Positions 1 to 64,000 of a DNA stretch of 64,000 bases are shown in pieces. The notes beneath the pieces were generated by a model. The model worked only from the letters and a program-made list of their open reading frames with translations. It ran no database searches and was not told the DNA's origin. Source of the stretch: Ferroplasma acidarmanus Fer1 (GTDB taxonomy: Archaea > Thermoplasmatota > Thermoplasmata > Thermoplasmatales > Thermoplasmataceae); assembly GCF_000152265.2 (NCBI RefSeq), contig NC_021592.1, forward strand, positions 434,001-498,000, written 5' to 3'. The stretch's first letter is position 1; every line of letters starts with the position of its first letter. The translations under genes and the position numbers were made by a program.

Positions 1-80
1 ATCTCATCAATATGGTCCTTTATTGAACTTAAAAAATTAACCAGGCCTGTCTTGTCATAGACGCTTATGAGAATTCTCAT
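1..80 (-). CDS. purH: PurH-like protein, N-terminal fragment (cut by window edge)
   Basis: Only the first 26 or so codons are inside the window, read leftward from an ATG at 80. The peptide begins MRILISVYDKTGLVNF, which matches the very conserved start of PurH (IMP cyclohydrolase/AICAR transformylase; ISV-DKTG motif), the last steps of purine synthesis. A TATA-like TTTAAATATT at 101-110 lies about 25 bases before the start, as expected for a leaderless archaeal transcript. It is divergent from the polX gene. Because the body of the gene is missing, I cannot say whether both PurH domains are present. Confidence 0.7.
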   Translation of the reverse strand, partial: MRILISVYDKTGLVNFLSSIKDHIDE

Positions 81-231
81 ATTACCCTATTAAAAAATGT
101 TTTAAATATTTATTGCAGAGGTTATCATATTTATCTCCGGGTTACAATAATTATTTCAGGGGATTGACCAGAACAAATGCATATTTAATTTTATTCCATA
201 GATTTATAATTAAGGGCAATATGTATTTAAT

Positions 232-1950
232 ATGTCAAACTCGGAAATAGCTGGGATTTTTGAAAATTTATACAATATTTTAAGCATTGATGAAAAAACA
301 AAATTTGAAGCCCTGGCATACCAGAGGGTGGCAAGGGAATTGCAATCAATGCCGGATGATGTTTCTGATCTCTATGATAAATATGGCATTGATGGATTAA
401 TGAAAATTCCCGGTGTTGGCAAGGGAATCACACAGCATATAATAGAATACCTGAAAACCGGAAAAATAGAAAAATATGAAAAAATTAAAAGTGAATACCC
501 TATTGATTTTGGAGATTTATTCCGGATAGAAGGATTAGGGCCTAAAAAAGCAATATTACTGTATAAAAAGCTCGGCATAAAAAATTTAAATGATTTAAAA
601 AAAGCTGCAGAAGAACATAAAATAGCAGATATCCCCGGCTTTGGGAAAAAAAGCGAAGAATTAATATTAAAGAATATTTCAATGCTGGCTTCGTTGCACG
701 GTAGAATTTTGCTTGCCCAGGGATTAAATGAGGCAAGAAAAATCATTTCATATTTAACAAAAAGTGATTTTATAGACAGATGCTTTATCGCCGGGTCAAC
801 AAGAAGAATGAAAGAGACTCTGGGGGACATTGATATACTGGCAACATCGAAAGATAGCAAAAAAACTATGGATTTATTTATAAATTTTGAGGATGCAAGG
901 TCAGTAGTGGTAAAAGGTGAGACAAAAACAACAATTCTATTAAGCACCGGTGTTACCTGCGACCTGCGTGTTATCAACGATGTAAGCTCTGGTGCTGCAT
1001 TGCAATATTTTACTGGCAGCAAAGACCACAATATAAAGATAAGAAAAATAGCAATAGGCAATAATTATAAGTTGAATGAATACGGCCTCTTTTATAATGA
1101 TAGCAATATAGCAGCCGGTAAGGATGAAAAATTCATATACAACAGGCTAAATATGGATTATATACCTCCAGAAATGCGTGAAGACCGTGGTGAGATAGAA
1201 CTGGCATTGCAACACAGGGTACCGGAATTAATAAGTTTAAATGACATAAAGGGAGATTTGCATTTGCATACAAAGGAAAGCGATGGCCTGAACACAACGG
1301 AAGAGATGGTTAATGCTGCACTGGAAAAGCGTTATGAATATATTGCAATGACAAACCACACAAAAAATCTAAAAATAGCCCATGGAATGGGAGATCAGGA
1401 TTTTATCAAATATTTTGATACAGTAGATAAATTAAATCAGAAATATAAGATAAAAATATTGAAAGGCGCAGAAGTTGATATCTTAAAGGATGGCTCACTG
1501 GATTTAAAGGATGAAACACTGGGACAGATGGATTGCGTAATTGCTTCTGTCCATATGAATACCTCAATGGGAAAGGAAGATATGACACAGAGAGTAATAA
1601 ACGCAATAAAAACTGGTAAGGTAAATATCCTGGGGCACCCAACCGGAAGGTTGATTAATAAAAGACCGCCATATGAAATAGATTTAGATGAGGTCTCAAA
1701 ATACTGTGAAAAATATAAAACTGCACTGGAAATTAATTCCTCTCCGGAGAGATTAGATTTAAACGATGAAAACATTCTAAAAACCTCGAAGTACAATGTT
1801 TATTATTCAATAAACACGGATTCGCATAACATTTACGGGTATGATTTTATGGAATTGGGCGTTGGAACCGCAAGAAGGGGATGGCTCGGAAAGGAAAAAG
1901 TAATAAATACAATGGATTTAAATGGCCTGATGAAGTTTTTAAAAAAATAA
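232..1950 (+). CDS. polX: DNA polymerase X family protein with PHP domain (PolX)
   Basis: The 572-residue protein has the standard PolX architecture. Helix-hairpin-helix segments occupy about residues 50-150 (IPGVGKG, IEGLGPKK, IPGFGKK). The nucleotidyltransferase core has a GSTRR motif and the metal-binding pair D199/D201 in GDIDIL. The C-terminal PHP domain starts near residue 342 with DLHLHT and continues through TNHT, GHPTGR and NTDSHN. Family members fill short gaps in base excision repair, and the PHP part gives 3'-5' exonuclease or phosphoesterase activity. All visible catalytic residues are present and the length is normal. The ATG at 232 is about 25 bases after a TATA-like TTATAATTAA, supporting a leaderless start. 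The upstream gene is divergent and the next is about 140 bases away. Confidence 0.93.
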   Translation: MSNSEIAGIFENLYNILSIDEKTKFEALAYQRVARELQSMPDDVSDLYDKYGIDGLMKIPGVGKGITQHIIEYLKTGKIEKYEKIKSEYPIDFGDLFRIEGLGPKKAILLYKKLGIKNLNDLKKAAEEHKIADIPGFGKKSEELILKNISMLASLHGRILLAQGLNEARKIISYLTKSDFIDRCFIAGSTRRMKETLGDIDILATSKDSKKTMDLFINFEDARSVVVKGETKTTILLSTGVTCDLRVINDVSSGAALQYFTGSKDHNIKIRKIAIGNNYKLNEYGLFYNDSNIAAGKDEKFIYNRLNMDYIPPEMREDRGEIELALQHRVPELISLNDIKGDLHLHTKESDGLNTTEEMVNAALEKRYEYIAMTNHTKNLKIAHGMGDQDFIKYFDTVDKLNQKYKIKILKGAEVDILKDGSLDLKDETLGQMDCVIASVHMNTSMGKEDMTQRVINAIKTGKVNILGHPTGRLINKRPPYEIDLDEVSKYCEKYKTALEINSSPERLDLNDENILKTSKYNVYYSINTDSHNIYGYDFMELGVGTARRGWLGKEKVINTMDLNGLMKFLKK

Positions 1951-2092
1951 TTATTTAATAAACTGCATCTTAATTGTTTATTTTAATAACCATGAATATT
2001 TTTCAGGAATTTAGGAATTGCCAGGGATTTTATAGTTAAATCTATATTCGTCCACTAACTAATATTTAAATAAATCCTGGTTATCAAATTTT

Positions 2093-4594
2093 ATGAAAGT
2101 CTTTTCGTCTAAAAAAAGATTCATAGTAGGGATAATTGTTGCAATAGTTATAATCTCAATGATCTCAGTGTCCATAGGGCCTTTGCCACCGACTAATAAA
2201 CTGCTAAATCCTTCAAAAGGTATTTATTCTATTCCACCGGAGTATAAAACCGGTGCTAAATATATGAATATTACTTACAATGGTAAAACAGCAGAGGTAA
2301 TAACTTTCCAGGAATCTGATGGGTTTATAGGCGTATATAGCAACCATAACTGGTCGTTATATTATGAACAGGGCTATTTAGAAGCAAAATACAGGCTTGC
2401 ACAGATGGTTTTCATCAAGAAGGAAGCACAGGGCACTTTGTCCCAGCTTGTTGGCAAAAGTGAATTATCATCAGATATATTTTCAAGGGAATTGATGGAT
2501 TGCCAGATAGCTAAATCTGAAGTAAACAACCTTTCAAAAACCTCTTACACCTATATGGCAACCAGCAACTTTGTCTCAGGTATAAATTCATATATAAACA
2601 ATTTGAGCTATGGAAATACGCCACTGCTTTTTAAACTGCTCAATTATAAGCCTAATGATTTTAACATAACCAATATCTTTGCAATACAGCAAACTTTTCT
2701 GTGGGAAAACAGTGCAGGAGGCTTTGAGCCGCTTTACTTCCAGTATGCATTGCAGAAAATGCCTGAAAACATTATAAAAGCACTGTATCCGGCATACCAG
2801 GCAGGAATACAAAACCCCATTGTGCCTTATCAATGCAATCCCGGAATTTACAACGAAACAGGCGATATTAACAATTTAACATTATACACTCCATCTGTGC
2901 ATATCCCGGTAAACATTAGCAGCATACCTGCATTTTCATCGCCAACATCACTTGCATTTCCATCCTCAGAAAGTTTCAGCAACGACTGGGCAGTCAATGG
3001 GGTAAAAACAGACAATGTTTCAGCTTTGCTTGCAAATGACCCGCATCTCACAACAAGTGTGCCATCAATATGGATAGGTTTCCAGCTTGTATCTCCAGGC
3101 ATGAACGTAATCGGAGTTGTGTTCCCTGGTTTTCCAGGTGTAATTCTCGGGCATAATAGCTATATAGCATGGGGTGCAACTAACGGGCAGACACAGGAAA
3201 CTTACTTCTATGCTGAAGAAACATCCGGTGCACATCCATACAGTTACTATTCCAACGGAAGCTGGGCAAAATTCACAGTTATAAATGAAACAATAAATGT
3301 GAAGGATTCAAAGCCATATAATCTACAGCTGGAAGTTGCAGACAATGGGGTTGTGGTTGACAATGATTCCGGAACAAAAATTGCCATGGACTGGACAGGT
3401 TTATCTCCGAGTTATGAGCTTACATTTTTCCTGCATATAGACAGGGCACATACAGTATCGCAGTTCAGGGACAACCTTACACAATATTTCAAGGTTGCAA
3501 TACAGAACTGGGCAGTTGCAGGTTCAAAGGGCAATATCGGCATATTCCCGTATGGAGATTATCCTGTCATAGAATCAGGCAATCCCAGAGGTGTATTAAA
3601 TGGAACCGGCAGGTCAAACTGGGTGGGCTTTATACCATTGAAATATGAGCCGTCCTTATACGACCCGGCAAGGGGATTTGTATTCTCTGCTAACCAGATA
3701 ACTGTTTCGCCTGGTTATCCATATTACACGGGCTGGCTTTATGAAACAGGGCCACGTGCAAATGAGATATATTCACTGTTAAATTCAACTTCCGGGTTTA
3801 ATACGTCAAAAATGGAAAAAGTACAGTTGTCGGTACATGATTATTCAACCAATATTTTCCTGAAGCCCCTGTTGAAATCCATAGAGAAATACTATGGAAA
3901 TACAGAAATATATAATGAATTGGCGTCATGGAACGGAGATATGGATATTAATTCTTCAGCAGCAAGTGTTTTCCATTTCTGGGAACATAATATAGTAAAC
4001 GATACTTTCCTGCCATACATGGAAGAATACGGAATAACTTCTCAGGATGGATTATATAACATATCATTCTTCCTTGGTAGCGATGTAACATACCATGGCC
4101 CCCTGATGGAAGACCTGGTAAACTGGACAATTAATTCTCCGGATTCAGCGTACTTCAATAACCCTTTGAATGGCAATGTTGAGAATTTTTCATCGCTGGC
4201 ACTGCACGCATTTAACCAGACAATAAATGAGCTTAATAAAAAGTATGGCACAATATCATCGAAATGGGACTGGGGCAATATTCATACAAGGTATTTATCC
4301 AGCTTCTTTGGCATAAATACATTGAATACAAAGGAAATCCCGGCGGCTGGAAATGGAAATACAATAAACGCAGCATACGGGCTTACATCCAATTTTGGCC
4401 CCTCATGGAGGCTTGTTGTGAATCTTTCAAATCCTGCAAAGTCCGTAGGCATATATCCCGGTGGCGTCTCTGAAAACCCATTGAGCAGTTATTATTCAAA
4501 CAACTTCATACCGTGGAATAACGGTGTCTATTATACATTAATTCCAGTAAATATGCCGGAACAATTTTATCAGGGGTACGGTGGTCAAAAATGA
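2093..4594 (+). CDS. Secreted penicillin acylase family (Ntn-hydrolase) protein
   Basis: This 833-residue protein starts with a positively charged segment and one hydrophobic helix (about residues 9-29), a signal peptide or anchor. The centre holds the penicillin acylase self-cleavage site: the sequence SNDWAV places the nucleophile at S296, so processing would give an alpha chain of about 295 residues and a beta chain of about 538. Other family signatures follow (ANDPHL, GHNSYIAWG). Many N-x-S/T sites fit a glycosylated protein outside the cell. Family members hydrolyse amides such as beta-lactams, acyl-homoserine lactones or acylated amines; the substrate here cannot be told from sequence. 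The stop overlaps the start of the next small membrane protein by 4 bases, so the two are probably cotranscribed. Confidence 0.9.
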   Translation: MKVFSSKKRFIVGIIVAIVIISMISVSIGPLPPTNKLLNPSKGIYSIPPEYKTGAKYMNITYNGKTAEVITFQESDGFIGVYSNHNWSLYYEQGYLEAKYRLAQMVFIKKEAQGTLSQLVGKSELSSDIFSRELMDCQIAKSEVNNLSKTSYTYMATSNFVSGINSYINNLSYGNTPLLFKLLNYKPNDFNITNIFAIQQTFLWENSAGGFEPLYFQYALQKMPENIIKALYPAYQAGIQNPIVPYQCNPGIYNETGDINNLTLYTPSVHIPVNISSIPAFSSPTSLAFPSSESFSNDWAVNGVKTDNVSALLANDPHLTTSVPSIWIGFQLVSPGMNVIGVVFPGFPGVILGHNSYIAWGATNGQTQETYFYAEETSGAHPYSYYSNGSWAKFTVINETINVKDSKPYNLQLEVADNGVVVDNDSGTKIAMDWTGLSPSYELTFFLHIDRAHTVSQFRDNLTQYFKVAIQNWAVAGSKGNIGIFPYGDYPVIESGNPRGVLNGTGRSNWVGFIPLKYEPSLYDPARGFVFSANQITVSPGYPYYTGWLYETGPRANEIYSLLNSTSGFNTSKMEKVQLSVHDYSTNIFLKPLLKSIEKYYGNTEIYNELASWNGDMDINSSAASVFHFWEHNIVNDTFLPYMEEYGITSQDGLYNISFFLGSDVTYHGPLMEDLVNWTINSPDSAYFNNPLNGNVENFSSLALHAFNQTINELNKKYGTISSKWDWGNIHTRYLSSFFGINTLNTKEIPAAGNGNTINAAYGLTSNFGPSWRLVVNLSNPAKSVGIYPGGVSENPLSSYYSNNFIPWNNGVYYTLIPVNMPEQFYQGYGGQK

Positions 4595-4929
4595 ATGATA
4601 AATATTTTAATATATATGGAATATTCATATTAATTGTAACTGCCTTTTTGCTAGGATATTATGGTTACTGGTATTTGCAAATTGTACCTGCAATTATAAT
4701 CGGCTATTTCATGGTTAGGAAAATTTCATATATAGTTTTAGCAGGCGTAGCCTCAATGCTTGGAATTTTTATAGCTTTAATACCATCCTATGCCACAAGG
4801 ATCAGGGGTGCGGCATTAGCGTCCAGCATAGCGGGAATTCCATTTTACCTGGTAATACTGTTAACCTTCCTGATTATATTTGCCATAACAATAACGGGAT
4901 TGCTAATAGGCTCGTCAATTAATAAATAA
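4591..4929 (+). CDS. Small membrane protein of unknown function
   Basis: The 112-residue protein is almost entirely hydrophobic, with about four predicted membrane helices (near residues 8-30, 32-48, 50-70 and 85-110) and no recognisable motif. Its ATG overlaps the stop of the penicillin acylase gene (ATGA), indicating translational coupling. This suggests a role linked to that secreted hydrolase, but nothing in the sequence says what role. I do not recognise the family. Confidence 0.7.
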   Translation: MNDKYFNIYGIFILIVTAFLLGYYGYWYLQIVPAIIIGYFMVRKISYIVLAGVASMLGIFIALIPSYATRIRGAALASSIAGIPFYLVILLTFLIIFAITITGLLIGSSINK

Positions 4930-5009
4930 TTGCCAGGAAGTGTATTTAATATATTTTATTTCTATAATTTATTCAAAATACTTTTATACCATATAGGAAT
5001 TAAATAATT

Positions 5010-5402
5010 ATGGAAATATTTAAAAAAGAGAGAACTATTGATACTACTAAAAATCTTCCTGACCTGATTAAAGCCTTTTCACAATACCTTACAGATAATA
5101 AATGGAGGGTTCAGAGCAATGTCCAGGCAGACAAAGCAATACTGCAGGCACAAAAGTTTGGAATATTAAGGGGATTGATTGCAGCTGACAGGGCACTTAC
5201 ATTTCTATTTACATCGGACGGGTCACAGGTTAAAGTCCAGGTTGGAGTCGGTAAATTGCTGGGCGATATTGCCGTAACAGCTATAGAGGTTATCCTCCTT
5301 TCAGAAATTTTCATAGTTGTCGATGTCCCTGAAATAGCATGGTCAGACCATGTAGAAAAAGAGTTGCTTGATGAGTTGCAGAACATAGCCACACAACAAT
5401 AA
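5010..5402 (+). CDS. Hypothetical protein, 130 aa
   Basis: I cannot assign a family. Residues 1-35 are charged and look helical. The middle alternates short strands. Residues 80-105 form a hydrophobic stretch (LLGDIAVTAIEVILLSEIFI), and the tail VEKELLDELQNI is amphipathic. The layout recalls small cytosolic or membrane-associated proteins with a PH-like fold, but that is only an impression. A TATA-like TTTTATACC precedes the ATG by about 25-30 bases, supporting an independent leaderless transcript. It stands between the penicillin acylase pair and a DUF5680 protein, all on the same strand. Confidence 0.6.
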   Translation: MEIFKKERTIDTTKNLPDLIKAFSQYLTDNKWRVQSNVQADKAILQAQKFGILRGLIAADRALTFLFTSDGSQVKVQVGVGKLLGDIAVTAIEVILLSEIFIVVDVPEIAWSDHVEKELLDELQNIATQQ

Positions 5403-5449
5403 CACAGTATCCTGAAAATTTTTATCTTTTAGTTCATAATATACTATAA

Positions 5450-5905
5450 ATGGACGATAATAAACTCACAAAATTTTTAACATCAGCAAAATTAAATGGC
5501 TATAGCTCCGGAAATGCTTATTCTAAGGGGAAAATTGCCGGAACACTGGAATTTTCATTTAAAGATGGTAAATTGAAATATGCAGACATTTATTCTGGAA
5601 CTGTATCATTTATCGGGCAAGAAACTGTATTTGACAATAATATTCCACAGTGGGGTATGGTATATTACGGTGCAATCCTGGATGACAGCTATGACTCAAA
5701 AGAGGTCCATGATTTTCTCCGGAGTGCCCTAAGGACTATGCCGGAAAGCCTGCCCTTGAGAGGAAAGGATGTTTTCTCAAATAATAAATTTACATACAAA
5801 AATGCCAGTGAAGGGGATATAGGGCATTTTATGGGATATGAAGAAATTGAAGAAGCTGATAATGTTATTTATGAAATGCATTATTCAGGCGGTTATATCC
5901 TCTGA
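5450..5905 (+). CDS. DUF5680-like protein
   Basis: The 151-residue protein resembles the DUF5680 family. It has an N-terminal FLTSAKLNGYSS-type segment, a central DGKLKYADIYSG strand pair, then the aromatic signature PQWGMVYYGAI followed by an alpha-helical region with LRSALR and LPLRG. No enzymatic function is established for the family that I know of. The product appears soluble and full length. The gene follows the previous one by 47 bases and could be cotranscribed with it. Confidence 0.65.
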   Translation: MDDNKLTKFLTSAKLNGYSSGNAYSKGKIAGTLEFSFKDGKLKYADIYSGTVSFIGQETVFDNNIPQWGMVYYGAILDDSYDSKEVHDFLRSALRTMPESLPLRGKDVFSNNKFTYKNASEGDIGHFMGYEEIEEADNVIYEMHYSGGYIL

Positions 5906-6012
5906 ATTGAAATTATTTTAACCATGTTGAAATGTTTAACCGGGAACCTTCAAAATGATTCATGGTAATATTTATGAATAGCCAGTAATTTCTATATCCT
6001 GAAGACAAAAGG

Positions 6013-6020
6013 TTTAAAAA
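6013..6020 (+). promoter_or_regulatory. TATA box of the S-adenosylmethionine synthetase gene
   Basis: The run TTTAAAAA is centred about 25 bases before the ATG at 6041. This spacing is what a leaderless archaeal transcript shows and favours the ATG at 6041 over the upstream in-frame GTG at 6032. Confidence 0.55.
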
Positions 6021-6040
6021 CTTATACCTATGTGAGGCTT

Positions 6041-7255
6041 ATGGAGTCACAATTAAAAGTTGAAAGAAATATCCAGGTAGAGGCAATAAAGCAGAGCCCT
6101 ACAATGAGCAGGGAAGTTGAAATTGTGGAGAGAAAGGGAATTGGGCATCCGGACAGCGTTGCGGATGGAATTGCCGAGTCAGTAAGCAGGGCATTGAGCA
6201 AATATTACTTAAAACAATACGGCAGGATATTACACCATAATACAGATCAGGTAGAGGTAGTAGGAGGACAGGCAGATCCTAAATTCAAAGGAGGAAATGT
6301 TCTAGACCCCACATACATATTATTAAGTGGGCGTGCTACTGCATCCGTTGGAAACGAGAGAATTCCTGTAAAATCACTGGCAATTAAGTCAGCAAAAGAT
6401 TACTTGAGAGAGCATTTCCCGGATCTTGACATAGATTCAGATGTAATGATAGATTCAAGAATAGGAAATGGATCCGTGGATCTTAGAGGATTATATGATA
6501 CAAGGAAATTCAAAGCAAATGACACCTCTTTTGGAGTTGGATTTGCACCGTTCACCGATACAGAGACACTTGTAAAACTTACTGAGAAATATATAAACGG
6601 TGACCTTAAGAAATCATTGCCAGCAATAGGATATGATATAAAGGTAATGGGATTCAGGAAAGGAAGGACCATAAACCTTACAGTGGCAGCAGCATATGTG
6701 GATAAATATGTTAAAGACCCTTCAGAATATTATTCCATAAAGGATGAACTTGTAAGCAAGATAAAGGATAATGCAGTAAAATACACAGATGAGGACGTTC
6801 AGGTATTTGTAAATACTGGAGATGTCCAATCAGACAGCGTTTATTACCTTACTGTTACAGGGCTTTCCATGGAGAATGGAGATGATGGCTCTGTAGGAAG
6901 AGGAAACAGAGTCAATGGGATAATTACACCTTACAGGCCAATGAGTATGGAAGCTGCAGCAGGGAAAAATCCTGTAACCCATGTGGGAAAGTTGTATAAT
7001 GTACTGTCAAACCAGATAGCAGACAAAGTGGTAAAGGAAGAGGGAGGAGATATAAAGGAAGTCCTTGTAAGGATAGTTTCCCAGATAGGAAGGCCTGTAG
7101 ACGAGCCTCATGTTGCATCTTTACAGCTTATCTACGAAGACAATGTTGACCCTTCAAAACATAAGAACAATATAAGGGCAATAGCAGATGACAAACTGGC
7201 ACACATAGACCAGCTCACCCAGATGTTTGTTGACGGAAAAGCAGACGTCTTCTAA
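6041..7255 (+). CDS. S-adenosylmethionine synthetase, archaeal type
   Basis: Converts methionine and ATP to S-adenosylmethionine. The protein of about 404 residues is the archaeal MAT form, typically close to 400 residues and distinct from bacterial MetK. It carries the archaeal signatures VERKGIGHPDS near the N-terminus, HHNTDQVEVVGG, a GNGSVDL segment and the C-terminal SQIGRPVDEP. I chose the ATG at 6041 because a TATA box lies 25 bases upstream; a GTG at 6032 would add three residues. It ends 4 bases from the convergent acetyltransferase gene. A methylthioadenosine phosphorylase, which recycles a product of S-adenosylmethionine use, is encoded at 32.3-33.1 kb. Confidence 0.96.
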   Translation: MESQLKVERNIQVEAIKQSPTMSREVEIVERKGIGHPDSVADGIAESVSRALSKYYLKQYGRILHHNTDQVEVVGGQADPKFKGGNVLDPTYILLSGRATASVGNERIPVKSLAIKSAKDYLREHFPDLDIDSDVMIDSRIGNGSVDLRGLYDTRKFKANDTSFGVGFAPFTDTETLVKLTEKYINGDLKKSLPAIGYDIKVMGFRKGRTINLTVAAAYVDKYVKDPSEYYSIKDELVSKIKDNAVKYTDEDVQVFVNTGDVQSDSVYYLTVTGLSMENGDDGSVGRGNRVNGIITPYRPMSMEAAAGKNPVTHVGKLYNVLSNQIADKVVKEEGGDIKEVLVRIVSQIGRPVDEPHVASLQLIYEDNVDPSKHKNNIRAIADDKLAHIDQLTQMFVDGKADVF

Positions 7256-7259
7256 AATT

Positions 7260-7727
7260 TTATATTATTTTCCACATAAGGTAAGCATCGGATAAATCCG
7301 AGTAATAATTTTTTAATGTTGAAATAATAGAGAAACCATTCCTTTTGTAAAATTTTATTCCATTTTCATTGTCAGTGCGCACTTCCAACCTTACTGTTGA
7401 CAGCCCGGCACGGACCATGACATTTAACTCCTGTGTCAACAGTGCCTTGCCTATGCCTGCAAACCGGAATTCCTGCCTAACGGCAAACAGTAAAATTCTG
7501 CCTTCCGTGCCGGAATATTTAGCTCCAATAATAAAACCAACTACAGAATCAAAATTGTCGTACACTATAAATGCCTGGGGCCATGCCCTGTAAAGGTCAA
7601 GTATCAGAGATTTAGTATAGTACTCGGACAATGAGCACTTTATTATTTCCATGATAGTCTCACTATCTTTTATTTCGAATCCTCTGGGGTAACCAAAAAA
7701 TGAGTTGCCTGCGGCCATATAAGCCAT
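7260..7727 (-). CDS. GNAT-family N-acetyltransferase (RimI-like)
   Basis: The 155-residue protein has the GNAT fold. Strand beta-4 (GRILLFAV) is followed by the acetyl-CoA pyrophosphate-binding loop RFAGIGKALL around residues 88-97, then RLEVRTDNENGIKFYKRNGF, which is the hallmark end of RimI-type domains. Such enzymes acetylate protein N-termini or small molecules; the substrate is unknown. The first residues (MAYMAAGNS) leave the exact start open between two nearby ATGs. It is convergent with the S-adenosylmethionine synthetase gene. Confidence 0.82.
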   Translation of the reverse strand: MAYMAAGNSFFGYPRGFEIKDSETIMEIIKCSLSEYYTKSLILDLYRAWPQAFIVYDNFDSVVGFIIGAKYSGTEGRILLFAVRQEFRFAGIGKALLTQELNVMVRAGLSTVRLEVRTDNENGIKFYKRNGFSIISTLKNYYSDLSDAYLMWKII

Positions 7728-7758
7728 ATATAGGTATAAAATATTATAATGTTTCCAA

Positions 7759-8160
7759 TTATACTATGAACCTTGGGATGACAAGCATTGCAAAGAACAG
7801 GTTGAAAAGTACTATAGAAGCCATTCCCACATAAAGATAGTTTTTGTCATCAAAAAATGAAAGCCAGCCTATAAACACCACAGTGATAGGTGTGAATATG
7901 AGAACCCACAGTCCTACTGTTATAAAATAAAGGCCATCTATTGCAGAAAGGCCTGATACTATCTTGCTCAGCGATACTGATTTTGAATCTATTCCATGTG
8001 CCAGTGCGTAATTATAATTGGACATCTGAGATAGTGTGAATCCATCTCCCCCATTCTTCGCAAACAGTATTATGACACCAACTATAATAAAAGAAACGCT
8101 TATCATTACTCCAGCTTTAAGGAAATAACTAATTATTATTTCATCGTCGTGATTTTTCAT
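7759..8160 (-). CDS. DUF1634-like membrane protein, partner of the TauE exporter
   Basis: The 133-residue protein has three hydrophobic segments (about residues 12-30, 70-95 and 105-130) and fits the DUF1634 family, small membrane proteins commonly encoded next to TauE/SafE transporters. Its start lies within the end of the exporter gene (20-base overlap), so the two are translated from one message. An accessory role in the same transport process is inferred from this pairing. Confidence 0.75.
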   Translation of the reverse strand: MKNHDDEIIISYFLKAGVMISVSFIIVGVIILFAKNGGDGFTLSQMSNYNYALAHGIDSKSVSLSKIVSGLSAIDGLYFITVGLWVLIFTPITVVFIGWLSFFDDKNYLYVGMASIVLFNLFFAMLVIPRFIV

Positions 8161-9136
8161 TGACCTTCCCCCACTCTTTCCTTTTAGAGTTGTAATATAG
8201 AAGCGATATTAAGACTATAGATATTATAACAGATATAAAGAACTGTATCATCAATGAGAATGTGATCAGGAAATTTATCAGGTGGAGCCCTTTAAACACC
8301 ATATCGAACCCCAGGAATGATAGGATTGCGAAGAATATCCATCTTATGTTCTCATTAGAAATTTTTACAAGCACCTTTGCCCCGAAAAATGCCCCTATTA
8401 AAACACCTATTGCCGTCGCTGCAGCTATGAATAGATTTATATATCCTTCATACCAGTATATTGAACTCCCTGTTGCTGCGGTTATTCCTATCATAAAATT
8501 GCTTGATGTTGTTGTAACCTTCATGGGAAGGTTCATTGCCCAGTCCATCCCCAGGACTTTCAATGCACCAGAGCCAATTCCGAGTAGCCCTGACACAAAC
8601 CCTGCAAAAAACATTACTATTTCTCCAAGCCACCATCTAATCCCATGATATTTTATTGTTTTTCTCAACCTTTCATCATAATAAGATCCGGTAAGCTGGA
8701 ATAACTTTGTGCTCCAGTCCGGTTTTGTTTCAGGTGGAACTTCCTTTCCAATTTTTTTAATTGTTGGTATTAATGAAAATAAAAGCACAAGCCCGAAGAT
8801 AACGTAAACGGACCATATCAATGCGTGCTTATCAATAAAAACTAATGTAAGCGACCCAACTATTGCCCCTGTGGTGGTAGCAATTTCCAATCCTATTCCT
8901 ATCTTTATATTGGCTATTTTTTTCTTTGTGTATGCGCTTGCAGACCCTGCAGATGTTGCTATAGTAGAAATAAGGCTAGCACCGGCAGCAAAGATAAAAG
9001 GAATGCCATAGAATAATGTCAGCACAGGAACCAGTACTGTTCCTCCTCCAAGTCCCGTTAATGATCCAATGAATCCTGCAATAATAGAACCGAAAACTAT
9101 AGTTAGGAATTTCAATGCTATTAAAAGTAAAGTCAT
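8141..9136 (-). CDS. TauE/SafE-family sulfite/organosulfonate exporter-like permease
   Basis: The 331-residue integral membrane protein has about eight to nine helices and the two repeated family motifs: GSLTGLGGGTVLVPVL near residue 25 and GLLGIGSGALKV near residue 185. Family members export sulfite, sulfoacetate or similar anions, or move sulfur compounds. A hydrophilic loop of about 40 residues separates the two halves. The gene leads a two-gene unit with the overlapping DUF1634 protein. An anion export role is established for some family members; the substrate here is unknown. Confidence 0.88.
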   Translation of the reverse strand: MTLLLIALKFLTIVFGSIIAGFIGSLTGLGGGTVLVPVLTLFYGIPFIFAAGASLISTIATSAGSASAYTKKKIANIKIGIGLEIATTTGAIVGSLTLVFIDKHALIWSVYVIFGLVLLFSLIPTIKKIGKEVPPETKPDWSTKLFQLTGSYYDERLRKTIKYHGIRWWLGEIVMFFAGFVSGLLGIGSGALKVLGMDWAMNLPMKVTTTSSNFMIGITAATGSSIYWYEGYINLFIAAATAIGVLIGAFFGAKVLVKISNENIRWIFFAILSFLGFDMVFKGLHLINFLITFSLMIQFFISVIISIVLISLLYYNSKRKEWGKVNEKSRR

Positions 9137-9830
9137 TTACACTTTATTACATTACTATATTTATTATTTATCAAAGGAAATTATATATATCCTGTTTTAA
9201 ATTATTGATAGTGTATATAAATTGCTGTAATTTCAAAAAGTTGCTGTAACATCATGATCTACGTACATGTTAATATTAATTCTGCCGGTGACCTATTCCT
9301 GTTTGATATCTTTCATTATTAATAAAACCGGCCTTAACAATAATTTTCTGTTGAAATGATCATATCTTCTTCATCCCTTTGAATTCGATATTTGATCTCC
9401 TGGCACGTATTTTGTTCTCTGCCTTCTCTGATTGTACTCATTAAATGCCCTGTAATTGTACATTGTATACTATTACAAACATTTCTGAAGTTTTGCCATG
9501 ATCCTTATTCAATAAAAGACCAGGGGCGGTTAAATATAGCTATTTCTCCTCAGAATCCTGTCTTGCGACCTTCATCACAGATGACTGCTTCTTCAGTGGT
9601 ATTCATAGGAAAAGTATATGGATATAGAGGGAGTAAACAAATAATAATGTTATTTATATTTCATGGAAAATAAGATAAATTGTTTAATATATATACGTTG
9701 TATATTAATTTATAGAAAATAAGATAAATTGTTTAATATATATACGTTGTATATTAATTTCTTTGCAATCAAGTGAACATGTTCCTGCATTTACACATAT
9801 TTAACTGTCCATCTTGATTGATTAATTTAT
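9137..9830. other. Long intergenic region before the arginine gene cluster
   Basis: About 690 bases without a convincing gene. An open frame at 9392-9673 has no protein-like composition and is rejected. Short minus-strand stretches near 9400-9600 read like broken protein ends, but I cannot name a family. The right part carries the tandem 46-bp repeat and the promoter of the transporter gene. Confidence 0.6.
9666..9760. repeat. Tandem direct repeat of 46 bp (two identical copies)
   Basis: Two copies that I read as identical occupy 9666-9711 and 9715-9760, separated by 3 bases (period 49). Each holds the inverted repeat ATATAC-GTT-GTATAT (9691-9705 and 9740-9754), and a wider TTAATATA/TATATTAA pair can also be drawn. 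They lie about 35-130 bases before the TATA-like ATATTTAA of the amino-acid transporter gene. The arrangement looks like a duplicated operator for a dimeric regulator. Confidence 0.75.
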
Positions 9831-11390
9831 ATGCCTAAAAAGGAAAATCTCAAGAGAGATATTGGTTTAGTAGGGCTTGTCGGAATTGGTGTTGGTGGGG
9901 TTATAGGATCAGGTATTTTTGCCCTGCCGGCAATTATGGGAGCTGTTGCGGGGCCGGGATTTGTCATATCAGTTGTTGCTGTTGGAATCATTATACTTAT
10001 TCTGGGGCTCATTTATGCCGAACTGGGATCAACATACACCATGACCGGTGGGCCCTATTCCCTTCCAAGGAAAGCGCTTGGGAATGATACAGGATTCGTG
10101 CTGGGTTGGGGATATTTTATATATGCTTTTACAGGGACTGCTGCCATAATAGATATATTTATTACATACCTTGGATTTTATGTTCCTGGACTCTCAGTAG
10201 GGCTTGTGCTTACACCACTGGGCATAGGGATATCTCTAGTCGCACTGGCTATATTTACAATAATAAATGTATTTGGAGTTAAATTTGGGGCTTTGTTCTC
10301 TGTGATTACAACAATAGGCAAGATAATACCGCTGGTAATATTTGCGGTAATTGGGTTTTTAGTCTTCAAAATTGCAAATTTCACCCCATTCCTGCCCTAT
10401 GGCCTTGGTGGCCTTGGACTGGCAATGGCACTTGACTTTTTCGCATTTACAGGGTTTGAAAGTGTTGTAATACCCTCAGGAGAGGTTAAGAATCCTTCAA
10501 AAGTCATACCAAGGGCAATGATATTTACAATATTAATAGTTATAGCAGTCTATGCTATAATGTCTATTGCATTCACGGGAATGTTCAACTGGAGCGCTGC
10601 CGGGATACCAGTAGGAGATTGGGGAGCTATTGGGAATCTTTCATCCCCATTTGCAACAGCGGCTGACTCTATAGGGCTTCCTGTACTGGCAGCGATCGTG
10701 GTAGCTGGTGTTATAATAAGCACACTTGGGGCAGGGGAGGACTGGGTGCTTCTTCAAGCAAGGATACCCTATGCAATGGCAGACAACGATCTTTTCTGGG
10801 CACCTATGGGCAAGGTCAATGAAAAGTATAAAACCCCTCAGAACGCATTAATATTCTCATCGGTTCTCACAGGAGTGACGATGATACTGCTCCCCTCGTT
10901 TCCGGAGGTTGCACTTCTCGCATCAATCACAACACTGGTGCCATATGCAGCCGCCGCATTGTCGCTGCCCATCCTGAGAAAAACCGATAAGGATACAACA
11001 CGGCCATTCAAGCTATATGGTGGAACAATTTTTGCATTCTTTGGTTTTGTTCTGAGCACTTTTTTGATATACTTTGCATCATGGCCATGGACAATAATTG
11101 GAGGAATTCTGATTCTAATAGGTTATGTGCTTTACATATTCGTGAAAAAGGAAAAAACATTTGAATTAAAGAGGAACCTCTGGCTAATAGTGTATCTTGT
11201 CGGTATAGTTGTAATATCCTATATCGGAAGCAAGACGTACATATATGATAATATCCTGCCCATAGCCCCGCTGGGAATATTAAATTCACCATACGATTTG
11301 ATAACACTCGGGATCTTTGCCTCAATAATATTTGTATGGGCATATTTTGAAAATATAAAGTACAAGCCCCTGGCTGACCAGGTAGAATAA
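9831..11390 (+). CDS. APC-family amino acid transporter (probable arginine/ornithine exchanger)
   Basis: The 519-residue protein has 12-14 membrane helices and APC signatures: GIGVGGVIGSGIFALP in helix 1, and FAFTGFESVVIPSGEVKNPSK in helix 6 and the following loop. The substrate is inferred from context: it lies 28 bases before arginine deiminase and heads the same-strand cluster encoding the whole arginine deiminase pathway. In bacteria ArcD-type transporters exchange external arginine for ornithine. A TATA-like ATATTTAA at 9797-9804 precedes the ATG, and the duplicated operator-like repeat lies further upstream. The C-terminal tail of about 15 residues is charged. Arginine specificity is not provable from sequence. 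Confidence 0.85.
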   Translation: MPKKENLKRDIGLVGLVGIGVGGVIGSGIFALPAIMGAVAGPGFVISVVAVGIIILILGLIYAELGSTYTMTGGPYSLPRKALGNDTGFVLGWGYFIYAFTGTAAIIDIFITYLGFYVPGLSVGLVLTPLGIGISLVALAIFTIINVFGVKFGALFSVITTIGKIIPLVIFAVIGFLVFKIANFTPFLPYGLGGLGLAMALDFFAFTGFESVVIPSGEVKNPSKVIPRAMIFTILIVIAVYAIMSIAFTGMFNWSAAGIPVGDWGAIGNLSSPFATAADSIGLPVLAAIVVAGVIISTLGAGEDWVLLQARIPYAMADNDLFWAPMGKVNEKYKTPQNALIFSSVLTGVTMILLPSFPEVALLASITTLVPYAAAALSLPILRKTDKDTTRPFKLYGGTIFAFFGFVLSTFLIYFASWPWTIIGGILILIGYVLYIFVKKEKTFELKRNLWLIVYLVGIVVISYIGSKTYIYDNILPIAPLGILNSPYDLITLGIFASIIFVWAYFENIKYKPLADQVE

Positions 11391-11418
11391 AAAAGGAAAA
11401 ATAATAAAAGGTGAAAAA

Positions 11419-12720
11419 ATGGAAGGAAAAATAAAAGCAGAATGGGATACATTAAGAAAAGTAGTGGTGCATAAGCCGGGAATAGAAATGTTCATGGGTC
11501 TTCTCGACCCTGAAGCTTCACTCTATGAAAGGGCATTTAACAGGTACAAAGCAAGATCCGAGCATGATACCCTGCAGAGAACGTTGAAGGAGGAATTTGG
11601 TGTCACAGTCCAGAGGATGGATAAGTCTCTTATGGATATTGCAGAAAAGGACAATTCGGTAAAATCCGCATTAATAGACATGGCACTAAGTGTACTCCAT
11701 TTCGATGGAGTGGAAGCGGAAGTAAATGAAGCAAAAGCACAGCTAAAAGAAAACATCGATTTGTACGACATGAACCACTTTATCGATATTCTTCTGATGA
11801 GGCCTGAAGTCCATCTTAAAAGTGCCAGGGGGGCGTCGGCCATGCATATGAAAATAACCAGCAATGACCCATTATCAAACCTATATTTCATGCGCGACCA
11901 GCAGGCAACAACAGATAGGGGAATATTCATGTCGAGAATGTCTAAGCCACAGAGGAGACATGAGCCTGAGGTAACAAAATTGGTATGGAAAGCTATGAAC
12001 CTTCCTATAGCAGGTGAAGGTAAGGGCAACGCAACCATAGAGGGTGGTGATTTTATACCTATGAAAGACTTTGCACTGCTGGGCAATGGCGACAGGACAA
12101 ACGATGAGGGAGTTAAACAAATGCTTGAATCAGGGGTTGGATTCGATGAAGTTGCAGTTGTACACCAGCCTTTACACCCTTTAATACCCGGAGACCAGCC
12201 TGATCCCATGATAGACATGCATGTGGATACATATTTTAACGTGGCTTCCAGCTCAACTGTAATAGGTTCGGAACTTTTATTGAATAATGCAAAGGTCGAT
12301 GTATATTATAAGGAAGAGATGGGCAATTATAAAAAATCAGGAACACATACAAACCTGCATGACTACATAAAATCGAAGGGGTTTAACATAGTTAGCCTGT
12401 CCACCCTGGAACAGATGTCTTATTCATCTAACTTCCTGTGCATAAAGGATGGTACAATACTTGCTATAGATAGTGCACGAATTATAAAATCAGTATTGAA
12501 TGATCTGGTATATAAAGCCAAAGAAAACCCTTCCAGATACGGCGCTTTACTCGATGAAGTAAAAAAGGAATATGCCCAGTTCACCGGGGCAGGGGGAGTC
12601 TTCCCATACAAAAAAGAGATGTACGAAAACGGAATAGATGCATATGTACTCAACCTTGAGAATATAACAGGCGGATATGGTGGGGCACACTGCATGACAG
12701 CTGCAATAGAGAGAAAGTGA
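11419..12720 (+). CDS. arcA: Arginine deiminase
   Basis: Hydrolyses arginine to citrulline and ammonia, the first step of the arginine deiminase pathway. The 433-residue protein has the guanidino-modifying fold with the expected active-site elements: NLYFMRDQQ, the acidic residue in IEGGDF, the catalytic histidine in DMHVDTYF, and the nucleophile C425 in GGAHCMT near the C-terminus. Length fits the family (about 400-430). A clear Shine-Dalgarno GGTGA sits six bases before the ATG, as expected for an internal gene of an operon. It overlaps the ornithine carbamoyltransferase frame at its stop. It probably works with the transporter upstream and the two enzymes downstream to make ATP and ammonia from arginine. 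Confidence 0.96.
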   Translation: MEGKIKAEWDTLRKVVVHKPGIEMFMGLLDPEASLYERAFNRYKARSEHDTLQRTLKEEFGVTVQRMDKSLMDIAEKDNSVKSALIDMALSVLHFDGVEAEVNEAKAQLKENIDLYDMNHFIDILLMRPEVHLKSARGASAMHMKITSNDPLSNLYFMRDQQATTDRGIFMSRMSKPQRRHEPEVTKLVWKAMNLPIAGEGKGNATIEGGDFIPMKDFALLGNGDRTNDEGVKQMLESGVGFDEVAVVHQPLHPLIPGDQPDPMIDMHVDTYFNVASSSTVIGSELLLNNAKVDVYYKEEMGNYKKSGTHTNLHDYIKSKGFNIVSLSTLEQMSYSSNFLCIKDGTILAIDSARIIKSVLNDLVYKAKENPSRYGALLDEVKKEYAQFTGAGGVFPYKKEMYENGIDAYVLNLENITGGYGGAHCMTAAIERK

Positions 12721-12725
12721 TTGAA

Positions 12726-13655
12726 ATGGTAAGGTCGTTATTAACATTAAAGGATATAGAACCGGAAGAATTTACAGAAATGGTAAACAGGGCAGTGTAT
12801 TATAAATCAATGATTGGAAACAAGAAAATGGTAGTTCCAGTATTAAAAGGAAAATATGCAGGGCTATTGTTTGAGAAACCATCAACAAGGACAAGGACAT
12901 CATTTGAGGTAGCTTCGGAAAGAATGGGTGGGCATGCACTTTATTTATCTTCAGACCAGCTCCATCTTTCCGGAGGAGAACCTGTAAAAGATGTGGCTAG
13001 AATGCTTGGTGGATGGCTGGATATCATGGTTGCAAGGGTATTCGCACAATCTACCCTTGAGGAGCTTAAGAAATATTCCGGCATCCCGGTAATTAATGCA
13101 CTGAGCGATTCCGAACATCCAACACAGATGGTCTCTGATTTTCTTACAATAATGGAAAAGAAAAAGAAATTTAAAGGATTAAAAATGACATTTGTCGGCG
13201 ATGGCACCAATAATATGGCTAATTCCCTTATGCTTGCATGTTCCATGACAGGAATTGATCTTACAATAGCAACTCCTGATGCGTATCAGCCGGATGCGTC
13301 TTATAAAGCTTTTGCTGAAAAACTAGGGAAAAAAGCAGGGTCTGCAATAACAGTAACAGATAATGTCCATGATTCGGCTATTGGGGCCGATATACTTTAT
13401 ACAGATGTGTGGGTCAGCATGGGAGAGGAGGCAGAACGGCAGAAAAGACTTGAAGATTTCAAAGGATTTCAGATTAATAGTGGATTATTGAAACTTGCAA
13501 GGCCTGATGCCATTGTAATGCATTGCTTACCCGCAGAAAGAGGGCTTGAAATAACAGATGAAGTCATAGAAGGAAAACAATCAGTAGCATGGCAACAGGG
13601 AGTTAATAAAATATACGGTGCTGCAAGCAGCATAGAATGGGCAATGGGATATTAA
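12726..13655 (+). CDS. arcB: Ornithine carbamoyltransferase (catabolic by context)
   Basis: The enzyme splits citrulline into ornithine and carbamoyl phosphate in the deiminase pathway; the same family also works anabolically as ArgF. Family motifs are intact: STRTRTSFE (carbamoyl phosphate binding) near residue 55, HPTQ near 132, and HCLPAERG near 270. I place the start at ATG 12726, 5 bases after an AGTGAT that may act as ribosome site; a GTG at 12717 overlapping the arcA stop would add three residues. It sits between arginine deiminase and carbamate kinase, which argues for the catabolic direction, but sequence alone does not separate the two roles. Confidence 0.94.
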   Translation: MVRSLLTLKDIEPEEFTEMVNRAVYYKSMIGNKKMVVPVLKGKYAGLLFEKPSTRTRTSFEVASERMGGHALYLSSDQLHLSGGEPVKDVARMLGGWLDIMVARVFAQSTLEELKKYSGIPVINALSDSEHPTQMVSDFLTIMEKKKKFKGLKMTFVGDGTNNMANSLMLACSMTGIDLTIATPDAYQPDASYKAFAEKLGKKAGSAITVTDNVHDSAIGADILYTDVWVSMGEEAERQKRLEDFKGFQINSGLLKLARPDAIVMHCLPAERGLEITDEVIEGKQSVAWQQGVNKIYGAASSIEWAMGY

Positions 13656-13659
13656 TTCT

Positions 13660-14517
13660 ATGGAACGCATAGTAATAGCACTTGGCGGGAATGCCCTCGA
13701 CAATGGAAAATCAAGTATAGATGAACAGATAGAAAAAGCCTCTGAAACATTTCTAAGGCTGTCAGAAATTATAAATAACAACGAAGTTGTAATAACCTAT
13801 GGAAATGGGCCACAGGTAGGTGAAATATACGATAAAACAGGATATCCTTTAGATATTAGCGGCAGCATGTCCCAGGGGCTGCTTTTGCACATTCTGGCAA
13901 TGGCATATGGTTCCCTGAAGATTTCAGGCAAGCTCAAAAAAAATATAGTCCCCATTCTGACAAATACTGTTATAGACGAAAATAAATACACTCTAAAGCC
14001 TATAGGCCCATTTTTCGATCATAAGATAGACGATACATATGCCATGGAAATGAACAAAGGGTACAGGAAAATGGTAAAATCTCCTGAACCTGCAAGTATT
14101 CTGGAGATAGATTCTATAATCAATCTGGTGTCAAATGGCTATTTGCCACTGGCAGTCGGAGGAGGTGGGGTGCCTGTAGAAATATTGAATAAAAAATATA
14201 TGGGGTTTCAGGGTGTCATAGATAAGGATTTGAGTTCGTCCTTGCTCGCAACACTTCTAAACGCAAAGAAATTTATTATTATTACAGATGTGAATAACGT
14301 ATATCTGGATTTCAAGAATAAAAGTGATCCCATTAACAAAATATCCTATAAACAAATGCTGGAATATTATAACAAAATTAAGTTTGAGGAGGGCACAATT
14401 AAGCCTAAAATACTTGCCGCACTAAGATTTATTGAACACGGCGGCGAAAAGGTCTATATCACTTCAATTTCAAATATAGAAAATATGGAAAGTGGGACTG
14501 TGATAGATCGGAATTAA
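13660..14517 (+). CDS. arcC: Carbamate kinase-like amino acid kinase
   Basis: Transfers phosphate from carbamoyl phosphate to ADP, giving ATP, ammonia and CO2, the energy-yielding last step of the arginine deiminase pathway. The 285-residue protein shows the amino acid kinase family features of carbamate kinases: ALGGNALDNG at the N-terminus, TYGNGPQVGEI near residue 50, the glycine-rich AVGGGGVPV near 168 and the ITDVNNVY nucleotide site near 208. It is somewhat shorter than bacterial ArcC (about 310). The ATG is 4 bases after the carbamoyltransferase stop. No regulator gene is adjacent. Confidence 0.92.
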   Translation: MERIVIALGGNALDNGKSSIDEQIEKASETFLRLSEIINNNEVVITYGNGPQVGEIYDKTGYPLDISGSMSQGLLLHILAMAYGSLKISGKLKKNIVPILTNTVIDENKYTLKPIGPFFDHKIDDTYAMEMNKGYRKMVKSPEPASILEIDSIINLVSNGYLPLAVGGGGVPVEILNKKYMGFQGVIDKDLSSSLLATLLNAKKFIIITDVNNVYLDFKNKSDPINKISYKQMLEYYNKIKFEEGTIKPKILAALRFIEHGGEKVYITSISNIENMESGTVIDRN

Positions 14518-14683
14518 AAGCATTATTTATGATATCACGGCCAGGCATTCTGGTATATAGAATAAAATTCTTTCAATTTGTTATGTTAAAGCATTTATGC
14601 CGGTGATTTACAGGTGAGTACTGCCTGGCATATGACCCTATGTTATGAATTTCAGAGTTTATATATTCTCCCCATGCAATAGC

Positions 14684-15829
14684 TTAACTCCGGTTTACTT
14701 TCAAATTAAGCTTTCTGAAACCATACATTATATCGCTATCTATTCTATCATCAGGAGAAGGCTTTTCAATTTCAAATCCAGGAACAGCCTTTGAAAATTC
14801 TTCCAGTGCTATTCTGGCTTCTAACCTTGCAAGTGGTGCACCAAGGCAAAAGTGTATTCCCTGGCCGAATGCCATATGCCTCTTTTCCTTTCTGTATGGA
14901 TTAAATGATTCACCGTCCTCAAATGCTTCCTCATCCCTGTTAGCGGATCCGAGGTACAAAGCAAGTATGTCATTTTTCAAAATCTCTTCACCTTCTATCT
15001 CTGTATCGATTTTAGAGTACCGCCGGGTAGATTGCACCGGCGATCTGTATCTCAGGGTTTCCTCTACAACGCCGGGTATTAGGGATGGTGTTTTTCGCAT
15101 TTCATTATAAATTTCAGGATGGTCATATAAAGAAAGAATAGCATTTGTGATGAGATTGGTTGTGGTTTCGTTTCCGGCCACAAGAAGCAGTATTGCAAAT
15201 CCGGCAATTTCCTTATCTGAAAGCTTCCTTCCATCCATTTCAACTGTAGAAAGCCTTGATATGAGGTTATTTCCCTTAGAGTTCCTGTCTATTTTTTTGT
15301 AAAAATAATCTGCCATATCATATTGCGTTTCTATATCAGGCCCCCTTCCAAGTGATGTTGCCAGCTTATCGGACCAATCCCTAAAAATTTCAGAATCGGA
15401 CTCTGGAACGCCCAGCATCTCAGAAATAACCCTTATTGGCAACTGGTAGGACAGATCTGAAACAATATCTGAATTTTCCTTTTCCACAATTGCATGAGCA
15501 AGCATTCTGGCAATTTCCCTTATTCTCGGTTCAAATAATTCTATACTCCGCGGTGTGAACGCACTGCCCACAAGCCCTCTTAAAGTGGTGTGCAGGGGAG
15601 GGTCAAGCAGCAATATGCTTGGTGTGGTTTTCTCATTGAGCATTGCGGCCATTTCTTCCCCTAAAAGATCACGGAACTGGGAAGAAAAATTCTGGTGGTC
15701 AGAAAGGATTTTGGATATAGTATTATATTTGAAAATATGTATCATATTTCCTTCCCTGTATACAGGTGAGTTCTTCCTCATTTCACGATACCATTCAAAT
15801 GGTTCTTCTTTATATGTAGGAATTTCCAT
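14684..15829 (-). CDS. Cytochrome P450, CYP119/CYP231-like
   Basis: A soluble 381-residue P450. The heme ligand is C328 in the motif FGQGIHFCLGAPLARLEAR. The I-helix oxygen-binding motif is AGNETTT from residue 218, and the ExxR pair is E257/R260 in ETLR. The protein is colinear with thermoacidophile P450s such as CYP119 of Sulfolobus and CYP231 of Picrophilus as I recall them. The natural substrate of these enzymes is uncertain and no ferredoxin or reductase gene is adjacent here. The gene stands alone between the carbamate kinase and a divergent glycosylation cluster. Confidence 0.94.
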   Translation of the reverse strand: MEIPTYKEEPFEWYREMRKNSPVYREGNMIHIFKYNTISKILSDHQNFSSQFRDLLGEEMAAMLNEKTTPSILLLDPPLHTTLRGLVGSAFTPRSIELFEPRIREIARMLAHAIVEKENSDIVSDLSYQLPIRVISEMLGVPESDSEIFRDWSDKLATSLGRGPDIETQYDMADYFYKKIDRNSKGNNLISRLSTVEMDGRKLSDKEIAGFAILLLVAGNETTTNLITNAILSLYDHPEIYNEMRKTPSLIPGVVEETLRYRSPVQSTRRYSKIDTEIEGEEILKNDILALYLGSANRDEEAFEDGESFNPYRKEKRHMAFGQGIHFCLGAPLARLEARIALEEFSKAVPGFEIEKPSPDDRIDSDIMYGFRKLNLKVNRS

Positions 15830-15939
15830 AAATTAATATTGCGATTTAATATATTATTTTGCCCATTGTGAATTAAAATATGACAGCAGGATTAAGCTTA
15901 ATCAATAAAAATAAAAAGGATTATAATATCACTTCTTAG

Positions 15940-16716
15940 ATGATCCAGAAATATTACAGGGGCAAACCTTCATATGGAGATGATTTTGATTATATACTTA
16001 TATCCCGTATGACAATAAAATCAGATACCTTTGACGGTATTTTCCATGACGTTTATTCCAATCGTTACGACCTTACACTATTATTTGGAAAGCAGGGTAT
16101 TATCGCTTTTATTTATGGATTGTTTATCAAACTCTCCCTATCTGTCAAGAAAGGGAAGGTACTTCCATTTGGAACTATTTATTCAAAGAATGCCTATGAA
16201 TATCTCATTTCAAAAAATATTGTGCCTGACATGGAAAAAAACATGATACTTGGAAACACATTGCTGTTGAAGAACAGGAGTTTTGAATATAAGATAATAA
16301 ATACCGGATTGCGCTGCAGGGAAAATATTCACTTTAAGGACTTCCTGGACCTGACTATCAGAAGAGGAAATATGTTCAGGTATGTTATTGTTGGAATTAC
16401 AGGAGTCATTGTAAATGAGGGTGTGCTGCTCCTCCTGCATGGCAAGCTTGGAAGCGAATTAAGCATTATACCTGCAATTGAAATTTCAATTATTTATAAC
16501 TTTATTTTAAACAATAGATATACATTTAAAGGGAGGGGGCATTTTTACATGAGATTGGCTAAGTACAATTTATTTAATCTCATAGGATTCGCTGCCAATC
16601 TTGGTGTGTATTATACTGCGGTGTATTACAGGACAGATATATATGTGGCAGATTTCCTTGGTATACTGGTGGCATTTATAATTACATACACAACTGCCAC
16701 CATGATAGTGTGGTAA
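15940..16716 (+). CDS. GtrA-like membrane protein with an unusual N-terminal domain
   Basis: Residues about 138-258 form four membrane helices resembling the GtrA/DPMS family (FRYVIVGITGVIVNEGVLLL, then IYNFILNNRYTFK, a conserved feature). GtrA proteins help move or anchor lipid-linked sugars for envelope glycosylation. In archaea GtrA is often fused behind a family 2 glycosyltransferase; here the first 130 residues have no clear catalytic motif and may be a worn-down remnant or a different domain. An in-frame stop directly precedes the ATG, fixing the start. The next gene begins 1 base after the stop, so the two form an operon. Confidence 0.72.
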   Translation: MIQKYYRGKPSYGDDFDYILISRMTIKSDTFDGIFHDVYSNRYDLTLLFGKQGIIAFIYGLFIKLSLSVKKGKVLPFGTIYSKNAYEYLISKNIVPDMEKNMILGNTLLLKNRSFEYKIINTGLRCRENIHFKDFLDLTIRRGNMFRYVIVGITGVIVNEGVLLLLHGKLGSELSIIPAIEISIIYNFILNNRYTFKGRGHFYMRLAKYNLFNLIGFAANLGVYYTAVYYRTDIYVADFLGILVAFIITYTTATMIVW

Positions 16717-16717
16717 C

Positions 16718-18571
16718 ATGGAAAAAACAGGTACACTGAACAGGATTCAACGCATTATATTGAATGAAACCGCCACAGTGCTAATTTTATCTGCTTTCGT
16801 GGCATTCGGGCTTTTTGGTTACCTTAACGTTTACGCCATAGTACTGGAAACTGCATTGCTCCTGCTTGCATTTATAATACTTCTTGCATCTAACCTCAAT
16901 GGGTGGTTCAGGTTCAGCCCAATTTATGTACAGGCTTTCCTGTATTCCACCATGTTGCTTGTGGACATGGTAATATTTCTGGCAGTTTCCAACCGGGCAA
17001 TGAAATATGTTCTTCTTGCAGTTGTGACAGCATTGTTGCTGCTTGTGTCCTATATATTCTATAAAGACCCGGATTCCTACGATTTCCTGAAAAAAAGGGA
17101 GCATATGGTAAAACCTATTTACATAATTGTGTCCGCTGCATTCATTGTAGCTGTGTCTGCAATTGCGGTACTTGTTGCATTTGAACCCACTGATGAGTTT
17201 CTTATTGATTTGTATTCCGCAATGAAATTCATGCATGGATTGAATCCCTATAATCCTGCAACCACGGCAGGGGTCTTTCTATATTTCAAGCATTTCAACC
17301 TTGACCTTAACGTAACCCCCACCATGTATGGTAAGGATATAACACTGCAGGGATATCCCGCACTGGCTTTCCTTATTTACATACCCTATGTGTACATAGG
17401 CAAATTTGCAAACCTGATAATTTCTGCTATAGCATTTATTCCGTTCATTATAATATATAAAAAATTCAATAACAGAAAAGTAGCGCTGTATGCAATGTTT
17501 GCCCTGCTGGTAAATGTAATATTCCTTTACAGTTCGGCTTTTTCATTAATAGGGCTGGTGTGGGTAGTATTCATTATGGTATCATATTATTACAGGGATA
17601 AACCAGTGTATTCCGGCATATTTTTTGGATTGGCATTGTCAGCAAAGCAGTTTCCTGCAATTATTTTCCCATTTATGTTTTATATGATATACAGGGAAAA
17701 GGGGATAGTTGCAGCCATAAAGTGGACTTTATCTGCATTCCTGGTATTCATGCTAATCAATGGATATTTTATTATCAAATCACCTGTACTGTATTTCAAA
17801 GATATCCTTTCTTCAGAGATAGCAAAGCTCATAGGCATCGGATTCGGGCCATCGCAATTGTCTTTCCTTAACTTTATACACATTCCTGCCACCATGTTTA
17901 CTGTTTTGCTTGTGCTGTCACTGGTTGTAACCTTTATTTTATATGTAACCCATTATGATACATTAAAATTCGAACTTTTCGCATTTCCCATGCTGATACT
18001 GTTATTCAATTACAGGCTGCTCATAACCTATGTTGCATTCTGGCCAATTATATCCCTCATATCCATAGAGGATATAAATTATAAAAAGAAAATAAATATA
18101 GATAAAAAAGCCCTGAAACGTTATGCCACATACGCTTTTGCAATATTAATTGCAATATTAATTGTGGGGGCATATTTCGGTGTGCATTCCACAGAGGATG
18201 TGAAAGTCAATTCCATAAGCCTTGACATGTCAAAGGGTAAAATCCAGGAGATATACATGAATGTTACATATACAGGCACTGCCGCGGAAAATATATATTT
18301 CAGGGGAATAATAAATGAAACAAATTATAATGGCCTCCTGTTTAATTACACTGGTAATAGATTGAGTCCGGGAAGCACAACAAATATTACACTGTACCCT
18401 GTAAGGGGTGAAACAATACCGGATAATATTACAATTGACCTGATAGGGTACAATGGAACCGTCCAGGGTTCATCTGCTTACACAATAAATAACTGGAAGG
18501 TTATGCCTTACCATGATTTGCTATATAATCCTCCGCAAAATAAGTTATCGCTAGGTCAGAGCCTGCCCTGA
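16718..18571 (+). CDS. Polytopic membrane protein, probable lipid-linked glycosyltransferase
   Basis: The 617-residue protein has about 11-12 membrane helices up to residue 500 and then a 110-residue hydrophilic domain rich in N-x-T/S sites, predicted outside the cell. The first large outer loop holds an acidic FEPTDEFLIDLYSA segment and YNPAT, the position where GT-C glycosyltransferases bind metal and lipid phosphate sugar. No exact family is recognised. Pairing with the GtrA-like gene one base upstream supports a role in envelope or glycoprotein sugar transfer. Its 3' end overlaps the convergent hemB gene by 71 bases. Confidence 0.65.
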   Translation: MEKTGTLNRIQRIILNETATVLILSAFVAFGLFGYLNVYAIVLETALLLLAFIILLASNLNGWFRFSPIYVQAFLYSTMLLVDMVIFLAVSNRAMKYVLLAVVTALLLLVSYIFYKDPDSYDFLKKREHMVKPIYIIVSAAFIVAVSAIAVLVAFEPTDEFLIDLYSAMKFMHGLNPYNPATTAGVFLYFKHFNLDLNVTPTMYGKDITLQGYPALAFLIYIPYVYIGKFANLIISAIAFIPFIIIYKKFNNRKVALYAMFALLVNVIFLYSSAFSLIGLVWVVFIMVSYYYRDKPVYSGIFFGLALSAKQFPAIIFPFMFYMIYREKGIVAAIKWTLSAFLVFMLINGYFIIKSPVLYFKDILSSEIAKLIGIGFGPSQLSFLNFIHIPATMFTVLLVLSLVVTFILYVTHYDTLKFELFAFPMLILLFNYRLLITYVAFWPIISLISIEDINYKKKINIDKKALKRYATYAFAILIAILIVGAYFGVHSTEDVKVNSISLDMSKGKIQEIYMNVTYTGTAAENIYFRGIINETNYNGLLFNYTGNRLSPGSTTNITLYPVRGETIPDNITIDLIGYNGTVQGSSAYTINNWKVMPYHDLLYNPPQNKLSLGQSLP

Positions 18572-19469
18572 ACAGGGAAATAAGCGCTTCATTTACAGTA
18601 TCGGGAGCCAGTGCCCCTGAGAGTACTGCATTTTTGACCATGCTATATTCACCGCTCACCATGTATGTTGCCAGTGGCATTTTATAAAGTTGCTTTGCCC
18701 GGTAAATCATATCCAGGTAGAATAAAGCTGGCTTTACCATAATTATGTCGGCGCCTTCCTTCACGTCAAGGTCTATTTCACGCATTGCCTCGTCACCATT
18801 CCGGTAATCCATCTGATAACTTTTCCTGTCGCCAAATTGTGGTGTGGAATCTGCGGCATCCCTGAATGGCCCATAGAGGTTGGATGCAAATTTTGAACTG
18901 TATGCCATAATAAGTGTGTTGACATAGCCATTGGAATCCATTGCCTTCCTTATGGCCCCGACCTGCCCGTCCATCATACCCGAAGGGGCAACTATGTCAA
19001 CGCCTGCCTCTGCATAGCTTATTGCCTCTTTTCCATAAATATCAAGGGTTTTATCGTTATCCACATAGCCATTGGATATTACCCCACAATGACCTGTATC
19101 CGTATATTCACAGAGGCAGAGATCTGCAATTACATTCAATTTTGTATTTGACTTTGCAGACCTGATGGCTTTCTGGACTATTCCATCATGGTCATAGGAT
19201 GCGGTGCCTGAAGAATCCTTATGTTTTGGTATTCCGAAAATTATAATATTTTTGACCCCGATGTCCTCAAGATGCCCTATATATTTTTCATATTCGTTCA
19301 ATGCATACCGGTAAATTCCTGGCATTGACTTAATTGCAGTTTTCGATTTTTCTGTCTCATCTACAAAAACTGGCATTATAAGCTTATCTGAATTTATTGT
19401 AGTTTCACTGAAAATATCCCTTAGATTGCTATTTAACCTGTACCTTCTCATACGTTCAACTGGAAACAT
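18501..19469 (-). CDS. hemB: Porphobilinogen synthase (delta-aminolevulinate dehydratase)
   Basis: Condenses two 5-aminolevulinate molecules to porphobilinogen, early in tetrapyrrole synthesis. The 322-residue protein has the zinc-binding site DLCLCEYTDTGHCG around residue 117, the active-site lysine segment SSKFASNLYGPFR and the Schiff-base lysine in MVKPALFYLD. Length is normal. It is the last gene of a same-strand group with queC and a 2-hydroxyacid dehydrogenase, 40 bases after queC. Its end overlaps the convergent glycosyltransferase-like gene by 71 bases, so the two messages are complementary over that stretch. Heme supply is consistent with the P450 nearby. Confidence 0.96.
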   Translation of the reverse strand: MFPVERMRRYRLNSNLRDIFSETTINSDKLIMPVFVDETEKSKTAIKSMPGIYRYALNEYEKYIGHLEDIGVKNIIIFGIPKHKDSSGTASYDHDGIVQKAIRSAKSNTKLNVIADLCLCEYTDTGHCGVISNGYVDNDKTLDIYGKEAISYAEAGVDIVAPSGMMDGQVGAIRKAMDSNGYVNTLIMAYSSKFASNLYGPFRDAADSTPQFGDRKSYQMDYRNGDEAMREIDLDVKEGADIIMVKPALFYLDMIYRAKQLYKMPLATYMVSGEYSMVKNAVLSGALAPDTVNEALISLFRAGSDLAITYFAEDYIANHGKA

Positions 19470-19509
19470 AATGGTAAATATGGTTAATTGCTAAATAAAT
19501 ATTGTTAAT

Positions 19510-20229
19510 TCAAATTTTTCCGTTGCTTTTTAAGTATTCACTGTAAAATTCCGGATAGGCCTCATATTCTATATCATCGAAATCATGGGCTTCCATGAAG
19601 CCTTTCAGCCTGAGCAGGCATGAATCACATTTTCCGCATGCTTTATCCCTTCCATTGTAGCATGACCATGTAAGCCGGTATGGAACACCAAGTCTCCTGC
19701 CAAGCTTCACTATATCACTTTTTGTAAGGTATTGCAATGGCACCATAATCCTGAATCCATCTGTAATTCCCAGTTCTGTGCCAAGATTTAATGTTTTTTC
19801 CATGGTGTTGAAGAATTCTGGCCTGCAATCAGGATATCCAGAATAATCTATTGCATTTGCCCCTATAAAAATAGAATTAGCTTTTATTGTTTCTCCATAT
19901 GCGGCAGCAAGTGAGATGAATATGGTATTCCTGGCTGGCACATATGTAACCGGTATTTCCTTTTCAATGTTTTCCAATCCACGCTCAGGCACATCTATTT
20001 TATCTGTGAGTGCAGAACCACCTATCTGTGTCATGTCAATTTTTATTTTCTTCAGCTTGACCCCATAGTAATTGCAAATATCCTCCGAACTCTGTAGTTC
20101 CCGAATATGCCTCTGCCCGTAGTCAAAACTTACAGGATAAACCTTATAACCATTATCCAGTGCATATGCCAGAACGGTAGGAGAATCAAGCCCTCCTGAA
20201 ATCAGTATCACTGCCTTATCATTAGCCAT
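19510..20229 (-). CDS. queC: 7-cyano-7-deazaguanine synthase
   Basis: Makes preQ0 from 7-carboxy-7-deazaguanine with ATP and ammonia; in archaea preQ0 feeds the tRNA base archaeosine. The 239-residue protein begins with the PP-loop SGGLDSPT (residues 11-18), has the SFDYGQRH substrate segment and ends with the zinc cluster CYNGRDKACGKCDSC (about residues 200-214). All features are intact. It starts 22 bases after the 2-hydroxyacid dehydrogenase and precedes hemB. No other queuosine or archaeosine gene is in the window. Confidence 0.95.
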   Translation of the reverse strand: MANDKAVILISGGLDSPTVLAYALDNGYKVYPVSFDYGQRHIRELQSSEDICNYYGVKLKKIKIDMTQIGGSALTDKIDVPERGLENIEKEIPVTYVPARNTIFISLAAAYGETIKANSIFIGANAIDYSGYPDCRPEFFNTMEKTLNLGTELGITDGFRIMVPLQYLTKSDIVKLGRRLGVPYRLTWSCYNGRDKACGKCDSCLLRLKGFMEAHDFDDIEYEAYPEFYSEYLKSNGKI

Positions 20230-20251
20230 GGCACATAATTATAGCACAGTA

Positions 20252-21187
20252 TTATAATTTATATAGCGGGTCTTTCCCATTGAGCACATTTACAAGATTT
20301 GTTACTGCAGTCTCAGCCATTTTGTCCCTTGTTTCATATGTTGCACTTCCAAGGTGTGGCGTCACGACAACGTTGCTGAATGAAAGAATAGGATTTGTAT
20401 TGTCAACAGGCTCGTCCTCGAAAACATCAAGTGCAGCACCCTCAATTATTTTCTCATTCAGTGCCCTTACGAGGTCTTTTTCATTTACAATTTTTCCCCT
20501 TGTGCCATTGATAAGAAATGCAGTTTTCTTCATTTTAGAAATTTTCTGGTAATCCATGAAATGGAAAGTATCTGCATTAAGGTCCAGTGCTATTATAACA
20601 AAATCTGATTGTTGCAGAAGTTCGTCTATGCTGGCAAAATCAGCATCAACATCATGCCTGTGCCTGCTATAATATATAATTTTCATATCAAAGCCAGAGG
20701 CTCTTCTGGCTATTGCTTTCCCTATTCTACCCATTCCTATTATTCCAAGTGTTTTGCCATGTATTTCGCTTCCAAGCATAAATGTGGGGTTCCATCCGGC
20801 TTTCCAATCATTTTTATGTATAAGGTCGTTTCCGGATACAATGTTTCTTGCTGCAGCTATCATCAGGCCAAATATCAGGTCCGCTGTAGCGTCTGTGAGC
20901 ACTTCTGGAGTATTCGTAACTATTATCCCCTTTGACTTTGCATATTCAACATCAATATGGTCGTATCCAACACTGTATGTACTTATTACCTTCAATTTTT
21001 TACCATGGTCTATTAATTCTTTATCTATTTTCTCATTTAATGTTATCAATATTCCATCAGCGCTTCCAATGTTTGAAAGCAGCCAATCTCTCATATTCCC
21101 ATTCCCGGAAAAAACTTCTATCTCCATATTTTCTATTTTTTCAATATAATTTCCCGGTATATTCCTGGTCACAAGAATTTTATACAT
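20252..21187 (-). CDS. D-isomer-specific 2-hydroxyacid dehydrogenase
   Basis: A 311-residue NAD(P)-dependent dehydrogenase. The Rossmann motif GIIGMGRIGKAIAR lies near residue 147, the catalytic arginine is in NGTRGKIV, the glutamate in DVFEDEP, and the histidine in PHLGSATYETR. The substrate could be glyoxylate, hydroxypyruvate, glycerate or another 2-oxoacid; members with this layout are usually named glyoxylate or hydroxypyruvate reductases. It is the first gene of the run to queC and hemB, but no shared function is evident, so the grouping may reflect only compact packing. Confidence 0.88.
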   Translation of the reverse strand: MYKILVTRNIPGNYIEKIENMEIEVFSGNGNMRDWLLSNIGSADGILITLNEKIDKELIDHGKKLKVISTYSVGYDHIDVEYAKSKGIIVTNTPEVLTDATADLIFGLMIAAARNIVSGNDLIHKNDWKAGWNPTFMLGSEIHGKTLGIIGMGRIGKAIARRASGFDMKIIYYSRHRHDVDADFASIDELLQQSDFVIIALDLNADTFHFMDYQKISKMKKTAFLINGTRGKIVNEKDLVRALNEKIIEGAALDVFEDEPVDNTNPILSFSNVVVTPHLGSATYETRDKMAETAVTNLVNVLNGKDPLYKL

Positions 21188-21304
21188 ATAAACTCATATA
21201 ATAAAATAATAAAACTTTTTCCATGAAAGATTGGGCTTTATATATTTATATATAGTATATATAGATAAATCTTAATAATACGTTAAAAATAGAGAGCAGA
21301 TAAA

Positions 21305-21967
21305 TTGAGTGTAATTACTTCTATAACTGTAGGCCTTATAAAGTTCGTTGAGGCAATAATAATAAAGCTTGGATTGGGTGGAGTATTTTTCCTTATGCTT
21401 CTTGAGGGTATGTTACTGCCAATACCATCTGAAATCGTCATGACATTTTCCGGTTACCTTGCTTTTTACAGGCTCCTGGATCCGTATAGCCCCTATGTCT
21501 CAGTTGTACTGCTTCTTATTGTGGGTTCTGTTGGAGACCTTATAGGTGCATGGATAGCTTACTGGATAGGCAAATACGGTGGTGACCCATTTATAATTAG
21601 ATATGGAAAATATTTGTTCTTGAAACCTGATACAATAGACAGGACAAAGGCCTGGTTTAACAGATATGGAGATCTTTCTGTTTTTATAACGCGGTTTATA
21701 CCTGTATTCAGGACTTTTATTTCAATACCGGCCGGGATTGCTACAATGAACTTCAGGAAATTTTCCATTTATACACTTTCGGGAGACATTATATTTAATG
21801 TGGTACTTATTTACCTTGGTATACTATTCGGGTCACACTGGGAAATTCTTTCAAAATACTTTACTGAATATTCCTATGTGGGCATCGCCATCTTTGCTGT
21901 AATAATTGTTTATCTAATTGTCAGGGTAATAAGGAATAGAAACCGGAACACACAACTAAACAAATAA
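21305..21967 (+). CDS. DedA-family membrane protein
   Basis: The 220-residue protein has 4-6 membrane helices and DedA signatures: EGMLLPIPSEIVM near residue 35, GDLIGAWIAYWIGKYGG near 78, and the charged motif FITRFIPVFRTFISIPAG near 133. DedA proteins act in membrane homeostasis and phospholipid flipping. The apparent start is a TTG at 21305; a GTG at 21308 is a close alternative, and I see no better ATG upstream of helix 1. It precedes an MFS transporter by 21 bases. Confidence 0.88.
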   Translation: MSVITSITVGLIKFVEAIIIKLGLGGVFFLMLLEGMLLPIPSEIVMTFSGYLAFYRLLDPYSPYVSVVLLLIVGSVGDLIGAWIAYWIGKYGGDPFIIRYGKYLFLKPDTIDRTKAWFNRYGDLSVFITRFIPVFRTFISIPAGIATMNFRKFSIYTLSGDIIFNVVLIYLGILFGSHWEILSKYFTEYSYVGIAIFAVIIVYLIVRVIRNRNRNTQLNK

Positions 21968-21997
21968 ATAATATACTAATAAACAATATTGAATAAT

Positions 21998-23236
21998 ATG
22001 TTTTCAGATTCGCCTGATGTTGTTAACAGGTCTTTCCGTTATCTGCTCATTTCAAGGGCTCTCCGGAGTTCTGCACTTATATTTGTAACACTCTCCCTGC
22101 CCCTTTATCTTCACTTTCTCCACTTCTCACTGGTATTTATCAGCCTCATATATATCCCCATTATACTTTTTAATGTAGTCCTTGTACTTATTCTTGGACG
22201 GCTCGGTGACAAGATCGGATATTCAAAAATACTCATATTGGGCGAGGCGTTTCCTGTAGTAGGATTATTATTGCTTGCCTTATCCACGAACATATATGTT
22301 ATAGCCACAGGTGCAATTATAGCTGGAATCACCGGTGGTGCAGGGGGGATGAGAGGTGCATTTTCACCTGGAATGACAGCATTCGTCGCCAATAATTATC
22401 CAGGAGAAGGCAACAGGGTAAACCGCCTGTCGCTTCTGACTGCAACGGCATCCTTTTTTTCAATATTCGGTGGATTATTCCTATCACTCTATGGCATCAT
22501 ATCATCCGCCATAGGCATTCTTCTGTTTTACCGCGTATTCTTTATAGTATCATTTTTGCTGGTATTCGGGTCATTAATAGCATTATCAAGGCTTCATGAA
22601 TACAGAAGGCCTAAAAAGACAACAAGAATAATGAAAAAGGCCAGTTTCAAGTATCTATTGAGGATTATTTTGCCCAATAGCATAAACGCCGCTGCAATTG
22701 GGATAGCGATGCCATTGCTGCCTCTTTTCTTTGAGCTGAAATTCCATGTAGACCCCGGAACCGTGGGAAATATATATACAATAGCTTATGCGGCTACGGC
22801 AATAGGGTCTTTTACTTCAGGAAAATTCATCAATGGCAGGATAGATTCACTTAAGATGGCATCTATAGCCCATATTCTTCAGGGGGCATTGTTTATAATA
22901 ATAGCATTTACCCCATTCCTGTTTATAGCCACCGCTATATATGTTGGAAGAATGGCTGTTGCAGGAATAGGATCGCCCATGAGGGGCGCCATAAACGTAA
23001 GGGGCATTGACAAGGAGGATTATGGCACATCCACTTCAATACAGGGAGTGTCCGGAAGGGGATCACAGCTAACAACCGGTGCATCTGGCTATCTTATGGA
23101 TTTAAATTTTGCATTTCCATTATTGATTGGCGGAGCCATGCAGGCCGCCGGCGGAGTTCTTTATTATGTGCTTGTGAAAAGCTGGCATCCGGAGAAGAGT
23201 TCTGAACGCAGAAGTGAAACAGTAAAAACCAATTAA
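21998..23236 (+). CDS. Major facilitator superfamily transporter
   Basis: A 12-helix transporter of about 412 residues. The MFS loop 2-3 motif appears as GRLGDKIGYSK near residue 68, and the second half has SGKFINGRIDS at the equivalent position. A glycine-rich helix 4 (GITGGAGGMRGAFSPGMTAFVA) and the later GIGSPMRGAINVRG are typical of drug/H+ antiporter-like archaeal MFS proteins. No substrate can be assigned. The ATG at 21998 is preferred over an in-frame TTG at 21989. It probably shares a message with the DedA gene and ends just before the convergent phosphatase gene (4-base overlap). Confidence 0.84.
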   Translation: MFSDSPDVVNRSFRYLLISRALRSSALIFVTLSLPLYLHFLHFSLVFISLIYIPIILFNVVLVLILGRLGDKIGYSKILILGEAFPVVGLLLLALSTNIYVIATGAIIAGITGGAGGMRGAFSPGMTAFVANNYPGEGNRVNRLSLLTATASFFSIFGGLFLSLYGIISSAIGILLFYRVFFIVSFLLVFGSLIALSRLHEYRRPKKTTRIMKKASFKYLLRIILPNSINAAAIGIAMPLLPLFFELKFHVDPGTVGNIYTIAYAATAIGSFTSGKFINGRIDSLKMASIAHILQGALFIIIAFTPFLFIATAIYVGRMAVAGIGSPMRGAINVRGIDKEDYGTSTSIQGVSGRGSQLTTGASGYLMDLNFAFPLLIGGAMQAAGGVLYYVLVKSWHPEKSSERRSETVKTN

Positions 23237-23832
23237 GAAAATATTGATTTTATCTTATCATCAAGGTTTATAGCTCCAAGTGACAGTAATTTAAGAGGGC
23301 TCCGGGCAATAACAGTCATGGATGCATTTTTAATAGCCATGCCAAAACTTTCTCCCTCAGATAATCCCATGTAATAGGATGCAATTGCACGGATAGGGTC
23401 TGAATGTGAAACAAATATATATTTTCCCTTATACTCATCCATGCATGCCTTAACACGTTCCTGTAGATGTTCCCACGTTTCCATTCCCAGTGAGTCCCTT
23501 ACTTTTCCCGTTATATGTGAATTTGGATACAGGGTATCAAGGAATTCGTTTATATTATGCCCATTAGCGTTTCCCAGGTAGACCTCCCTTAAACGGTCAT
23601 CTATTTTAACATCCAGACCAACGTAATTTGAAATAATATTCGCTGTATCGTATGCCCTCTTTATCGGGCTTGATATTATTCCATCAAATTTCAATCCGGT
23701 TAATTGTTCACCGGTTCTCTCTGCCTGTTTTTCTCCTGTATCCGTAAGTGTATTGTGGTCAACATCATCGGAAAGTACTTTTTCAACATTTATGTTGCTT
23801 TCACCGTGCCTGATAAATATATATCCTCTCAT
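23233..23832 (-). CDS. Histidine phosphatase family protein (phosphoglycerate mutase-like)
   Basis: The catalytic motif FIRHGESN begins at about residue 6 if translation starts at the ATG at 23832 (MRGYIFIRHGE), which is the usual distance for the family. A longer reading from 23904 would add a hydrophobic 24-residue leader and is less likely. The second catalytic histidine is in VSHSDPIRA near residue 147, and the proton donor region is REVYLGNANG. These enzymes remove phosphate from sugars or metabolites; the cobalamin phosphatase and phosphoglycerate mutase branches are both possible. Confidence 0.85.
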   Translation of the reverse strand: MRGYIFIRHGESNINVEKVLSDDVDHNTLTDTGEKQAERTGEQLTGLKFDGIISSPIKRAYDTANIISNYVGLDVKIDDRLREVYLGNANGHNINEFLDTLYPNSHITGKVRDSLGMETWEHLQERVKACMDEYKGKYIFVSHSDPIRAIASYYMGLSEGESFGMAIKNASMTVIARSPLKLLSLGAINLDDKIKSIFS

Positions 23833-24127
23833 AGGTGGGAATAAAATAATTATTAATAAATATACATACATATCACTTTGCCTGATTGAGTTTTTATCGG
23901 ACAAATATGTATATATATTGCAATATCTGCGATAATAATTAATTTCTTCTATCCTTGAAGGGTTTCAGGTAGAGATTGCCTTAAATTCCTGAAAGCTGAT
24001 AAAGTGATATACTATTGTTTTGTATTGCTTTCAGGCAACTATGATTAAAAGTATCCATGCAACAGGGCATTATATCTCCATGAATATTTATTTATAACAA
24101 CATCAGTTTACCCAGCAGGTAGAAAAT

Positions 24128-25429
24128 ATGTTTGATTTCATTGATTATCTTTCGATTTCTAATATTTTAATAAATAATTTGTGGATAGTAATCGCTGCAA
24201 TTTTCATTTTTGCTATGACAATTGCAGTTGGATTCCTGGAAGTAGGTGAGCTGGGAAAGAAATTTAAAAATAGTATGCTGAAAACCATAGTAATCACCGG
24301 GACAGCTATGTTTGTAATGGCTATAATCGGGTTTAATACGGCTTTTGCCCCTACACTATATGGTATAATTGGAAATCCATTTTATAAGGATGGCTTCATG
24401 CTTGGCGGATTCTCCCCTGGAGTCATATTCAATACCTGGTGGTCAATGGGTACCTCGTATTTTAATACAGGTTTAACTACAGGTTCATACTTTTTCTTTG
24501 AAACTGCATGTGCAGCTGTAACACTCGCCCTTGTTGGTGTCATAGTTTTAAATAAGGTAAAATTCGGGGCCTTTTTTGCTTTTTCTATAGTATATTTTAT
24601 ATTTATATGGAATCTCCCTGCTGCATGGATCTGGAATCCATCTGGCTGGCTTTACCAGATGGGCATGAGGGATTTTGCAGGCGGGATTGTAGTACATGGG
24701 GCTGCTGCCATCGCCGGGCTCGCCATAGTATATGAAATATGGAGGGAAGAGAGAAAAAAGGGGTTAAAAACATCATTGAAAGTAAATATAAAGCCAGATT
24801 ACCAGTGGCTAGCGGTCGGAATATTGATTTTATGGATTGGGTGGTTTGGATTTAATCCGGGGAGCATACTTGCATTCAATGATGATGTATTGGTAGTTGT
24901 GATTGCAACATTTGTCGCCTCTGGAGCTGGAATGGTATCCACCATGTTGTTTTCAAGAATGTTTGATAGGGAAACTCCAATTATTATTGTCGCTGTCAAT
25001 GGGATATTAATGGGTTTGATAATAGTAACTCCCCTGGCAGGATTTGTCAGCCCTGCCAGTGCACTTATACTTGGTTTAATAGGTGGCCCATTGTTTGTTG
25101 GCGCAGAAAAATTATTCGCTAAGGTTAAATGGTTCTCAGACCCAGTGGGATTATTCCCTGCCCATGGAGTAGGTGGCATATTCGGTGTATTGATGATAGG
25201 GTTATTTACACAGCATGCATTTGCCGCAGCTTCTGGAAACGCTATACTGCCAAATGGATTATTATTCGGTGGTGGTTTTGCTGCTCTAAGACAGCTTGGT
25301 ATAGAGGCTTTCGGCGTCTTCGTTGTAGTTATAACTGTATTTGCGATCTCTTTCCTGGCTATATTCATTATTGGGAAAATATCCCATGGAATTCTCAATG
25401 AGGACGCATATAAACAATCGGAGAGATAA
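24128..25429 (+). CDS. amt: Ammonium transporter (Amt family)
   Basis: A 433-residue protein with eleven membrane helices and Amt hallmarks: the conserved HGAAAIAGLA segment near residue 190 (first pore histidine), GWFGFNPGS near 237, and PAHGVGGIFG near 343 with the second pore histidine. It conducts ammonium or ammonia inward. No GlnK/PII gene is adjacent, although the two are often paired. In the same window the arginine deiminase pathway, urocanate hydratase and formimidoyltransferase handle nitrogen. Confidence 0.93.
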   Translation: MFDFIDYLSISNILINNLWIVIAAIFIFAMTIAVGFLEVGELGKKFKNSMLKTIVITGTAMFVMAIIGFNTAFAPTLYGIIGNPFYKDGFMLGGFSPGVIFNTWWSMGTSYFNTGLTTGSYFFFETACAAVTLALVGVIVLNKVKFGAFFAFSIVYFIFIWNLPAAWIWNPSGWLYQMGMRDFAGGIVVHGAAAIAGLAIVYEIWREERKKGLKTSLKVNIKPDYQWLAVGILILWIGWFGFNPGSILAFNDDVLVVVIATFVASGAGMVSTMLFSRMFDRETPIIIVAVNGILMGLIIVTPLAGFVSPASALILGLIGGPLFVGAEKLFAKVKWFSDPVGLFPAHGVGGIFGVLMIGLFTQHAFAAASGNAILPNGLLFGGGFAALRQLGIEAFGVFVVVITVFAISFLAIFIIGKISHGILNEDAYKQSER

Positions 25430-25491
25430 TAAATTTTAAAATTTTTCTAGTTTTTTTAAATTAGACAATGCTATGAATAAGAGAATTCTAG

Positions 25492-25566
25492 CGGGCTCGG
25501 TGGGATTTGGACCCACGATCACCGACTTAGAAGGACGGTGCCTTATCCATACTAGGCCACGAGCCC
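25492..25566 (-). tRNA. tRNA-Arg (anticodon TCT)
   Basis: Read on the minus strand, acceptor arm GGGCTCG pairs with CGAGCCC, the D arm is GCCT/AGGC, and the T arm is GTGGG with loop TCCAAAT and CCCAC. The anticodon loop CTTCTAA gives anticodon TCT, which reads AGA, one of the common arginine codons in this DNA. The anticodon stem CCGTC/GTCGG has one T-T mismatch at 30:40. CCA is not encoded. The T loop has TCC instead of TTC. Confidence 0.9.
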
Positions 25567-25836
25567 GCTTCCAATATTTTAGGATATAATATAAGTATTT
25601 CTATCTATGCCGAATATTTAGTTTCTGCCTTATTGCAATGTAATTACAGGAAATTACGGTACTTTTAGATATTTTTCTGCACGTCACAATTGTTATCTAA
25701 GCTATTGTATTGCAAATCCAGTATTTCTGTGCTCGCCATAACAGATTGAAAATCATTACATACAGTCAATATCGGTTATAGACCAGATAATAAAGTATAG
25801 ATAAAAGTTATGCATTGGTATACTGTTGAGTTATAT

Positions 25837-26085
25837 ATGTTTGAAAAGGAAATGACTGTGGGTTCGAATGGGCAGGTAGTAATACCGGTTGCGTTAAGGA
25901 AAACATTAAAAATCACCCCCGGTTCAAAAATGATTTTCAAAATAGACGGTAATAAAATAATACTGGAAAAATTAAAAATAGATTCAGTCAATATATTCAG
26001 GGAGACTTCAAAAAAGGGAAAAAATGTAAATGAAATAAAATATAGCGAATATGAGGATGAAATTATTAAAAGGAATAAATCATGA
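25837..26085 (+). CDS. AbrB/SpoVT-type antitoxin-like DNA-binding protein
   Basis: From the ATG at 25837 the protein has 82 residues. The first 45 form a swapped-hairpin AbrB domain: VGSNGQVVIPVALRKTLKITPGSKMIF, here split by its typical turn residues. The charged C-terminal half is what VapB antitoxins use to bind their toxin. Its stop overlaps by 4 bases (ATGA) the start of a PIN-domain frame that is broken, so this is a VapB-like antitoxin beside a dead toxin. The ATG at 25810 would add nine residues not usual for the family. Confidence 0.8.
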   Translation: MFEKEMTVGSNGQVVIPVALRKTLKITPGSKMIFKIDGNKIILEKLKIDSVNIFRETSKKGKNVNEIKYSEYEDEIIKRNKS

Positions 26086-26279
26086 TATATACCGATTCTA
26101 ATATATTTATATTCGCTGCACTTATCAATGAAGGATTGGGGGAATAATGCCAAACTTATTTTAGAAAAAGTGGAAAATAGAAGTATCGAGGCATCTACCA
26201 GCTCATTAACATATCTTGGGATGGGAATTTTGACAAAATAACTGGGTTAAAAAGAATAGGCATAATGGAATTTAAATAG
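26082..26279 (+). pseudogene. Broken VapC-like PIN-domain toxin
   Basis: The frame opens with MIYTDSNIFIFAALINE, the conserved start of PIN toxins including the first catalytic aspartate. It then runs through five G residues (near 26138-26143) into a stop; reading one base fewer restores GNNAKLILEKVENRS and TSSLTY. A large internal deletion follows, because the frame resumes with only the family's end (WDGNFDKITGLKRI) before TAG at 26277. The toxin is therefore inactivated by a frameshift and a deletion, while the antitoxin upstream is intact. Confidence 0.75.
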
Positions 26280-26305
26280 TATTTTTTTATGGAGTAGCTC
26301 AAATT

Positions 26306-26530
26306 TTAAAATACATTTTGCAATATTACACTGATTTTTTCCAGTCTCCTGTTTGATATTAGAATTAGATTGTGTGCAATTGTTTTTAGGCCTATAGCAG
26401 CAACAAAGTTTCTTTTGCTTATGTACCAGATATTCTCACACTTTAGTATCCCCTCCAGTATACTGAAAGTACTCTCTATTTCCAATATTGGTGAGTATAG
26501 AAGTATATTCCTTTCTCAACTCAATCCTGA
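26306..26530 (-). pseudogene. C-terminal remnant of a DDE transposase (IS5/IS4-like)
   Basis: The minus-strand reading shows IESTFSILEGILKCENIWY and then AIGLKTIAHNLILISNRRLE before a stop at 26306-26308. The IESTFS glutamate and the terminal AHNL helix are typical ends of DDE_Tnp_1 transposases. The left part is out of frame and no start is found. A related end fragment is at 29651-29779 on the other strand, so copies of one element family may have decayed here. Confidence 0.6.
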
Positions 26531-26656
26531 TATTTGTGTATACCGGTAACCCGTCAGTAACTATTCGCCCCTTTTATCTATATCAATTGGTGGAAACGCG
26601 GGTGTATTCAAACACATAATCTTATAGGTCTAATGCCCATATATACCATCACCATG

Positions 26657-27504
26657 TCATTTAGATGCGTTACTTTCATCTGCACCATTTAAATATGTTT
26701 TCTTCTCCAGGCTAATTTTTCTCCGGAGGTAAATTGCATTATATCTTTTCCCTTTATCAGGGTAATTTTGTATAACAATCTCCAAAGCTTTTTTTAGCGT
26801 TGAAATTACGGGAATAGTTGTTCCCATTGTCTCTGCGGCAAATGTATCTGCAGATATTTCGCTATATATGAGATGGATCTTGAGGATAAGTATAATTATA
26901 ACTATACTGGATAATGCCACTATGGCAGAAATTATAAAAAGAAAATAAAACCGGAAAGCCAGAATTGTATCAATACTATTAGAGATACCGCTGCTATAAG
27001 TAAAATTGTGAGAGCTAGAATATAGGTTTTGGCTGCATCTTTTCTAATGAAATGATGGATTTCGTGAAAAACTAAAGCTTCTCTTTCACTATCGTCCAAG
27101 GAATGAAAGAAATTTTCATTTATAAATATCTTTGCTTGTTTTCCTAAAGGGGTAAATGATGGAGATCTGTATGTTTTATTAACTTCAGGGAATTTAAATA
27201 CTTCCAAATCAACATGAGTTATATGCTTGGTTAGTGCAGTGTATTTTTTAGACAAATCATAATCTATTATTGCACTGAAACGTTGAGTTATATCCGTTTT
27301 TCTTCCCTGTTTTGAACTTTGAAGTTGTATCATTATTAATAAAATTACTGCAAACGAGATGAGACTGGCTAGAATATTATAGGATGCTGAATTTCCTAAA
27401 TGAAAGTTATATGGTGTTATATTATTCTTCATTGCTTTAAAACCTCCATAAACAGATGTTCCTGTAGATGTTGATGATACTACTCTTGCAAATATTAATA
27501 TCAA
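26657..27504 (-). pseudogene. M48-type membrane metallopeptidase split by a frameshift
   Basis: Two minus-strand frames form one peptidase. The first (27504 to 26932) has a membrane helix near residue 50 and the zinc motif HEIHH in LVFHEIHHFIRKD, then a hydrophobic segment. The second (26920 to 26657) starts with the next hydrophobic segment and holds the third zinc ligand in SEISADTFAAE, the M48 ExxAD motif. The join is a T-rich tract near 26935-26950 where one base changes the frame: GFIFFL-stop in one frame, LFIISAIVAL in the other. HtpX-like order (HExxH, two helices, ExxAD) is complete when joined. Either a real mutation or a sequencing slip is possible. The N-terminus may be shortened, as an IS256 element begins 51 bases upstream. 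Confidence 0.7.
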
Positions 27505-27554
27505 AGTTTTTTCCAGGTGTTTCCAAGCCTTTTATGGTAATTCATTCCCGTACT

Positions 27555-28880
27555 ATTTGTTACGGTACATATAGATAGCTTTCAATTCTTTATATTCCTG
27601 ATTCGGGATGTTTGGATTCATAATCATTATTGATAAATAAATTTTCCTGTATAGCCTGCCAGATAGTGTAAGTAATTGTCTGTAAATTATAAATGGCCTT
27701 GCATAATTTAGATTTAGGAGATGAAAAAAATGCAAGACCAATTAGAAGTATTAAAAGAAAAGATAAAAAGTTATGGATTGAACAGGAAGAACATGAGGGA
27801 TTTAAAGAAATGGTTCCTTAATGAACTCATGAACGAGGAAGCAGAAGAGCAATTAAATGCATCCAGGTATGAGAGAAATAATAATAGTAAAGACTATAGA
27901 AATGGGTATAAGCAGAGATCATTGTTAACAACAGATGGAAAGGTTATATTAGATAAGCCACAGTTCAGGGAAACATCTTTCCATACAGCTGTATTTGACA
28001 ATTATTCCAGAGTAGAAAAATCAGTAGAATCCATAATACTGGAATCATACCTGAGCGGTGTATCTACAAGAAGCGTTAATAAGGTAATAAAATCCTTAGG
28101 CATAGAAGTATCACCATCCTATGTGTCATCATTATCCTCAAGGCTTGATAAAACAGTAAATGAATTCCTTGAAAGGAAGATTGATGGAGAATATAAATTC
28201 ATATATATAGATGGAACATACCTTAAAATAAGAAATAATGGGAGGTACAGGAATAAGGCAATATACATCTGTGTAGGGATTAACAGTGATGGATATCGTG
28301 AAGTTCTTGGAGCAAGAATATATGACTCTGAAACTGAAATAGAGTGGGAACTATTCTTTGATGATCTTAAGGATAGGGGATTGAATGGTGTTGAGATGGT
28401 AATATCAGATGGCAATAAGGGTATTAGGGAAGCAGTTAAACAGTCATTCCCTGGATCATCTTGGCAATACTGCCATGTCCATTTTATGAGGAACTTAAGG
28501 AAATCAACGGGAAAACAGCAATGGAAGTTTCTATCATTGCTTATAAAACAGGCACTGGATAATCCTGATATACTCCCTTTACTGCAGGATAAGCTTTTTG
28601 ATAGAGGATTAGATAAATGTTCTACTATGTTCGATAAATACTATGATTCATTATACAACTACAGATCATTCAATACAAATATGCAGGGATTAAGGAGATT
28701 AAGAGTATCCAATACCATAGAGAGGTTAAATGCAGAAATAAAAAGAAGGACTAAGAAAATAGGCGCATTTCCATCTGATGATTCTGCAATGAGATTGGCA
28801 GGTTCAATAATGATGGACATAAATGAGGAGTATGTAACAGGAAGAAAATATACAAAAAAGTAGCCGGTACCATAACGAAT
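27555..28880 (+). mobile_element. IS256-family insertion sequence
   Basis: About 1.33 kb containing one transposase gene, bounded by imperfect inverted repeats ATTTGTTACGGTAC (27555-27568) and the complement of GTACCATAACGAAT (28867-28880), matching at 12 of 14 bases. I could not identify a convincing target duplication. The right end abuts the truncated IS1634-like transposase gene, and its missing C-terminal part is not found on the left, so deletion or rearrangement accompanied or followed insertion. Confidence 0.75.
27721..28863 (+). CDS. IS256-family (Mutator-type) transposase
   Basis: A 380-residue transposase. The DDE triad is visible: D in YIDGTYLK near residue 163, D in VISDGNKGI near 226, and E in SNTIERLNAEIKRR near 337. 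The family HVHFMRNL segment follows the second aspartate. The reading frame is whole and of usual length, so the element may still be active. The stop codon is just inside the right inverted repeat. Confidence 0.93.
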   Translation: MKKMQDQLEVLKEKIKSYGLNRKNMRDLKKWFLNELMNEEAEEQLNASRYERNNNSKDYRNGYKQRSLLTTDGKVILDKPQFRETSFHTAVFDNYSRVEKSVESIILESYLSGVSTRSVNKVIKSLGIEVSPSYVSSLSSRLDKTVNEFLERKIDGEYKFIYIDGTYLKIRNNGRYRNKAIYICVGINSDGYREVLGARIYDSETEIEWELFFDDLKDRGLNGVEMVISDGNKGIREAVKQSFPGSSWQYCHVHFMRNLRKSTGKQQWKFLSLLIKQALDNPDILPLLQDKLFDRGLDKCSTMFDKYYDSLYNYRSFNTNMQGLRRLRVSNTIERLNAEIKRRTKKIGAFPSDDSAMRLAGSIMMDINEEYVTGRKYTKK

Positions 28881-29588
28881 TTGTCCAGTATGGACTTCCT
28901 GTTCTGTCTTTCTTAATGTATCAATATCTGCAACACTTCCCGGTACCAGGCGAATATAGCATGGCTCATTCCTTAACCTTGAAAATCCCATAATGATCCT
29001 TATCATTGGAAGATTGATGTCATTGTTGTTATGCCCGAACTCAGCCATCCTTATTCCGGGTGAATAGGAGAATAAAGCTGATGTATCATATGCTATGATC
29101 TCATTCTTTTTCATCAGTTTCATATAGATACTCTTCTGCTTATCCTGATCCTGCCCTATGCGCTTTAACATAGCTGACAATGATTTTGGTGATAGTTCAT
29201 GTATTGTTCTGGAGAGCCATGTTTTCTCTACCCATGATTTTATGGACTTCAATGGCATTGGAAATATTAGCCTGTTAAGGGAGAATGCAACGAGCTTCAT
29301 ATAATCATCAGGATATTCTTCCCTTAATAATGACAATACATCTTTCATAAGGGAGAACACAAGCTCCAGATGGCCAATCTCATATATTCCATGGATTGAT
29401 ACAATCTCTCTTACCTTTTTAGGATTCTCTATGTCACCATTAATTACCTTTCCAACATATTTGGAAACCTTGTGCCTTTTACTGTGTTCTGAATCCCATA
29501 CCATGCTGCTTTCATATACGTAATTGTATTTCCCTACCTTTTTAATTTCCCTTGTCATGTTCTGTATATAGGGAACACATATAAGCAA
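28881..29588 (-). pseudogene. IS1634/IS4-like transposase, truncated by the IS256 element
   Basis: Starting at 29588 the product shows an N-terminal region typical of IS1634-group transposases (VGKYNYVYESSMVWD, then SKYVGK), a catalytic aspartate in IIAYDTSALFSYS and the conserved NLPMIRIIMGFSRLRNEPCY with PGSVADIDTLRKT. It stops making sense at about 28881, exactly where the right end of the IS256 element begins, so residues past about 236 are antisense to that element. The C-terminal half with the rest of the triad is lost. A nested insertion is the simplest reading. Confidence 0.75.
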
Positions 29589-29915
29589 ATAAATCTTTCG
29601 CCAAATACTGGATAATAATTCAAATGTTCCCTAAATAAGCTCGGAGTTTAGGGTACACTGTGAACAGGGACTATGATACTGCAATTGGATTAAAGGCCAT
29701 TGCATACAATCTCATGGTAATATCAAACAGGGTACTGGGAGAAAAACCAAGGAGGATAATGAAAATCGTCAATTGTTAAAATGTGAGACACCCTATTATT
29801 TAATGATTAAATTTATAAATAACACCGGCTTATATTAATACAATATTGTGGAAATAACCCAACGGAAAAAAATATATGCCTGTTGTAATTATATTGTCGC
29901 TGGCTGATGTAAAAA
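29589..29915. other. Intergenic stretch with transposase debris
   Basis: Apart from the remnant at 29651-29779, this 327-base stretch shows only A+T-rich sequence. It marks the right end of the decayed mobile zone that begins near 26.1 kb. Confidence 0.5.
29651..29779 (+). pseudogene. C-terminal transposase remnant
   Basis: A 40-codon stretch ends with YDTAIGLKAIAYNLMVIS followed by NRVLGEKPRRIMKIVNC and a stop. It is the closing helix region of a DDE transposase and resembles the minus-strand remnant at 26306-26530. No start or catalytic part remains. Confidence 0.6.
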
Positions 29916-30158
29916 ATGGCAATCAATTTATCACATAAGATTAAAAAAAGGAAGATATCGAACAAAACTTTCATTCCTATTTTTATTCTGTTTATTATAA
30001 TTGGGTATCTATATTATTATAACATTTTTAATTATAAAAATTTTTATCTAACTATTCTGTTAGATGTATGTTATCTTATACTGCTTGGGGATGCAATAGA
30101 TAGATATCTTGACCATATAAGGAAAAAATGGCAGAATAGTAGTAAAAATTTCATGTAA
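29916..30158 (+). CDS. Small two-helix membrane protein, unknown
   Basis: An 80-residue protein with a basic N-terminus (KIKKRKISNK), two hydrophobic helices at about residues 20-36 and 43-60, and a charged tail (RYLDHIRKKWQ). I do not recognise it. It lies just outside the transposon debris and has no neighbour within 200 bases on its right. It may be real but could also be a chance frame in A+T-rich DNA. Confidence 0.4.
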   Translation: MAINLSHKIKKRKISNKTFIPIFILFIIIGYLYYYNIFNYKNFYLTILLDVCYLILLGDAIDRYLDHIRKKWQNSSKNFM

Positions 30159-30382
30159 AATCTTGATTTTATACAAATCTGTAGGGAACTAATGAACACT
30201 TGAAGAAAATCCACATGAATTTCCTCTCCTGACACTCAGATTGATAATTATTGCATATATATTGACCTGTTTCCGCTCAACTTAATTTTGGACAGTTATA
30301 GATTAGAATATTTCAATATGCCTGGAAAGTCCCATAGGTGCATACTACAAATTTTTATAACATGCCCTGATGACTAACTTCC

Positions 30383-31093
30383 ATGGCAGTACCTGAAGAC
30401 ATACCATTCTCTGATTTCGGGAGGCTTGAAAGCATAAAAAAGCAGAATAATAGACTTTTATTTGACAACGATTTATCCGGGTTCAAAGGCAAGAAAGTTT
30501 ACCAGTATATATTCCTGTACTGGATTTCCGATGATTCAATAATCTACAATGGCAAGAAAATAGCAAAGATTTCTGTCAACGGGAATCTACTCCAGAGAAA
30601 AGTTTTATTCAGGCAGAATGTTTTTGAAAAATTTGGCGATACCACATGGACTTTTGGACTTTCGGAGAAAATAAATAATGGAATAATACTCTGCTATTAT
30701 CATAACAGTGAGGGGCAAAAGGCATTTGCACATATATTCATTAACAAATCACTGAAAAGAAAAATCGCAAAAAAGATTATAGAAACTTTAACAGAAGCCG
30801 CTGAAAAATATGGAATGCCTATAAAAGAAGGATATGTATTCTATGAATATATAGATAAAGAAAATTACAAAGAAAGCCCGCCGCAGCAGGAAGAGGGAGG
30901 AGATGAAAAGTTATTTAAAATTCTTGAGATCGACCCTACGGATAATCCTGAAATAATAAAAAATGCATACAGGAAAATGGCTAAGATATATCATCCTGAC
31001 CTCACAACTCCGGAAAATGAAGAAGAATATTCTGAAAAGATGAAAAATATAAACTATGCCTATGAAAAATTATACAAAAAATATTACAGGTAG
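30383..31093 (+). CDS. J-domain protein with unknown N-terminal domain
   Basis: Residues about 172-236 form a compact J domain: LFKILEIDPTDNPEIIKNAYRK, shown here in part, with the HPD tripeptide intact in YHPDLTT and a closing INYAYEKL helix. HPD stimulates Hsp70 (DnaK) ATP hydrolysis. Here the J domain is at the C-terminus and there is no G/F region, zinc domain or substrate-binding domain as in DnaJ. The first 150 residues alternate strands and helices and match nothing I know. It would be an Hsp70 co-chaperone with a dedicated client or location. It is convergent with the beta-CASP nuclease gene (1 base apart). Confidence 0.75.
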   Translation: MAVPEDIPFSDFGRLESIKKQNNRLLFDNDLSGFKGKKVYQYIFLYWISDDSIIYNGKKIAKISVNGNLLQRKVLFRQNVFEKFGDTTWTFGLSEKINNGIILCYYHNSEGQKAFAHIFINKSLKRKIAKKIIETLTEAAEKYGMPIKEGYVFYEYIDKENYKESPPQQEEGGDEKLFKILEIDPTDNPEIIKNAYRKMAKIYHPDLTTPENEEEYSEKMKNINYAYEKLYKKYYR

Positions 31094-31094
31094 A

Positions 31095-32324
31095 TTATTC
31101 TACCGTAAATTCATGCCCATTGAAGGGCAATATAAATTTGTATTCCGGAAGTGATTCCTGAAGTTTTTCCCTCTGGTCACCGTGGCATAATACCACTATT
31201 TCCGGGTCTACGCCTTTCACAAACTTCACAAGGTCAGAATGCCCTGCGTGTGCAGATAGATCAAAGAAATCTATTTTCATTGCCGGTTTTATTGTTGCGC
31301 CTGCAATCTGTATTGTTCCGTTTTCTATAAGGCTCCTCCCGTTTGTTCCGTCTACCTGATATCCTGTAAGGAATATGGCAGATTTTGGATCTTCTGCAAA
31401 GGCATCTATGTATCCAAGTACCGGCCCGCCGTCAAGCATTCCTGAAGTTGTAATAATTATATCTGCCTCCCTTATGGCTTCCTGTCTCATCCTGTTGTTC
31501 CTTACCTGTATTACACGGCCCATTGATCTCCTGAATAGTTTCGGGTCCTTGATAAATCCTGGTGTATCCATATATATTCCGGATATCCTGTTTCCCATTC
31601 CATCAACATAAATCCTGTAATCCATATCTCTCAGGGTCATTATCATTTCCTGGGTCCTTCCAATTGCGAATGTGGGCAATATTACCCTGCCTCCATTTTC
31701 TATGGTTTCCCTTATGCTTTCCTTGAGCCTCTGGATTACCTCATCCCTATCTTCATGGTCCCTTCCTGCATATGTGCTTTCCATAATAAGTACATCAGTC
31801 TTCACGGGCTTTGCACCGTAAAGAAGGTTTGTGTCCCTTGTGTACAGATCGCCGGTAATCATAAATGACCTGGCGTCCTGGAACCACCACATTGTAGAAC
31901 CTGGTATATGCCCTGCACTGTGTGCCACAGCTGTAAGGTTGTCTACCTGGAATGGCTGCTCATATTTCGCCGTCATCATTGACTTGAACAGGTTATCAAC
32001 ATCTTCCTCGTTGAACATCTTGGTATAGTTTTCAAGCCTCATGATTTTGAGCGAATCCATGAGTATGGGCTTTATGCTGTTCGCTGTCATAGCCGTTGCA
32101 TGGAAATTTGCCTGAAAGTTATGGTAATACACAGGCAATGCCCCGGTATGGTCCAGATGGGCATGTGTCAGGAATATGTCATTCACCTTTTCAGGTGGAA
32201 GTGGGTATTCGGGTGGTTTTTCTGGCTCTATACCATAATCTATCATTATCTTGCTTTGCTTATCCTCTATCTTTATTGCTAGTCTTCCGACTTCTTCGGC
32301 TCCGCCGAGAAATTTTATTTTCAT
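31095..32324 (-). CDS. Beta-CASP metallo-beta-lactamase-fold RNA nuclease
   Basis: The 409-residue protein has the metal-binding motif THAHLDHTG near residue 53, further ligands in HSAGHIPGS and TGDLYTRD, and the beta-CASP elements VILPTFAIGRTQE and a C-terminal SAHAGHSDL and CHGDQ. It is an archaeal CPSF/RNase J relative without N-terminal KH domains, so probably a 5'-3' exonuclease or endonuclease in RNA turnover. It starts 6 bases after the methylthioadenosine phosphorylase stop, so the two share a message. Confidence 0.92.
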   Translation of the reverse strand: MKIKFLGGAEEVGRLAIKIEDKQSKIMIDYGIEPEKPPEYPLPPEKVNDIFLTHAHLDHTGALPVYYHNFQANFHATAMTANSIKPILMDSLKIMRLENYTKMFNEEDVDNLFKSMMTAKYEQPFQVDNLTAVAHSAGHIPGSTMWWFQDARSFMITGDLYTRDTNLLYGAKPVKTDVLIMESTYAGRDHEDRDEVIQRLKESIRETIENGGRVILPTFAIGRTQEMIMTLRDMDYRIYVDGMGNRISGIYMDTPGFIKDPKLFRRSMGRVIQVRNNRMRQEAIREADIIITTSGMLDGGPVLGYIDAFAEDPKSAIFLTGYQVDGTNGRSLIENGTIQIAGATIKPAMKIDFFDLSAHAGHSDLVKFVKGVDPEIVVLCHGDQREKLQESLPEYKFILPFNGHEFTVE

Positions 32325-32330
32325 TTTATA

Positions 32331-33104
32331 TCACGCTTTTGCATTTTCTAATCTCAAAGAACATTTGCAATTCCTTTGACCGTTAATTTCTGGAACTAAA
32401 TTATATAACATTTTTGATACTTTTTCCTCACTTTCCTTCATTATCTGCATAACATCTGAAGCTTCTACAGCTTCATCTTTCCATGCATCGTAATCTGTGA
32501 CAGTTGCCAGCATGCCATAGCACATTGACAATTCAGCTGCAAGGTTAATTTCAGGAACAAGAGTCATTCCTATTATATCGGCAAAATTCCTGAACATTTT
32601 TGATTCAGCCCTGGTTGAGAACCTTGGACCCTCTATGCATATATATGCACCATTCTTATGTACGGGAAATGATAATTTTTTGCCCGCTTCATATGCCTTT
32701 GCACTTATATCACTGCAGAATGGGTCTGCCATGGAAATATGGTAAACATCAGGGCCATTATAATATGTAAGGTCCCTCCTTTTAGTAAAATCAATAAATT
32801 GATCGGGTATTACTATATCTCCCGGTTTATATTCCTCCTTTAATGATCCGACAGCGTTGAGGCCTATTATCCTCTGAACGCCAGCTTTCTGCAATGCAAA
32901 AATATTTGCTTTATAGTTCACCATATGAGGTGGTATTGTGTGCTTTTTCCCATGCCTGGGCAGAAAAGCTACCTCAACTCCATTTATTTCACCAATCTCA
33001 AGTGGTGCTGATGGTTTGCCATAGGGTGTATCAATATCCATTGTTTTCCTGGTTTCCATTATACTATAAAGACCACTGCCTCCTATTATTCCTACGTATG
33101 TCAT
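32331..33104 (-). CDS. mtnP: S-methyl-5'-thioadenosine phosphorylase
   Basis: Cleaves methylthioadenosine from polyamine synthesis into adenine and methylthioribose 1-phosphate. The 257-residue protein has the family motifs GIIGGSGLY at the N-terminus, [14 protein letters not shown] near residue 49, NAVGSL near 93, [10 protein letters not shown] near 152 and the specificity loop ending in TDYDAW. Cysteines near the end (NCKC) recall the disulfides of thermophile enzymes. First gene of a pair with the beta-CASP nuclease. It links to the S-adenosylmethionine synthetase at 6 kb by pathway only. Confidence 0.93.
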
Positions 33105-33145
33105 TGTTTATCCCATTAATTATATACTATATCATTCATTAATAT

Positions 33146-33889
33146 TTATTCATTTCTAAATATTTTATCGGATTGCCGTAAAAGGTATTTATTTATGCCG
33201 GAGCCATACTGGGCTGCAGTTTTACTCCTGTTATAAATCTCTTCCGGCAATGAGGTTTTAGCCGCTATTTCCCTGAGTATCAGCTTGTTCCTGTTTCCCT
33301 CAATATTATCTTCCCTGGTTATATAATGCCTTATTTTCAACATACCAGGGGACAGATATGGTGTTATCAATTCCTTATCATAGTATTCTGCCATTTTCTT
33401 TTCCCTTGGCAATGTAACATTGAATAGCCTGTTAATGTATGTATCATTTTTAAGCCTTGGATTGTCTATAAACCTTCTGTATCCATAAAATAGTTCGTCA
33501 GCACCCTGGCCTGTAACAACATATTTTTCCGGGATAAAATCCATTAAAATGAATAGAACAAGCTCGTATCCCATTTCCATCTTTGTGATCTTTGGATCAA
33601 TTTTTAATAGCTGGCTTATATAGCCCTCAATGTCGATCTCATCCAGCAATATTATTTTTGGATTTATTTTTAAGATTGTGGATGCATCATCAACATTTTC
33701 AATATCCCTTGAATCTGAAAAACCCAGTGTATAGGGTATATACCTGTAACCTGAAAGTGCAAGGAGCAGTGAACTGTCGAGGCCACCTGAATAGGCTATC
33801 GCACAGGGCTTATCTGCTGTTTGTTCCACTGCTGCCTTAAGTTCATTATAAACATTATCTACTATATTCTGCATATTAACAATATCCAT
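33146..33889 (-). CDS. Asparagine synthase-like ATP-pyrophosphatase domain protein
   Basis: A 247-residue protein consisting only of the synthetase half of AsnB-type enzymes. The PP-loop is AYSGGLDSSLLLALSG near residue 33, and the later GQGADELFYGYRR matches the AsnB TGxGADE site. There is no glutaminase domain, so either ammonia or a partner supplies nitrogen, or the substrate differs. Such short forms are common in archaea and uncharacterised. It begins 42 bases upstream of the phosphorylase gene on the same strand. Confidence 0.8.
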   Translation of the reverse strand: MDIVNMQNIVDNVYNELKAAVEQTADKPCAIAYSGGLDSSLLLALSGYRYIPYTLGFSDSRDIENVDDASTILKINPKIILLDEIDIEGYISQLLKIDPKITKMEMGYELVLFILMDFIPEKYVVTGQGADELFYGYRRFIDNPRLKNDTYINRLFNVTLPREKKMAEYYDKELITPYLSPGMLKIRHYITREDNIEGNRNKLILREIAAKTSLPEEIYNRSKTAAQYGSGINKYLLRQSDKIFRNE

Positions 33890-34189
33890 ATTGTTTATTT
33901 AAACTTAAGGTTGCTTATTTATACACTTTAAATAAATAATAGATGGTAATGGCTTATGCCCGGGCCCTTTGTGCTCCTAACCGTGATTATGGGGGCAAAT
34001 ACATATTAATTGTGCGTCTAGTTGGAATATGCACATTGATCGGCCAGGTAAACCTGAATTGTGGGCAATATGTATAACACGGGATTTATATAAGAATGAA
34101 TTAATCAGCAGGTTAATATTCTGGCTCAAATTTACATATTAACCAGCTTCCGGGCTATTAGTAAATTATCCAAAAGTAGCAGAAAATAG
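33890..34189. other. Intergenic region, nothing recognised
   Basis: Three hundred bases between the asparagine synthase-like gene and the end of the surface protein frame. I see no gene, repeat or RNA structure; the stretch is A+T-rich with a short CCCGGGCCC-like G+C patch near 33958. Confidence 0.4.
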
Positions 34190-36463
34190 CTATTTCCTGT
34201 GTCTTACTATTACGGTAATAACTAGTGAGATAATAGTTACGGTTGTTATTATTAAAGCTATTATAAAATACACCGGGTCATTTTCAGTCTTTATCGCCGT
34301 TATAGATTTTGCAGTCGTTGTATTTTTATTAAAAACAATGTTATTTATTGTTAAATTTTTTCCATTTACCGTAACTTCTCCGGAACTGTTCTATATACTA
34401 TTTCCGCTAAGCGGCAATACATTATATTTATATGTGTTATTGGTGGCAGTGAAATATATTATATCTGTTACAGACGATTTTACAGTTCCATTTAATTCTA
34501 CAGACCATTTTATTCCTTTTTGTAATCCTTTTTCTTCAAATGTTACTCTATAAGTTTTATAGAATATAACTGATTCGGTTACATTTTTACCGTTCACTAT
34601 CAATGAGTATAAATATAAATGCAATGTATACATATTATTTTGTGTTGAAATTTTATAGAAATATGTTCCATTTGTTAAGTTGAGATAGTATGAACTCCCT
34701 GCTATTGATCCGGAATTTACTACTTGAGTTCCGGTGCTATTGGTTAAGTTAACATACCATATTGTTCCGGGAGACAATCCTGTTTCATTAAATTGTGCAG
34801 AATATCCTCTTAGGAGTTTTACTGTTGTCGTAATATTAGAGCCTTGAACAGTGAAACTTTCTGAGTATGGTGAGGGTGAGTAGATATTATTCACAGTCTT
34901 TACAGTGTATGAATATGTTCCATTAGGTAAATTAAGTGAGTAGTTTTTTTCGTTAATCATATGTAATTCGCTGTCATTGTTGAGTTGCAGTATCCAGTTA
35001 ATTTGCGGTAATGATGTATTGGCGACAAATTTTACACGATATGTTTTCATAGAATAAATTATAAACTGCCCATTGTGCTTTGAAAGATCGCTATGAGTTG
35101 CGTTACTCACCCATGCATACATTTCTGAATTGTTATAACCTGCAGTGAGCACGTTTATCAGAGGGTTCCCTGTTTTATTGAAGATGCTATTAAACCAAGA
35201 ATTGGTTGACTTGTAAGCAGTCAAATCGTTATAAGAAATAAATGGGGCATACAGGTTATAATATCCATGTATATAACTGAAAGAGTCAGTAATTCCCGTA
35301 ATAAAACCTGAATTTGATACCAGAACTTCCTGATTTGCCGAAGTTTCCATATCGTCAACGTGAAGGCCTTTTGCATTTACATATACAGATGAAACATTAT
35401 GTGAAACAGGGTTGTAGTAAAAATGCCATAACCAGTAAGTCGCCGAATCGTTCAGGTCCTGGGATAAAGTTATCTTGTAACTACCGTTTTTAAGTGGTGT
35501 TATATAATATGGCTGGTTGTTGCATGTGGTAGCATGACCATCATGCATAGATCTTGTAGTTACTACAAATTTGTCTTTACTCCAGTTAAAATATCCAAAT
35601 GTAATTTCCCGCTGGCTAGCTATCTGCGCGTTGAAGCTATATTCAGTCATGGAACTCTGCCCACTTTCGCTAGCCAATCCTATTCCACCAATATCATAGG
35701 CTACCATATGCCCATTGCTGCTTCCAAAGATTGACCAGACGAATATTCCATAGGGAACCTGAACGCCGACAGAGAAATCTATCAGGTATGTCCCATTGAG
35801 GCTAAATGGATAAATATTCCATTCAGGCGGGGATCTATAATAATTGTGATATCCATATCTCCCGATATCCTGTACGGAGAGGGTTGTATTAGATATCTTA
35901 TAGGTATTATTCATGGGAAAATATGCCTGTACGTAAAAATATCCTTTGTATACTCCGTAATTTGTAATAGAGTTTAGCGTTCCATTATTTAACTGGGTAT
36001 AGAAGATATTTTGCCGGCTTGCCCAGAATTTATACGCCCCCGTTTCAAATGTAAGGTTTTGCCACTTACTGGATAAAACATAACACTGCTCCTTATTGAA
36101 CATATACGCGACCAGATTGTTATGGGTATTCTGGTATACAAAACCCTTTCCACTTATAATTTTTGTTCCATTTTTGAATTTGAGATGATTAGCCAGAATT
36201 GGTTCCTGGGGCTCGTTTCTACCATAATCAGCCGTTCCCAATTGCCATGGGTTAAAATTTGGCAATGTTACATTCTTATAATTTATATTTTCATTGGATA
36301 TAGAAAAGCCGCCGTCAGATAAACTAATTGGATTATTATCATGATGATATACAAAAGCAGGTGGTGTTGCATTCTGGGATTGAACAGTGGAAAACATTTG
36401 CAATGATAAGCCTATAAACAACAACGAGATTATTATAGCTATAAGCTTATTATATCTCTTCAC
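34190..36463 (-). pseudogene. Large secreted, membrane-anchored surface protein interrupted by an in-frame TAG
   Basis: The first frame encodes 690 residues with a signal peptide (IAIIISLLFIGLSLQMF). After an unassigned region of about 450 residues with many N-x-S/T sites come repeats of the type YSAQFNETGLSPGTIWYVNL and YRVTFEEKGLQKGIKWSVEL. This ExGLxxGxxW repeat occurs in surface proteins and thermopsin-like peptidases of Thermoplasmatales and Sulfolobales as I recall. TAG at 34391-34393 stops the frame. Directly beyond it the same frame stays open for 66 codons and gives a membrane anchor (FIIALIITTVTIISLVITVIV) with a basic RHRK tail before TAG at 34190. Without this anchor the protein would be released. 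Nonsense mutation is most likely. I see no clear thermopsin catalytic motif. Confidence 0.75.
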
Positions 36464-36623
36464 AGAAATGGATAAAATAATAGTATATTAATATTATACA
36501 TAGGTCCTTCAAAGTACTGAAATATATATATTGTTATTCAATTATATTAATAACCTTATTCATAATTTTATATTGTAAAACACTAAACGAATTATTTATA
36601 ACGGCTAAAGCATTTAACATGCA

Positions 36624-37043
36624 ATGATAAAGGTCATGGCATCCGGAGTATTTGACATACTGCATTTAGGGCATGTGCATTACTTAAGGGAATCAAAATC
36701 CTTTGGCGATTATCTTGTCGTGGTTATTGCTTCAGATTATACAGCACAGAAACATGGAAAGGAACTGGTGTTCAATGAAAATGAACGTTCTGCCCTTGTG
36801 TCAGAACTGAAGATGGTGGATGAGGTGATGGTAGGCCATAGTGATGATAATATATTCAAAACTGTTGCAGAATTGAAACCGGATATAATTACACTGGGAT
36901 ATGACCAGAAATTTGATGATTCCTATATTGAAACTGAATGCAAAAAACTCGGGCTAAATACAAAGGTGAGGAGGACATCGCCATACGACGGGACAATAAA
37001 CAGTTCCTCAAAAATAAGGCAAAAAATTCTTGAATCTATCTGA
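36624..37043 (+). CDS. ribL: FAD synthase, archaeal RibL type
   Basis: Transfers AMP from ATP to FMN. The 139-residue nucleotidyltransferase has the signature SGVFDILHLGHVHYL (HxGH) at the N-terminus and the second motif TINSSSKIRQ near the C-terminus, the archaeal stand-in for the usual ISSTxIR. Length matches archaeal RibL rather than bifunctional bacterial RibF. A TATA-like ATTATTTATA centred about 27 bases before the ATG supports a leaderless start. Cytidylyltransferases for glycerol or ethanolamine phosphate share the fold but the overall sequence fits RibL. Confidence 0.85.
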   Translation: MIKVMASGVFDILHLGHVHYLRESKSFGDYLVVVIASDYTAQKHGKELVFNENERSALVSELKMVDEVMVGHSDDNIFKTVAELKPDIITLGYDQKFDDSYIETECKKLGLNTKVRRTSPYDGTINSSSKIRQKILESI

Positions 37044-37156
37044 AATGGCACTATTAATTCAATAAAGAGAGAATGGATTATAGATAGCTAAAATAGATTA
37101 ACGAATAACAATCAAAAAAAGCAATTATAAAATATAGGTAATATTACCGGTAAAGT

Positions 37157-37540
37157 TTAATTAATTCCCTGGTTATTCTGGTTTCTGGTTGATTCTTCAT
37201 ACCTTTTCTGGATAGCCTGTTCCAGCTCCTTGTATTTCTCTTCCAGTGTCTTTTGCTGGTTTTCAAGTGTTTTAAGCCTCATCTGGCTCAGTTCCTTCTG
37301 CTCTTCCAGGTCAGAAACAAGTTTTTCCCTGTCATCAATCTTATAAATAATAGGTCCTACATTTTTATATATCGGGGCATCTTTACCTACTGTATTCAGT
37401 TCTTTAAGCGTTTTGTCAAGTTCTTTAACCTTCATGTCAATCTGATATCTCTGGTTTGCAACTTGCTCTATCTGTGCCTGCATGTCCTGTGCCTGTTTTA
37501 TCTGGTTCTGCAAATATGCATTTAAGTTAGGTTCTACCAT
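37157..37540 (-). CDS. pfdB: Prefoldin beta subunit
   Basis: A 127-residue protein that is two long coiled-coil helices (residues about 4-50 and 77-120) around a short beta hairpin (VGPIIYKIDDREKL), the prefoldin beta layout. It captures unfolded proteins and passes them to the thermosome with the alpha subunit. Its start overlaps the end of the Pcc1 gene by 7 bases, an arrangement conserved in archaea. Confidence 0.92.
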   Translation of the reverse strand: MVEPNLNAYLQNQIKQAQDMQAQIEQVANQRYQIDMKVKELDKTLKELNTVGKDAPIYKNVGPIIYKIDDREKLVSDLEEQKELSQMRLKTLENQQKTLEEKYKELEQAIQKRYEESTRNQNNQGIN

Positions 37541-37767
37541 ATATCTTCCTCCATTATTTTTTTAGTTACGTTCAATACCCTTGTTATTGAGGAAACACTG
37601 GCTCTTAAAGACGAAGTGTCAGGGGCTGTAATTATTATATATATACTGGAATTATCTTCCTTAACAGCAACACTTGACCTTCCAAATGTTTCCGTGACCT
37701 CTGGCCTTATAGCTTCCAGGTATTTTATGTACTCTGATTTCTTCAGGGTGAGTTTAACTCTGAACAT
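37534..37767 (-). CDS. pcc1: KEOPS complex subunit Pcc1
   Basis: A small 77-residue protein with the Pcc1 alpha/beta layout (strand FRVKLTLK, helix EYIKYLEAIRPEV, strands SSVAVKED and SIYIIITAPDTSSLRAS). Pcc1 is the dimerisation subunit of KEOPS, which makes the t6A base of ANN-reading tRNAs. The identification rests both on these features and on its position directly before prefoldin beta, overlapping by 7 bases, which is usual in archaea. Confidence 0.82.
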   Translation of the reverse strand: MFRVKLTLKKSEYIKYLEAIRPEVTETFGRSSVAVKEDNSSIYIIITAPDTSSLRASVSSITRVLNVTKKIMEEDIW

Positions 37768-37839
37768 TTCTACGTCATTATGATATATTATTATATAACT
37801 ATTTGTCAGTTTTCAATGTGTTAAAATGTAGCATATTCC

Positions 37840-38568
37840 TTAACCTATAGCCTGCAATTTTTTATTTTTCCTGATACTGATTTCATGGGAATAGTAAAGA
37901 ACTGCAAAAATACATACAAATATTACAGCGGAGATCAGGGCAGGCAAATATAATGCTACTACAGCATCTTCAATGCACTGGAATAAGCCGAGAAGTGTAT
38001 AGAATATTAAAGCATTTATGCTAAATTTCGAACTCCCAGGAAGTATTAACAATAAAACTGCAAAGATTGAAATGGATGCTATAAAACATCCTGCGAAGTT
38101 TGTGAGAGGAACACCAAAATATATGCCAGGCACTGCCCAGTGCCATAGATGTATGGAAAAGCGTGGATCAAAAGATAAATCAATTGCCACCATCAATATA
38201 GATGAGGTAACAATTTTCCCACGCCCTGCGAGCCATGAGAAATATAATAGTGAAGACCAGAGGAATGGAATAGCCACTGGAACACTTAATAGTTCAGGGC
38301 CCAGAATTGAAGAATATACATATCTTCCAAATGGAATGCCCGTATGTACCCCTAAAAATTCAATAAAAAAGGCAAGAATGTAGGAAGCTGCAAAGAATTT
38401 CATGGTGAAATTAGCACCTTTAAATTTTATTGAATGATAAAAGTAGAATGGTATAAATATTACCTCCATGAAGACAGAAAGATCATAAATATGGGTGAAC
38501 AGATATGCAATTAGCATAAGAATGCCAGATGCAAGGTAGGCATAGGCAATGAGCCATTCAGATTTCAT
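37840..38568 (-). CDS. CruF-like carotenoid biosynthesis membrane protein
   Basis: The 242-residue protein has seven membrane helices and the family signatures FIEFLGVHTGIPFGRYVYS, split by typical residues, LGPELLSVPVAIPFLW, and DLSFDPRF followed by WHW. These are the DUF422/CruF features; family members hydrate carotenoid ends such as in bacterioruberin synthesis. No phytoene synthase or desaturase is nearby in this window, so the substrate is uncertain. It is divergent from a CcdC-like gene 9 bases away, so the two probably share a promoter region inside each other's 5' ends. Confidence 0.82.
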   Translation of the reverse strand: MKSEWLIAYAYLASGILMLIAYLFTHIYDLSVFMEVIFIPFYFYHSIKFKGANFTMKFFAASYILAFFIEFLGVHTGIPFGRYVYSSILGPELLSVPVAIPFLWSSLLYFSWLAGRGKIVTSSILMVAIDLSFDPRFSIHLWHWAVPGIYFGVPLTNFAGCFIASISIFAVLLLILPGSSKFSINALIFYTLLGLFQCIEDAVVALYLPALISAVIFVCIFAVLYYSHEISIRKNKKLQAIG

Positions 38569-38577
38569 TGGATAAAC

Positions 38578-39153
38578 ATGGTTAAATTCTATTTGATACT
38601 TTTCCGGATGCCTGCCACCGTATGTTTATATATTCATAATTTATCAGTTTCTGTGGCGGGCTTAAATTTATCCAATACATTTCTTGTAATTGTTCTTCTG
38701 TTAATATTTTCCCGGATCTTATATAGAAGGCTAAAACAGGGAATTAACGGAAGACGGTATAAAACTGCAAGGCTATTCATAACCCCTACCATTTATTTCC
38801 TGCTTCTTGTGTTCTTTATGGTTGCATTCATAGGGAATGTAGATTATATTATTATAGTAATACTGCTCTGCGTTGTTGGAATTATACCCGGATTTATCTA
38901 TGGTGAGCGTGTAACATTTTTTGACAGGAACGGCCAGATTTTTTATAAAAGGTCTCCATATATACTCGCTTTCTGGGTTGCAGGGTTTATGGTAAGGATA
39001 TTGCTTGAATTTATTTTCCCTTCAAATCTGGAAATACAGTTTATAGTGGATGCAATACTTGCTGTAACCCTGGGGCTTATTGTGGGAGAATCCATTAAAA
39101 CCTACAGGAAATACAGGGAATATGCAATAGAGAATAACATTCCCGTAAATTAG
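38578..39153 (+). CDS. CcdC/DUF1453-like membrane protein
   Basis: A 191-residue protein with about five membrane helices. The central motif GERVTFFDRNGQIFYKRSPYI followed by an Arg-containing helix (FMVRILLEFI), shown in part, recalls CcdC-like proteins (DUF1453), whose role is not well defined. The first 35 residues form an extra hydrophobic segment, and later starts such as an ATG near 38611 are possible. The stop overlaps the convergent DNA glycosylase gene by 4 bases. Confidence 0.6.
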   Translation: MVKFYLILFRMPATVCLYIHNLSVSVAGLNLSNTFLVIVLLLIFSRILYRRLKQGINGRRYKTARLFITPTIYFLLLVFFMVAFIGNVDYIIIVILLCVVGIIPGFIYGERVTFFDRNGQIFYKRSPYILAFWVAGFMVRILLEFIFPSNLEIQFIVDAILAVTLGLIVGESIKTYRKYREYAIENNIPVN

Positions 39154-39782
39154 TGTTTTCCGTATAAACAATCATTCCGGAGAAAACAGGATTTGCATAC
39201 AGGCGTTTTTTTGCAGAAATCTTTTCCAAGATTTACGATCATGCCATGAAAGTTTTTAAGCTGATCTATCTCAGAAAATTCCTCCTCTGCGTAATTCCTT
39301 ATTTCTTTTCTTGAAAACTCCTTACCATAAAATCTTTTGAAAAATCTCAGTGTATATGCATCAACAACAAATACTGGATAGTCGAGTGCATAGAGCATTA
39401 TAGATTCCATAGTTTCATTTCCAACCCCGTCAAGGCCCATGATAAATCCTTCTATTTCTTTCATGTCTTTATTTTTCATACCGGGCAGGTTGCCATATTT
39501 TTCTGTGATTTCCTTTGAAACGGTCAGGAGGTACCGGCTCTTCTGGTTATAGAACCCGGAGCTCTTAATAAGTTCCTTCAATCTCTCCTGATCCGTTGTG
39601 GCTATTTCATCCAGGGTATAAACATGGTTTTCTTTCATTTTTTTCAATGCCTTTTCCACGTTTTTCCATGATGTATTCTGTGTAAGTATAGTTCCAATTA
39701 CAGTCTCATCATCAGTTTCTGAAGGCCACCATTCCAGGTTTCCATAGTAAACATACAGTAAATTGTAAAGGTCCCCGAACAT
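39150..39782 (-). CDS. Endonuclease III-like DNA glycosylase (MagIII-type)
   Basis: The 210-residue HhH-GPD protein has the DNA-contact hairpin LDGVGNETMESIMLY near residue 118, the catalytic aspartate in VFVVDAYTLRF near 140, and the iron-sulfur cluster cysteines C-x6-C-x2-C-x5-C at the C-terminus. In endonuclease III a lysine follows the hairpin glycine (GVGxKTA); here the position is E in GVGNETM. This is the pattern of monofunctional glycosylases such as MagIII of Helicobacter, which removes alkylated bases without lyase action. The substrate here is inferred, not known. Confidence 0.85.
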   Translation of the reverse strand: MFGDLYNLLYVYYGNLEWWPSETDDETVIGTILTQNTSWKNVEKALKKMKENHVYTLDEIATTDQERLKELIKSSGFYNQKSRYLLTVSKEITEKYGNLPGMKNKDMKEIEGFIMGLDGVGNETMESIMLYALDYPVFVVDAYTLRFFKRFYGKEFSRKEIRNYAEEEFSEIDQLKNFHGMIVNLGKDFCKKTPVCKSCFLRNDCLYGKH

Positions 39783-39868
39783 TATACTGTTATAGTTAAA
39801 TTATTAAAAAATATTTTTGTTGCATTAATTCAGTATGAGATTTAAATACAGAAAAAAATAACCAGGTA

Positions 39869-40471
39869 TTATTTCAGGACACTCAGGGCAACCAGGGCGT
39901 CGAGGAAATATTGTATGGCAAAGCCTGCAACAAGAAGTCCGAAAATTCTTGTTATTGCTGTCATCACCTTGTCTCCCAGCAGGCTTAATATTTTGGATGA
40001 ATATATGAAGAAAAAATACACAATGACAAGCACCAATAGCACAGAAACAATAGTAAGAATTTTTGTGAATAAGTCACCCTTCATGAGGATAATAACAAGA
40101 GATATAGCACCAGGGCCTGCGAGAAGCGGGGTTGCAAATGGAACTATTCCCATGTTCTTTGAACTGTCTACGGACGTATCAGGTTTAGCTCCCTGCCTCA
40201 CCATTTCTATTCCCATGAGCAGGAGTATTATTCCACCTGCAATTTCCAGTGCTTCTATGGATATACCAAAAAATTCTATTATAAGCCCCCCTGCCAGTGC
40301 GAAAAGTATTATTATAATTCCAGCATAAAAAACAGCATCCCTTGAAATGGTCCTTCGTGTATCACGGTTGAAGGAGCCGGTCATGCTTACAAATATTGCA
40401 AGGCTTCCAAATGGATCTATAACCACAAAAAGTGGCATGAATACTTTCAGGAAGTCTGTACTAAATGTCAT
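39869..40471 (-). CDS. MarC-family integral membrane protein
   Basis: A 200-residue, six-helix protein with the MarC signatures PLFVVIDPFGSLAIF near the N-terminus, FGISIEALEIAGGIILLLMG in the middle and PFATPLLAGPGAIS near residue 115. Family members are widespread inner membrane proteins of unknown transport role; the old link to multidrug resistance in E. coli has been withdrawn. The gene stands alone, with a TATA-like ATATATAAAT before its start. Confidence 0.9.
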   Translation of the reverse strand: MTFSTDFLKVFMPLFVVIDPFGSLAIFVSMTGSFNRDTRRTISRDAVFYAGIIIILFALAGGLIIEFFGISIEALEIAGGIILLLMGIEMVRQGAKPDTSVDSSKNMGIVPFATPLLAGPGAISLVIILMKGDLFTKILTIVSVLLVLVIVYFFFIYSSKILSLLGDKVMTAITRIFGLLVAGFAIQYFLDALVALSVLK

Positions 40472-40602
40472 ATTACTGTATAGTAATGATATATATAAAT
40501 TGAATTTTTTTTATTTATTTAACCAGATGGTAATGTATTATTATATAATATGCAGCCGCTGAAAAAGCAAAAAATATTATATGATTTTTATATGAGTCAA
40601 AA

Positions 40603-41742
40603 ATGAAAGTGCTTATTCTGGGCATTGACGGATACATCGGTTTTCCTCTTGCACTGAGGCTTCTTGATAGAGGATATGAAGTATATGGTGCCGACAATTT
40701 TTATACACGCAGAAGGGTAAAAAATGTAGGTTCTAAATCTGCGGTAAAGATTAATTCTTTTGCCACACGGAACAAAAAACTGAATAATGCCATTAAGTTT
40801 TACATGGGCGATGTTAGCAATCCGAAATTTGTATACGATATAATAAGGGATTCAGGGGCAGATGCCATAGTCCACCTGGCCGAACAGCGTTCTGCACCCT
40901 ATTCAATGATATCACTTAAAACGGCGACGGAAACACTGGACAAAAATATAGAAAGCACAATGAATATAATATATGCGGTAAAAGACCTGAACAGGGATAT
41001 ACATATAGTTAAACTAGGTTCCATGGGTGAATATGGAACACCGAATATTGATATACCTGAAGGATTCCTGGATGTCCAGTTCCATGGAAGAAGCGATAAA
41101 TTGCCTTTCCCACGGATGGGGCAATCCTGGTACCACCTGTCAAAAATTTTTGACACTTACAACCTGATGCTTGCAAACCGGATCTGGGGGCTAAACGTCA
41201 GTGATGTTATGCAGGGTGTTGTTTACGGCACAAGAACTCCTGAGATTACAAAATACAAACTCTTTACTAGGTTCGACATTGACCAGATATACGGAACAGT
41301 GCTGAACAGATTCATTTCACAGGCGGTAATAGGATACCCGCTGACAGTGTATGGAAAAGGAGACCAGAAGCGTGCGTTTTTGTCCCTGGAAGATAGTGTA
41401 GAATGCCTTAACCTGATACTTGACCACCCGGCTGAAAAAGAATACAAGGTATACAACCAGTTTGATGAATATTATCCATTAAATTATCTTGCAGAAACGG
41501 TTAAAAACAGGTATGAATCGATATATGGAAAGAAGGTAAGCATAAACCATGTGCCTAATCCCAGGGTGGAAATGGAAGACCACTATTATAATCCGGCAAA
41601 CCAGAATTTAAAGGATATCGGATACAGGAGGCAGAGGTCACTGGAAGATGAAGTCCCTGTTATGATAAAGGATGTGAGGAACAACATAAATACAGTTTAT
41701 AGCCTGAAGAATGTTATAAAGCCCTCAACTAACTGGAGATAA
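40603..41742 (+). CDS. agl3: UDP-sulfoquinovose synthase (Agl3/SqdB-like)
   Basis: Extended short-chain dehydrogenase of 379 residues. It has the NAD motif GIDGYIGFPLA, the SqdB/Agl3-typical stretch TRRRVKNVGSKS near residue 30, catalytic serine/threonine region KLGSMGEYGTP, the YHLSK motif (Tyr-Lys pair), and the DVMQGVVYGTRTPEI substrate segment. Agl3 of Sulfolobus turns UDP-glucose plus sulfite into UDP-sulfoquinovose for the N-glycans of surface proteins; in plants SqdB serves sulfolipid. A convergent sugar nucleotidyltransferase gene overlaps its end by 14 bases and could supply UDP-glucose. Confidence 0.87.
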   Translation: MKVLILGIDGYIGFPLALRLLDRGYEVYGADNFYTRRRVKNVGSKSAVKINSFATRNKKLNNAIKFYMGDVSNPKFVYDIIRDSGADAIVHLAEQRSAPYSMISLKTATETLDKNIESTMNIIYAVKDLNRDIHIVKLGSMGEYGTPNIDIPEGFLDVQFHGRSDKLPFPRMGQSWYHLSKIFDTYNLMLANRIWGLNVSDVMQGVVYGTRTPEITKYKLFTRFDIDQIYGTVLNRFISQAVIGYPLTVYGKGDQKRAFLSLEDSVECLNLILDHPAEKEYKVYNQFDEYYPLNYLAETVKNRYESIYGKKVSINHVPNPRVEMEDHYYNPANQNLKDIGYRRQRSLEDEVPVMIKDVRNNINTVYSLKNVIKPSTNWR

Positions 41743-42451
41743 GTTTTCTGGAGAAATTATATGCCCTCCTGAGGATTTTATAATAATCATTGCTATTTCC
41801 GATACTGAGCCAGTCCGATCTTCTTATTTTAAATGGAATAACTGTATTTCCATTAATTATGTGCCTATTTATTGCAGGGGTTAATTCGGTACCGTCCAGC
41901 AGGTCCATCACATTCTTTTTAATTACATAGAACGCTGCAAGTGCATATTTTGAAGCGGGATGTTCGGGCTTCTCCACAACAGATTCCACAATACCGTTTT
42001 TTATATTCGCCACGCCATACCTTTGGGGGTTCGGGACTGCCATTACACTGAGAATGGTTTTGCCTGTTGACCTGTAAAGGTCAACCATATTTTTTGTTTT
42101 ATTCCTATCCAGTATGAGCCCGTCACCTGCATTCAGTATGAAATCTCCTGGAATGTATTCTTTAGCCAGTGCCACAGCCTTTCCATATCCCTCCGCCCGT
42201 TTCTGGTATATATATTCGGATTTTACATTTAGTGTTGAAAGATAATCTGCTGTATGCCTGTCCTTAGCATCCAGCACAATAAAAAACTTATCTGCTCCGG
42301 ATAGTGATAGATTGTGGATTATGCACTCAAGAATAGGCCTGAGAACTATTTTCCCATTTCTGACAGCATAAACTGGAAGCATCTCTTTTCTCATGCCTTC
42401 CGGAAGATTAGCACGGGTTCCAAGCCCGGCAGCAGTTATAAGGGCGTCCAT
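41729..42451 (-). CDS. Sugar-phosphate nucleotidyltransferase (GalU-like)
   Basis: A 240-residue nucleotidyltransferase. The N-terminal signature ITAAGLGTRANLPEGMRKEMLP binds the nucleotide (lysine in EGMRKEML). GDGLI near residue 109 gives the metal-binding aspartate, and VEKPEHP is the sugar-site loop. It is shorter than bacterial GalU (about 290). Activity toward glucose 1-phosphate and UTP is inferred from family and from lying tail to tail (14-base overlap) with UDP-sulfoquinovose synthase. Confidence 0.8.
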   Translation of the reverse strand: MDALITAAGLGTRANLPEGMRKEMLPVYAVRNGKIVLRPILECIIHNLSLSGADKFFIVLDAKDRHTADYLSTLNVKSEYIYQKRAEGYGKAVALAKEYIPGDFILNAGDGLILDRNKTKNMVDLYRSTGKTILSVMAVPNPQRYGVANIKNGIVESVVEKPEHPASKYALAAFYVIKKNVMDLLDGTELTPAINRHIINGNTVIPFKIRRSDWLSIGNSNDYYKILRRAYNFSRKLISS

Positions 42452-42535
42452 AAATGGTAATTGAATTCATTTTATTAATAATGTTGCTGGAACCGGTTCA
42501 ATATAATATTAATAGTGATTAGCAATTATATATGG

Positions 42536-43471
42536 ATGGAATGTTCAATATGCGGCGCTACTGCTGTATATGAGGTAAAATACAACGGTTCTGCACTGTG
42601 CAAAAACCACTTTATTACGTATGTGGAAAAGAGGGTGAAGCGTGAGATACGTGAACAGGTAGACTTCGGCAATAAAAAAACCAGGATTTCTGTTGCAATC
42701 TCAGGTGGAAAAGATAGTTCTGCAACATTATATCTGTTGCATAAGATACTGTCAGAGAGAAGGAACCTTGAACTTACGGCATTTACTGTGGATGAGGGCA
42801 TAGAGGGGTACAGGAGCACGGGGCTTGAGAAGGCCAGAAAATTGTGTGAAAATCTGGGAATTGAACATAATGTAATATCATACAAGGAAAACTATGGCTA
42901 TTCACTGGATGAAATAATGAAAATAGACAAAAAAACTATTTCATGCTCCCACTGTGGCCCTATGAGGAGGCAATTAATGAACAGGATATCTGAATACACT
43001 GAATCTGATTACGTTGCCCTGGGCATTAACCTTGACGATTATGCACAATCAATACTGATGAATGTTGCAAAGGGAGATGTGGCACGCTACGCAAGGATGG
43101 CTCCCCATTCCTACACGAGGGAGGGTTTAGTGCCAAGAATCTTGCCATTGAGAAAAATACCTGAGAAGGAAGTGGTGCTTTACGCTATTTTAAATGGCAT
43201 AGATTTTGACTCCAGCTGGTGCCCTTATTATAGCATGGCCCAGAGGAATTCATTCAGGGATATTATAGAAAAACTTGAAAAGGAAACTCCGGGGACAAAA
43301 TTTGCAATAGTAAAATTCTTTGATGAAACGAGGAAATCAATCAGGGAACACTATGTCAATGAAAATGTTAAGTTAAATTCGTGTAAAATATGCGGTGCAC
43401 CAACTCCGGGAGAGATATGTGAGGTCTGTTCTGACCTTGAACATATAAGGGCAATAGATAATGAAACATAG
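42536..43471 (+). CDS. tRNA 2-thiolation protein, TtuA/NcsA family
   Basis: A tRNA thiouridine enzyme of about 311 residues from the ATG at 42536. The N-terminal zinc finger is CSICG...CKNHF, the PP-loop is SGGKDSSATLYLL near residue 60, the catalytic cluster cysteines include SCSHCGPMRR near 144, and a C-terminal finger has CKICG and CEVC. It activates the uridine with ATP and inserts sulfur through an iron-sulfur cluster; TtuA works at U54, CTU1/NcsA at U34, and sequence alone does not settle which. A GTG at 42515 would add seven residues, but TATA spacing favours 42536. tRNA-Ile follows 36 bases after the stop. Confidence 0.87.
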   Translation: MECSICGATAVYEVKYNGSALCKNHFITYVEKRVKREIREQVDFGNKKTRISVAISGGKDSSATLYLLHKILSERRNLELTAFTVDEGIEGYRSTGLEKARKLCENLGIEHNVISYKENYGYSLDEIMKIDKKTISCSHCGPMRRQLMNRISEYTESDYVALGINLDDYAQSILMNVAKGDVARYARMAPHSYTREGLVPRILPLRKIPEKEVVLYAILNGIDFDSSWCPYYSMAQRNSFRDIIEKLEKETPGTKFAIVKFFDETRKSIREHYVNENVKLNSCKICGAPTPGEICEVCSDLEHIRAIDNET

Positions 43472-43507
43472 AAATATTTATTTAATTTCTAATAATAGGG
43501 GGTCTAC

Positions 43508-43582
43508 GGGGTTGTAGCTTAGCTTGGTTGGAGCACCCGGCTGATAACCGGGAGGTCACCGGTTCAAATCCGGTCAGCCCCA
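43508..43582 (+). tRNA. tRNA-Ile (anticodon GAT)
   Basis: Acceptor GGGGTTG pairs with CAGCCCC (one G-T pair), anticodon stem CCCGG/CCGGG encloses loop CTGATAA with anticodon GAT, and the T arm is CCGGTTCAAATCCGG-type. Discriminator A is present and CCA is not encoded. The block downstream looks foreign, and tRNA ends are common integration sites, but I found no copy of the tRNA 3' end further right. Confidence 0.95.
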
Positions 43583-43680
43583 TATTTAATTAGGTTTAAG
43601 CATTTTTTGATCTTTAAGGAAAGAAAGCCTATTTTTGCGATTTTGATTATATATTAGCCAAATTTGTGAGAAAATAAAGG

Positions 43681-44697
43681 TCATTGAGAGGGATACAATT
43701 TTTTTCTACTATCCGGTATCTGCCTCCTTAAGTTCTTCAAGAGAAAGTGTTCGCTGTTCAGTACTCGAATGTTAAAGCCATAGTTGAGGAGTTCCACGAA
43801 GATCCTCTCTGCGCTTTCCCTTTCATCCAACCCAATGCTCTCGTTGTTTGCTTCCTTAAAAAAGGAATAAGCCACCATGGTGCCATACAGCACGGATGCA
43901 TTGGCGAGAGCATGAGAAGGTGTTAAGAGGTGAATTAGAACTAATCCTACAGCGTTAATCATCTCGGGGGTGTGCTCGCATACCCATTCATACAGTATTG
44001 CTGTGTTAATATAAGGTTCAGGGTTACATGCCTTGTCAAATTCTGGCATTTTAACCCCCATCTCTTCTAGATATTTCTCAATGATATCCCAAGGGGGATC
44101 TTTCCTCACCTGAAGCGAGATTCGCCATAGCTCTGGCGGAAAAACGAACTCTCCTACTTTGCCATCAGGAAAAACCATTCTGCCCATATGAGCTGGTATT
44201 CCACTAAGGCCCCATGCTTCCATCATCATGCCGTGGATCGTCCTCTGGCTTTCGACACGTCGTATTTCGTTAGCTCGCTCTATTCCATGAATCTTTGCGT
44301 ACCATTCGTACATGATTTCCTTGCCGTCATTCTGGATCACTTCACGCAAACCTTCGGTTACTACTCTTTCAATATCAGTCAGCTGCTTAGGAATAGTCCT
44401 TACTTCGTGAGTACGTGAAAAACACGCGTACGCCCCCTTTATGTGCCTCATCTGATTTTTGCCCTCAACCTGTGAGTACAGAGCTTTCATAGGTTTTTTG
44501 CAGGAGCTACACATAGGAGCGCCGGGAAGTCCATGACCCATCTCTGGTAAATCTTTCTTGTCTATCTCCAGCATTCCGCAGACAGGGCAAGTCCAACCAA
44601 CAGGTACCCATCTCTTTTTTCCAGCCGATGAAACCAGACAGTAAGTTTTTCTCATTTTTGCGTGTCCGTGTAGACAATTAGGGGCTTTTTGCTTCAT
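43681..44697 (-). CDS. Unknown protein with paired N-terminal zinc-binding motifs
   Basis: The 338-residue protein matches no family I know. The first 70 residues look like a double zinc ribbon: CPVC (about residues 37-40) and CSSC (63-66), with further C8, H10 and C20. The middle (residues 100-220) is helical with many charged residues. The end has a hydrophobic helix region around HLLTPSHALANASVLYGT and a basic tail. Zinc ribbons plus basic regions suggest nucleic acid binding. Codon and base use look more G+C-rich than neighbours, and it is the first gene past tRNA-Ile, both hints of recent arrival. It has no integrase or transposase catalytic motif. Confidence 0.7.
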   Translation of the reverse strand: MKQKAPNCLHGHAKMRKTYCLVSSAGKKRWVPVGWTCPVCGMLEIDKKDLPEMGHGLPGAPMCSSCKKPMKALYSQVEGKNQMRHIKGAYACFSRTHEVRTIPKQLTDIERVVTEGLREVIQNDGKEIMYEWYAKIHGIERANEIRRVESQRTIHGMMMEAWGLSGIPAHMGRMVFPDGKVGEFVFPPELWRISLQVRKDPPWDIIEKYLEEMGVKMPEFDKACNPEPYINTAILYEWVCEHTPEMINAVGLVLIHLLTPSHALANASVLYGTMVAYSFFKEANNESIGLDERESAERIFVELLNYGFNIRVLNSEHFLLKNLRRQIPDSRKKLYPSQ

Positions 44698-44753
44698 AGG
44701 TTATAGTAAACATAAACCCAGCAGGTATTTATATATTTCGATGATGTTGAGTT

Positions 44754-44942
44754 ATGAAAGATAAAATGTCTAAAGAGTTCTCGCTTAGTATTGAACTGCG
44801 TAACTTACCTAATAACGGGGGAAGAGATCTTTTGGGAAAAGAACTTAAAAAGAAGGATAAAAAATTGAATCGTTCGAAATACAAGGTCCATGGACTTAGC
44901 AAATCGGAAATACCACTAATTGAGGGGAAGTTATGTCTATAG
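44754..44942 (+). CDS. Small basic protein, unknown
   Basis: A 62-residue, lysine-rich protein (GKELKKKDKKLNRSKYKVHG) divergent from the zinc-ribbon gene and overlapping the next membrane protein gene by 10 bases. No motif is recognised. It may be a DNA- or RNA-binding partner or a chance frame; the overlap with the next gene gives it modest support. Confidence 0.45.
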   Translation: MKDKMSKEFSLSIELRNLPNNGGRDLLGKELKKKDKKLNRSKYKVHGLSKSEIPLIEGKLCL

Positions 44943-45367
44943 AGTTAATTGCTTCCGAAATAGCCTCTAAGATATATAATTTCATCAACAGTCTTCTAGG
45001 GTTTCCCTGGATTTCAATAGTTATTCCAAGTGCATATATTCAGTATCTTGCACCTGTTTCATTGATTTTGGTGGGTTATCTAGCTGAACGTCACTACGTT
45101 GGCAGAATACCCATTTTCACCAATTCCATTGCATTGAATATTCTGTTCTATTATTCTCAATCAAATTTATTATATTTCGGTAGTTTGTTCATGTCAGTTT
45201 TTGAATGGTATGCTAATATAGGAATAATAATGGGACTTATTGCAGTTATATCTTATGCATCAAACGGGAAACAAAGTAAGACCTATTACACAATTGCTTG
45301 GGCGTATTCATCAATAGTGGTTGGCCTTTTAATGGTTATATTTTATGCATACCCTTACATTTCCTAA
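44933..45367 (+). CDS. Small polytopic membrane protein, unknown
   Basis: A 144-residue protein with four predicted membrane helices (about residues 28-46, 55-75, 83-103 and 118-140) and no known motif. Starting ATG at 44933 lies within the end of the preceding 62-residue frame, so they could be coupled. It belongs to the block of unfamiliar genes after tRNA-Ile. Confidence 0.6.
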   Translation: MSIELIASEIASKIYNFINSLLGFPWISIVIPSAYIQYLAPVSLILVGYLAERHYVGRIPIFTNSIALNILFYYSQSNLLYFGSLFMSVFEWYANIGIIMGLIAVISYASNGKQSKTYYTIAWAYSSIVVGLLMVIFYAYPYIS

Positions 45368-45833
45368 TATTGAATTTATTTTAGATGTATAATTACGATT
45401 AGTAAAGCACAGGAACACCTTTTTAAATTATTCGAATTCTGATAAACCACGCTAAATTTTCAAAACGGTATATAAAAAGCGACATATTTTCCAATCTTAT
45501 CAACATTTACCCATTTTTATTTTAATGTTTTAAATAATTCTATTAACCTGAATTCATATTAATCTATTCAGATTGTGGTTTTATATAGATATGTGAGAAG
45601 ACCTGGAAGTATCGTTTTGCAAAGGGTAGCCAATATTAATAGGGATTTTTCAAATCATTAACATGCTTATCCCATTATACCGGATTTTCTCTTTGAAATT
45701 CCCTTATATAGTGGTTTACTTAAATCTAATTCTGAAATCAACCCTCAAATGTTTATATATGAATTTACTGATTAACAATTCAGTGTATGTTAATTGAAAT
45801 GGGTCTCCACTCTCACATATACAATTGGGCACA
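45368..45833. other. Intergenic region, nothing recognised
   Basis: About 466 bases of A+T-rich sequence between the unknown membrane protein and the end of the P-type ATPase gene. I see several TATA-like runs and stop-rich frames but no gene, repeat or structured RNA that I can support. Confidence 0.4.
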
Positions 45834-48476
45834 TCACTGCTGTGATAGGCGGGGAGAGTTTTTCTTTCTTTTGCTAATTATAATCTTTCTGAGTTCAATC
45901 CATGAACTTGATAGCACTGAAACTATTATGATCAAAACCCAATTTCTGTATTCAATGGTTGATGTATCTATGATAGCGTGTAGCGGCGGGAAAACAGTTA
46001 TAACTATGAGGGCCCCTACAACGATTAATCCCCACGATAGAATTACCCAATTAGAAAAAAATGGCCTCTGTGAAACTGGCTCGCGCTCTGTCCTGAGGTT
46101 CTGGGCAAGGATCACCTGGGAAAGTATCCATGTTGCAAAAGCTGCCGTCTGTGCCTGGATGATATCCCCTTCACTATAGTATATATATAAATATATGAAA
46201 GTAACCGCAAGAAATACTCCAAGGGCACTTGTCAGAATAGAAATTATCATAGGCCTGTCCATGAAATCTGCACCCCGTTTCTGTGGTGCAGCATGCAGAA
46301 TGCCAGGTTCATCCCGCTCTTTCAAAAATCCCCAGAGTGCACCAACATCCATGAACATCTCCATTATTATAATCTGTATCGGCATGAAGGGGAAAGGAAT
46401 GATCAATAGTATCGGGACAAGGAGAATCAAGATCAGTGAGATCTTAACTGCAATATAGTACCTGATGCCTTTTTTTAGAGTGTATTGCATCTTTCTGCCT
46501 TCGAATACTGCCTCTGCTATAGTATGGAAATTATCGTCTTCCAGTACTATGTCTGAAGCTTCCTTGGCAACTTCAGTTCCTCTTTTCCCCATTGATATGC
46601 CAATTTCGGCAGCTCTCAATGCAGAAGCATCATTTGCACCATCGCCAGTCACAGCAACAATTTCACCATTCTTTTGAAGTGCCTTTACAATCCGCAGCTT
46701 CTGATCATGGGTTATTCTTGCAAAGATAGATGTTTTCTCAATGGCTTTAGAAAGCTCATCATCTGGCATAGCCCTGATTTGATCTCCGGTAAGGGTTGAT
46801 TCCGCGTTTTTTATGCCAACCATTTTTCCAATAGTTTCTGCTGTTACCGGATAGTCTCCCGTGAGCATTATTACCCTAATTCCCGCATTCTGGCAGAGCT
46901 TTACGGCGTTCTTTACTCCTTTCCCTGGAGGGTCTATGAAGCTAATCATGCCTATGAATATCATATCACTATCGACAAAATCTCTCTCTTCAGCCTGACC
47001 ATTTATTCTTTTATAGGCGAAAGCTATGGTCCTCTCACCAACTTTTGCCACCTCATTTATAGCATCCCTTATAATTTTTAAATCACTTTCGGATTTGACT
47101 TTATTTGAAGATTCATCCATCATTATACTCGTGCATCTTGATAAAACAACTTCGGGGGCCCCACTTGTATATGCAACATAACCATCATGACCGGAATACA
47201 CATAACTCGCACGTTTTATGTTACTGTCAAAACCGAATCGACCAGTTATCAGGTATTCACTTTCCAATTCATGAATATCAAGTCCGGAATTAATTGCATA
47301 TTTGAGTATTGCTACCTCCATCGGGTCTTTGTATCCCTCAGAAAATTTCTGTTCAATTTCCAAATTTCCTGTAGCAAGTACCGCTGATTTAAGGAAACTG
47401 GTGTTGCCCTTTTGAGCAGCTTCATATAGTTTTTCGCCAACAAGAATATGATTAACTTTCATAGCATTTTCTGTGATAGTTCCAGTCTTATCTGTGGCAA
47501 TAACTGTAACGCTACCCAGAGTTTGTGCTGCAGTAAGGCCTTTAACAATGGCTTTCTTCTTCGATAGGGAATATGCCCCTATTGCTAGGGTTATTGTTAT
47601 CAAAATTGGTATCTCTTCGGGAACTGTAGCGAATGCCATAGAAAGACCCATTAATATCATCTGATCCAAGGGGTCACCGTGCACATAGCCTATCAGTGGA
47701 ATTAGGGCGCTGAAGAAAACTGCTATTACTATCAGGAGCCGGGCAGTTTTATTCAATGACTTTTCTAAAGGTGTTGGAATGTCTTTATGATTCTTGACTG
47801 ATTCAGAAATTTTCCCAATTTCTGTTTTCAACCCGGTGGACGTAACGGCAAATTTACCGTTTCCCTGCACCACTAGTGTTCCTGAAACTACCCTGTGCAT
47901 ATTTGCACCCGGCTTGGTTTCAGGTTCATCAAAACTGACCTTGTTCACAGGATATGATTCTCCCGTAACGAGTGATTCGTCAATATATAAGCCTGAGGAA
48001 CTTACAACAATGCCATCTGCCGGGACCATGTCTCCTGTTCGAAGGTATACAATATCACCTGGAACTAACACGCTGGTGGATTTTTCCAGCAGTGAACCGT
48101 TCCTTAAAACCCATGTTTTGGGAGTAACCATGCTGTGAAGTGCCTGTATAGATATCTGGGCCTTTTTTACATTATAAACTTCAATTACTATCACGGCGAA
48201 AACTATAATGATTACAGTAAAGGATTCAAATGGGGTTCCTATTAGAAAATATATGATTCCAATAACCACAAGAACAAGTATTAGTGGTTCTTTTAACTGG
48301 TCCAGAAAAATCTGGAGAATGCCATGTTTTTTGGCTTCAGGGATAGCATTTAAACCGTAACTTTGAATTCTGCGTGTTGCTTCTGATTCAGTCAACCCAT
48401 TTTCAACATCAACCCCGAGAGATTTGAGAATGCTTTCCACATCTTCGATCTCGTGGTTAGATGTTTCCTTCCCCAT
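45834..48476 (-). CDS. Cation-transporting P-type ATPase
   Basis: An 880-residue P2/P3-like ATPase. Order: N-terminal cytoplasmic tail, helices 1-2, actuator domain with TGES (LVTGESYPVNK), helices 3-4 with VPEEIPIL, phosphorylation site D329 in DKTGTITEN, nucleotide domain, hinge MLTGDYPVTAETIG and TGDGANDASALRAAEIGISMG, then six C-terminal helices. Helix 4 has PEEIP rather than the PEGLP of calcium pumps, and helix 6 carries MEMFMDVGALWGF in place of the calcium-site residues, so the ion is uncertain (calcium, proton or other). The N-terminal part is typical of SERCA-like pumps. It lies in the island after tRNA-Ile, beside a TnpB remnant. Confidence 0.92.
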   Translation of the reverse strand: MGKETSNHEIEDVESILKSLGVDVENGLTESEATRRIQSYGLNAIPEAKKHGILQIFLDQLKEPLILVLVVIGIIYFLIGTPFESFTVIIIVFAVIVIEVYNVKKAQISIQALHSMVTPKTWVLRNGSLLEKSTSVLVPGDIVYLRTGDMVPADGIVVSSSGLYIDESLVTGESYPVNKVSFDEPETKPGANMHRVVSGTLVVQGNGKFAVTSTGLKTEIGKISESVKNHKDIPTPLEKSLNKTARLLIVIAVFFSALIPLIGYVHGDPLDQMILMGLSMAFATVPEEIPILITITLAIGAYSLSKKKAIVKGLTAAQTLGSVTVIATDKTGTITENAMKVNHILVGEKLYEAAQKGNTSFLKSAVLATGNLEIEQKFSEGYKDPMEVAILKYAINSGLDIHELESEYLITGRFGFDSNIKRASYVYSGHDGYVAYTSGAPEVVLSRCTSIMMDESSNKVKSESDLKIIRDAINEVAKVGERTIAFAYKRINGQAEERDFVDSDMIFIGMISFIDPPGKGVKNAVKLCQNAGIRVIMLTGDYPVTAETIGKMVGIKNAESTLTGDQIRAMPDDELSKAIEKTSIFARITHDQKLRIVKALQKNGEIVAVTGDGANDASALRAAEIGISMGKRGTEVAKEASDIVLEDDNFHTIAEAVFEGRKMQYTLKKGIRYYIAVKISLILILLVPILLIIPFPFMPIQIIIMEMFMDVGALWGFLKERDEPGILHAAPQKRGADFMDRPMIISILTSALGVFLAVTFIYLYIYYSEGDIIQAQTAAFATWILSQVILAQNLRTEREPVSQRPFFSNWVILSWGLIVVGALIVITVFPPLHAIIDTSTIEYRNWVLIIIVSVLSSSWIELRKIIISKRKKNSPRLSQQ

Positions 48477-48495
48477 ATATAAGAAGGATTATGTG

Positions 48496-48816
48496 CTATA
48501 AAAAAGGTTGCAAATGCGTTGATATAGTACAAAAGTTATTGGGAAGACAGACACAATGCATGCATGATTCAAAGTTTGTCATCGTTCCTAACGTTGCCTC
48601 TTTAGGGATATCAGTGTTCCCTTTGTACGCATCACTGTCTACGTACAATTGATCTATGCCTTCCTCAAATACTCGACGCAATGCTATGTTGAACGAAGCT
48701 GTGACATCAGCATGAATAACGTGCCCCCGGTCAGAGCGCCTGAATGATTTACAGTACAGGTTGACTGTGAGTCCATACCTCGATTCCTTTGGAGAGTTCA
48801 GATTACCATAATTCAC
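48496..48816 (-). pseudogene. C-terminal fragment of a TnpB (IS605 OrfB) protein
   Basis: The frame contains the third RuvC motif as GHVIHADVTASFNIALR, where D is the catalytic residue, following a shortened zinc-finger region (LYCKSFRRSDRG). The rest of a TnpB (RuvC I, II and most of the guide-binding part) is absent, so this is a decayed remnant. The sequence differs from the full TnpB at 51.5-52.7 kb, where the equivalent reads GEADYIASLNI, so it came from another element. Confidence 0.7.
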
Positions 48817-48870
48817 TGTTTGTGTTTTCCTGATAATTAAGTTCGTATTGATAACTTGGAAATCTGTAGC

Positions 48871-49479
48871 TCATTTAATATACCACAATTCTTCCAGGTT
48901 ATTTTGATATTTTTTGTCTTTTTTATTTTCTAATGAAACATATCTGTTTATAGGAGGTTGCCCATGTGCAACGCTCATACACATATTGTCTATTTCCTTT
49001 GGCGAATCTATGAATTCCCTAACCCATCCCTGTAAAAATAAACTCGGTGGATCAAAGTGGCTTTCCTTGTTATATGAATATTCCTGTTCAACCAAAAATA
49101 ATTGATGCAATATACCTATTGTCATTAAATTGTTTAGATATAAATTAAAATTTTCTTCCTTTAAGCTATACAATGCTTCTTCCGGGTCTTCTCCATAATA
49201 TATAGAATCGAAAGCAGACAGTAACTTATTCCTTAAATCAGGCCTGCTTTTTATCCTTAAATTTAAATCTATCAATATTCTCAGGTGGTTCGGCCTGAAA
49301 TCCATATTATTTTCATGTAACCATATCTGAAAATTTTTTGAAGGGTCATAATTGACGAAGTTTTTAGATAATTTAGACGGCCTTATGATATATATTTCAG
49401 CACTATCATATGAATGTATACTTTTTTTATTATCATATCCTAACTCTTTCACAATATTGAATAATTTATTTTTATCCAT
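48871..49479 (-). CDS. Conserved-looking protein next to DNA methyltransferase, candidate restriction component
   Basis: A 202-residue soluble protein. Notable stretches are FQIWLHENNMDFRPNHLRILID near residue 50, LRIKSRPDLRNKLL, and FLQGWVREFIDSPKEIDNM near 150. I believe proteins of this type recur beside DNA methyltransferase genes in archaea, but I cannot verify it. No clear PD-(D/E)xK, HNH or GIY-YIG motif is visible. It is divergent from a ribbon-helix-helix gene and an amino-methyltransferase gene (about 85 bases between starts), the usual layout of a type II system with its own regulator. A restriction endonuclease role is an inference from position. Confidence 0.6.
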   Translation of the reverse strand: MDKNKLFNIVKELGYDNKKSIHSYDSAEIYIIRPSKLSKNFVNYDPSKNFQIWLHENNMDFRPNHLRILIDLNLRIKSRPDLRNKLLSAFDSIYYGEDPEEALYSLKEENFNLYLNNLMTIGILHQLFLVEQEYSYNKESHFDPPSLFLQGWVREFIDSPKEIDNMCMSVAHGQPPINRYVSLENKKDKKYQNNLEELWYIK

Positions 49480-49563
49480 AAAAATGCTTATTTAATATTC
49501 AATAAATAACTTCATTTATAATACATATAAATAAATATCAATATGTATTTTTGCTTATATACT

Positions 49564-49731
49564 ATGATTAGAAAGAAGAGAGTGACGCTAACAATAGATA
49601 TAAGTACATACGAAAAATTCAAAGAAGTTTGCAAAAATGAAGATATAAAAATGTCAACGAAAATCAATACATTAATAACCAAATGGCTGGCGGTGCAGGA
49701 AAATGAAAATGAAAAGGATAACTTTAGATGA
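49564..49731 (+). CDS. Ribbon-helix-helix protein
   Basis: From ATG 49564 the product is 55 residues with strand RVTLTIDI, helix TYEKFKEVCKNE and second helix STKINTLITKWLA, the ribbon-helix-helix layout of CopG/Arc-type DNA-binding proteins. A longer start at 49543 would add seven hydrophobic residues and is less likely. It overlaps the methyltransferase start by 29 bases, so it probably acts as an autoregulator of the modification gene and its divergent partner. Confidence 0.7.
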   Translation: MIRKKRVTLTIDISTYEKFKEVCKNEDIKMSTKINTLITKWLAVQENENEKDNFR

Positions 49732-50563
49732 TTATAACAATTATAAGAAATTAAATGATATTGTAACAATAGAGGATAATAAAATAAAGATCGGTGAAAA
49801 AAATATTATAGAAACTTTAGAGCCTGAAAAATTCAATTTGGAAATAGATAATGTCTGGAGCTTCCCTGAAAGAGGAAAATGGTGCACACATTATCTAAAT
49901 GCAAAATATAGGGGCAACTACGCACCCCAGCTCCCCAGAAATATAATTTTAAGATATTCTAAAGAGAATGATTTGATTTTAGACCCTTTTTCAGGTTCAG
50001 GGACAACATTAATCGAAGCAAAATTATTGAAAAGGCATGGAATAGGGATGGATATAAATTTAGGTTCTGCAATGATTACAATGGATAGGCTAAATTTTAA
50101 TAATTCTGAGAATAATTTAATTGAACCGGAGATATTCAACGGCGATGCCAGAAATTTAAATGAAATAGAAGATGAAAGTATTGATTTAATAATGACACAC
50201 CCTCCATATGCTAATATTATAAAATATTCAAAAGATAACATTATAAAAGATGATTTGTCCTCTATAGAATCACTGGAGGAATATTATAAGAAATTCAAAA
50301 AGGTAATTAAAGAGATGCATCGTACTCTTAAAAAAGGAAAATACTGTGCAATATTAATAGGCGATACAAGAAAAAAAGGATATCAAATTCCAATATCATT
50401 TACAATCATGCAATTATTCCTTAAAGAGGGATTTGTCCTGAAAGAGGATATAATAAAAGTACAGCATAATACTAAAACCCGGCATTACTGGGCATCGTTA
50501 TCCATAAAAAACAATTTCATGCTTCTGGCATACGAACACTTATTTGTTTTTAAAAAACTGTAA
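49703..50563 (+). CDS. DNA amino-methyltransferase (N4/N6 MTase fold)
   Basis: A 286-residue DNA methylase. Motif I is DPFSGSGTTLIEAKLL near residue 94, and motif IV is MTHPPYAN near 171, an HPPY variant of the (S/T/D)PPY active site used by N4-cytosine and N6-adenine enzymes. Motif I precedes IV. The WSFPERG...THY segment before it is seen in PF01555-type methylases. Recognition site unknown. Overlap with the ribbon-helix-helix gene makes them one message. The next gene, on the other strand, is a second methyltransferase of a different class, 3 bases away tail to tail. Confidence 0.85.
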   Translation: MKMKRITLDDYNNYKKLNDIVTIEDNKIKIGEKNIIETLEPEKFNLEIDNVWSFPERGKWCTHYLNAKYRGNYAPQLPRNIILRYSKENDLILDPFSGSGTTLIEAKLLKRHGIGMDINLGSAMITMDRLNFNNSENNLIEPEIFNGDARNLNEIEDESIDLIMTHPPYANIIKYSKDNIIKDDLSSIESLEEYYKKFKKVIKEMHRTLKKGKYCAILIGDTRKKGYQIPISFTIMQLFLKEGFVLKEDIIKVQHNTKTRHYWASLSIKNNFMLLAYEHLFVFKKL

Positions 50564-50566
50564 AAA

Positions 50567-51415
50567 TTAATAATTTGTTACTATTATTTCTTTTAATCCT
50601 GTTCTTTTACTTGCATCACTGTTGATAAACCGGTTTACATTTACAATATTAATATTAAATTCATTATATAATTCTAACATTTTTTCATTATAGGAATTGC
50701 TTAACATGACATTTACATTTTTATCTGCTAATCCTTTAAAAACTTTGAATAATCTTTTCTGCTCATCGTAGTCAAAGCCATTTTTTGTATAACCTGTAAA
50801 ATATGATGTTTTATTTAGCGGTTGATAAGGTGGGTCAAAATAAACAAAATCATTCTCTTTTGCTTCTTTAACTACGGTTTCAAAATCAGAATTAAATATG
50901 TTGATATTTTTTAACATTATACTAAAATTATAAATATTATTATAATCAAACATGTTAACATTTTTGTATTTTCCAAAAGGAACGTTAAATTTATTATTGG
51001 AATTAACTCTCCATAAGCCATTATAAGCGTGCTTATTAAAATATAAAAATAGTACAGCTCTTCTTATTTTATAATTATTATCCCCGATAATATCATTGTA
51101 TTCATCCCTTAAATTGTAATATTCAATATTATTCGGCAAATTATCCTTCTTTTCTTCTTCCAAAAATTCATTTAAATTATATTTTATTACATTATAAAAA
51201 TTTATCAACTCCCCATTTAAATCTGATATTGCTCCATATTTTATTAAATTATTATTGTATAAATGGATTAAAAATGATGCACCGCCTGCAAATGGTTCAT
51301 AATAATAATTGAACTTTTCTGGTATTCTTTTGTATAATTCATTTATTATCTGCCTTTTGCCTCCTGCCCATTTTAGCAAAGGTTTTACACTTCCATATCC
51401 ATTGATATTAATCAT
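50567..51415 (-). CDS. DNA adenine methyltransferase, Dam/D12 class
   Basis: A 282-residue N6-adenine methylase of the D12 (Dam/DpnM) class: LLKWAGGKRQIINEL at the N-terminus, motif I YYEPFAGGASFLIHL, and motif IV DFVYFDPPYQPLNKTSYF near residue 190. Dam-class enzymes often methylate GATC, but the site here is unknown. Tail to tail with the HPPY methylase, so both strands or both bases of a site may be protected by the pair. Very A+T-rich like the rest of this block. Confidence 0.88.
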   Translation of the reverse strand: MININGYGSVKPLLKWAGGKRQIINELYKRIPEKFNYYYEPFAGGASFLIHLYNNNLIKYGAISDLNGELINFYNVIKYNLNEFLEEEKKDNLPNNIEYYNLRDEYNDIIGDNNYKIRRAVLFLYFNKHAYNGLWRVNSNNKFNVPFGKYKNVNMFDYNNIYNFSIMLKNINIFNSDFETVVKEAKENDFVYFDPPYQPLNKTSYFTGYTKNGFDYDEQKRLFKVFKGLADKNVNVMLSNSYNEKMLELYNEFNINIVNVNRFINSDASKRTGLKEIIVTNY

Positions 51416-51547
51416 TTATTAATATATATTATAAAAGTAATAAACGTTTTTGTTTTAAAAGTTATATCCGCGGATTCTGTAAATATATATCCTCTATTAT
51501 GATAGCTTCATTAATTTAATTTTAACCCATAAGTCAACTACCCACAG

Positions 51548-52663
51548 CTAAAGCAGTGAGCTTGCAACTGGGCTGTCACAATGGACAAAAAAATCACCCG
51601 CTACAATAGGCTGGTTGGCAACAGCCCTGTTCCTGATATTGAGAGAAGCAATATAATCTGCTTCTCCCTTTAATCCACAGGAAATGCATTTAAATATAGA
51701 CCTCTCAGGCCTGTTCTTTTTTGATATAGTATGGCAATTGGGACATTCTCTGCTTGTGTTGTGTGGGTCTATAACTATTACGGGAATGCCTGCTTCTTTT
51801 GCCTTATACTCTATAAACAGCCTGAGCTGATAGAAAGCCCATGAATTATGGATATATTTATTTCCTTTCTTAACAGTTTCCCTCATTCTAATGCCAGTAA
51901 GGTCTTCAATGGCAATAGCGGAAGAGGTGCCTTTGGCTTTCTTTACAATATTTTTAGATATTATATGGTTGGTATTTGTAGCAAATCTATGCTCTTTTCC
52001 TGAAAGCTTCTTAAGATGCCTTTCTGCTGATCTGGTATTAACAGATTGCAATCTGGAGCGTAGATCTAAATTGTGTTCTCTGACTCCTTTTATTTCATTA
52101 CCTGAGTAGTACTTACCGGTAGAATCTACGGAGATATTTGCAATGCCCATATCTACCCCTATAACATTCTTAGGTTCAATAACTGGTTGTTCCGGTACAT
52201 CAACGCTGACCATTAAATAAAAGAGCTTATGTCTCCTTACAAGGTCACATTGGCCCCTTACCATATCAAAGGGTATATCAGCATATTTTCCAATGGTTAT
52301 AGGTATTCTTATTCTTCCCTTAATAGTGTTAAGGCTTACTTCATCCATGCCTTTAAAACTCATTATTCTCTGGTCATATACAATTGAACCGTATTCCCGG
52401 AACTCATGGAATACTAATCTATCAGTCATATAGGTGTCAACAACCTTTGCAATAACTCTTATGGTTAACTGTGCTGATAACCCGAATTTATTTCTTATAT
52501 CATAATATACTAATTTCTGGAGGGATATTTTATTGTATATTTTATTATCCCATGCTATTCTGGATACAAAATTACATGCTTCATTGAATTTTTTGAATGT
52601 GTTGAGGAGCATATCCTTCTGATTATCGTCTGGAAGCAACTTGATTTGAAGGGTTTTGAGCAC
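51548..52663 (-). CDS. tnpB: TnpB, RNA-guided nuclease of an IS605-type element
   Basis: The protein of about 371 residues has all TnpB landmarks: RuvC-I IGVDMGIANIS near residue 172, RuvC-II AIEDLTGI near 255, zinc finger CPNC...CISC, and RuvC-III GEADYIASLNIRN with its aspartate. I use a GTG start at 52663, since VLKTLQIKLLPDD is the usual N-terminus and a TATA-like TTTATATA lies about 25-30 bases upstream; a TTG at 52702 would read through the hairpin. The reading frame is intact, so it may be an active guide-directed nuclease. Its guide RNA would cover the gene's end and the right end near 51540. Confidence 0.9.
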   Translation of the reverse strand: MLKTLQIKLLPDDNQKDMLLNTFKKFNEACNFVSRIAWDNKIYNKISLQKLVYYDIRNKFGLSAQLTIRVIAKVVDTYMTDRLVFHEFREYGSIVYDQRIMSFKGMDEVSLNTIKGRIRIPITIGKYADIPFDMVRGQCDLVRRHKLFYLMVSVDVPEQPVIEPKNVIGVDMGIANISVDSTGKYYSGNEIKGVREHNLDLRSRLQSVNTRSAERHLKKLSGKEHRFATNTNHIISKNIVKKAKGTSSAIAIEDLTGIRMRETVKKGNKYIHNSWAFYQLRLFIEYKAKEAGIPVIVIDPHNTSRECPNCHTISKKNRPERSIFKCISCGLKGEADYIASLNIRNRAVANQPIVAGDFFVHCDSPVASSLL

Positions 52664-52696
52664 ATTATACAAATATAAACTCAATATATAAAATTG

Positions 52697-52738
52697 TCGC
52701 AATTCCTCCTATGACTAAAGTCATAGGCTTCCTTGCGA
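52697..52738. repeat. Imperfect hairpin at the tnpB element left end
   Basis: A 42-base inverted repeat: outer stem of 6 and inner stem of 9 pairs around a 2-base centre, split by a 5-6 base internal loop. Subterminal hairpins of this type are bound by TnpA of IS605 elements and mark the upstream boundary of the element. Confidence 0.7.
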
Positions 52739-52773
52739 CGGGATCGTGAACAGCTACTAAAAATTGCCATACT

Positions 52774-53145
52774 CTATAAGCGATTTTTGTTAAAGTAATT
52801 AAGCCTAAGAAATAATGATAATTCATTTTTAATATCGCACATATATTTATCTTCAAGAATTCCAATAAAAGCAATAAATCTTTTAACGTCAATAGATCTA
52901 ATTTAGAACATTAATGCAATTGAATCCATTGTCAATCGATTATTTGTGGATTTTTTTATTTTCATTGTATATGGAAACCTAGCTGCATCTATCTGAGATG
53001 TAAAGGGTATAACGGCAACAAGTCCTGTCTCTACATGTTTAGAAATCGCTACAGCAGGTCTGGTTTTATTCTGTTCATGGCCGGTAACATCGTTCAGGTT
53101 AACAAAATACAATGAGCCGCTGTTGATTTTATTGATATCAATCAA
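52774..53145 (-). pseudogene. MazF/PemK-like toxin with an in-frame TAA
   Basis: The first 80 codons give a MazF-like beta barrel: GSLYFVNLNDVTGHEQNKTRPAV split at its typical turn, VAVIPFTSQ, and DSIALMF. A TAA at 52903-52905 ends it where the family normally has a glutamine (VFQIRSID). The same frame then continues IRSIDVKRFIAFIGILED and on to a stop at 52774, giving the missing C-terminal helix. The change CAA to TAA is the simplest explanation. The protein made would lack the last strand and helix and is probably inactive. The partner gene upstream overlaps by 8 bases. Confidence 0.75.
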
Positions 53146-53650
53146 TATTATCCCATTCCATCATTTCACTTTTGAGCTCATCTGTCAAAAATTCATCCTT
53201 AAACAATAATTCTTTCGCTTTGTTTTGTCCATTTATTATATCCATATCAGATAAATGTGGCTTTATCTCTTTCATTTTCTTTTCTACAAGTTCTACATCT
53301 TCATATGTTAAATTTAGAAGCATAATGGTACTTGCAGATTCCATCTGGATAATATTAGTATCAAATATATTGATAAATTTATCCAAGATAATTTTTTCCC
53401 TTTCAGGTATTATATAGCCAGAATTATTAAAATTATGGTTATCATTATTAATATCATAATAATCTTTTGCAAGGGAGCTCGAATAAGGCCTGTGTTTCCA
53501 TAAATGAAAATTATAATTTAATTCCATTCCCATGGTTTTAAGTATAAATGCTATTTTTTGGATTTGAAATCGTTCCTCGAAACTATTTATATTGAATTTA
53601 ATGCCCAGATAATTAAAATATGCTATTAACTTCTTTATATCCTTCGACAT
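53138..53650 (-). CDS. Panacea/YwgA-like protein, probable antitoxin
   Basis: A 170-residue protein with RFQIQKIAFILKTMGMELNY near residue 27 and HRPYSSSLAKDYY near 52, resembling the R-xxLQK...GPYSxxL pattern of Panacea (DUF4065) and YwgA-like proteins as I recall it. Panacea proteins serve as antitoxins for many unrelated toxins. Its last 8 bases overlap the start of the MazF-like toxin frame, so the two form a toxin-antitoxin operon. The C-terminal half is helical and acidic, fitting toxin binding. The domain match is from memory and moderate. Confidence 0.65.
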   Translation of the reverse strand: MSKDIKKLIAYFNYLGIKFNINSFEERFQIQKIAFILKTMGMELNYNFHLWKHRPYSSSLAKDYYDINNDNHNFNNSGYIIPEREKIILDKFINIFDTNIIQMESASTIMLLNLTYEDVELVEKKMKEIKPHLSDMDIINGQNKAKELLFKDEFLTDELKSEMMEWDNID

Positions 53651-54109
53651 AATAATGCTATATCATTCCCCATGATTTAAATTTACAAATCAAGAGTATA
53701 TCTATATGGCATTTTCATGAAATGTTAAAGATTACCTTTTATTCATTTATTTCCGGGATTTTTGATCATTTCAGTTGGGTACCTGATTTTTATGTAAAAT
53801 CGTTCCTCTCCCATTGCTATAACTACGTTTGATTATGCTCCTTGAATTGATAGAGAATCATTATATGAAGTAAAAATAGTTAATGAATTATTAGACGCAA
53901 ATTGAAATTTCCCGGGAACCATATTTATTTCCAGTAAAATCGGCTTTAAATTGAGGATTATAGCACAACCGCGGAATGTTGAGGATAAATCTACAGTGAT
54001 AACATACCACTGCATTATCAATTATTTTTATGATGAAAACATTAATTGAATTTCATGAAATTATACTGTTAAAAGGAATTCTTTAAATGGTTGCTAGGTA
54101 TTTGTTATT
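53651..54109. other. Intergenic region at the right edge of the island
   Basis: About 460 bases between the Panacea-like gene and the NifX-like gene. Apart from the possible broken frame at 53743-54021 I see no gene, repeat or att-like copy of a tRNA end. Confidence 0.4.
53743..54021 (-). pseudogene. Possible small gene interrupted by a TAA
   Basis: A 62-codon frame ends at a TAA (53833-53835), but the same frame goes on for 29 codons with protein-like sequence (NVVIAMGEERFYIKIRYPTE) to a stop at 53743. The composite of about 92 residues resembles no family I can name. It could be a nonsense-broken gene like others in this window or a chance frame. Confidence 0.3.
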
Positions 54110-54487
54110 ATGACAAACAAGGTGGGGATACCTGTAAACGGAAGCAACGTAAGTGGACCTGGAGAGGGAACGGAAATTCATATATTTGAAGTTGAAAATA
54201 CAAAATATAAACTTGTGGAAAGTTATGAAAATCCAGCAATAAAAGCCACTTCAACAAGAGGGATACATATGCTGAAATCGGTTCTCTCTAAGAATGTGAA
54301 TGCAATTATAGTATCTGAAATCGGAGCACCTGGTGTCAATTTTCTTAAGAACAAAATCAAGATATATTATGCAAACAATATGAATGAGAACGAGGCCATG
54401 GAATTTTATATAAATAGCAAACTGGAAGAAATCACTATTGCTACACACGAATCGCCACACCATGATGGAAATACCCACAAATTATAA
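54110..54487 (+). CDS. NifX/NafY-type dinitrogenase iron-molybdenum cofactor domain protein
   Basis: A 125-residue protein of the small NifX-like family: N-terminal IPVNG...SGPGEG segment, central RGIHMLKSVLSKNVNAIIVSEIG, split typically, and GAPGVNFLKN, then a histidine-rich tail (HESPHHDGNTH). In nitrogen fixers the domain binds metal clusters, but archaeal stand-alone copies have unknown roles, perhaps iron-sulfur or metal handling. No nif genes are nearby. The ATG is close to a TATA-like stretch. Confidence 0.85.
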   Translation: MTNKVGIPVNGSNVSGPGEGTEIHIFEVENTKYKLVESYENPAIKATSTRGIHMLKSVLSKNVNAIIVSEIGAPGVNFLKNKIKIYYANNMNENEAMEFYINSKLEEITIATHESPHHDGNTHKL

Positions 54488-54579
54488 TGTAAACATTATT
54501 CTAATAAAAATCTGCAATATGGAAAGTAAATATATTGCTTCTGGAACAATTTATCTTTAATATTTATAAATGTATAACA

Positions 54580-55212
54580 TTAGTTTTGTTTTAATTTGTA
54601 TCCACAGTTAGGGCAGTATATCATATCTTCGGTAACAGGATATCCGCAATGCGGGCACCTGTGTGCTGTATCCGGGAGATTTTCATCATTATTTTCAGCC
54701 ATATTTTCCCTTATATTCTGATATGGATTCTTCTTGTCATTGCCGAAAACAGCCATCCCTATATTCGCCCTGGGTGCCCCGGCCTTTGCCATATCTATTT
54801 CATGCTTTTTATTTTCCAGTGCTTCCCTTTCCTTCTTAGTAGATTCATCTTTTTTGCATATGGTAGCCAGCCTGGTAATCTGGTCAACCCACATTTTTGA
54901 TTTTTTTATAGCAAAATCTACTCTTGCCAGTTTCCTGGAATCATCGTAGTATTCGATAGTCAGTACCTGCTTTGTGAACAGTACGAATGCAGGGGCAGCA
55001 TAATTAGCATTCTCCACGTTGTATAAAAAAAGATTTAAATCCATGACTGCGGGAGATGCCCTGAACATAGATCTATGCCCATTTTTTTCAAATATAATCC
55101 TCTTATCTGTTAAGAAAAGTAACCCTTTGATATAAACATTATTTTCAATTTTTTTGGCCTTCGCATTCAGGAACTCATGTTCATCACTTTCGTAAATAGG
55201 CATTATATACAT
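54580..55212 (-). CDS. PH-like domain protein with C-terminal zinc ribbon
   Basis: A 210-residue soluble protein. The first 110 residues alternate strands (GLLFLTDKRIIFEKNG, then LTIEYYDD), the pattern of GRAM/PH-like domains. A charged helical linker (KKEREALENKKHEID) leads to a C-terminal zinc ribbon CPHCG...CPNCG near residues 186-205. Such proteins are common in Thermoplasmatales and uncharacterised. The zinc ribbon may aid membrane or protein docking, as seen for similar bacterial proteins. Confidence 0.7.
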   Translation of the reverse strand: MYIMPIYESDEHEFLNAKAKKIENNVYIKGLLFLTDKRIIFEKNGHRSMFRASPAVMDLNLFLYNVENANYAAPAFVLFTKQVLTIEYYDDSRKLARVDFAIKKSKMWVDQITRLATICKKDESTKKEREALENKKHEIDMAKAGAPRANIGMAVFGNDKKNPYQNIRENMAENNDENLPDTAHRCPHCGYPVTEDMIYCPNCGYKLKQN

Positions 55213-55514
55213 ATCTTATATAAGATAATAAATTTTATCAATTAAATTAGAAGATTAGAGTGACTTCTTTGCTTCTCTAGGAAAATAACATCAACATAGT
55301 TCCGTATTTTTTGAAGCATTGTTAATCCGGTTATCAACTTTATATAATAATATCGGGGAATTTTAGCTTATATAGGAAACATTATTGCGAGATGGCTCAT
55401 AATATTTATTTAAAGCGATATTTTTATATGGTATTCAGTGTTTCTATGCCTCCCGGTATAATTTAATCGCTGGCATAAAATAACATTTAAATATCCATGT
55501 GTTTTTATTTTAAT
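55213..55514. other. Intergenic region with promoter of the urocanate hydratase gene
   Basis: About 300 bases. The right end holds the TATA box ATTTAAATA (55485-55493). The rest is A+T-rich without features I can name. Confidence 0.45.
55485..55493 (+). promoter_or_regulatory. TATA box of the urocanate hydratase gene
   Basis: ATTTAAATA is centred 26 bases before the ATG at 55515. The spacing indicates a leaderless message and makes the upstream in-frame ATG at 55497 unlikely. Confidence 0.55.
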
Positions 55515-57173
55515 ATGGAACATAAAGATATCCATGCACCACATGGAAATAAACTAAACACAAAGGGATGGTCTCAGGAGGGAGCAATGAGATTGCTGAT
55601 GAATAACCTTGACCCGATGGTGGCTAAGGACCCTGCAAATCTTATAGTATATGGCGGCAAGGGAAAAGCAGCAAGAAACTGGGAAGCATATGATAAAATT
55701 ATAGAGTCGCTCAAATCACTTGAAAATGACGAAACACTTCTGGTGCAATCGGGCAAGCCCGTTGGAATTTTCAGGACAACAAAGGAGGCCCCAAGGGTTC
55801 TTATAGTAAATGCACAGATAGTTCCCCACTGGGCCACCGATGATGTATTCTGGGATCTAGAAGCAAGGGGGCTTACTATGTTCGGGCAGATGACTGCAGG
55901 TTCGTGGGTTTATATAGGGACACAGGGTGTGTTGCAGGGGACATACGAAACTCTCTATGCACTTGCAAAAAAAGTATACCACAGTGATAATCTCAAAGGA
56001 AAATGGTTTTTATCTGCAGGATTGGGAGAAATGGGAGGAGCCCAGCCACTGGCTGCAAAGATGAATGGATGCACAAGCATTATTGTCGAGGTGGACATGG
56101 AGAAAATTAATAGAAGATTAAGGGACAAATATCTTGATAAATACACAAAAACACTTGATGAAGCACTTAAACTCAAGGATGAGGCGATTAAATCCGGAGA
56201 ACCTGTATCTATTGCTGTACTGGGGAATGCTGCAACTGTTTACCAGGAATTGCAGGACAAGGGAATAGTGCCGGATATAGTATCTGACCAGACAGCAGCA
56301 CATGATTTAAACCTTGGATATGTCCCTGAAGGCTACACTATAGAAAATTTCCAGAAATTCAGGGAAGAACATCCTGAACAATTCAAGAAAAAGGTTTACG
56401 AAACTATAGTAAAACAGGTAAAATCCATGCTTTATTTCCAGTCAAAAGGTTCATCTGTATTTGACTATGGAAATGATATAAGGACAAGAGCTAAGGAGGG
56501 GGGATTAAGCAACGCCTTCGAAATTCAGGGATATGTCCCTGCATATATACGCGACCTGTTTGCTGTTGGATCCGGCCCATTCAGGTGGCTTGCCCTATCG
56601 GGGAATCCTGATGATATTAGAAAGATAGATGAAGCCATATTGAAGAATATAGATGATAAGCATCTGACGGACTGGATTAAGCTTGCAGGGGAATACGTTC
56701 ACTTCCAGGGACTGCCAGCCAGAATCTGCTATGCATCCTATGGAGAAAGGGAAAAAATAGGCCTCATGATAAATGACATGGTAAGGAAAGGAGAACTTGA
56801 GGCACCAATAGCAATAGGCAGGGACCACCATGATACTGGATCTGTTGCATCCCCTTACAGGGAAACAGAAGCCATGAAAGACGGCAGCGATGCCATAGCA
56901 GACTGGCCCATACTTAACGCACTGTTGAATGCCGTTTCAGGTGCATCATGGGTATCTGTGCACCACGGTGGCGGGACAGGAATAGGAAATGCAATACATT
57001 CTGGATTTGTAATCATTGCTGATGGAACAGACGATGCAGCGGAACGCATAAAGCGTGTTTTAAACGCCGATCCGGGAATTGGTGTGATAAGGCATGCAGA
57101 TGCCGGGTATGAATCATCAAGGGATATAATAAAGAAGGGACCTAAATTTAAAAGCCCATATTTCAGCAAATAA
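55515..57173 (+). CDS. hutU: Urocanate hydratase
   Basis: Converts urocanate to imidazolonepropionate, the second step of histidine breakdown, with a tightly bound NAD. From ATG 55515 the protein has 552 residues, normal for HutU. Motifs: [10 protein letters not shown] near residue 47, [14 protein letters not shown] near 170 (NAD binding), DQTAAHDLN near 260, and [14 protein letters not shown] with the GYSQHAG-equivalent [15 protein letters not shown] just before. The pathway step that follows two reactions later, glutamate formimidoyltransferase, is encoded at 62.2-63.1 kb; HutH and HutI are not in the window. An MFS transporter gene is tail to tail with it. Confidence 0.96.
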
Positions 57174-57186
57174 TATTTTTTTATTT

Positions 57187-58377
57187 TTATTCCAGTTTTA
57201 TATTTTTTGTTTCTGGGAGCAATAGCGTAAGAAGTATTGCAATAATCATGATTACAGCTAAAAATATGTAGGCATTAAAATAATTTTTTGAGGTAATAAG
57301 GAGAGACATGGCAATTACGCCTATAACGGCACCTATCTTTCCCATCATTGATGAAAATCCATATGATGTCCCCCTGAATCGGGTAATTGTTACCTCTGCT
57401 GGAATTATCCCTACAGTCGCACCTCCAAAAGCATTGAACAGTTCAAGAAAAGATACTATTGTTATTATTCCTGCCAGATAATAAAAGTGAGGCAGGATAA
57501 GGAATAATACAGCCATTAAAAGAAATCCTGTAATCTGGATTCCTTTTCTTCCAAACTTATCCACCTTGATCATTACAAATACCCCTGAAACTATTCCTAT
57601 TACAAGGAAAAATGTGGTCAAAAGGGCATTATCAACATTGGTTACGAAATGCCCCAGTTTCAAGATTGTTGGAAGTGTAAGCGACAGCCCATAGGCAACA
57701 ATATCATAAAGAAACCAGATAAGTGCTGCTAAAATTATATTCTTAGAATATTTTTTCGAAAACATCTCAAGAAAGCCTGTTTTCTCTTTTTTCTCTTCCC
57801 ATAGTTTGGACTCTGGCAGGGAAAATCTCATAAATTCTACAATAATTGCAGGTATGACTGCGACACCGAGCATCAGGCGCCATCCGATATTTCCCAATGG
57901 AAACATAAAAACAGCAACTATTGCACTGCTGATAGACCCTACACTGAAGAATACAGTTGCAAAGGCAAGATAGAATCCCCTTTTATCCGATGGAGTTACC
58001 TCAGCTATATATGAATTGGCAACAGGATATTCTGCTCCGAGGACAACCCCAAGAAGTACTCTCGAGATAAAGAGCATATAAAAATTAACCGAAAATACTG
58101 AAATCATGTCAAATAGTATAAAGAACATAAGCGTTGAAAGGTATACCCTGCGCCTGCCTACCAGGTCACTCAGGTATCCAACAAGTATTGTCCCTATAAT
58201 TGCACCTATTATTACGGATGCTATCAGTAGCCCATAATCAAGGGAATAATCACTGAGGTGTATATAATCCGGTATCAAAAGGACGGCGAATGCGATTACC
58301 GTTAACTGGTAGCCATCAAGAAGCATCCCAAATGCTGATAAAATTACTATTTTATTTGTACTTGCAGGTTTTTGCAC
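57187..58377 (-). CDS. Major facilitator superfamily transporter (sugar/organic acid type)
   Basis: A 396-residue, 12-helix transporter. Loop 2-3 carries GYLSDLVGRRRVYL near residue 65, and after helix 4 the EYPVANSYIAEVTPSDKRG motif is typical of the sugar/aromatic acid porter branch. The second half has DKFGRKGIQITG. The substrate is unknown. It is 13 bases from hutU, tail to tail; uptake of histidine or urocanate is only a guess. Confidence 0.85.
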   Translation of the reverse strand: MQKPASTNKIVILSAFGMLLDGYQLTVIAFAVLLIPDYIHLSDYSLDYGLLIASVIIGAIIGTILVGYLSDLVGRRRVYLSTLMFFILFDMISVFSVNFYMLFISRVLLGVVLGAEYPVANSYIAEVTPSDKRGFYLAFATVFFSVGSISSAIVAVFMFPLGNIGWRLMLGVAVIPAIIVEFMRFSLPESKLWEEKKEKTGFLEMFSKKYSKNIILAALIWFLYDIVAYGLSLTLPTILKLGHFVTNVDNALLTTFFLVIGIVSGVFVMIKVDKFGRKGIQITGFLLMAVLFLILPHFYYLAGIITIVSFLELFNAFGGATVGIIPAEVTITRFRGTSYGFSSMMGKIGAVIGVIAMSLLITSKNYFNAYIFLAVIMIIAILLTLLLPETKNIKLE

Positions 58378-58610
58378 TCTCCCTTAACTACAGGTAACTT
58401 ATTAAATTAACTACGTGTCAATATATATAAGTATATAGATACATATAAATTTTAAAATTTATAGACATATTTGAAGCTTTAAATTTACCGTACCCGGGAA
58501 GAAATGTAAAATATTTTTATATATCCGGTTGACCTATAAATATCACGATAGGCACATTTATGGAAAATACATTTAAATAAAAATATATATAATATTAAAA
58601 TAAGCCTTTT

Positions 58611-59867
58611 ATGGAGAAGATAGGCGTTATAGGTGCCGGGATAACAGGGCTGTTCTCCGCACTTAACCTTGCACTTGATGGTTATGACGTGACACTTTTT
58701 GATAGGGAATATATTCTTTCCGGTACTTCAGGGAAATTTCATGGAATGCTACACAGCGGTTCCAGATATTCTGTGAATGATGCGGAATCTGCAAAGGAAT
58801 GCATACATGAAAATGCGCTGCTTTCTAACACTGCCTCATCCTTTATTAAAAATACAGGAGGGTATTATCTTGCTTTGAATGATGCGGATGCAGAATACGG
58901 CGATAAGCTTCTACAGAAAAATAAAGAAAACGGCATACCAACAGAAGAACTGGGCATTGATGAAATGCTTGACCTGGAACCGAATATTAATAAAAATATT
59001 TTAAGGGCTTTTCGTGTTCCTGATAAAGTTATATCTGCACACCCCTTCGCAGCGGCTGTGGCAGTTGAAGCACAGTTAATGGGTGCTAAACTGAGATTTA
59101 AATCAGAAGTCCTGAAAGCTGAAGTTGATGGAAAAACTGTTGAATCTATAAAATACAGGTCACATAGTAGAATTGTGAATGAGAAATTTGATTATATAAT
59201 AAACACGACCGGGCCATGGTCAGGACAACTTTTAAAATCCTTCGGCATCGGCGATTTTGAGGTCATGCCCACACTGGGTTACATGGCATCCTATGACTAT
59301 TTATTTTCACATGGTATCTTAAACAGAATGAGGGAACCTTCAGATGGGGATATATTGCTCCCATATGGAAGTATGTCGGTTGCAGGCACTGTGGCTATTA
59401 TATCTGATAATGTAGATAACAATGACATTGACCCGGAAGACCTTGATACCATGCTATCTGAAGTTTCAGAGATGGTTCCATCACTTTCCAGGCACAGGTA
59501 TAAAAAACTATACAGTTCCATGCGCCCGCTGATCAGAGAAGGTTATTCAAGGGCTACAAGAGATTTCAGGATATACGAAAATATGAACAATTTATTCAGC
59601 ATAATAGGCGGAAAATTCACAACTTCAAGGCTTATGGGGCAGGCCGTATCACAGAAACTTTCTAAAATTACAGGAACACATTCACAGGATACATCGAAAA
59701 TCATCCTGAATGATGCCTTCGATAAATTCATAGAAAAGCATAAGCAGGATTTAAACACAACATTCATGAATTATATAAGTTCATATGGCACCAGCATGGA
59801 TTACGGTTACTTAACCCAGCTTGAAAGTGCCTTTATTTTCAACGAAGCCATAAGGCTGGGTGATTAA
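58611..59867 (+). CDS. FAD-dependent oxidoreductase, GlpA-like
   Basis: The 418-residue protein starts with the FAD motif GVIGAGITGLFSALNLAL followed by SGTSGKFHGMLHSGSRY, the hallmark of glycerol-3-phosphate dehydrogenase (GlpA/GlpD) flavoproteins. Later features are TTGPWSGQL near residue 200 and IGGKFTTSRLMG near 345. It would oxidise glycerol 3-phosphate (or the archaeal 1-phosphate) to dihydroxyacetone phosphate and pass electrons to a quinone. No GlpB/GlpC or glycerol kinase gene is adjacent. The next gene starts immediately after its stop. Confidence 0.88.
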   Translation: MEKIGVIGAGITGLFSALNLALDGYDVTLFDREYILSGTSGKFHGMLHSGSRYSVNDAESAKECIHENALLSNTASSFIKNTGGYYLALNDADAEYGDKLLQKNKENGIPTEELGIDEMLDLEPNINKNILRAFRVPDKVISAHPFAAAVAVEAQLMGAKLRFKSEVLKAEVDGKTVESIKYRSHSRIVNEKFDYIINTTGPWSGQLLKSFGIGDFEVMPTLGYMASYDYLFSHGILNRMREPSDGDILLPYGSMSVAGTVAIISDNVDNNDIDPEDLDTMLSEVSEMVPSLSRHRYKKLYSSMRPLIREGYSRATRDFRIYENMNNLFSIIGGKFTTSRLMGQAVSQKLSKITGTHSQDTSKIILNDAFDKFIEKHKQDLNTTFMNYISSYGTSMDYGYLTQLESAFIFNEAIRLGD

Positions 59868-60317
59868 ATGGAATTCAGCGGCAAAATAACCATAAAAAAT
59901 AATAAAGAGAACGTTACGGCATTTCTTTCTGACATTAATAATATAACACCGTGCCTTCCAGGAGTGTATGACTTCCAGAATAATGGTGGTGAAATACAAT
60001 GCAAATTAAAGCTTGATATATCTGCTGCTAAGATTTCTGCCATGAGCAGTGTAACTGGCAAGATGTCATTTCTATATAAGGCTGGATTGGATTCAATAGA
60101 CATAGATGGAAGCGGAAGAATAGCTGGTTCAAAGGTGAAGTTCAGCATAAGCATATCCTACGAAAGCAAGGGAGAAGAAACACTACTAGATTGGAAAAGC
60201 TCATTCGACTTCGGGCTTATAGTAAAGATGATGGGCAAAGACAGGGTCAATGAAATATCCAGAGAAAACATAGACAGAACTATGGGCTGCATAACATCAA
60301 AATTAAATATTAAATAG
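59868..60317 (+). CDS. CoxG-like SRPBCC-domain protein
   Basis: A 149-residue protein with the SRPBCC fold of CoxG: N-terminal EFSGKITI, the conserved ITPCLPGV segment near residue 26 and LKLDISAAKISAMSS strand pair, then the curved sheet and closing helix. CoxG proteins bind hydrophobic ligands or recruit CO dehydrogenase to membranes. Here no CO dehydrogenase genes are near; it abuts the GlpA-like gene without spacing, so a link to that flavoprotein or its quinone pool is possible. Confidence 0.8.
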   Translation: MEFSGKITIKNNKENVTAFLSDINNITPCLPGVYDFQNNGGEIQCKLKLDISAAKISAMSSVTGKMSFLYKAGLDSIDIDGSGRIAGSKVKFSISISYESKGEETLLDWKSSFDFGLIVKMMGKDRVNEISRENIDRTMGCITSKLNIK

Positions 60318-60433
60318 AAATTCTTTAAATTTATTAATAAATTTTATATTATAACTGTAAATATTGTATAATATTCATATAATATTACATTTTAATCGAT
60401 AAATATTTAATAACACTAAAAAATTATTATCCT

Positions 60434-61258
60434 ATGCTTACATTCATTTACGATTCAATATCCTGGGAGGAGAAGGAGTTGATAAAAGGGCTCCAGTCAG
60501 AAGGCGTAAAATTGAATCTGGTTAACGCAAAGGATAATGCACTAAATCTCACAGGAAAACTTGATTTTGGAGGCCCAGCTATTATAAGGTGCATGAGCTC
60601 CAGGAGGTCTCTTTATTACTCATATATACTTGAATCGCATGGGATTAAGACAATCAATTCCTTTAATACCTGCAACATTGCAGGAAATAAAGTATTTACC
60701 ACCTCTTATCTATATAAAAATGGAATAAAAACTCCGGAAACTTCTGTATCATTTTCGCACGACAATGCCCTATCAACTGCAGATAATATTGGATATCCTG
60801 TAGTTTTTAAGCCAGCAAGTGGGAGCTGGGGCAGGATGATATCACTTTTAGAGAATGAGAATATTGCAGAAACAGTATTCTCAATGAATGATATGGTAAA
60901 CGAAAATTCATACTATCTTCAAAAATATGTAAATAGGCCGCCAAGGGATGTAAGGGCAATAGTTGTGGGAGATAATATCTCTGCAACAATATACAGATAC
61001 TCTGGAGAGGGCTGGAAAACAAACCTCGCCCTTGGCGGGAAGGTGGAAAAAGCAGTGCTGTCAGGATCCCAGCTTGACATGCTTATAAAGGTTGCACATC
61101 TTTTCGACCCGGGCATAATAGGGATTGATGCCATGGAAACCGATGAAGGGTTGATTGTGCATGAAATTAATTCAAGAGTTGAATTTAAAGGGGCTTCGAA
61201 GGTATATGGAAATAAAATAATAAATGATATTGTCCAGTATCTAAAAACACTTGATTAA
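60434..61258 (+). CDS. LysX/RimK-like ATP-grasp ligase
   Basis: A 274-residue ATP-grasp protein with the RimK/LysX layout: VVFKPASGSWGRMI (ATP loop) near residue 118, YLQKYVNRPPRDVRAIVVGD near 153 and the metal site HEINSRVEFKG near 246, similar to the xNxxxEFKN motif of LysX. LysX and ArgX attach aminoadipate or glutamate to the carrier protein LysW; RimK adds glutamate to a ribosomal protein. No LysW or other lysine genes lie here; a HisC-like aminotransferase follows 29 bases later. The substrate is unclear. Confidence 0.8.
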   Translation: MLTFIYDSISWEEKELIKGLQSEGVKLNLVNAKDNALNLTGKLDFGGPAIIRCMSSRRSLYYSYILESHGIKTINSFNTCNIAGNKVFTTSYLYKNGIKTPETSVSFSHDNALSTADNIGYPVVFKPASGSWGRMISLLENENIAETVFSMNDMVNENSYYLQKYVNRPPRDVRAIVVGDNISATIYRYSGEGWKTNLALGGKVEKAVLSGSQLDMLIKVAHLFDPGIIGIDAMETDEGLIVHEINSRVEFKGASKVYGNKIINDIVQYLKTLD

Positions 61259-61287
61259 GTTTAATAATAAAATAAAAATGTCAAAGT

Positions 61288-62238
61288 ATGGAAGAAATAT
61301 ACCTTGACAAGAACGAAAATCCATTCAATGTACCGGAAAAGGTAAAAAAAGAATTCATAAACTATGCAAAGGATGCAGATTTTAACAGATACCCTGAAAA
61401 GGGGTTACCTTCCCTTATTAAAAAACTGGCAGGGCTCACCGGGTTTAGCAGTGAAAACATTATTGCAGCCAATGGCAGCGACGAATTGCTTGATATTTTA
61501 ATCAGGCGTGCAGAAGGCGATATAGTTGTCAGTTCACCAACCTTTGAAATGTATTCATTCTATGCCAGAAATTATGGCCATAAGGCAATTGATGTCCCGC
61601 TCCGCAGCGATTTTTCCCTTGATGTTAATGGTATACTGGCGCAGAAGGATGCAAAACTTGTGGTAATATGTTCGCCAAATAATCCAACAGGGAATCTTAT
61701 AGATAGAGAGAGCATAAAAAAAATTCTTGATTCCGGTGTAACAACCATACTTGACAATGCCTATTATGAATTTTCGGGTGAAGATTATACTGACCTTATT
61801 GCAAAATATAGCAATCTCATAATATTAAGGACATTTTCCAAGGCTTTTAGCCTTGCAGGAATGAGAATTGGATATGGCATAGCAGAGAGCAAATTTATAT
61901 CTGAAATCAAAAAATTGCAGGCACCGTTTTATATGAATATACTTTCAGCTAAAATGGCAGAGATCATGATTGATAACTACAGCCTTATTGTAGAAAAAAT
62001 AAAATATATTGTAGAGGAGAGGGAACGTGTTTACAATGAAATAAAGGATATAGCATACCCTAGCAGTGCAAACTTTCTTCTCCTTAAAAAAGATCTATAT
62101 GGCTATATGGAAGAAAACGGGATACATATAAGAAAACTCCCGCTTGTAAAGGATAGGTCAAGATTAACCATAGGAACAAAGGATGAAAATAAAAGGGCAA
62201 TTGAAGCAATTAAAAAATACGTAATGGAGAAATTTTAA
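61288..62238 (+). CDS. HisC-like aminotransferase (fold type I, PLP)
   Basis: A 316-residue class I/II aminotransferase, slightly short, as in histidinol-phosphate aminotransferases. It opens with YLDKNENPFNVPEKVKK (LDxNENP motif), has CSPNNPTGN near residue 132, and the PLP lysine in TFSKAFSLAGMRIGY near 195. Histidinol phosphate aminotransferase is the best family guess, but threonine phosphate decarboxylase (CobD) is a near relative. It follows the ATP-grasp gene by 29 bases and is convergent with glutamate formimidoyltransferase by 1 base. Confidence 0.8.
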   Translation: MEEIYLDKNENPFNVPEKVKKEFINYAKDADFNRYPEKGLPSLIKKLAGLTGFSSENIIAANGSDELLDILIRRAEGDIVVSSPTFEMYSFYARNYGHKAIDVPLRSDFSLDVNGILAQKDAKLVVICSPNNPTGNLIDRESIKKILDSGVTTILDNAYYEFSGEDYTDLIAKYSNLIILRTFSKAFSLAGMRIGYGIAESKFISEIKKLQAPFYMNILSAKMAEIMIDNYSLIVEKIKYIVEERERVYNEIKDIAYPSSANFLLLKKDLYGYMEENGIHIRKLPLVKDRSRLTIGTKDENKRAIEAIKKYVMEKF

Positions 62239-62239
62239 G

Positions 62240-63136
62240 TTAAATTTTTCCCGGGGCATAATCCAGTACATTTTTATTTTTTATTCCGGACATCAAATAA
62301 TGGTTAAAAGAATCAACAAGTGCCTCCTGCGGAACCATCCCTATGAACTCTGATCTTACCGGATAAACACCAAATCCCTTTGCCTCAGTTTTTACCGCTT
62401 CGAATATACGGTATACAGGATTTTTCCTGTAATTTACTATATTCATCGATATCTGTACAATATTTTTTTCCGGCATTTTGAAAGCCAGAGATTTAACGCA
62501 GGCAAAGCCACCATCCCTGGCCCTTATTGCAGAAGCTATTTTCCTCCCTATTTTTATGTCATCTGTATTGAGATAAATATTGTACGCAATAAGAAAATCT
62601 CTTGCGCCTATTATTGTTGCACCTGCCCTGCCTATTACTTCCGGACCGTAATCAGGAATGTAATTTCCGGTTCCTATAGCGCTTCTTAATTCCTCAATCT
62701 GGAATTTTTTGTTCCTTATATTTTCAAGATTTTTTCTTTCAGGTGTTTTTGCAGAATATGCATACATAAATACAGGTATTCCTAACTCCTTTCCTACTTT
62801 CTTTCCCAGCTCCTGTGAAAGTTCTATGCATTCCTCCATTGAAGTATCTTCCAGTGGAACCAGGGGCATTATATCTGTAGCTCCGAAACGTGGATGGAAT
62901 CCTGTCTGTACATTCATATCTATATTTTCACCTGCGGTTTTGATCATATTAAATGCAAGGTCAATAACATTGTCTATGGGGCACACAACTGTAATAACAC
63001 TTCTATTGTGGTCGTAGTCCATTTCAGAATCCAGTAATTTTGCATCAGGTACTGATTTTACATCTTTTTCAAGTAAATCAATTACTACTTTATTCCGCCC
63101 ATCACTGAAATTGGGTATAAGTTCTACAAGCTTCAT
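62240..63136 (-). CDS. Glutamate formimidoyltransferase
   Basis: A 298-residue enzyme of the FTCD N-terminal family: ELIPNFSDGRNKVVIDLL at the start, HNRSVITVVCP near residue 44, HPRFGATDIMPLVPL near 80, and GARDFLIAYNIYLNTDD near 175. It moves the formimino group from formiminoglutamate to tetrahydrofolate, near the end of histidine breakdown. No cyclodeaminase domain is attached. Urocanate hydratase at 55.5-57.2 kb belongs to the same pathway; the genes are 5 kb apart and not in one operon. Confidence 0.93.
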   Translation of the reverse strand: MKLVELIPNFSDGRNKVVIDLLEKDVKSVPDAKLLDSEMDYDHNRSVITVVCPIDNVIDLAFNMIKTAGENIDMNVQTGFHPRFGATDIMPLVPLEDTSMEECIELSQELGKKVGKELGIPVFMYAYSAKTPERKNLENIRNKKFQIEELRSAIGTGNYIPDYGPEVIGRAGATIIGARDFLIAYNIYLNTDDIKIGRKIASAIRARDGGFACVKSLAFKMPEKNIVQISMNIVNYRKNPVYRIFEAVKTEAKGFGVYPVRSEFIGMVPQEALVDSFNHYLMSGIKNKNVLDYAPGKI

Positions 63137-63415
63137 AGAATTAAATCCTGTAAATGGATATTAAATTATGCAAATTATTAACATTGCCAACAAAATCAGT
63201 ATAAGTAAAATTTATTACTCTTCTACCAATTTTTGTAAATTTCCCACATTAAAAGCATTATTTATAAGGTATAAAATTTTATTATAAAGATTATAAATAT
63301 AATCATTATCTAAATAATCATAGAAAGATTCTTTGATAGGTAATTAGAATTAAACAGCTTAATTAATGATACAAGAAAATATAATTCACCTGTAGTTTTA
63401 TATTGAAATCGAAGG

Positions 63416-63649
63416 GTGAGGAAAACAGAACTTATCAAGGAGGCAATGAAACAGATAGGTGGCATATATTTATATGTTGATAATACAAAAAGTTCTAATT
63501 TATTGCTGTTGCAATTTTCTAGTATAATAAAAGAATATTTTGTAGTGTTCAGCAAATCTGGTTTTAACTGCAATATGAAAGATATTCCAAAGATAAATAA
63601 TATTATTTTGTTCGATTTAAAAAAAATGCAGGAAATAATTGAAAATTAA
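63416..63649 (+). CDS. Small hypothetical protein, 77 aa
   Basis: From a GTG at 63416 the product has 77 residues with strand-like segments (IGGIYLYVD, LLLLQFSS, KEYFVVFS, NNIILFDL). It is A+T-rich and has no known motif. An ATG at 63446 is a possible later start. It lies alone between the formimidoyltransferase and the end of an epimerase gene, so it could be a chance frame. Confidence 0.4.
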   Translation: MRKTELIKEAMKQIGGIYLYVDNTKSSNLLLLQFSSIIKEYFVVFSKSGFNCNMKDIPKINNIILFDLKKMQEIIEN

Positions 63650-63710
63650 TAATATTAATTATTTTACCGGATCTGAATTTTTCCAGTATAACTTATAAAT
63701 TAATATATAT

Positions 63711-64000
63711 TTACATATATTCATTTTTAAACCAGTTGATAGTGTTATTTATTCCATCGTCATATGTTGTATGTCTGAATTCCGGGTATTCATTTAGAAA
63801 TTTTCTGTCGTCCAGTATATATGGTTCACTGTATTCATAAATAAGCTCCATAATTTCATTTATATTTGAACTAAAATGTGCCAGCAATTTTAAATCTAGT
63901 TTAGAAATAACTTTTAATTTTATTTTTAACTCGAGTTTTGCGATTTAACTATTAATTGCACCTCCATAAATATTTCTTGTTGACCTGTATGGCTCTTCAA
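63711..64000 (-). pseudogene. C-terminal part of an NAD-dependent sugar epimerase, apparently interrupted
   Basis: The last 77 codons read IMELIYEYSEPYILDDRKF and EFRHTTYDDGINNTINWFK before TAA at 63711, the end typical of NAD-dependent epimerase/dehydratases. In the same frame a TAA at 63945-63947 comes just upstream, and beyond it another 17 codons (EEPYRSTRNIYGGAINS) run to the window edge. Either the gene is broken by this stop or the upstream codons belong to a different gene. The main body lies outside the window. Confidence 0.5.

Follow-up and report, generated by a model that had tools for sequence, protein, structure and literature searches.

Type II restriction-modification (R-M) systems of the DpnII/MboI kind combine the methylases DpnM and DpnA with the endonuclease R.DpnII, which cleaves GATC when it is unmethylated (PMC4081073). 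For the Thermoplasmatales, REBASE lists an average of 5 Type II methylase genes per genome but 0 genes for Type II endonucleases (PMC10609329), an imbalance that is as expected if endonucleases go unrecognised. The cassette described here resembles the DpnII/MboI systems in that its D12 methylase is closest to DpnM and that it has both a second methylase and a slot for an endonuclease; three methylase classes are common to both kinds of cassette. However, the slot is occupied by a protein of 202 residues, named here U202, whose sequence relation to DpnII is not detectable. U202 cassettes also differ in that they mostly have a methylase named here M1, not DpnA, as their second methylase, and in that they carry a ribbon-helix-helix (RHH) or winged-HTH regulator. 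Sequence comparisons point to an accessory Type II R-M cassette of the DpnII/MboI kind where U202, a non-homologous putative GATC endonuclease, has probably replaced DpnII.

Organization of the locus

The window, which is the whole stretch of 64,000 nucleotides analysed here, belongs to the genome of an acidophilic archaeon, 1.935 Mb in one contig, and contains the following features.

48511-51437, no strand: accessory cassette of 2,927 bp, with a GC content of 28.6% versus 38.5% in its flanks; missing from a second genome of the same species (G092)
48496-48816, minus strand: TnpB/OrfB remnant at the left cassette edge, with a weak Cas12f1-like_TNB match
48871-49479, minus strand: U202, 202 aa, a family without description and a candidate GATC restriction endonuclease
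49480-49542: A+T-rich intergenic sequence of 63 bp that separates U202 from the divergent regulator gene
49543-49731, plus strand: small RHH regulator, 62 aa, with weak RHH_9, ParG and BrnA matches
49703-50563, plus strand: M1, N6/N4 DNA methylase with an HPPY motif IV, 286 aa (PF01555)
50567-51415, minus strand: D12 methylase of the Dam family, 282 aa (TIGR00571)

The regulator and M1 genes overlap by 29 bp, and D12 lies tail to tail with M1 at a distance of 3 bp. The intergenic sequence is presumably a promoter/operator shared by U202 and the regulator. A preliminary description had assigned a four-gene layout to 48871-51415, with the gene of the 202-residue protein divergent from an RHH gene that overlaps an HPPY methylase; all of these open reading frames are present at the places given, and their coordinates agree. 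The convergent D12-class methylase of that description is likewise borne out, since the gene is on the strand opposite to M1 and its product matches both MethyltransfD12 (2.3e-55) and TIGR00571 dam (1.4e-78). The match of M1 to N6_N4_Mtase (PF01555) is 4.6e-31.

U202 defines a sequence family of its own

U202 is a real gene: its reading frame is intact and conserved across 14 aligned homologues, which are 30-72% identical to the protein of the window and have 18 invariant columns. The homologues of G613 and G618 are intact open reading frames of 184 and 181 aa with a shorter C terminus. Eleven invariant residues are polar (K36, H65, R67, D71, D98, Q126, E131, Q132, R154, E162 and D164) and, judged by their conservation, are candidates for catalysis and binding. 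A (D/E)XK or CXXC pattern is absent from the invariant columns, in agreement with the preliminary description, which had seen no obvious nuclease motif in the protein.

Homology searches returned zero matches for U202 in Pfam and NCBIfam. The profile search that had been proposed for it was run with up to 15 diverse family members as well as with the single sequence, and gave no credible match in PADLOC or the PDB; the full alignment has no match in the PDB at all. As a positive control, the same libraries recognise copies of DpnII (one by Pfam, at locus L110, and five by PADLOC). PF04556 (DpnII) matches neither U202 nor its relatives, and no Pfam or PADLOC profile for HNH, GIY-YIG, PLD or half-pipe nucleases matches U202; HNH motifs are too variable for visual inspection to dismiss them. 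Three candidate relationships were rejected. A single-sequence PDB match to SelB (0.002) disappeared with the full alignment, and a match to PADLOC PDC-S47 spans 20 residues in one of the 15 members; both are judged to be due to chance. A profile comparison of U202 as a diverged DpnII yielded only a 14-residue match with 3.6% probability.

AlphaFold2 models computed with five sequences have pLDDT values of 51 and 46, too poor for a fold call. In these low-confidence models the N-terminal part is beta-rich, and together with the alignment they place many of the invariant residues in a probably helical part. The literature searched describes no such family, although U202 may carry a putative-endonuclease label in REBASE.

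Distribution and gene neighbourhood of U202

U202 is patchily distributed. It occurs in 8 of 61 genomes among relatives, in 6 of 300 within the class and in 5 of 156 genomes from the phylum of the Aenigmarchaeota loci; a phylum search added two genomes, one of them with a fragment at a contig end, and the copies in G327 and G331 were reached through the M1 search described below. Searches of phages, plasmids and viral contigs detected no U202 relatives. Neither its sequence, nor its presence in 8 of 61 genomes, nor its absence within the same species fits a housekeeping family, a possibility that the preliminary description had held against its own reading.

A DNA methylase adjoins U202 in all 16 archaeal genomes with readable flanks, in both Thermoplasmatota and Aenigmarchaeota. 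This answers the co-occurrence survey suggested beforehand, and U202 is thus not a protein that is widespread without methylases. The four-gene layout of the window is kept in three genomes of the same genus (G002, G005 and G008). Four others (G057, G059, G327 and G331) combine U202, M1 and D12 with a winged-HTH gene at the RHH position, the G059 cassette lying on two contigs with ends that overlap within M1. U202, a winged-HTH gene at the RHH place and M1 are present in G510; in Aenigmarchaeota G341-343 the genes for U202, the RHH protein and M1 are colinear, and D12 was not found in these three genomes; in G613 and G618, likewise Aenigmarchaeota, U202 is convergent with M1. In G024 and G030 a beta-class methylase (DPPY, HPTQKP) stands beside U202 instead of M1 and D12, and a D12 gene is present elsewhere in the genome. 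The U202 loci that were opened contain no other adjacent endonuclease gene except an HNH-like fragment (L016).

U202 and DpnII are exchanged beside the same methylases

The clade of M1, defined by at least 50% identity, was searched for among 101 genomes of relatives and is present in nine. U202 lies alongside M1 in eight of these and DpnII in the ninth, G048. Here (L110) M1 is 50% identical to that of the window and the endonuclease gene is again immediately adjacent. Unlike U202, the 306-aa gene product is a DpnII endonuclease (PF04556, 3.5e-62; PADLOC REase_II, 2.5e-48), its gene is colinear with M1 and overlaps the M1 end, and D12 was not found in that genome. Further DpnII cassettes, reached by a DpnII search, contain M1-clade and D12 methylases in G087 and G312, and a beta methylase and D12 in G025. 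The G312 copy of DpnII may be broken, as it is split across two open reading frames. A plasmid search with M1 led to a Fusobacterium vincentii record in which D12 and DpnII occur with M1, and an Mrr-like gene (Mrr_cat nuclease, L154:4160-4978, 2.3e-21) separates DpnII from the M1-clade methylase. None of the seven DpnII genomes of the class search is among the genomes where U202 was found, and PF04556 was not found in the host genome.

In a maximum-likelihood tree, the M1 proteins paired with U202 and those paired with DpnII interleave. G059 (U202) is sister to G087 and G312 (DpnII) with support of 100/100, G048 (DpnII) groups with G057, G327 and G331 (U202) with 99/99, and the supported branches force at least three changes of partner. 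Moreover, the beta methylase of the U202 cassettes in G024 and G030 is 59% identical to that of the DpnII cassette in G025. The same methylases therefore accept U202 or DpnII as partner, which is what one would predict of two endonucleases that share a site.

Some M1-clade methylases have an N-terminal helix-hairpin-helix-like extension (L156:3529-4611, L159:5252-6349, L017/L113), which occurs with both DpnII and U202 partners. A relative of M1 is also found in most Thermoplasmata genomes examined (for example L089-L109). These widespread M1-like paralogues are about 31-39% identical to M1 over the catalytic part. They are orphans that form a separate clade (100/100), and may represent an orphan methylase that persists because of a housekeeping or epigenetic function.

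Predicted target and regulation

The D12 methylase is closest to DpnM (2dpm, 2.3e-59, 204 bits), followed by E. coli Dam. It retains the segments KW.GGK, YNGL.R and NVP.G.Y, in which the known base contacts of Dam lie. Since R.DpnII cuts GATC, D12 is closest to DpnM and the contact segments are kept, GATC is the best-supported candidate for the target of the U202 cassette. Avoidance of the site was rejected as evidence. GATC occurs at 0.67 of expectation both in the host and in the same-species genome, which has neither U202 nor any D12, and at 1.06 in G024; with depletion equal when the cassette is missing and absent in G024, site avoidance is uninformative. Other sites are depleted as strongly as GATC or more so: CTAG occurs at 0.44 of expectation in the host sample (L022-L041) and at 0.35 in G092, and GGCC at 0.69 in the same host sample.

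The matches of the regulator to RHH_9, ParG and BrnA are weak and below curated cut-offs; its orthologue at L009 matches BrnA_antitoxin at 1e-4. Classical R-M controller proteins are HTH activators or repressors, and RHH regulators act as repressors in toxin-antitoxin loci (PMC3874152). By this analogy, the simpler guess is that the RHH protein is a repressor that would control U202.

Possible functions of U202

The partner exchange, the 59% identity of the beta methylases and the DpnM-like D12 are the reasons to regard U202 as a non-homologous replacement of DpnII. In such a cassette, D12 and M1 would methylate the GATC sites of the host, and U202 would cut GATC in incoming DNA when unmethylated; the RHH protein, whose gene stands between those of U202 and M1, would probably restrain U202 until methylation is established. 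The support is by association throughout, and from it we infer cleavage, the GATC target and the regulation. The methylase make-up of U202 cassettes varies, three Aenigmarchaeota genomes having U202 and M1 without a D12 being found, and the missing nuclease motif and missing homology to known nucleases count against a nuclease. The preliminary description of an R-M locus with an unrecognised restriction partner is nevertheless largely upheld by the constant methylase adjacency and by the presence of DpnII in sister cassettes. It had left a choice between a nuclease and a non-nuclease effector; the nuclease is favoured because DpnII occupies the place of U202 in those cassettes, and the effector is disfavoured.

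Compatible with the replacement of DpnII, and a sub-case of it, is that U202 is an extremely diverged PD-(D/E)XK or HNH endonuclease, novel at the level of the sequence family only, and the balance tips slightly towards this. These two classes hold most Type II enzymes and their diverged members often evade profiles (PMC4081073), and the beta-rich N-terminal part of the low-confidence models is consistent with such an origin. Against it stand the searches with 15 diverse members, which gave no profile match in Pfam, PADLOC or the PDB, and the absence of an invariant (D/E)XK or CXXC pattern. It appears doubtful, if conceivable, that U202 is a Type II endonuclease whose fold or catalytic site falls outside the PD-(D/E)XK, HNH, GIY-YIG, PLD and half-pipe classes, with GATC cleavage invented independently and common to Thermoplasmatota and Aenigmarchaeota.

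U202 could also be the cassette's endonuclease but cut some other short site, one that M1 or the beta methylase would protect; D12 would then be a passenger or supply a second specificity. A few changes can shift the specificity of a DNA methylase, D12 is missing from the U202 cassettes of G024, G030 and the Aenigmarchaeota, and the PDB entry that the beta methylase matches best is the GANTC enzyme CcrM, with DpnA behind it. Nonetheless, both the M1-clade and the beta methylases adjoin DpnII, whose known target is GATC, and D12 is DpnM/Dam-like, which makes a different site improbable. Still harder to sustain is a role for U202 other than that of a nuclease, be it as an effector, for example a toxin triggered by loss of methylation, or in regulating or assisting the methylases, in a locus outside classical R-M. 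The lack of a nuclease motif or homology, the many invariant residues in a probably helical part and the RHH regulator, a toxin-antitoxin-like feature (PMC3874152), would suit such a role, but U202 stands in for DpnII next to the same methylases, the change of methylase partner type fits a shared target better than protein-protein help, and no opened U202 cassette contains another intact endonuclease.

As a replacement for DpnII, U202 would be a small and directly testable answer to part of the endonuclease gap of the Thermoplasmatales. If it cuts, it represents a restriction enzyme family without known sequence relatives and with a predicted target, for which the DpnII-bearing sister cassettes are natural controls, and a clear case of one methylase set exchanging two unrelated endonucleases.

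Accessory elements and a second D12 methylase

The match to G092, a genome of the same species, runs along the left flank as far as window position 48510-48513 and picks up again at 51437-51438, so the cassette is missing as a unit. The cassette is accessory, as a genome of the same species is without the whole of this low-GC segment; the state of G092 may equally reflect a loss there or a gain in the host. The stretch of the TnpB/OrfB remnant is repeated elsewhere in G092. To the right of the cassette, a second accessory stretch (window 51464-54027) is also missing from G092 and contains three features.

51548-52702: full TnpB/OrfB gene
52903-53145: PemK/MazF-like toxin gene
53138-53650: 170-aa gene with weak DarG similarity (PADLOC, 1.3e-5)

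The host genome has a second D12 methylase (G000:C1:1401181-1402502; L161:3682-5003), 52% identical to the first. It is directly followed by a gene for a 138-aa PD-(D/E)XK protein that matches PF20472 PDDEXK_11 (3.8e-16) and has no PADLOC match. This pair is a candidate for a further Type II cassette whose nuclease is small, and a similar pair of D12 and PD-(D/E)XK genes is present in G003 (L164:1943-3207).
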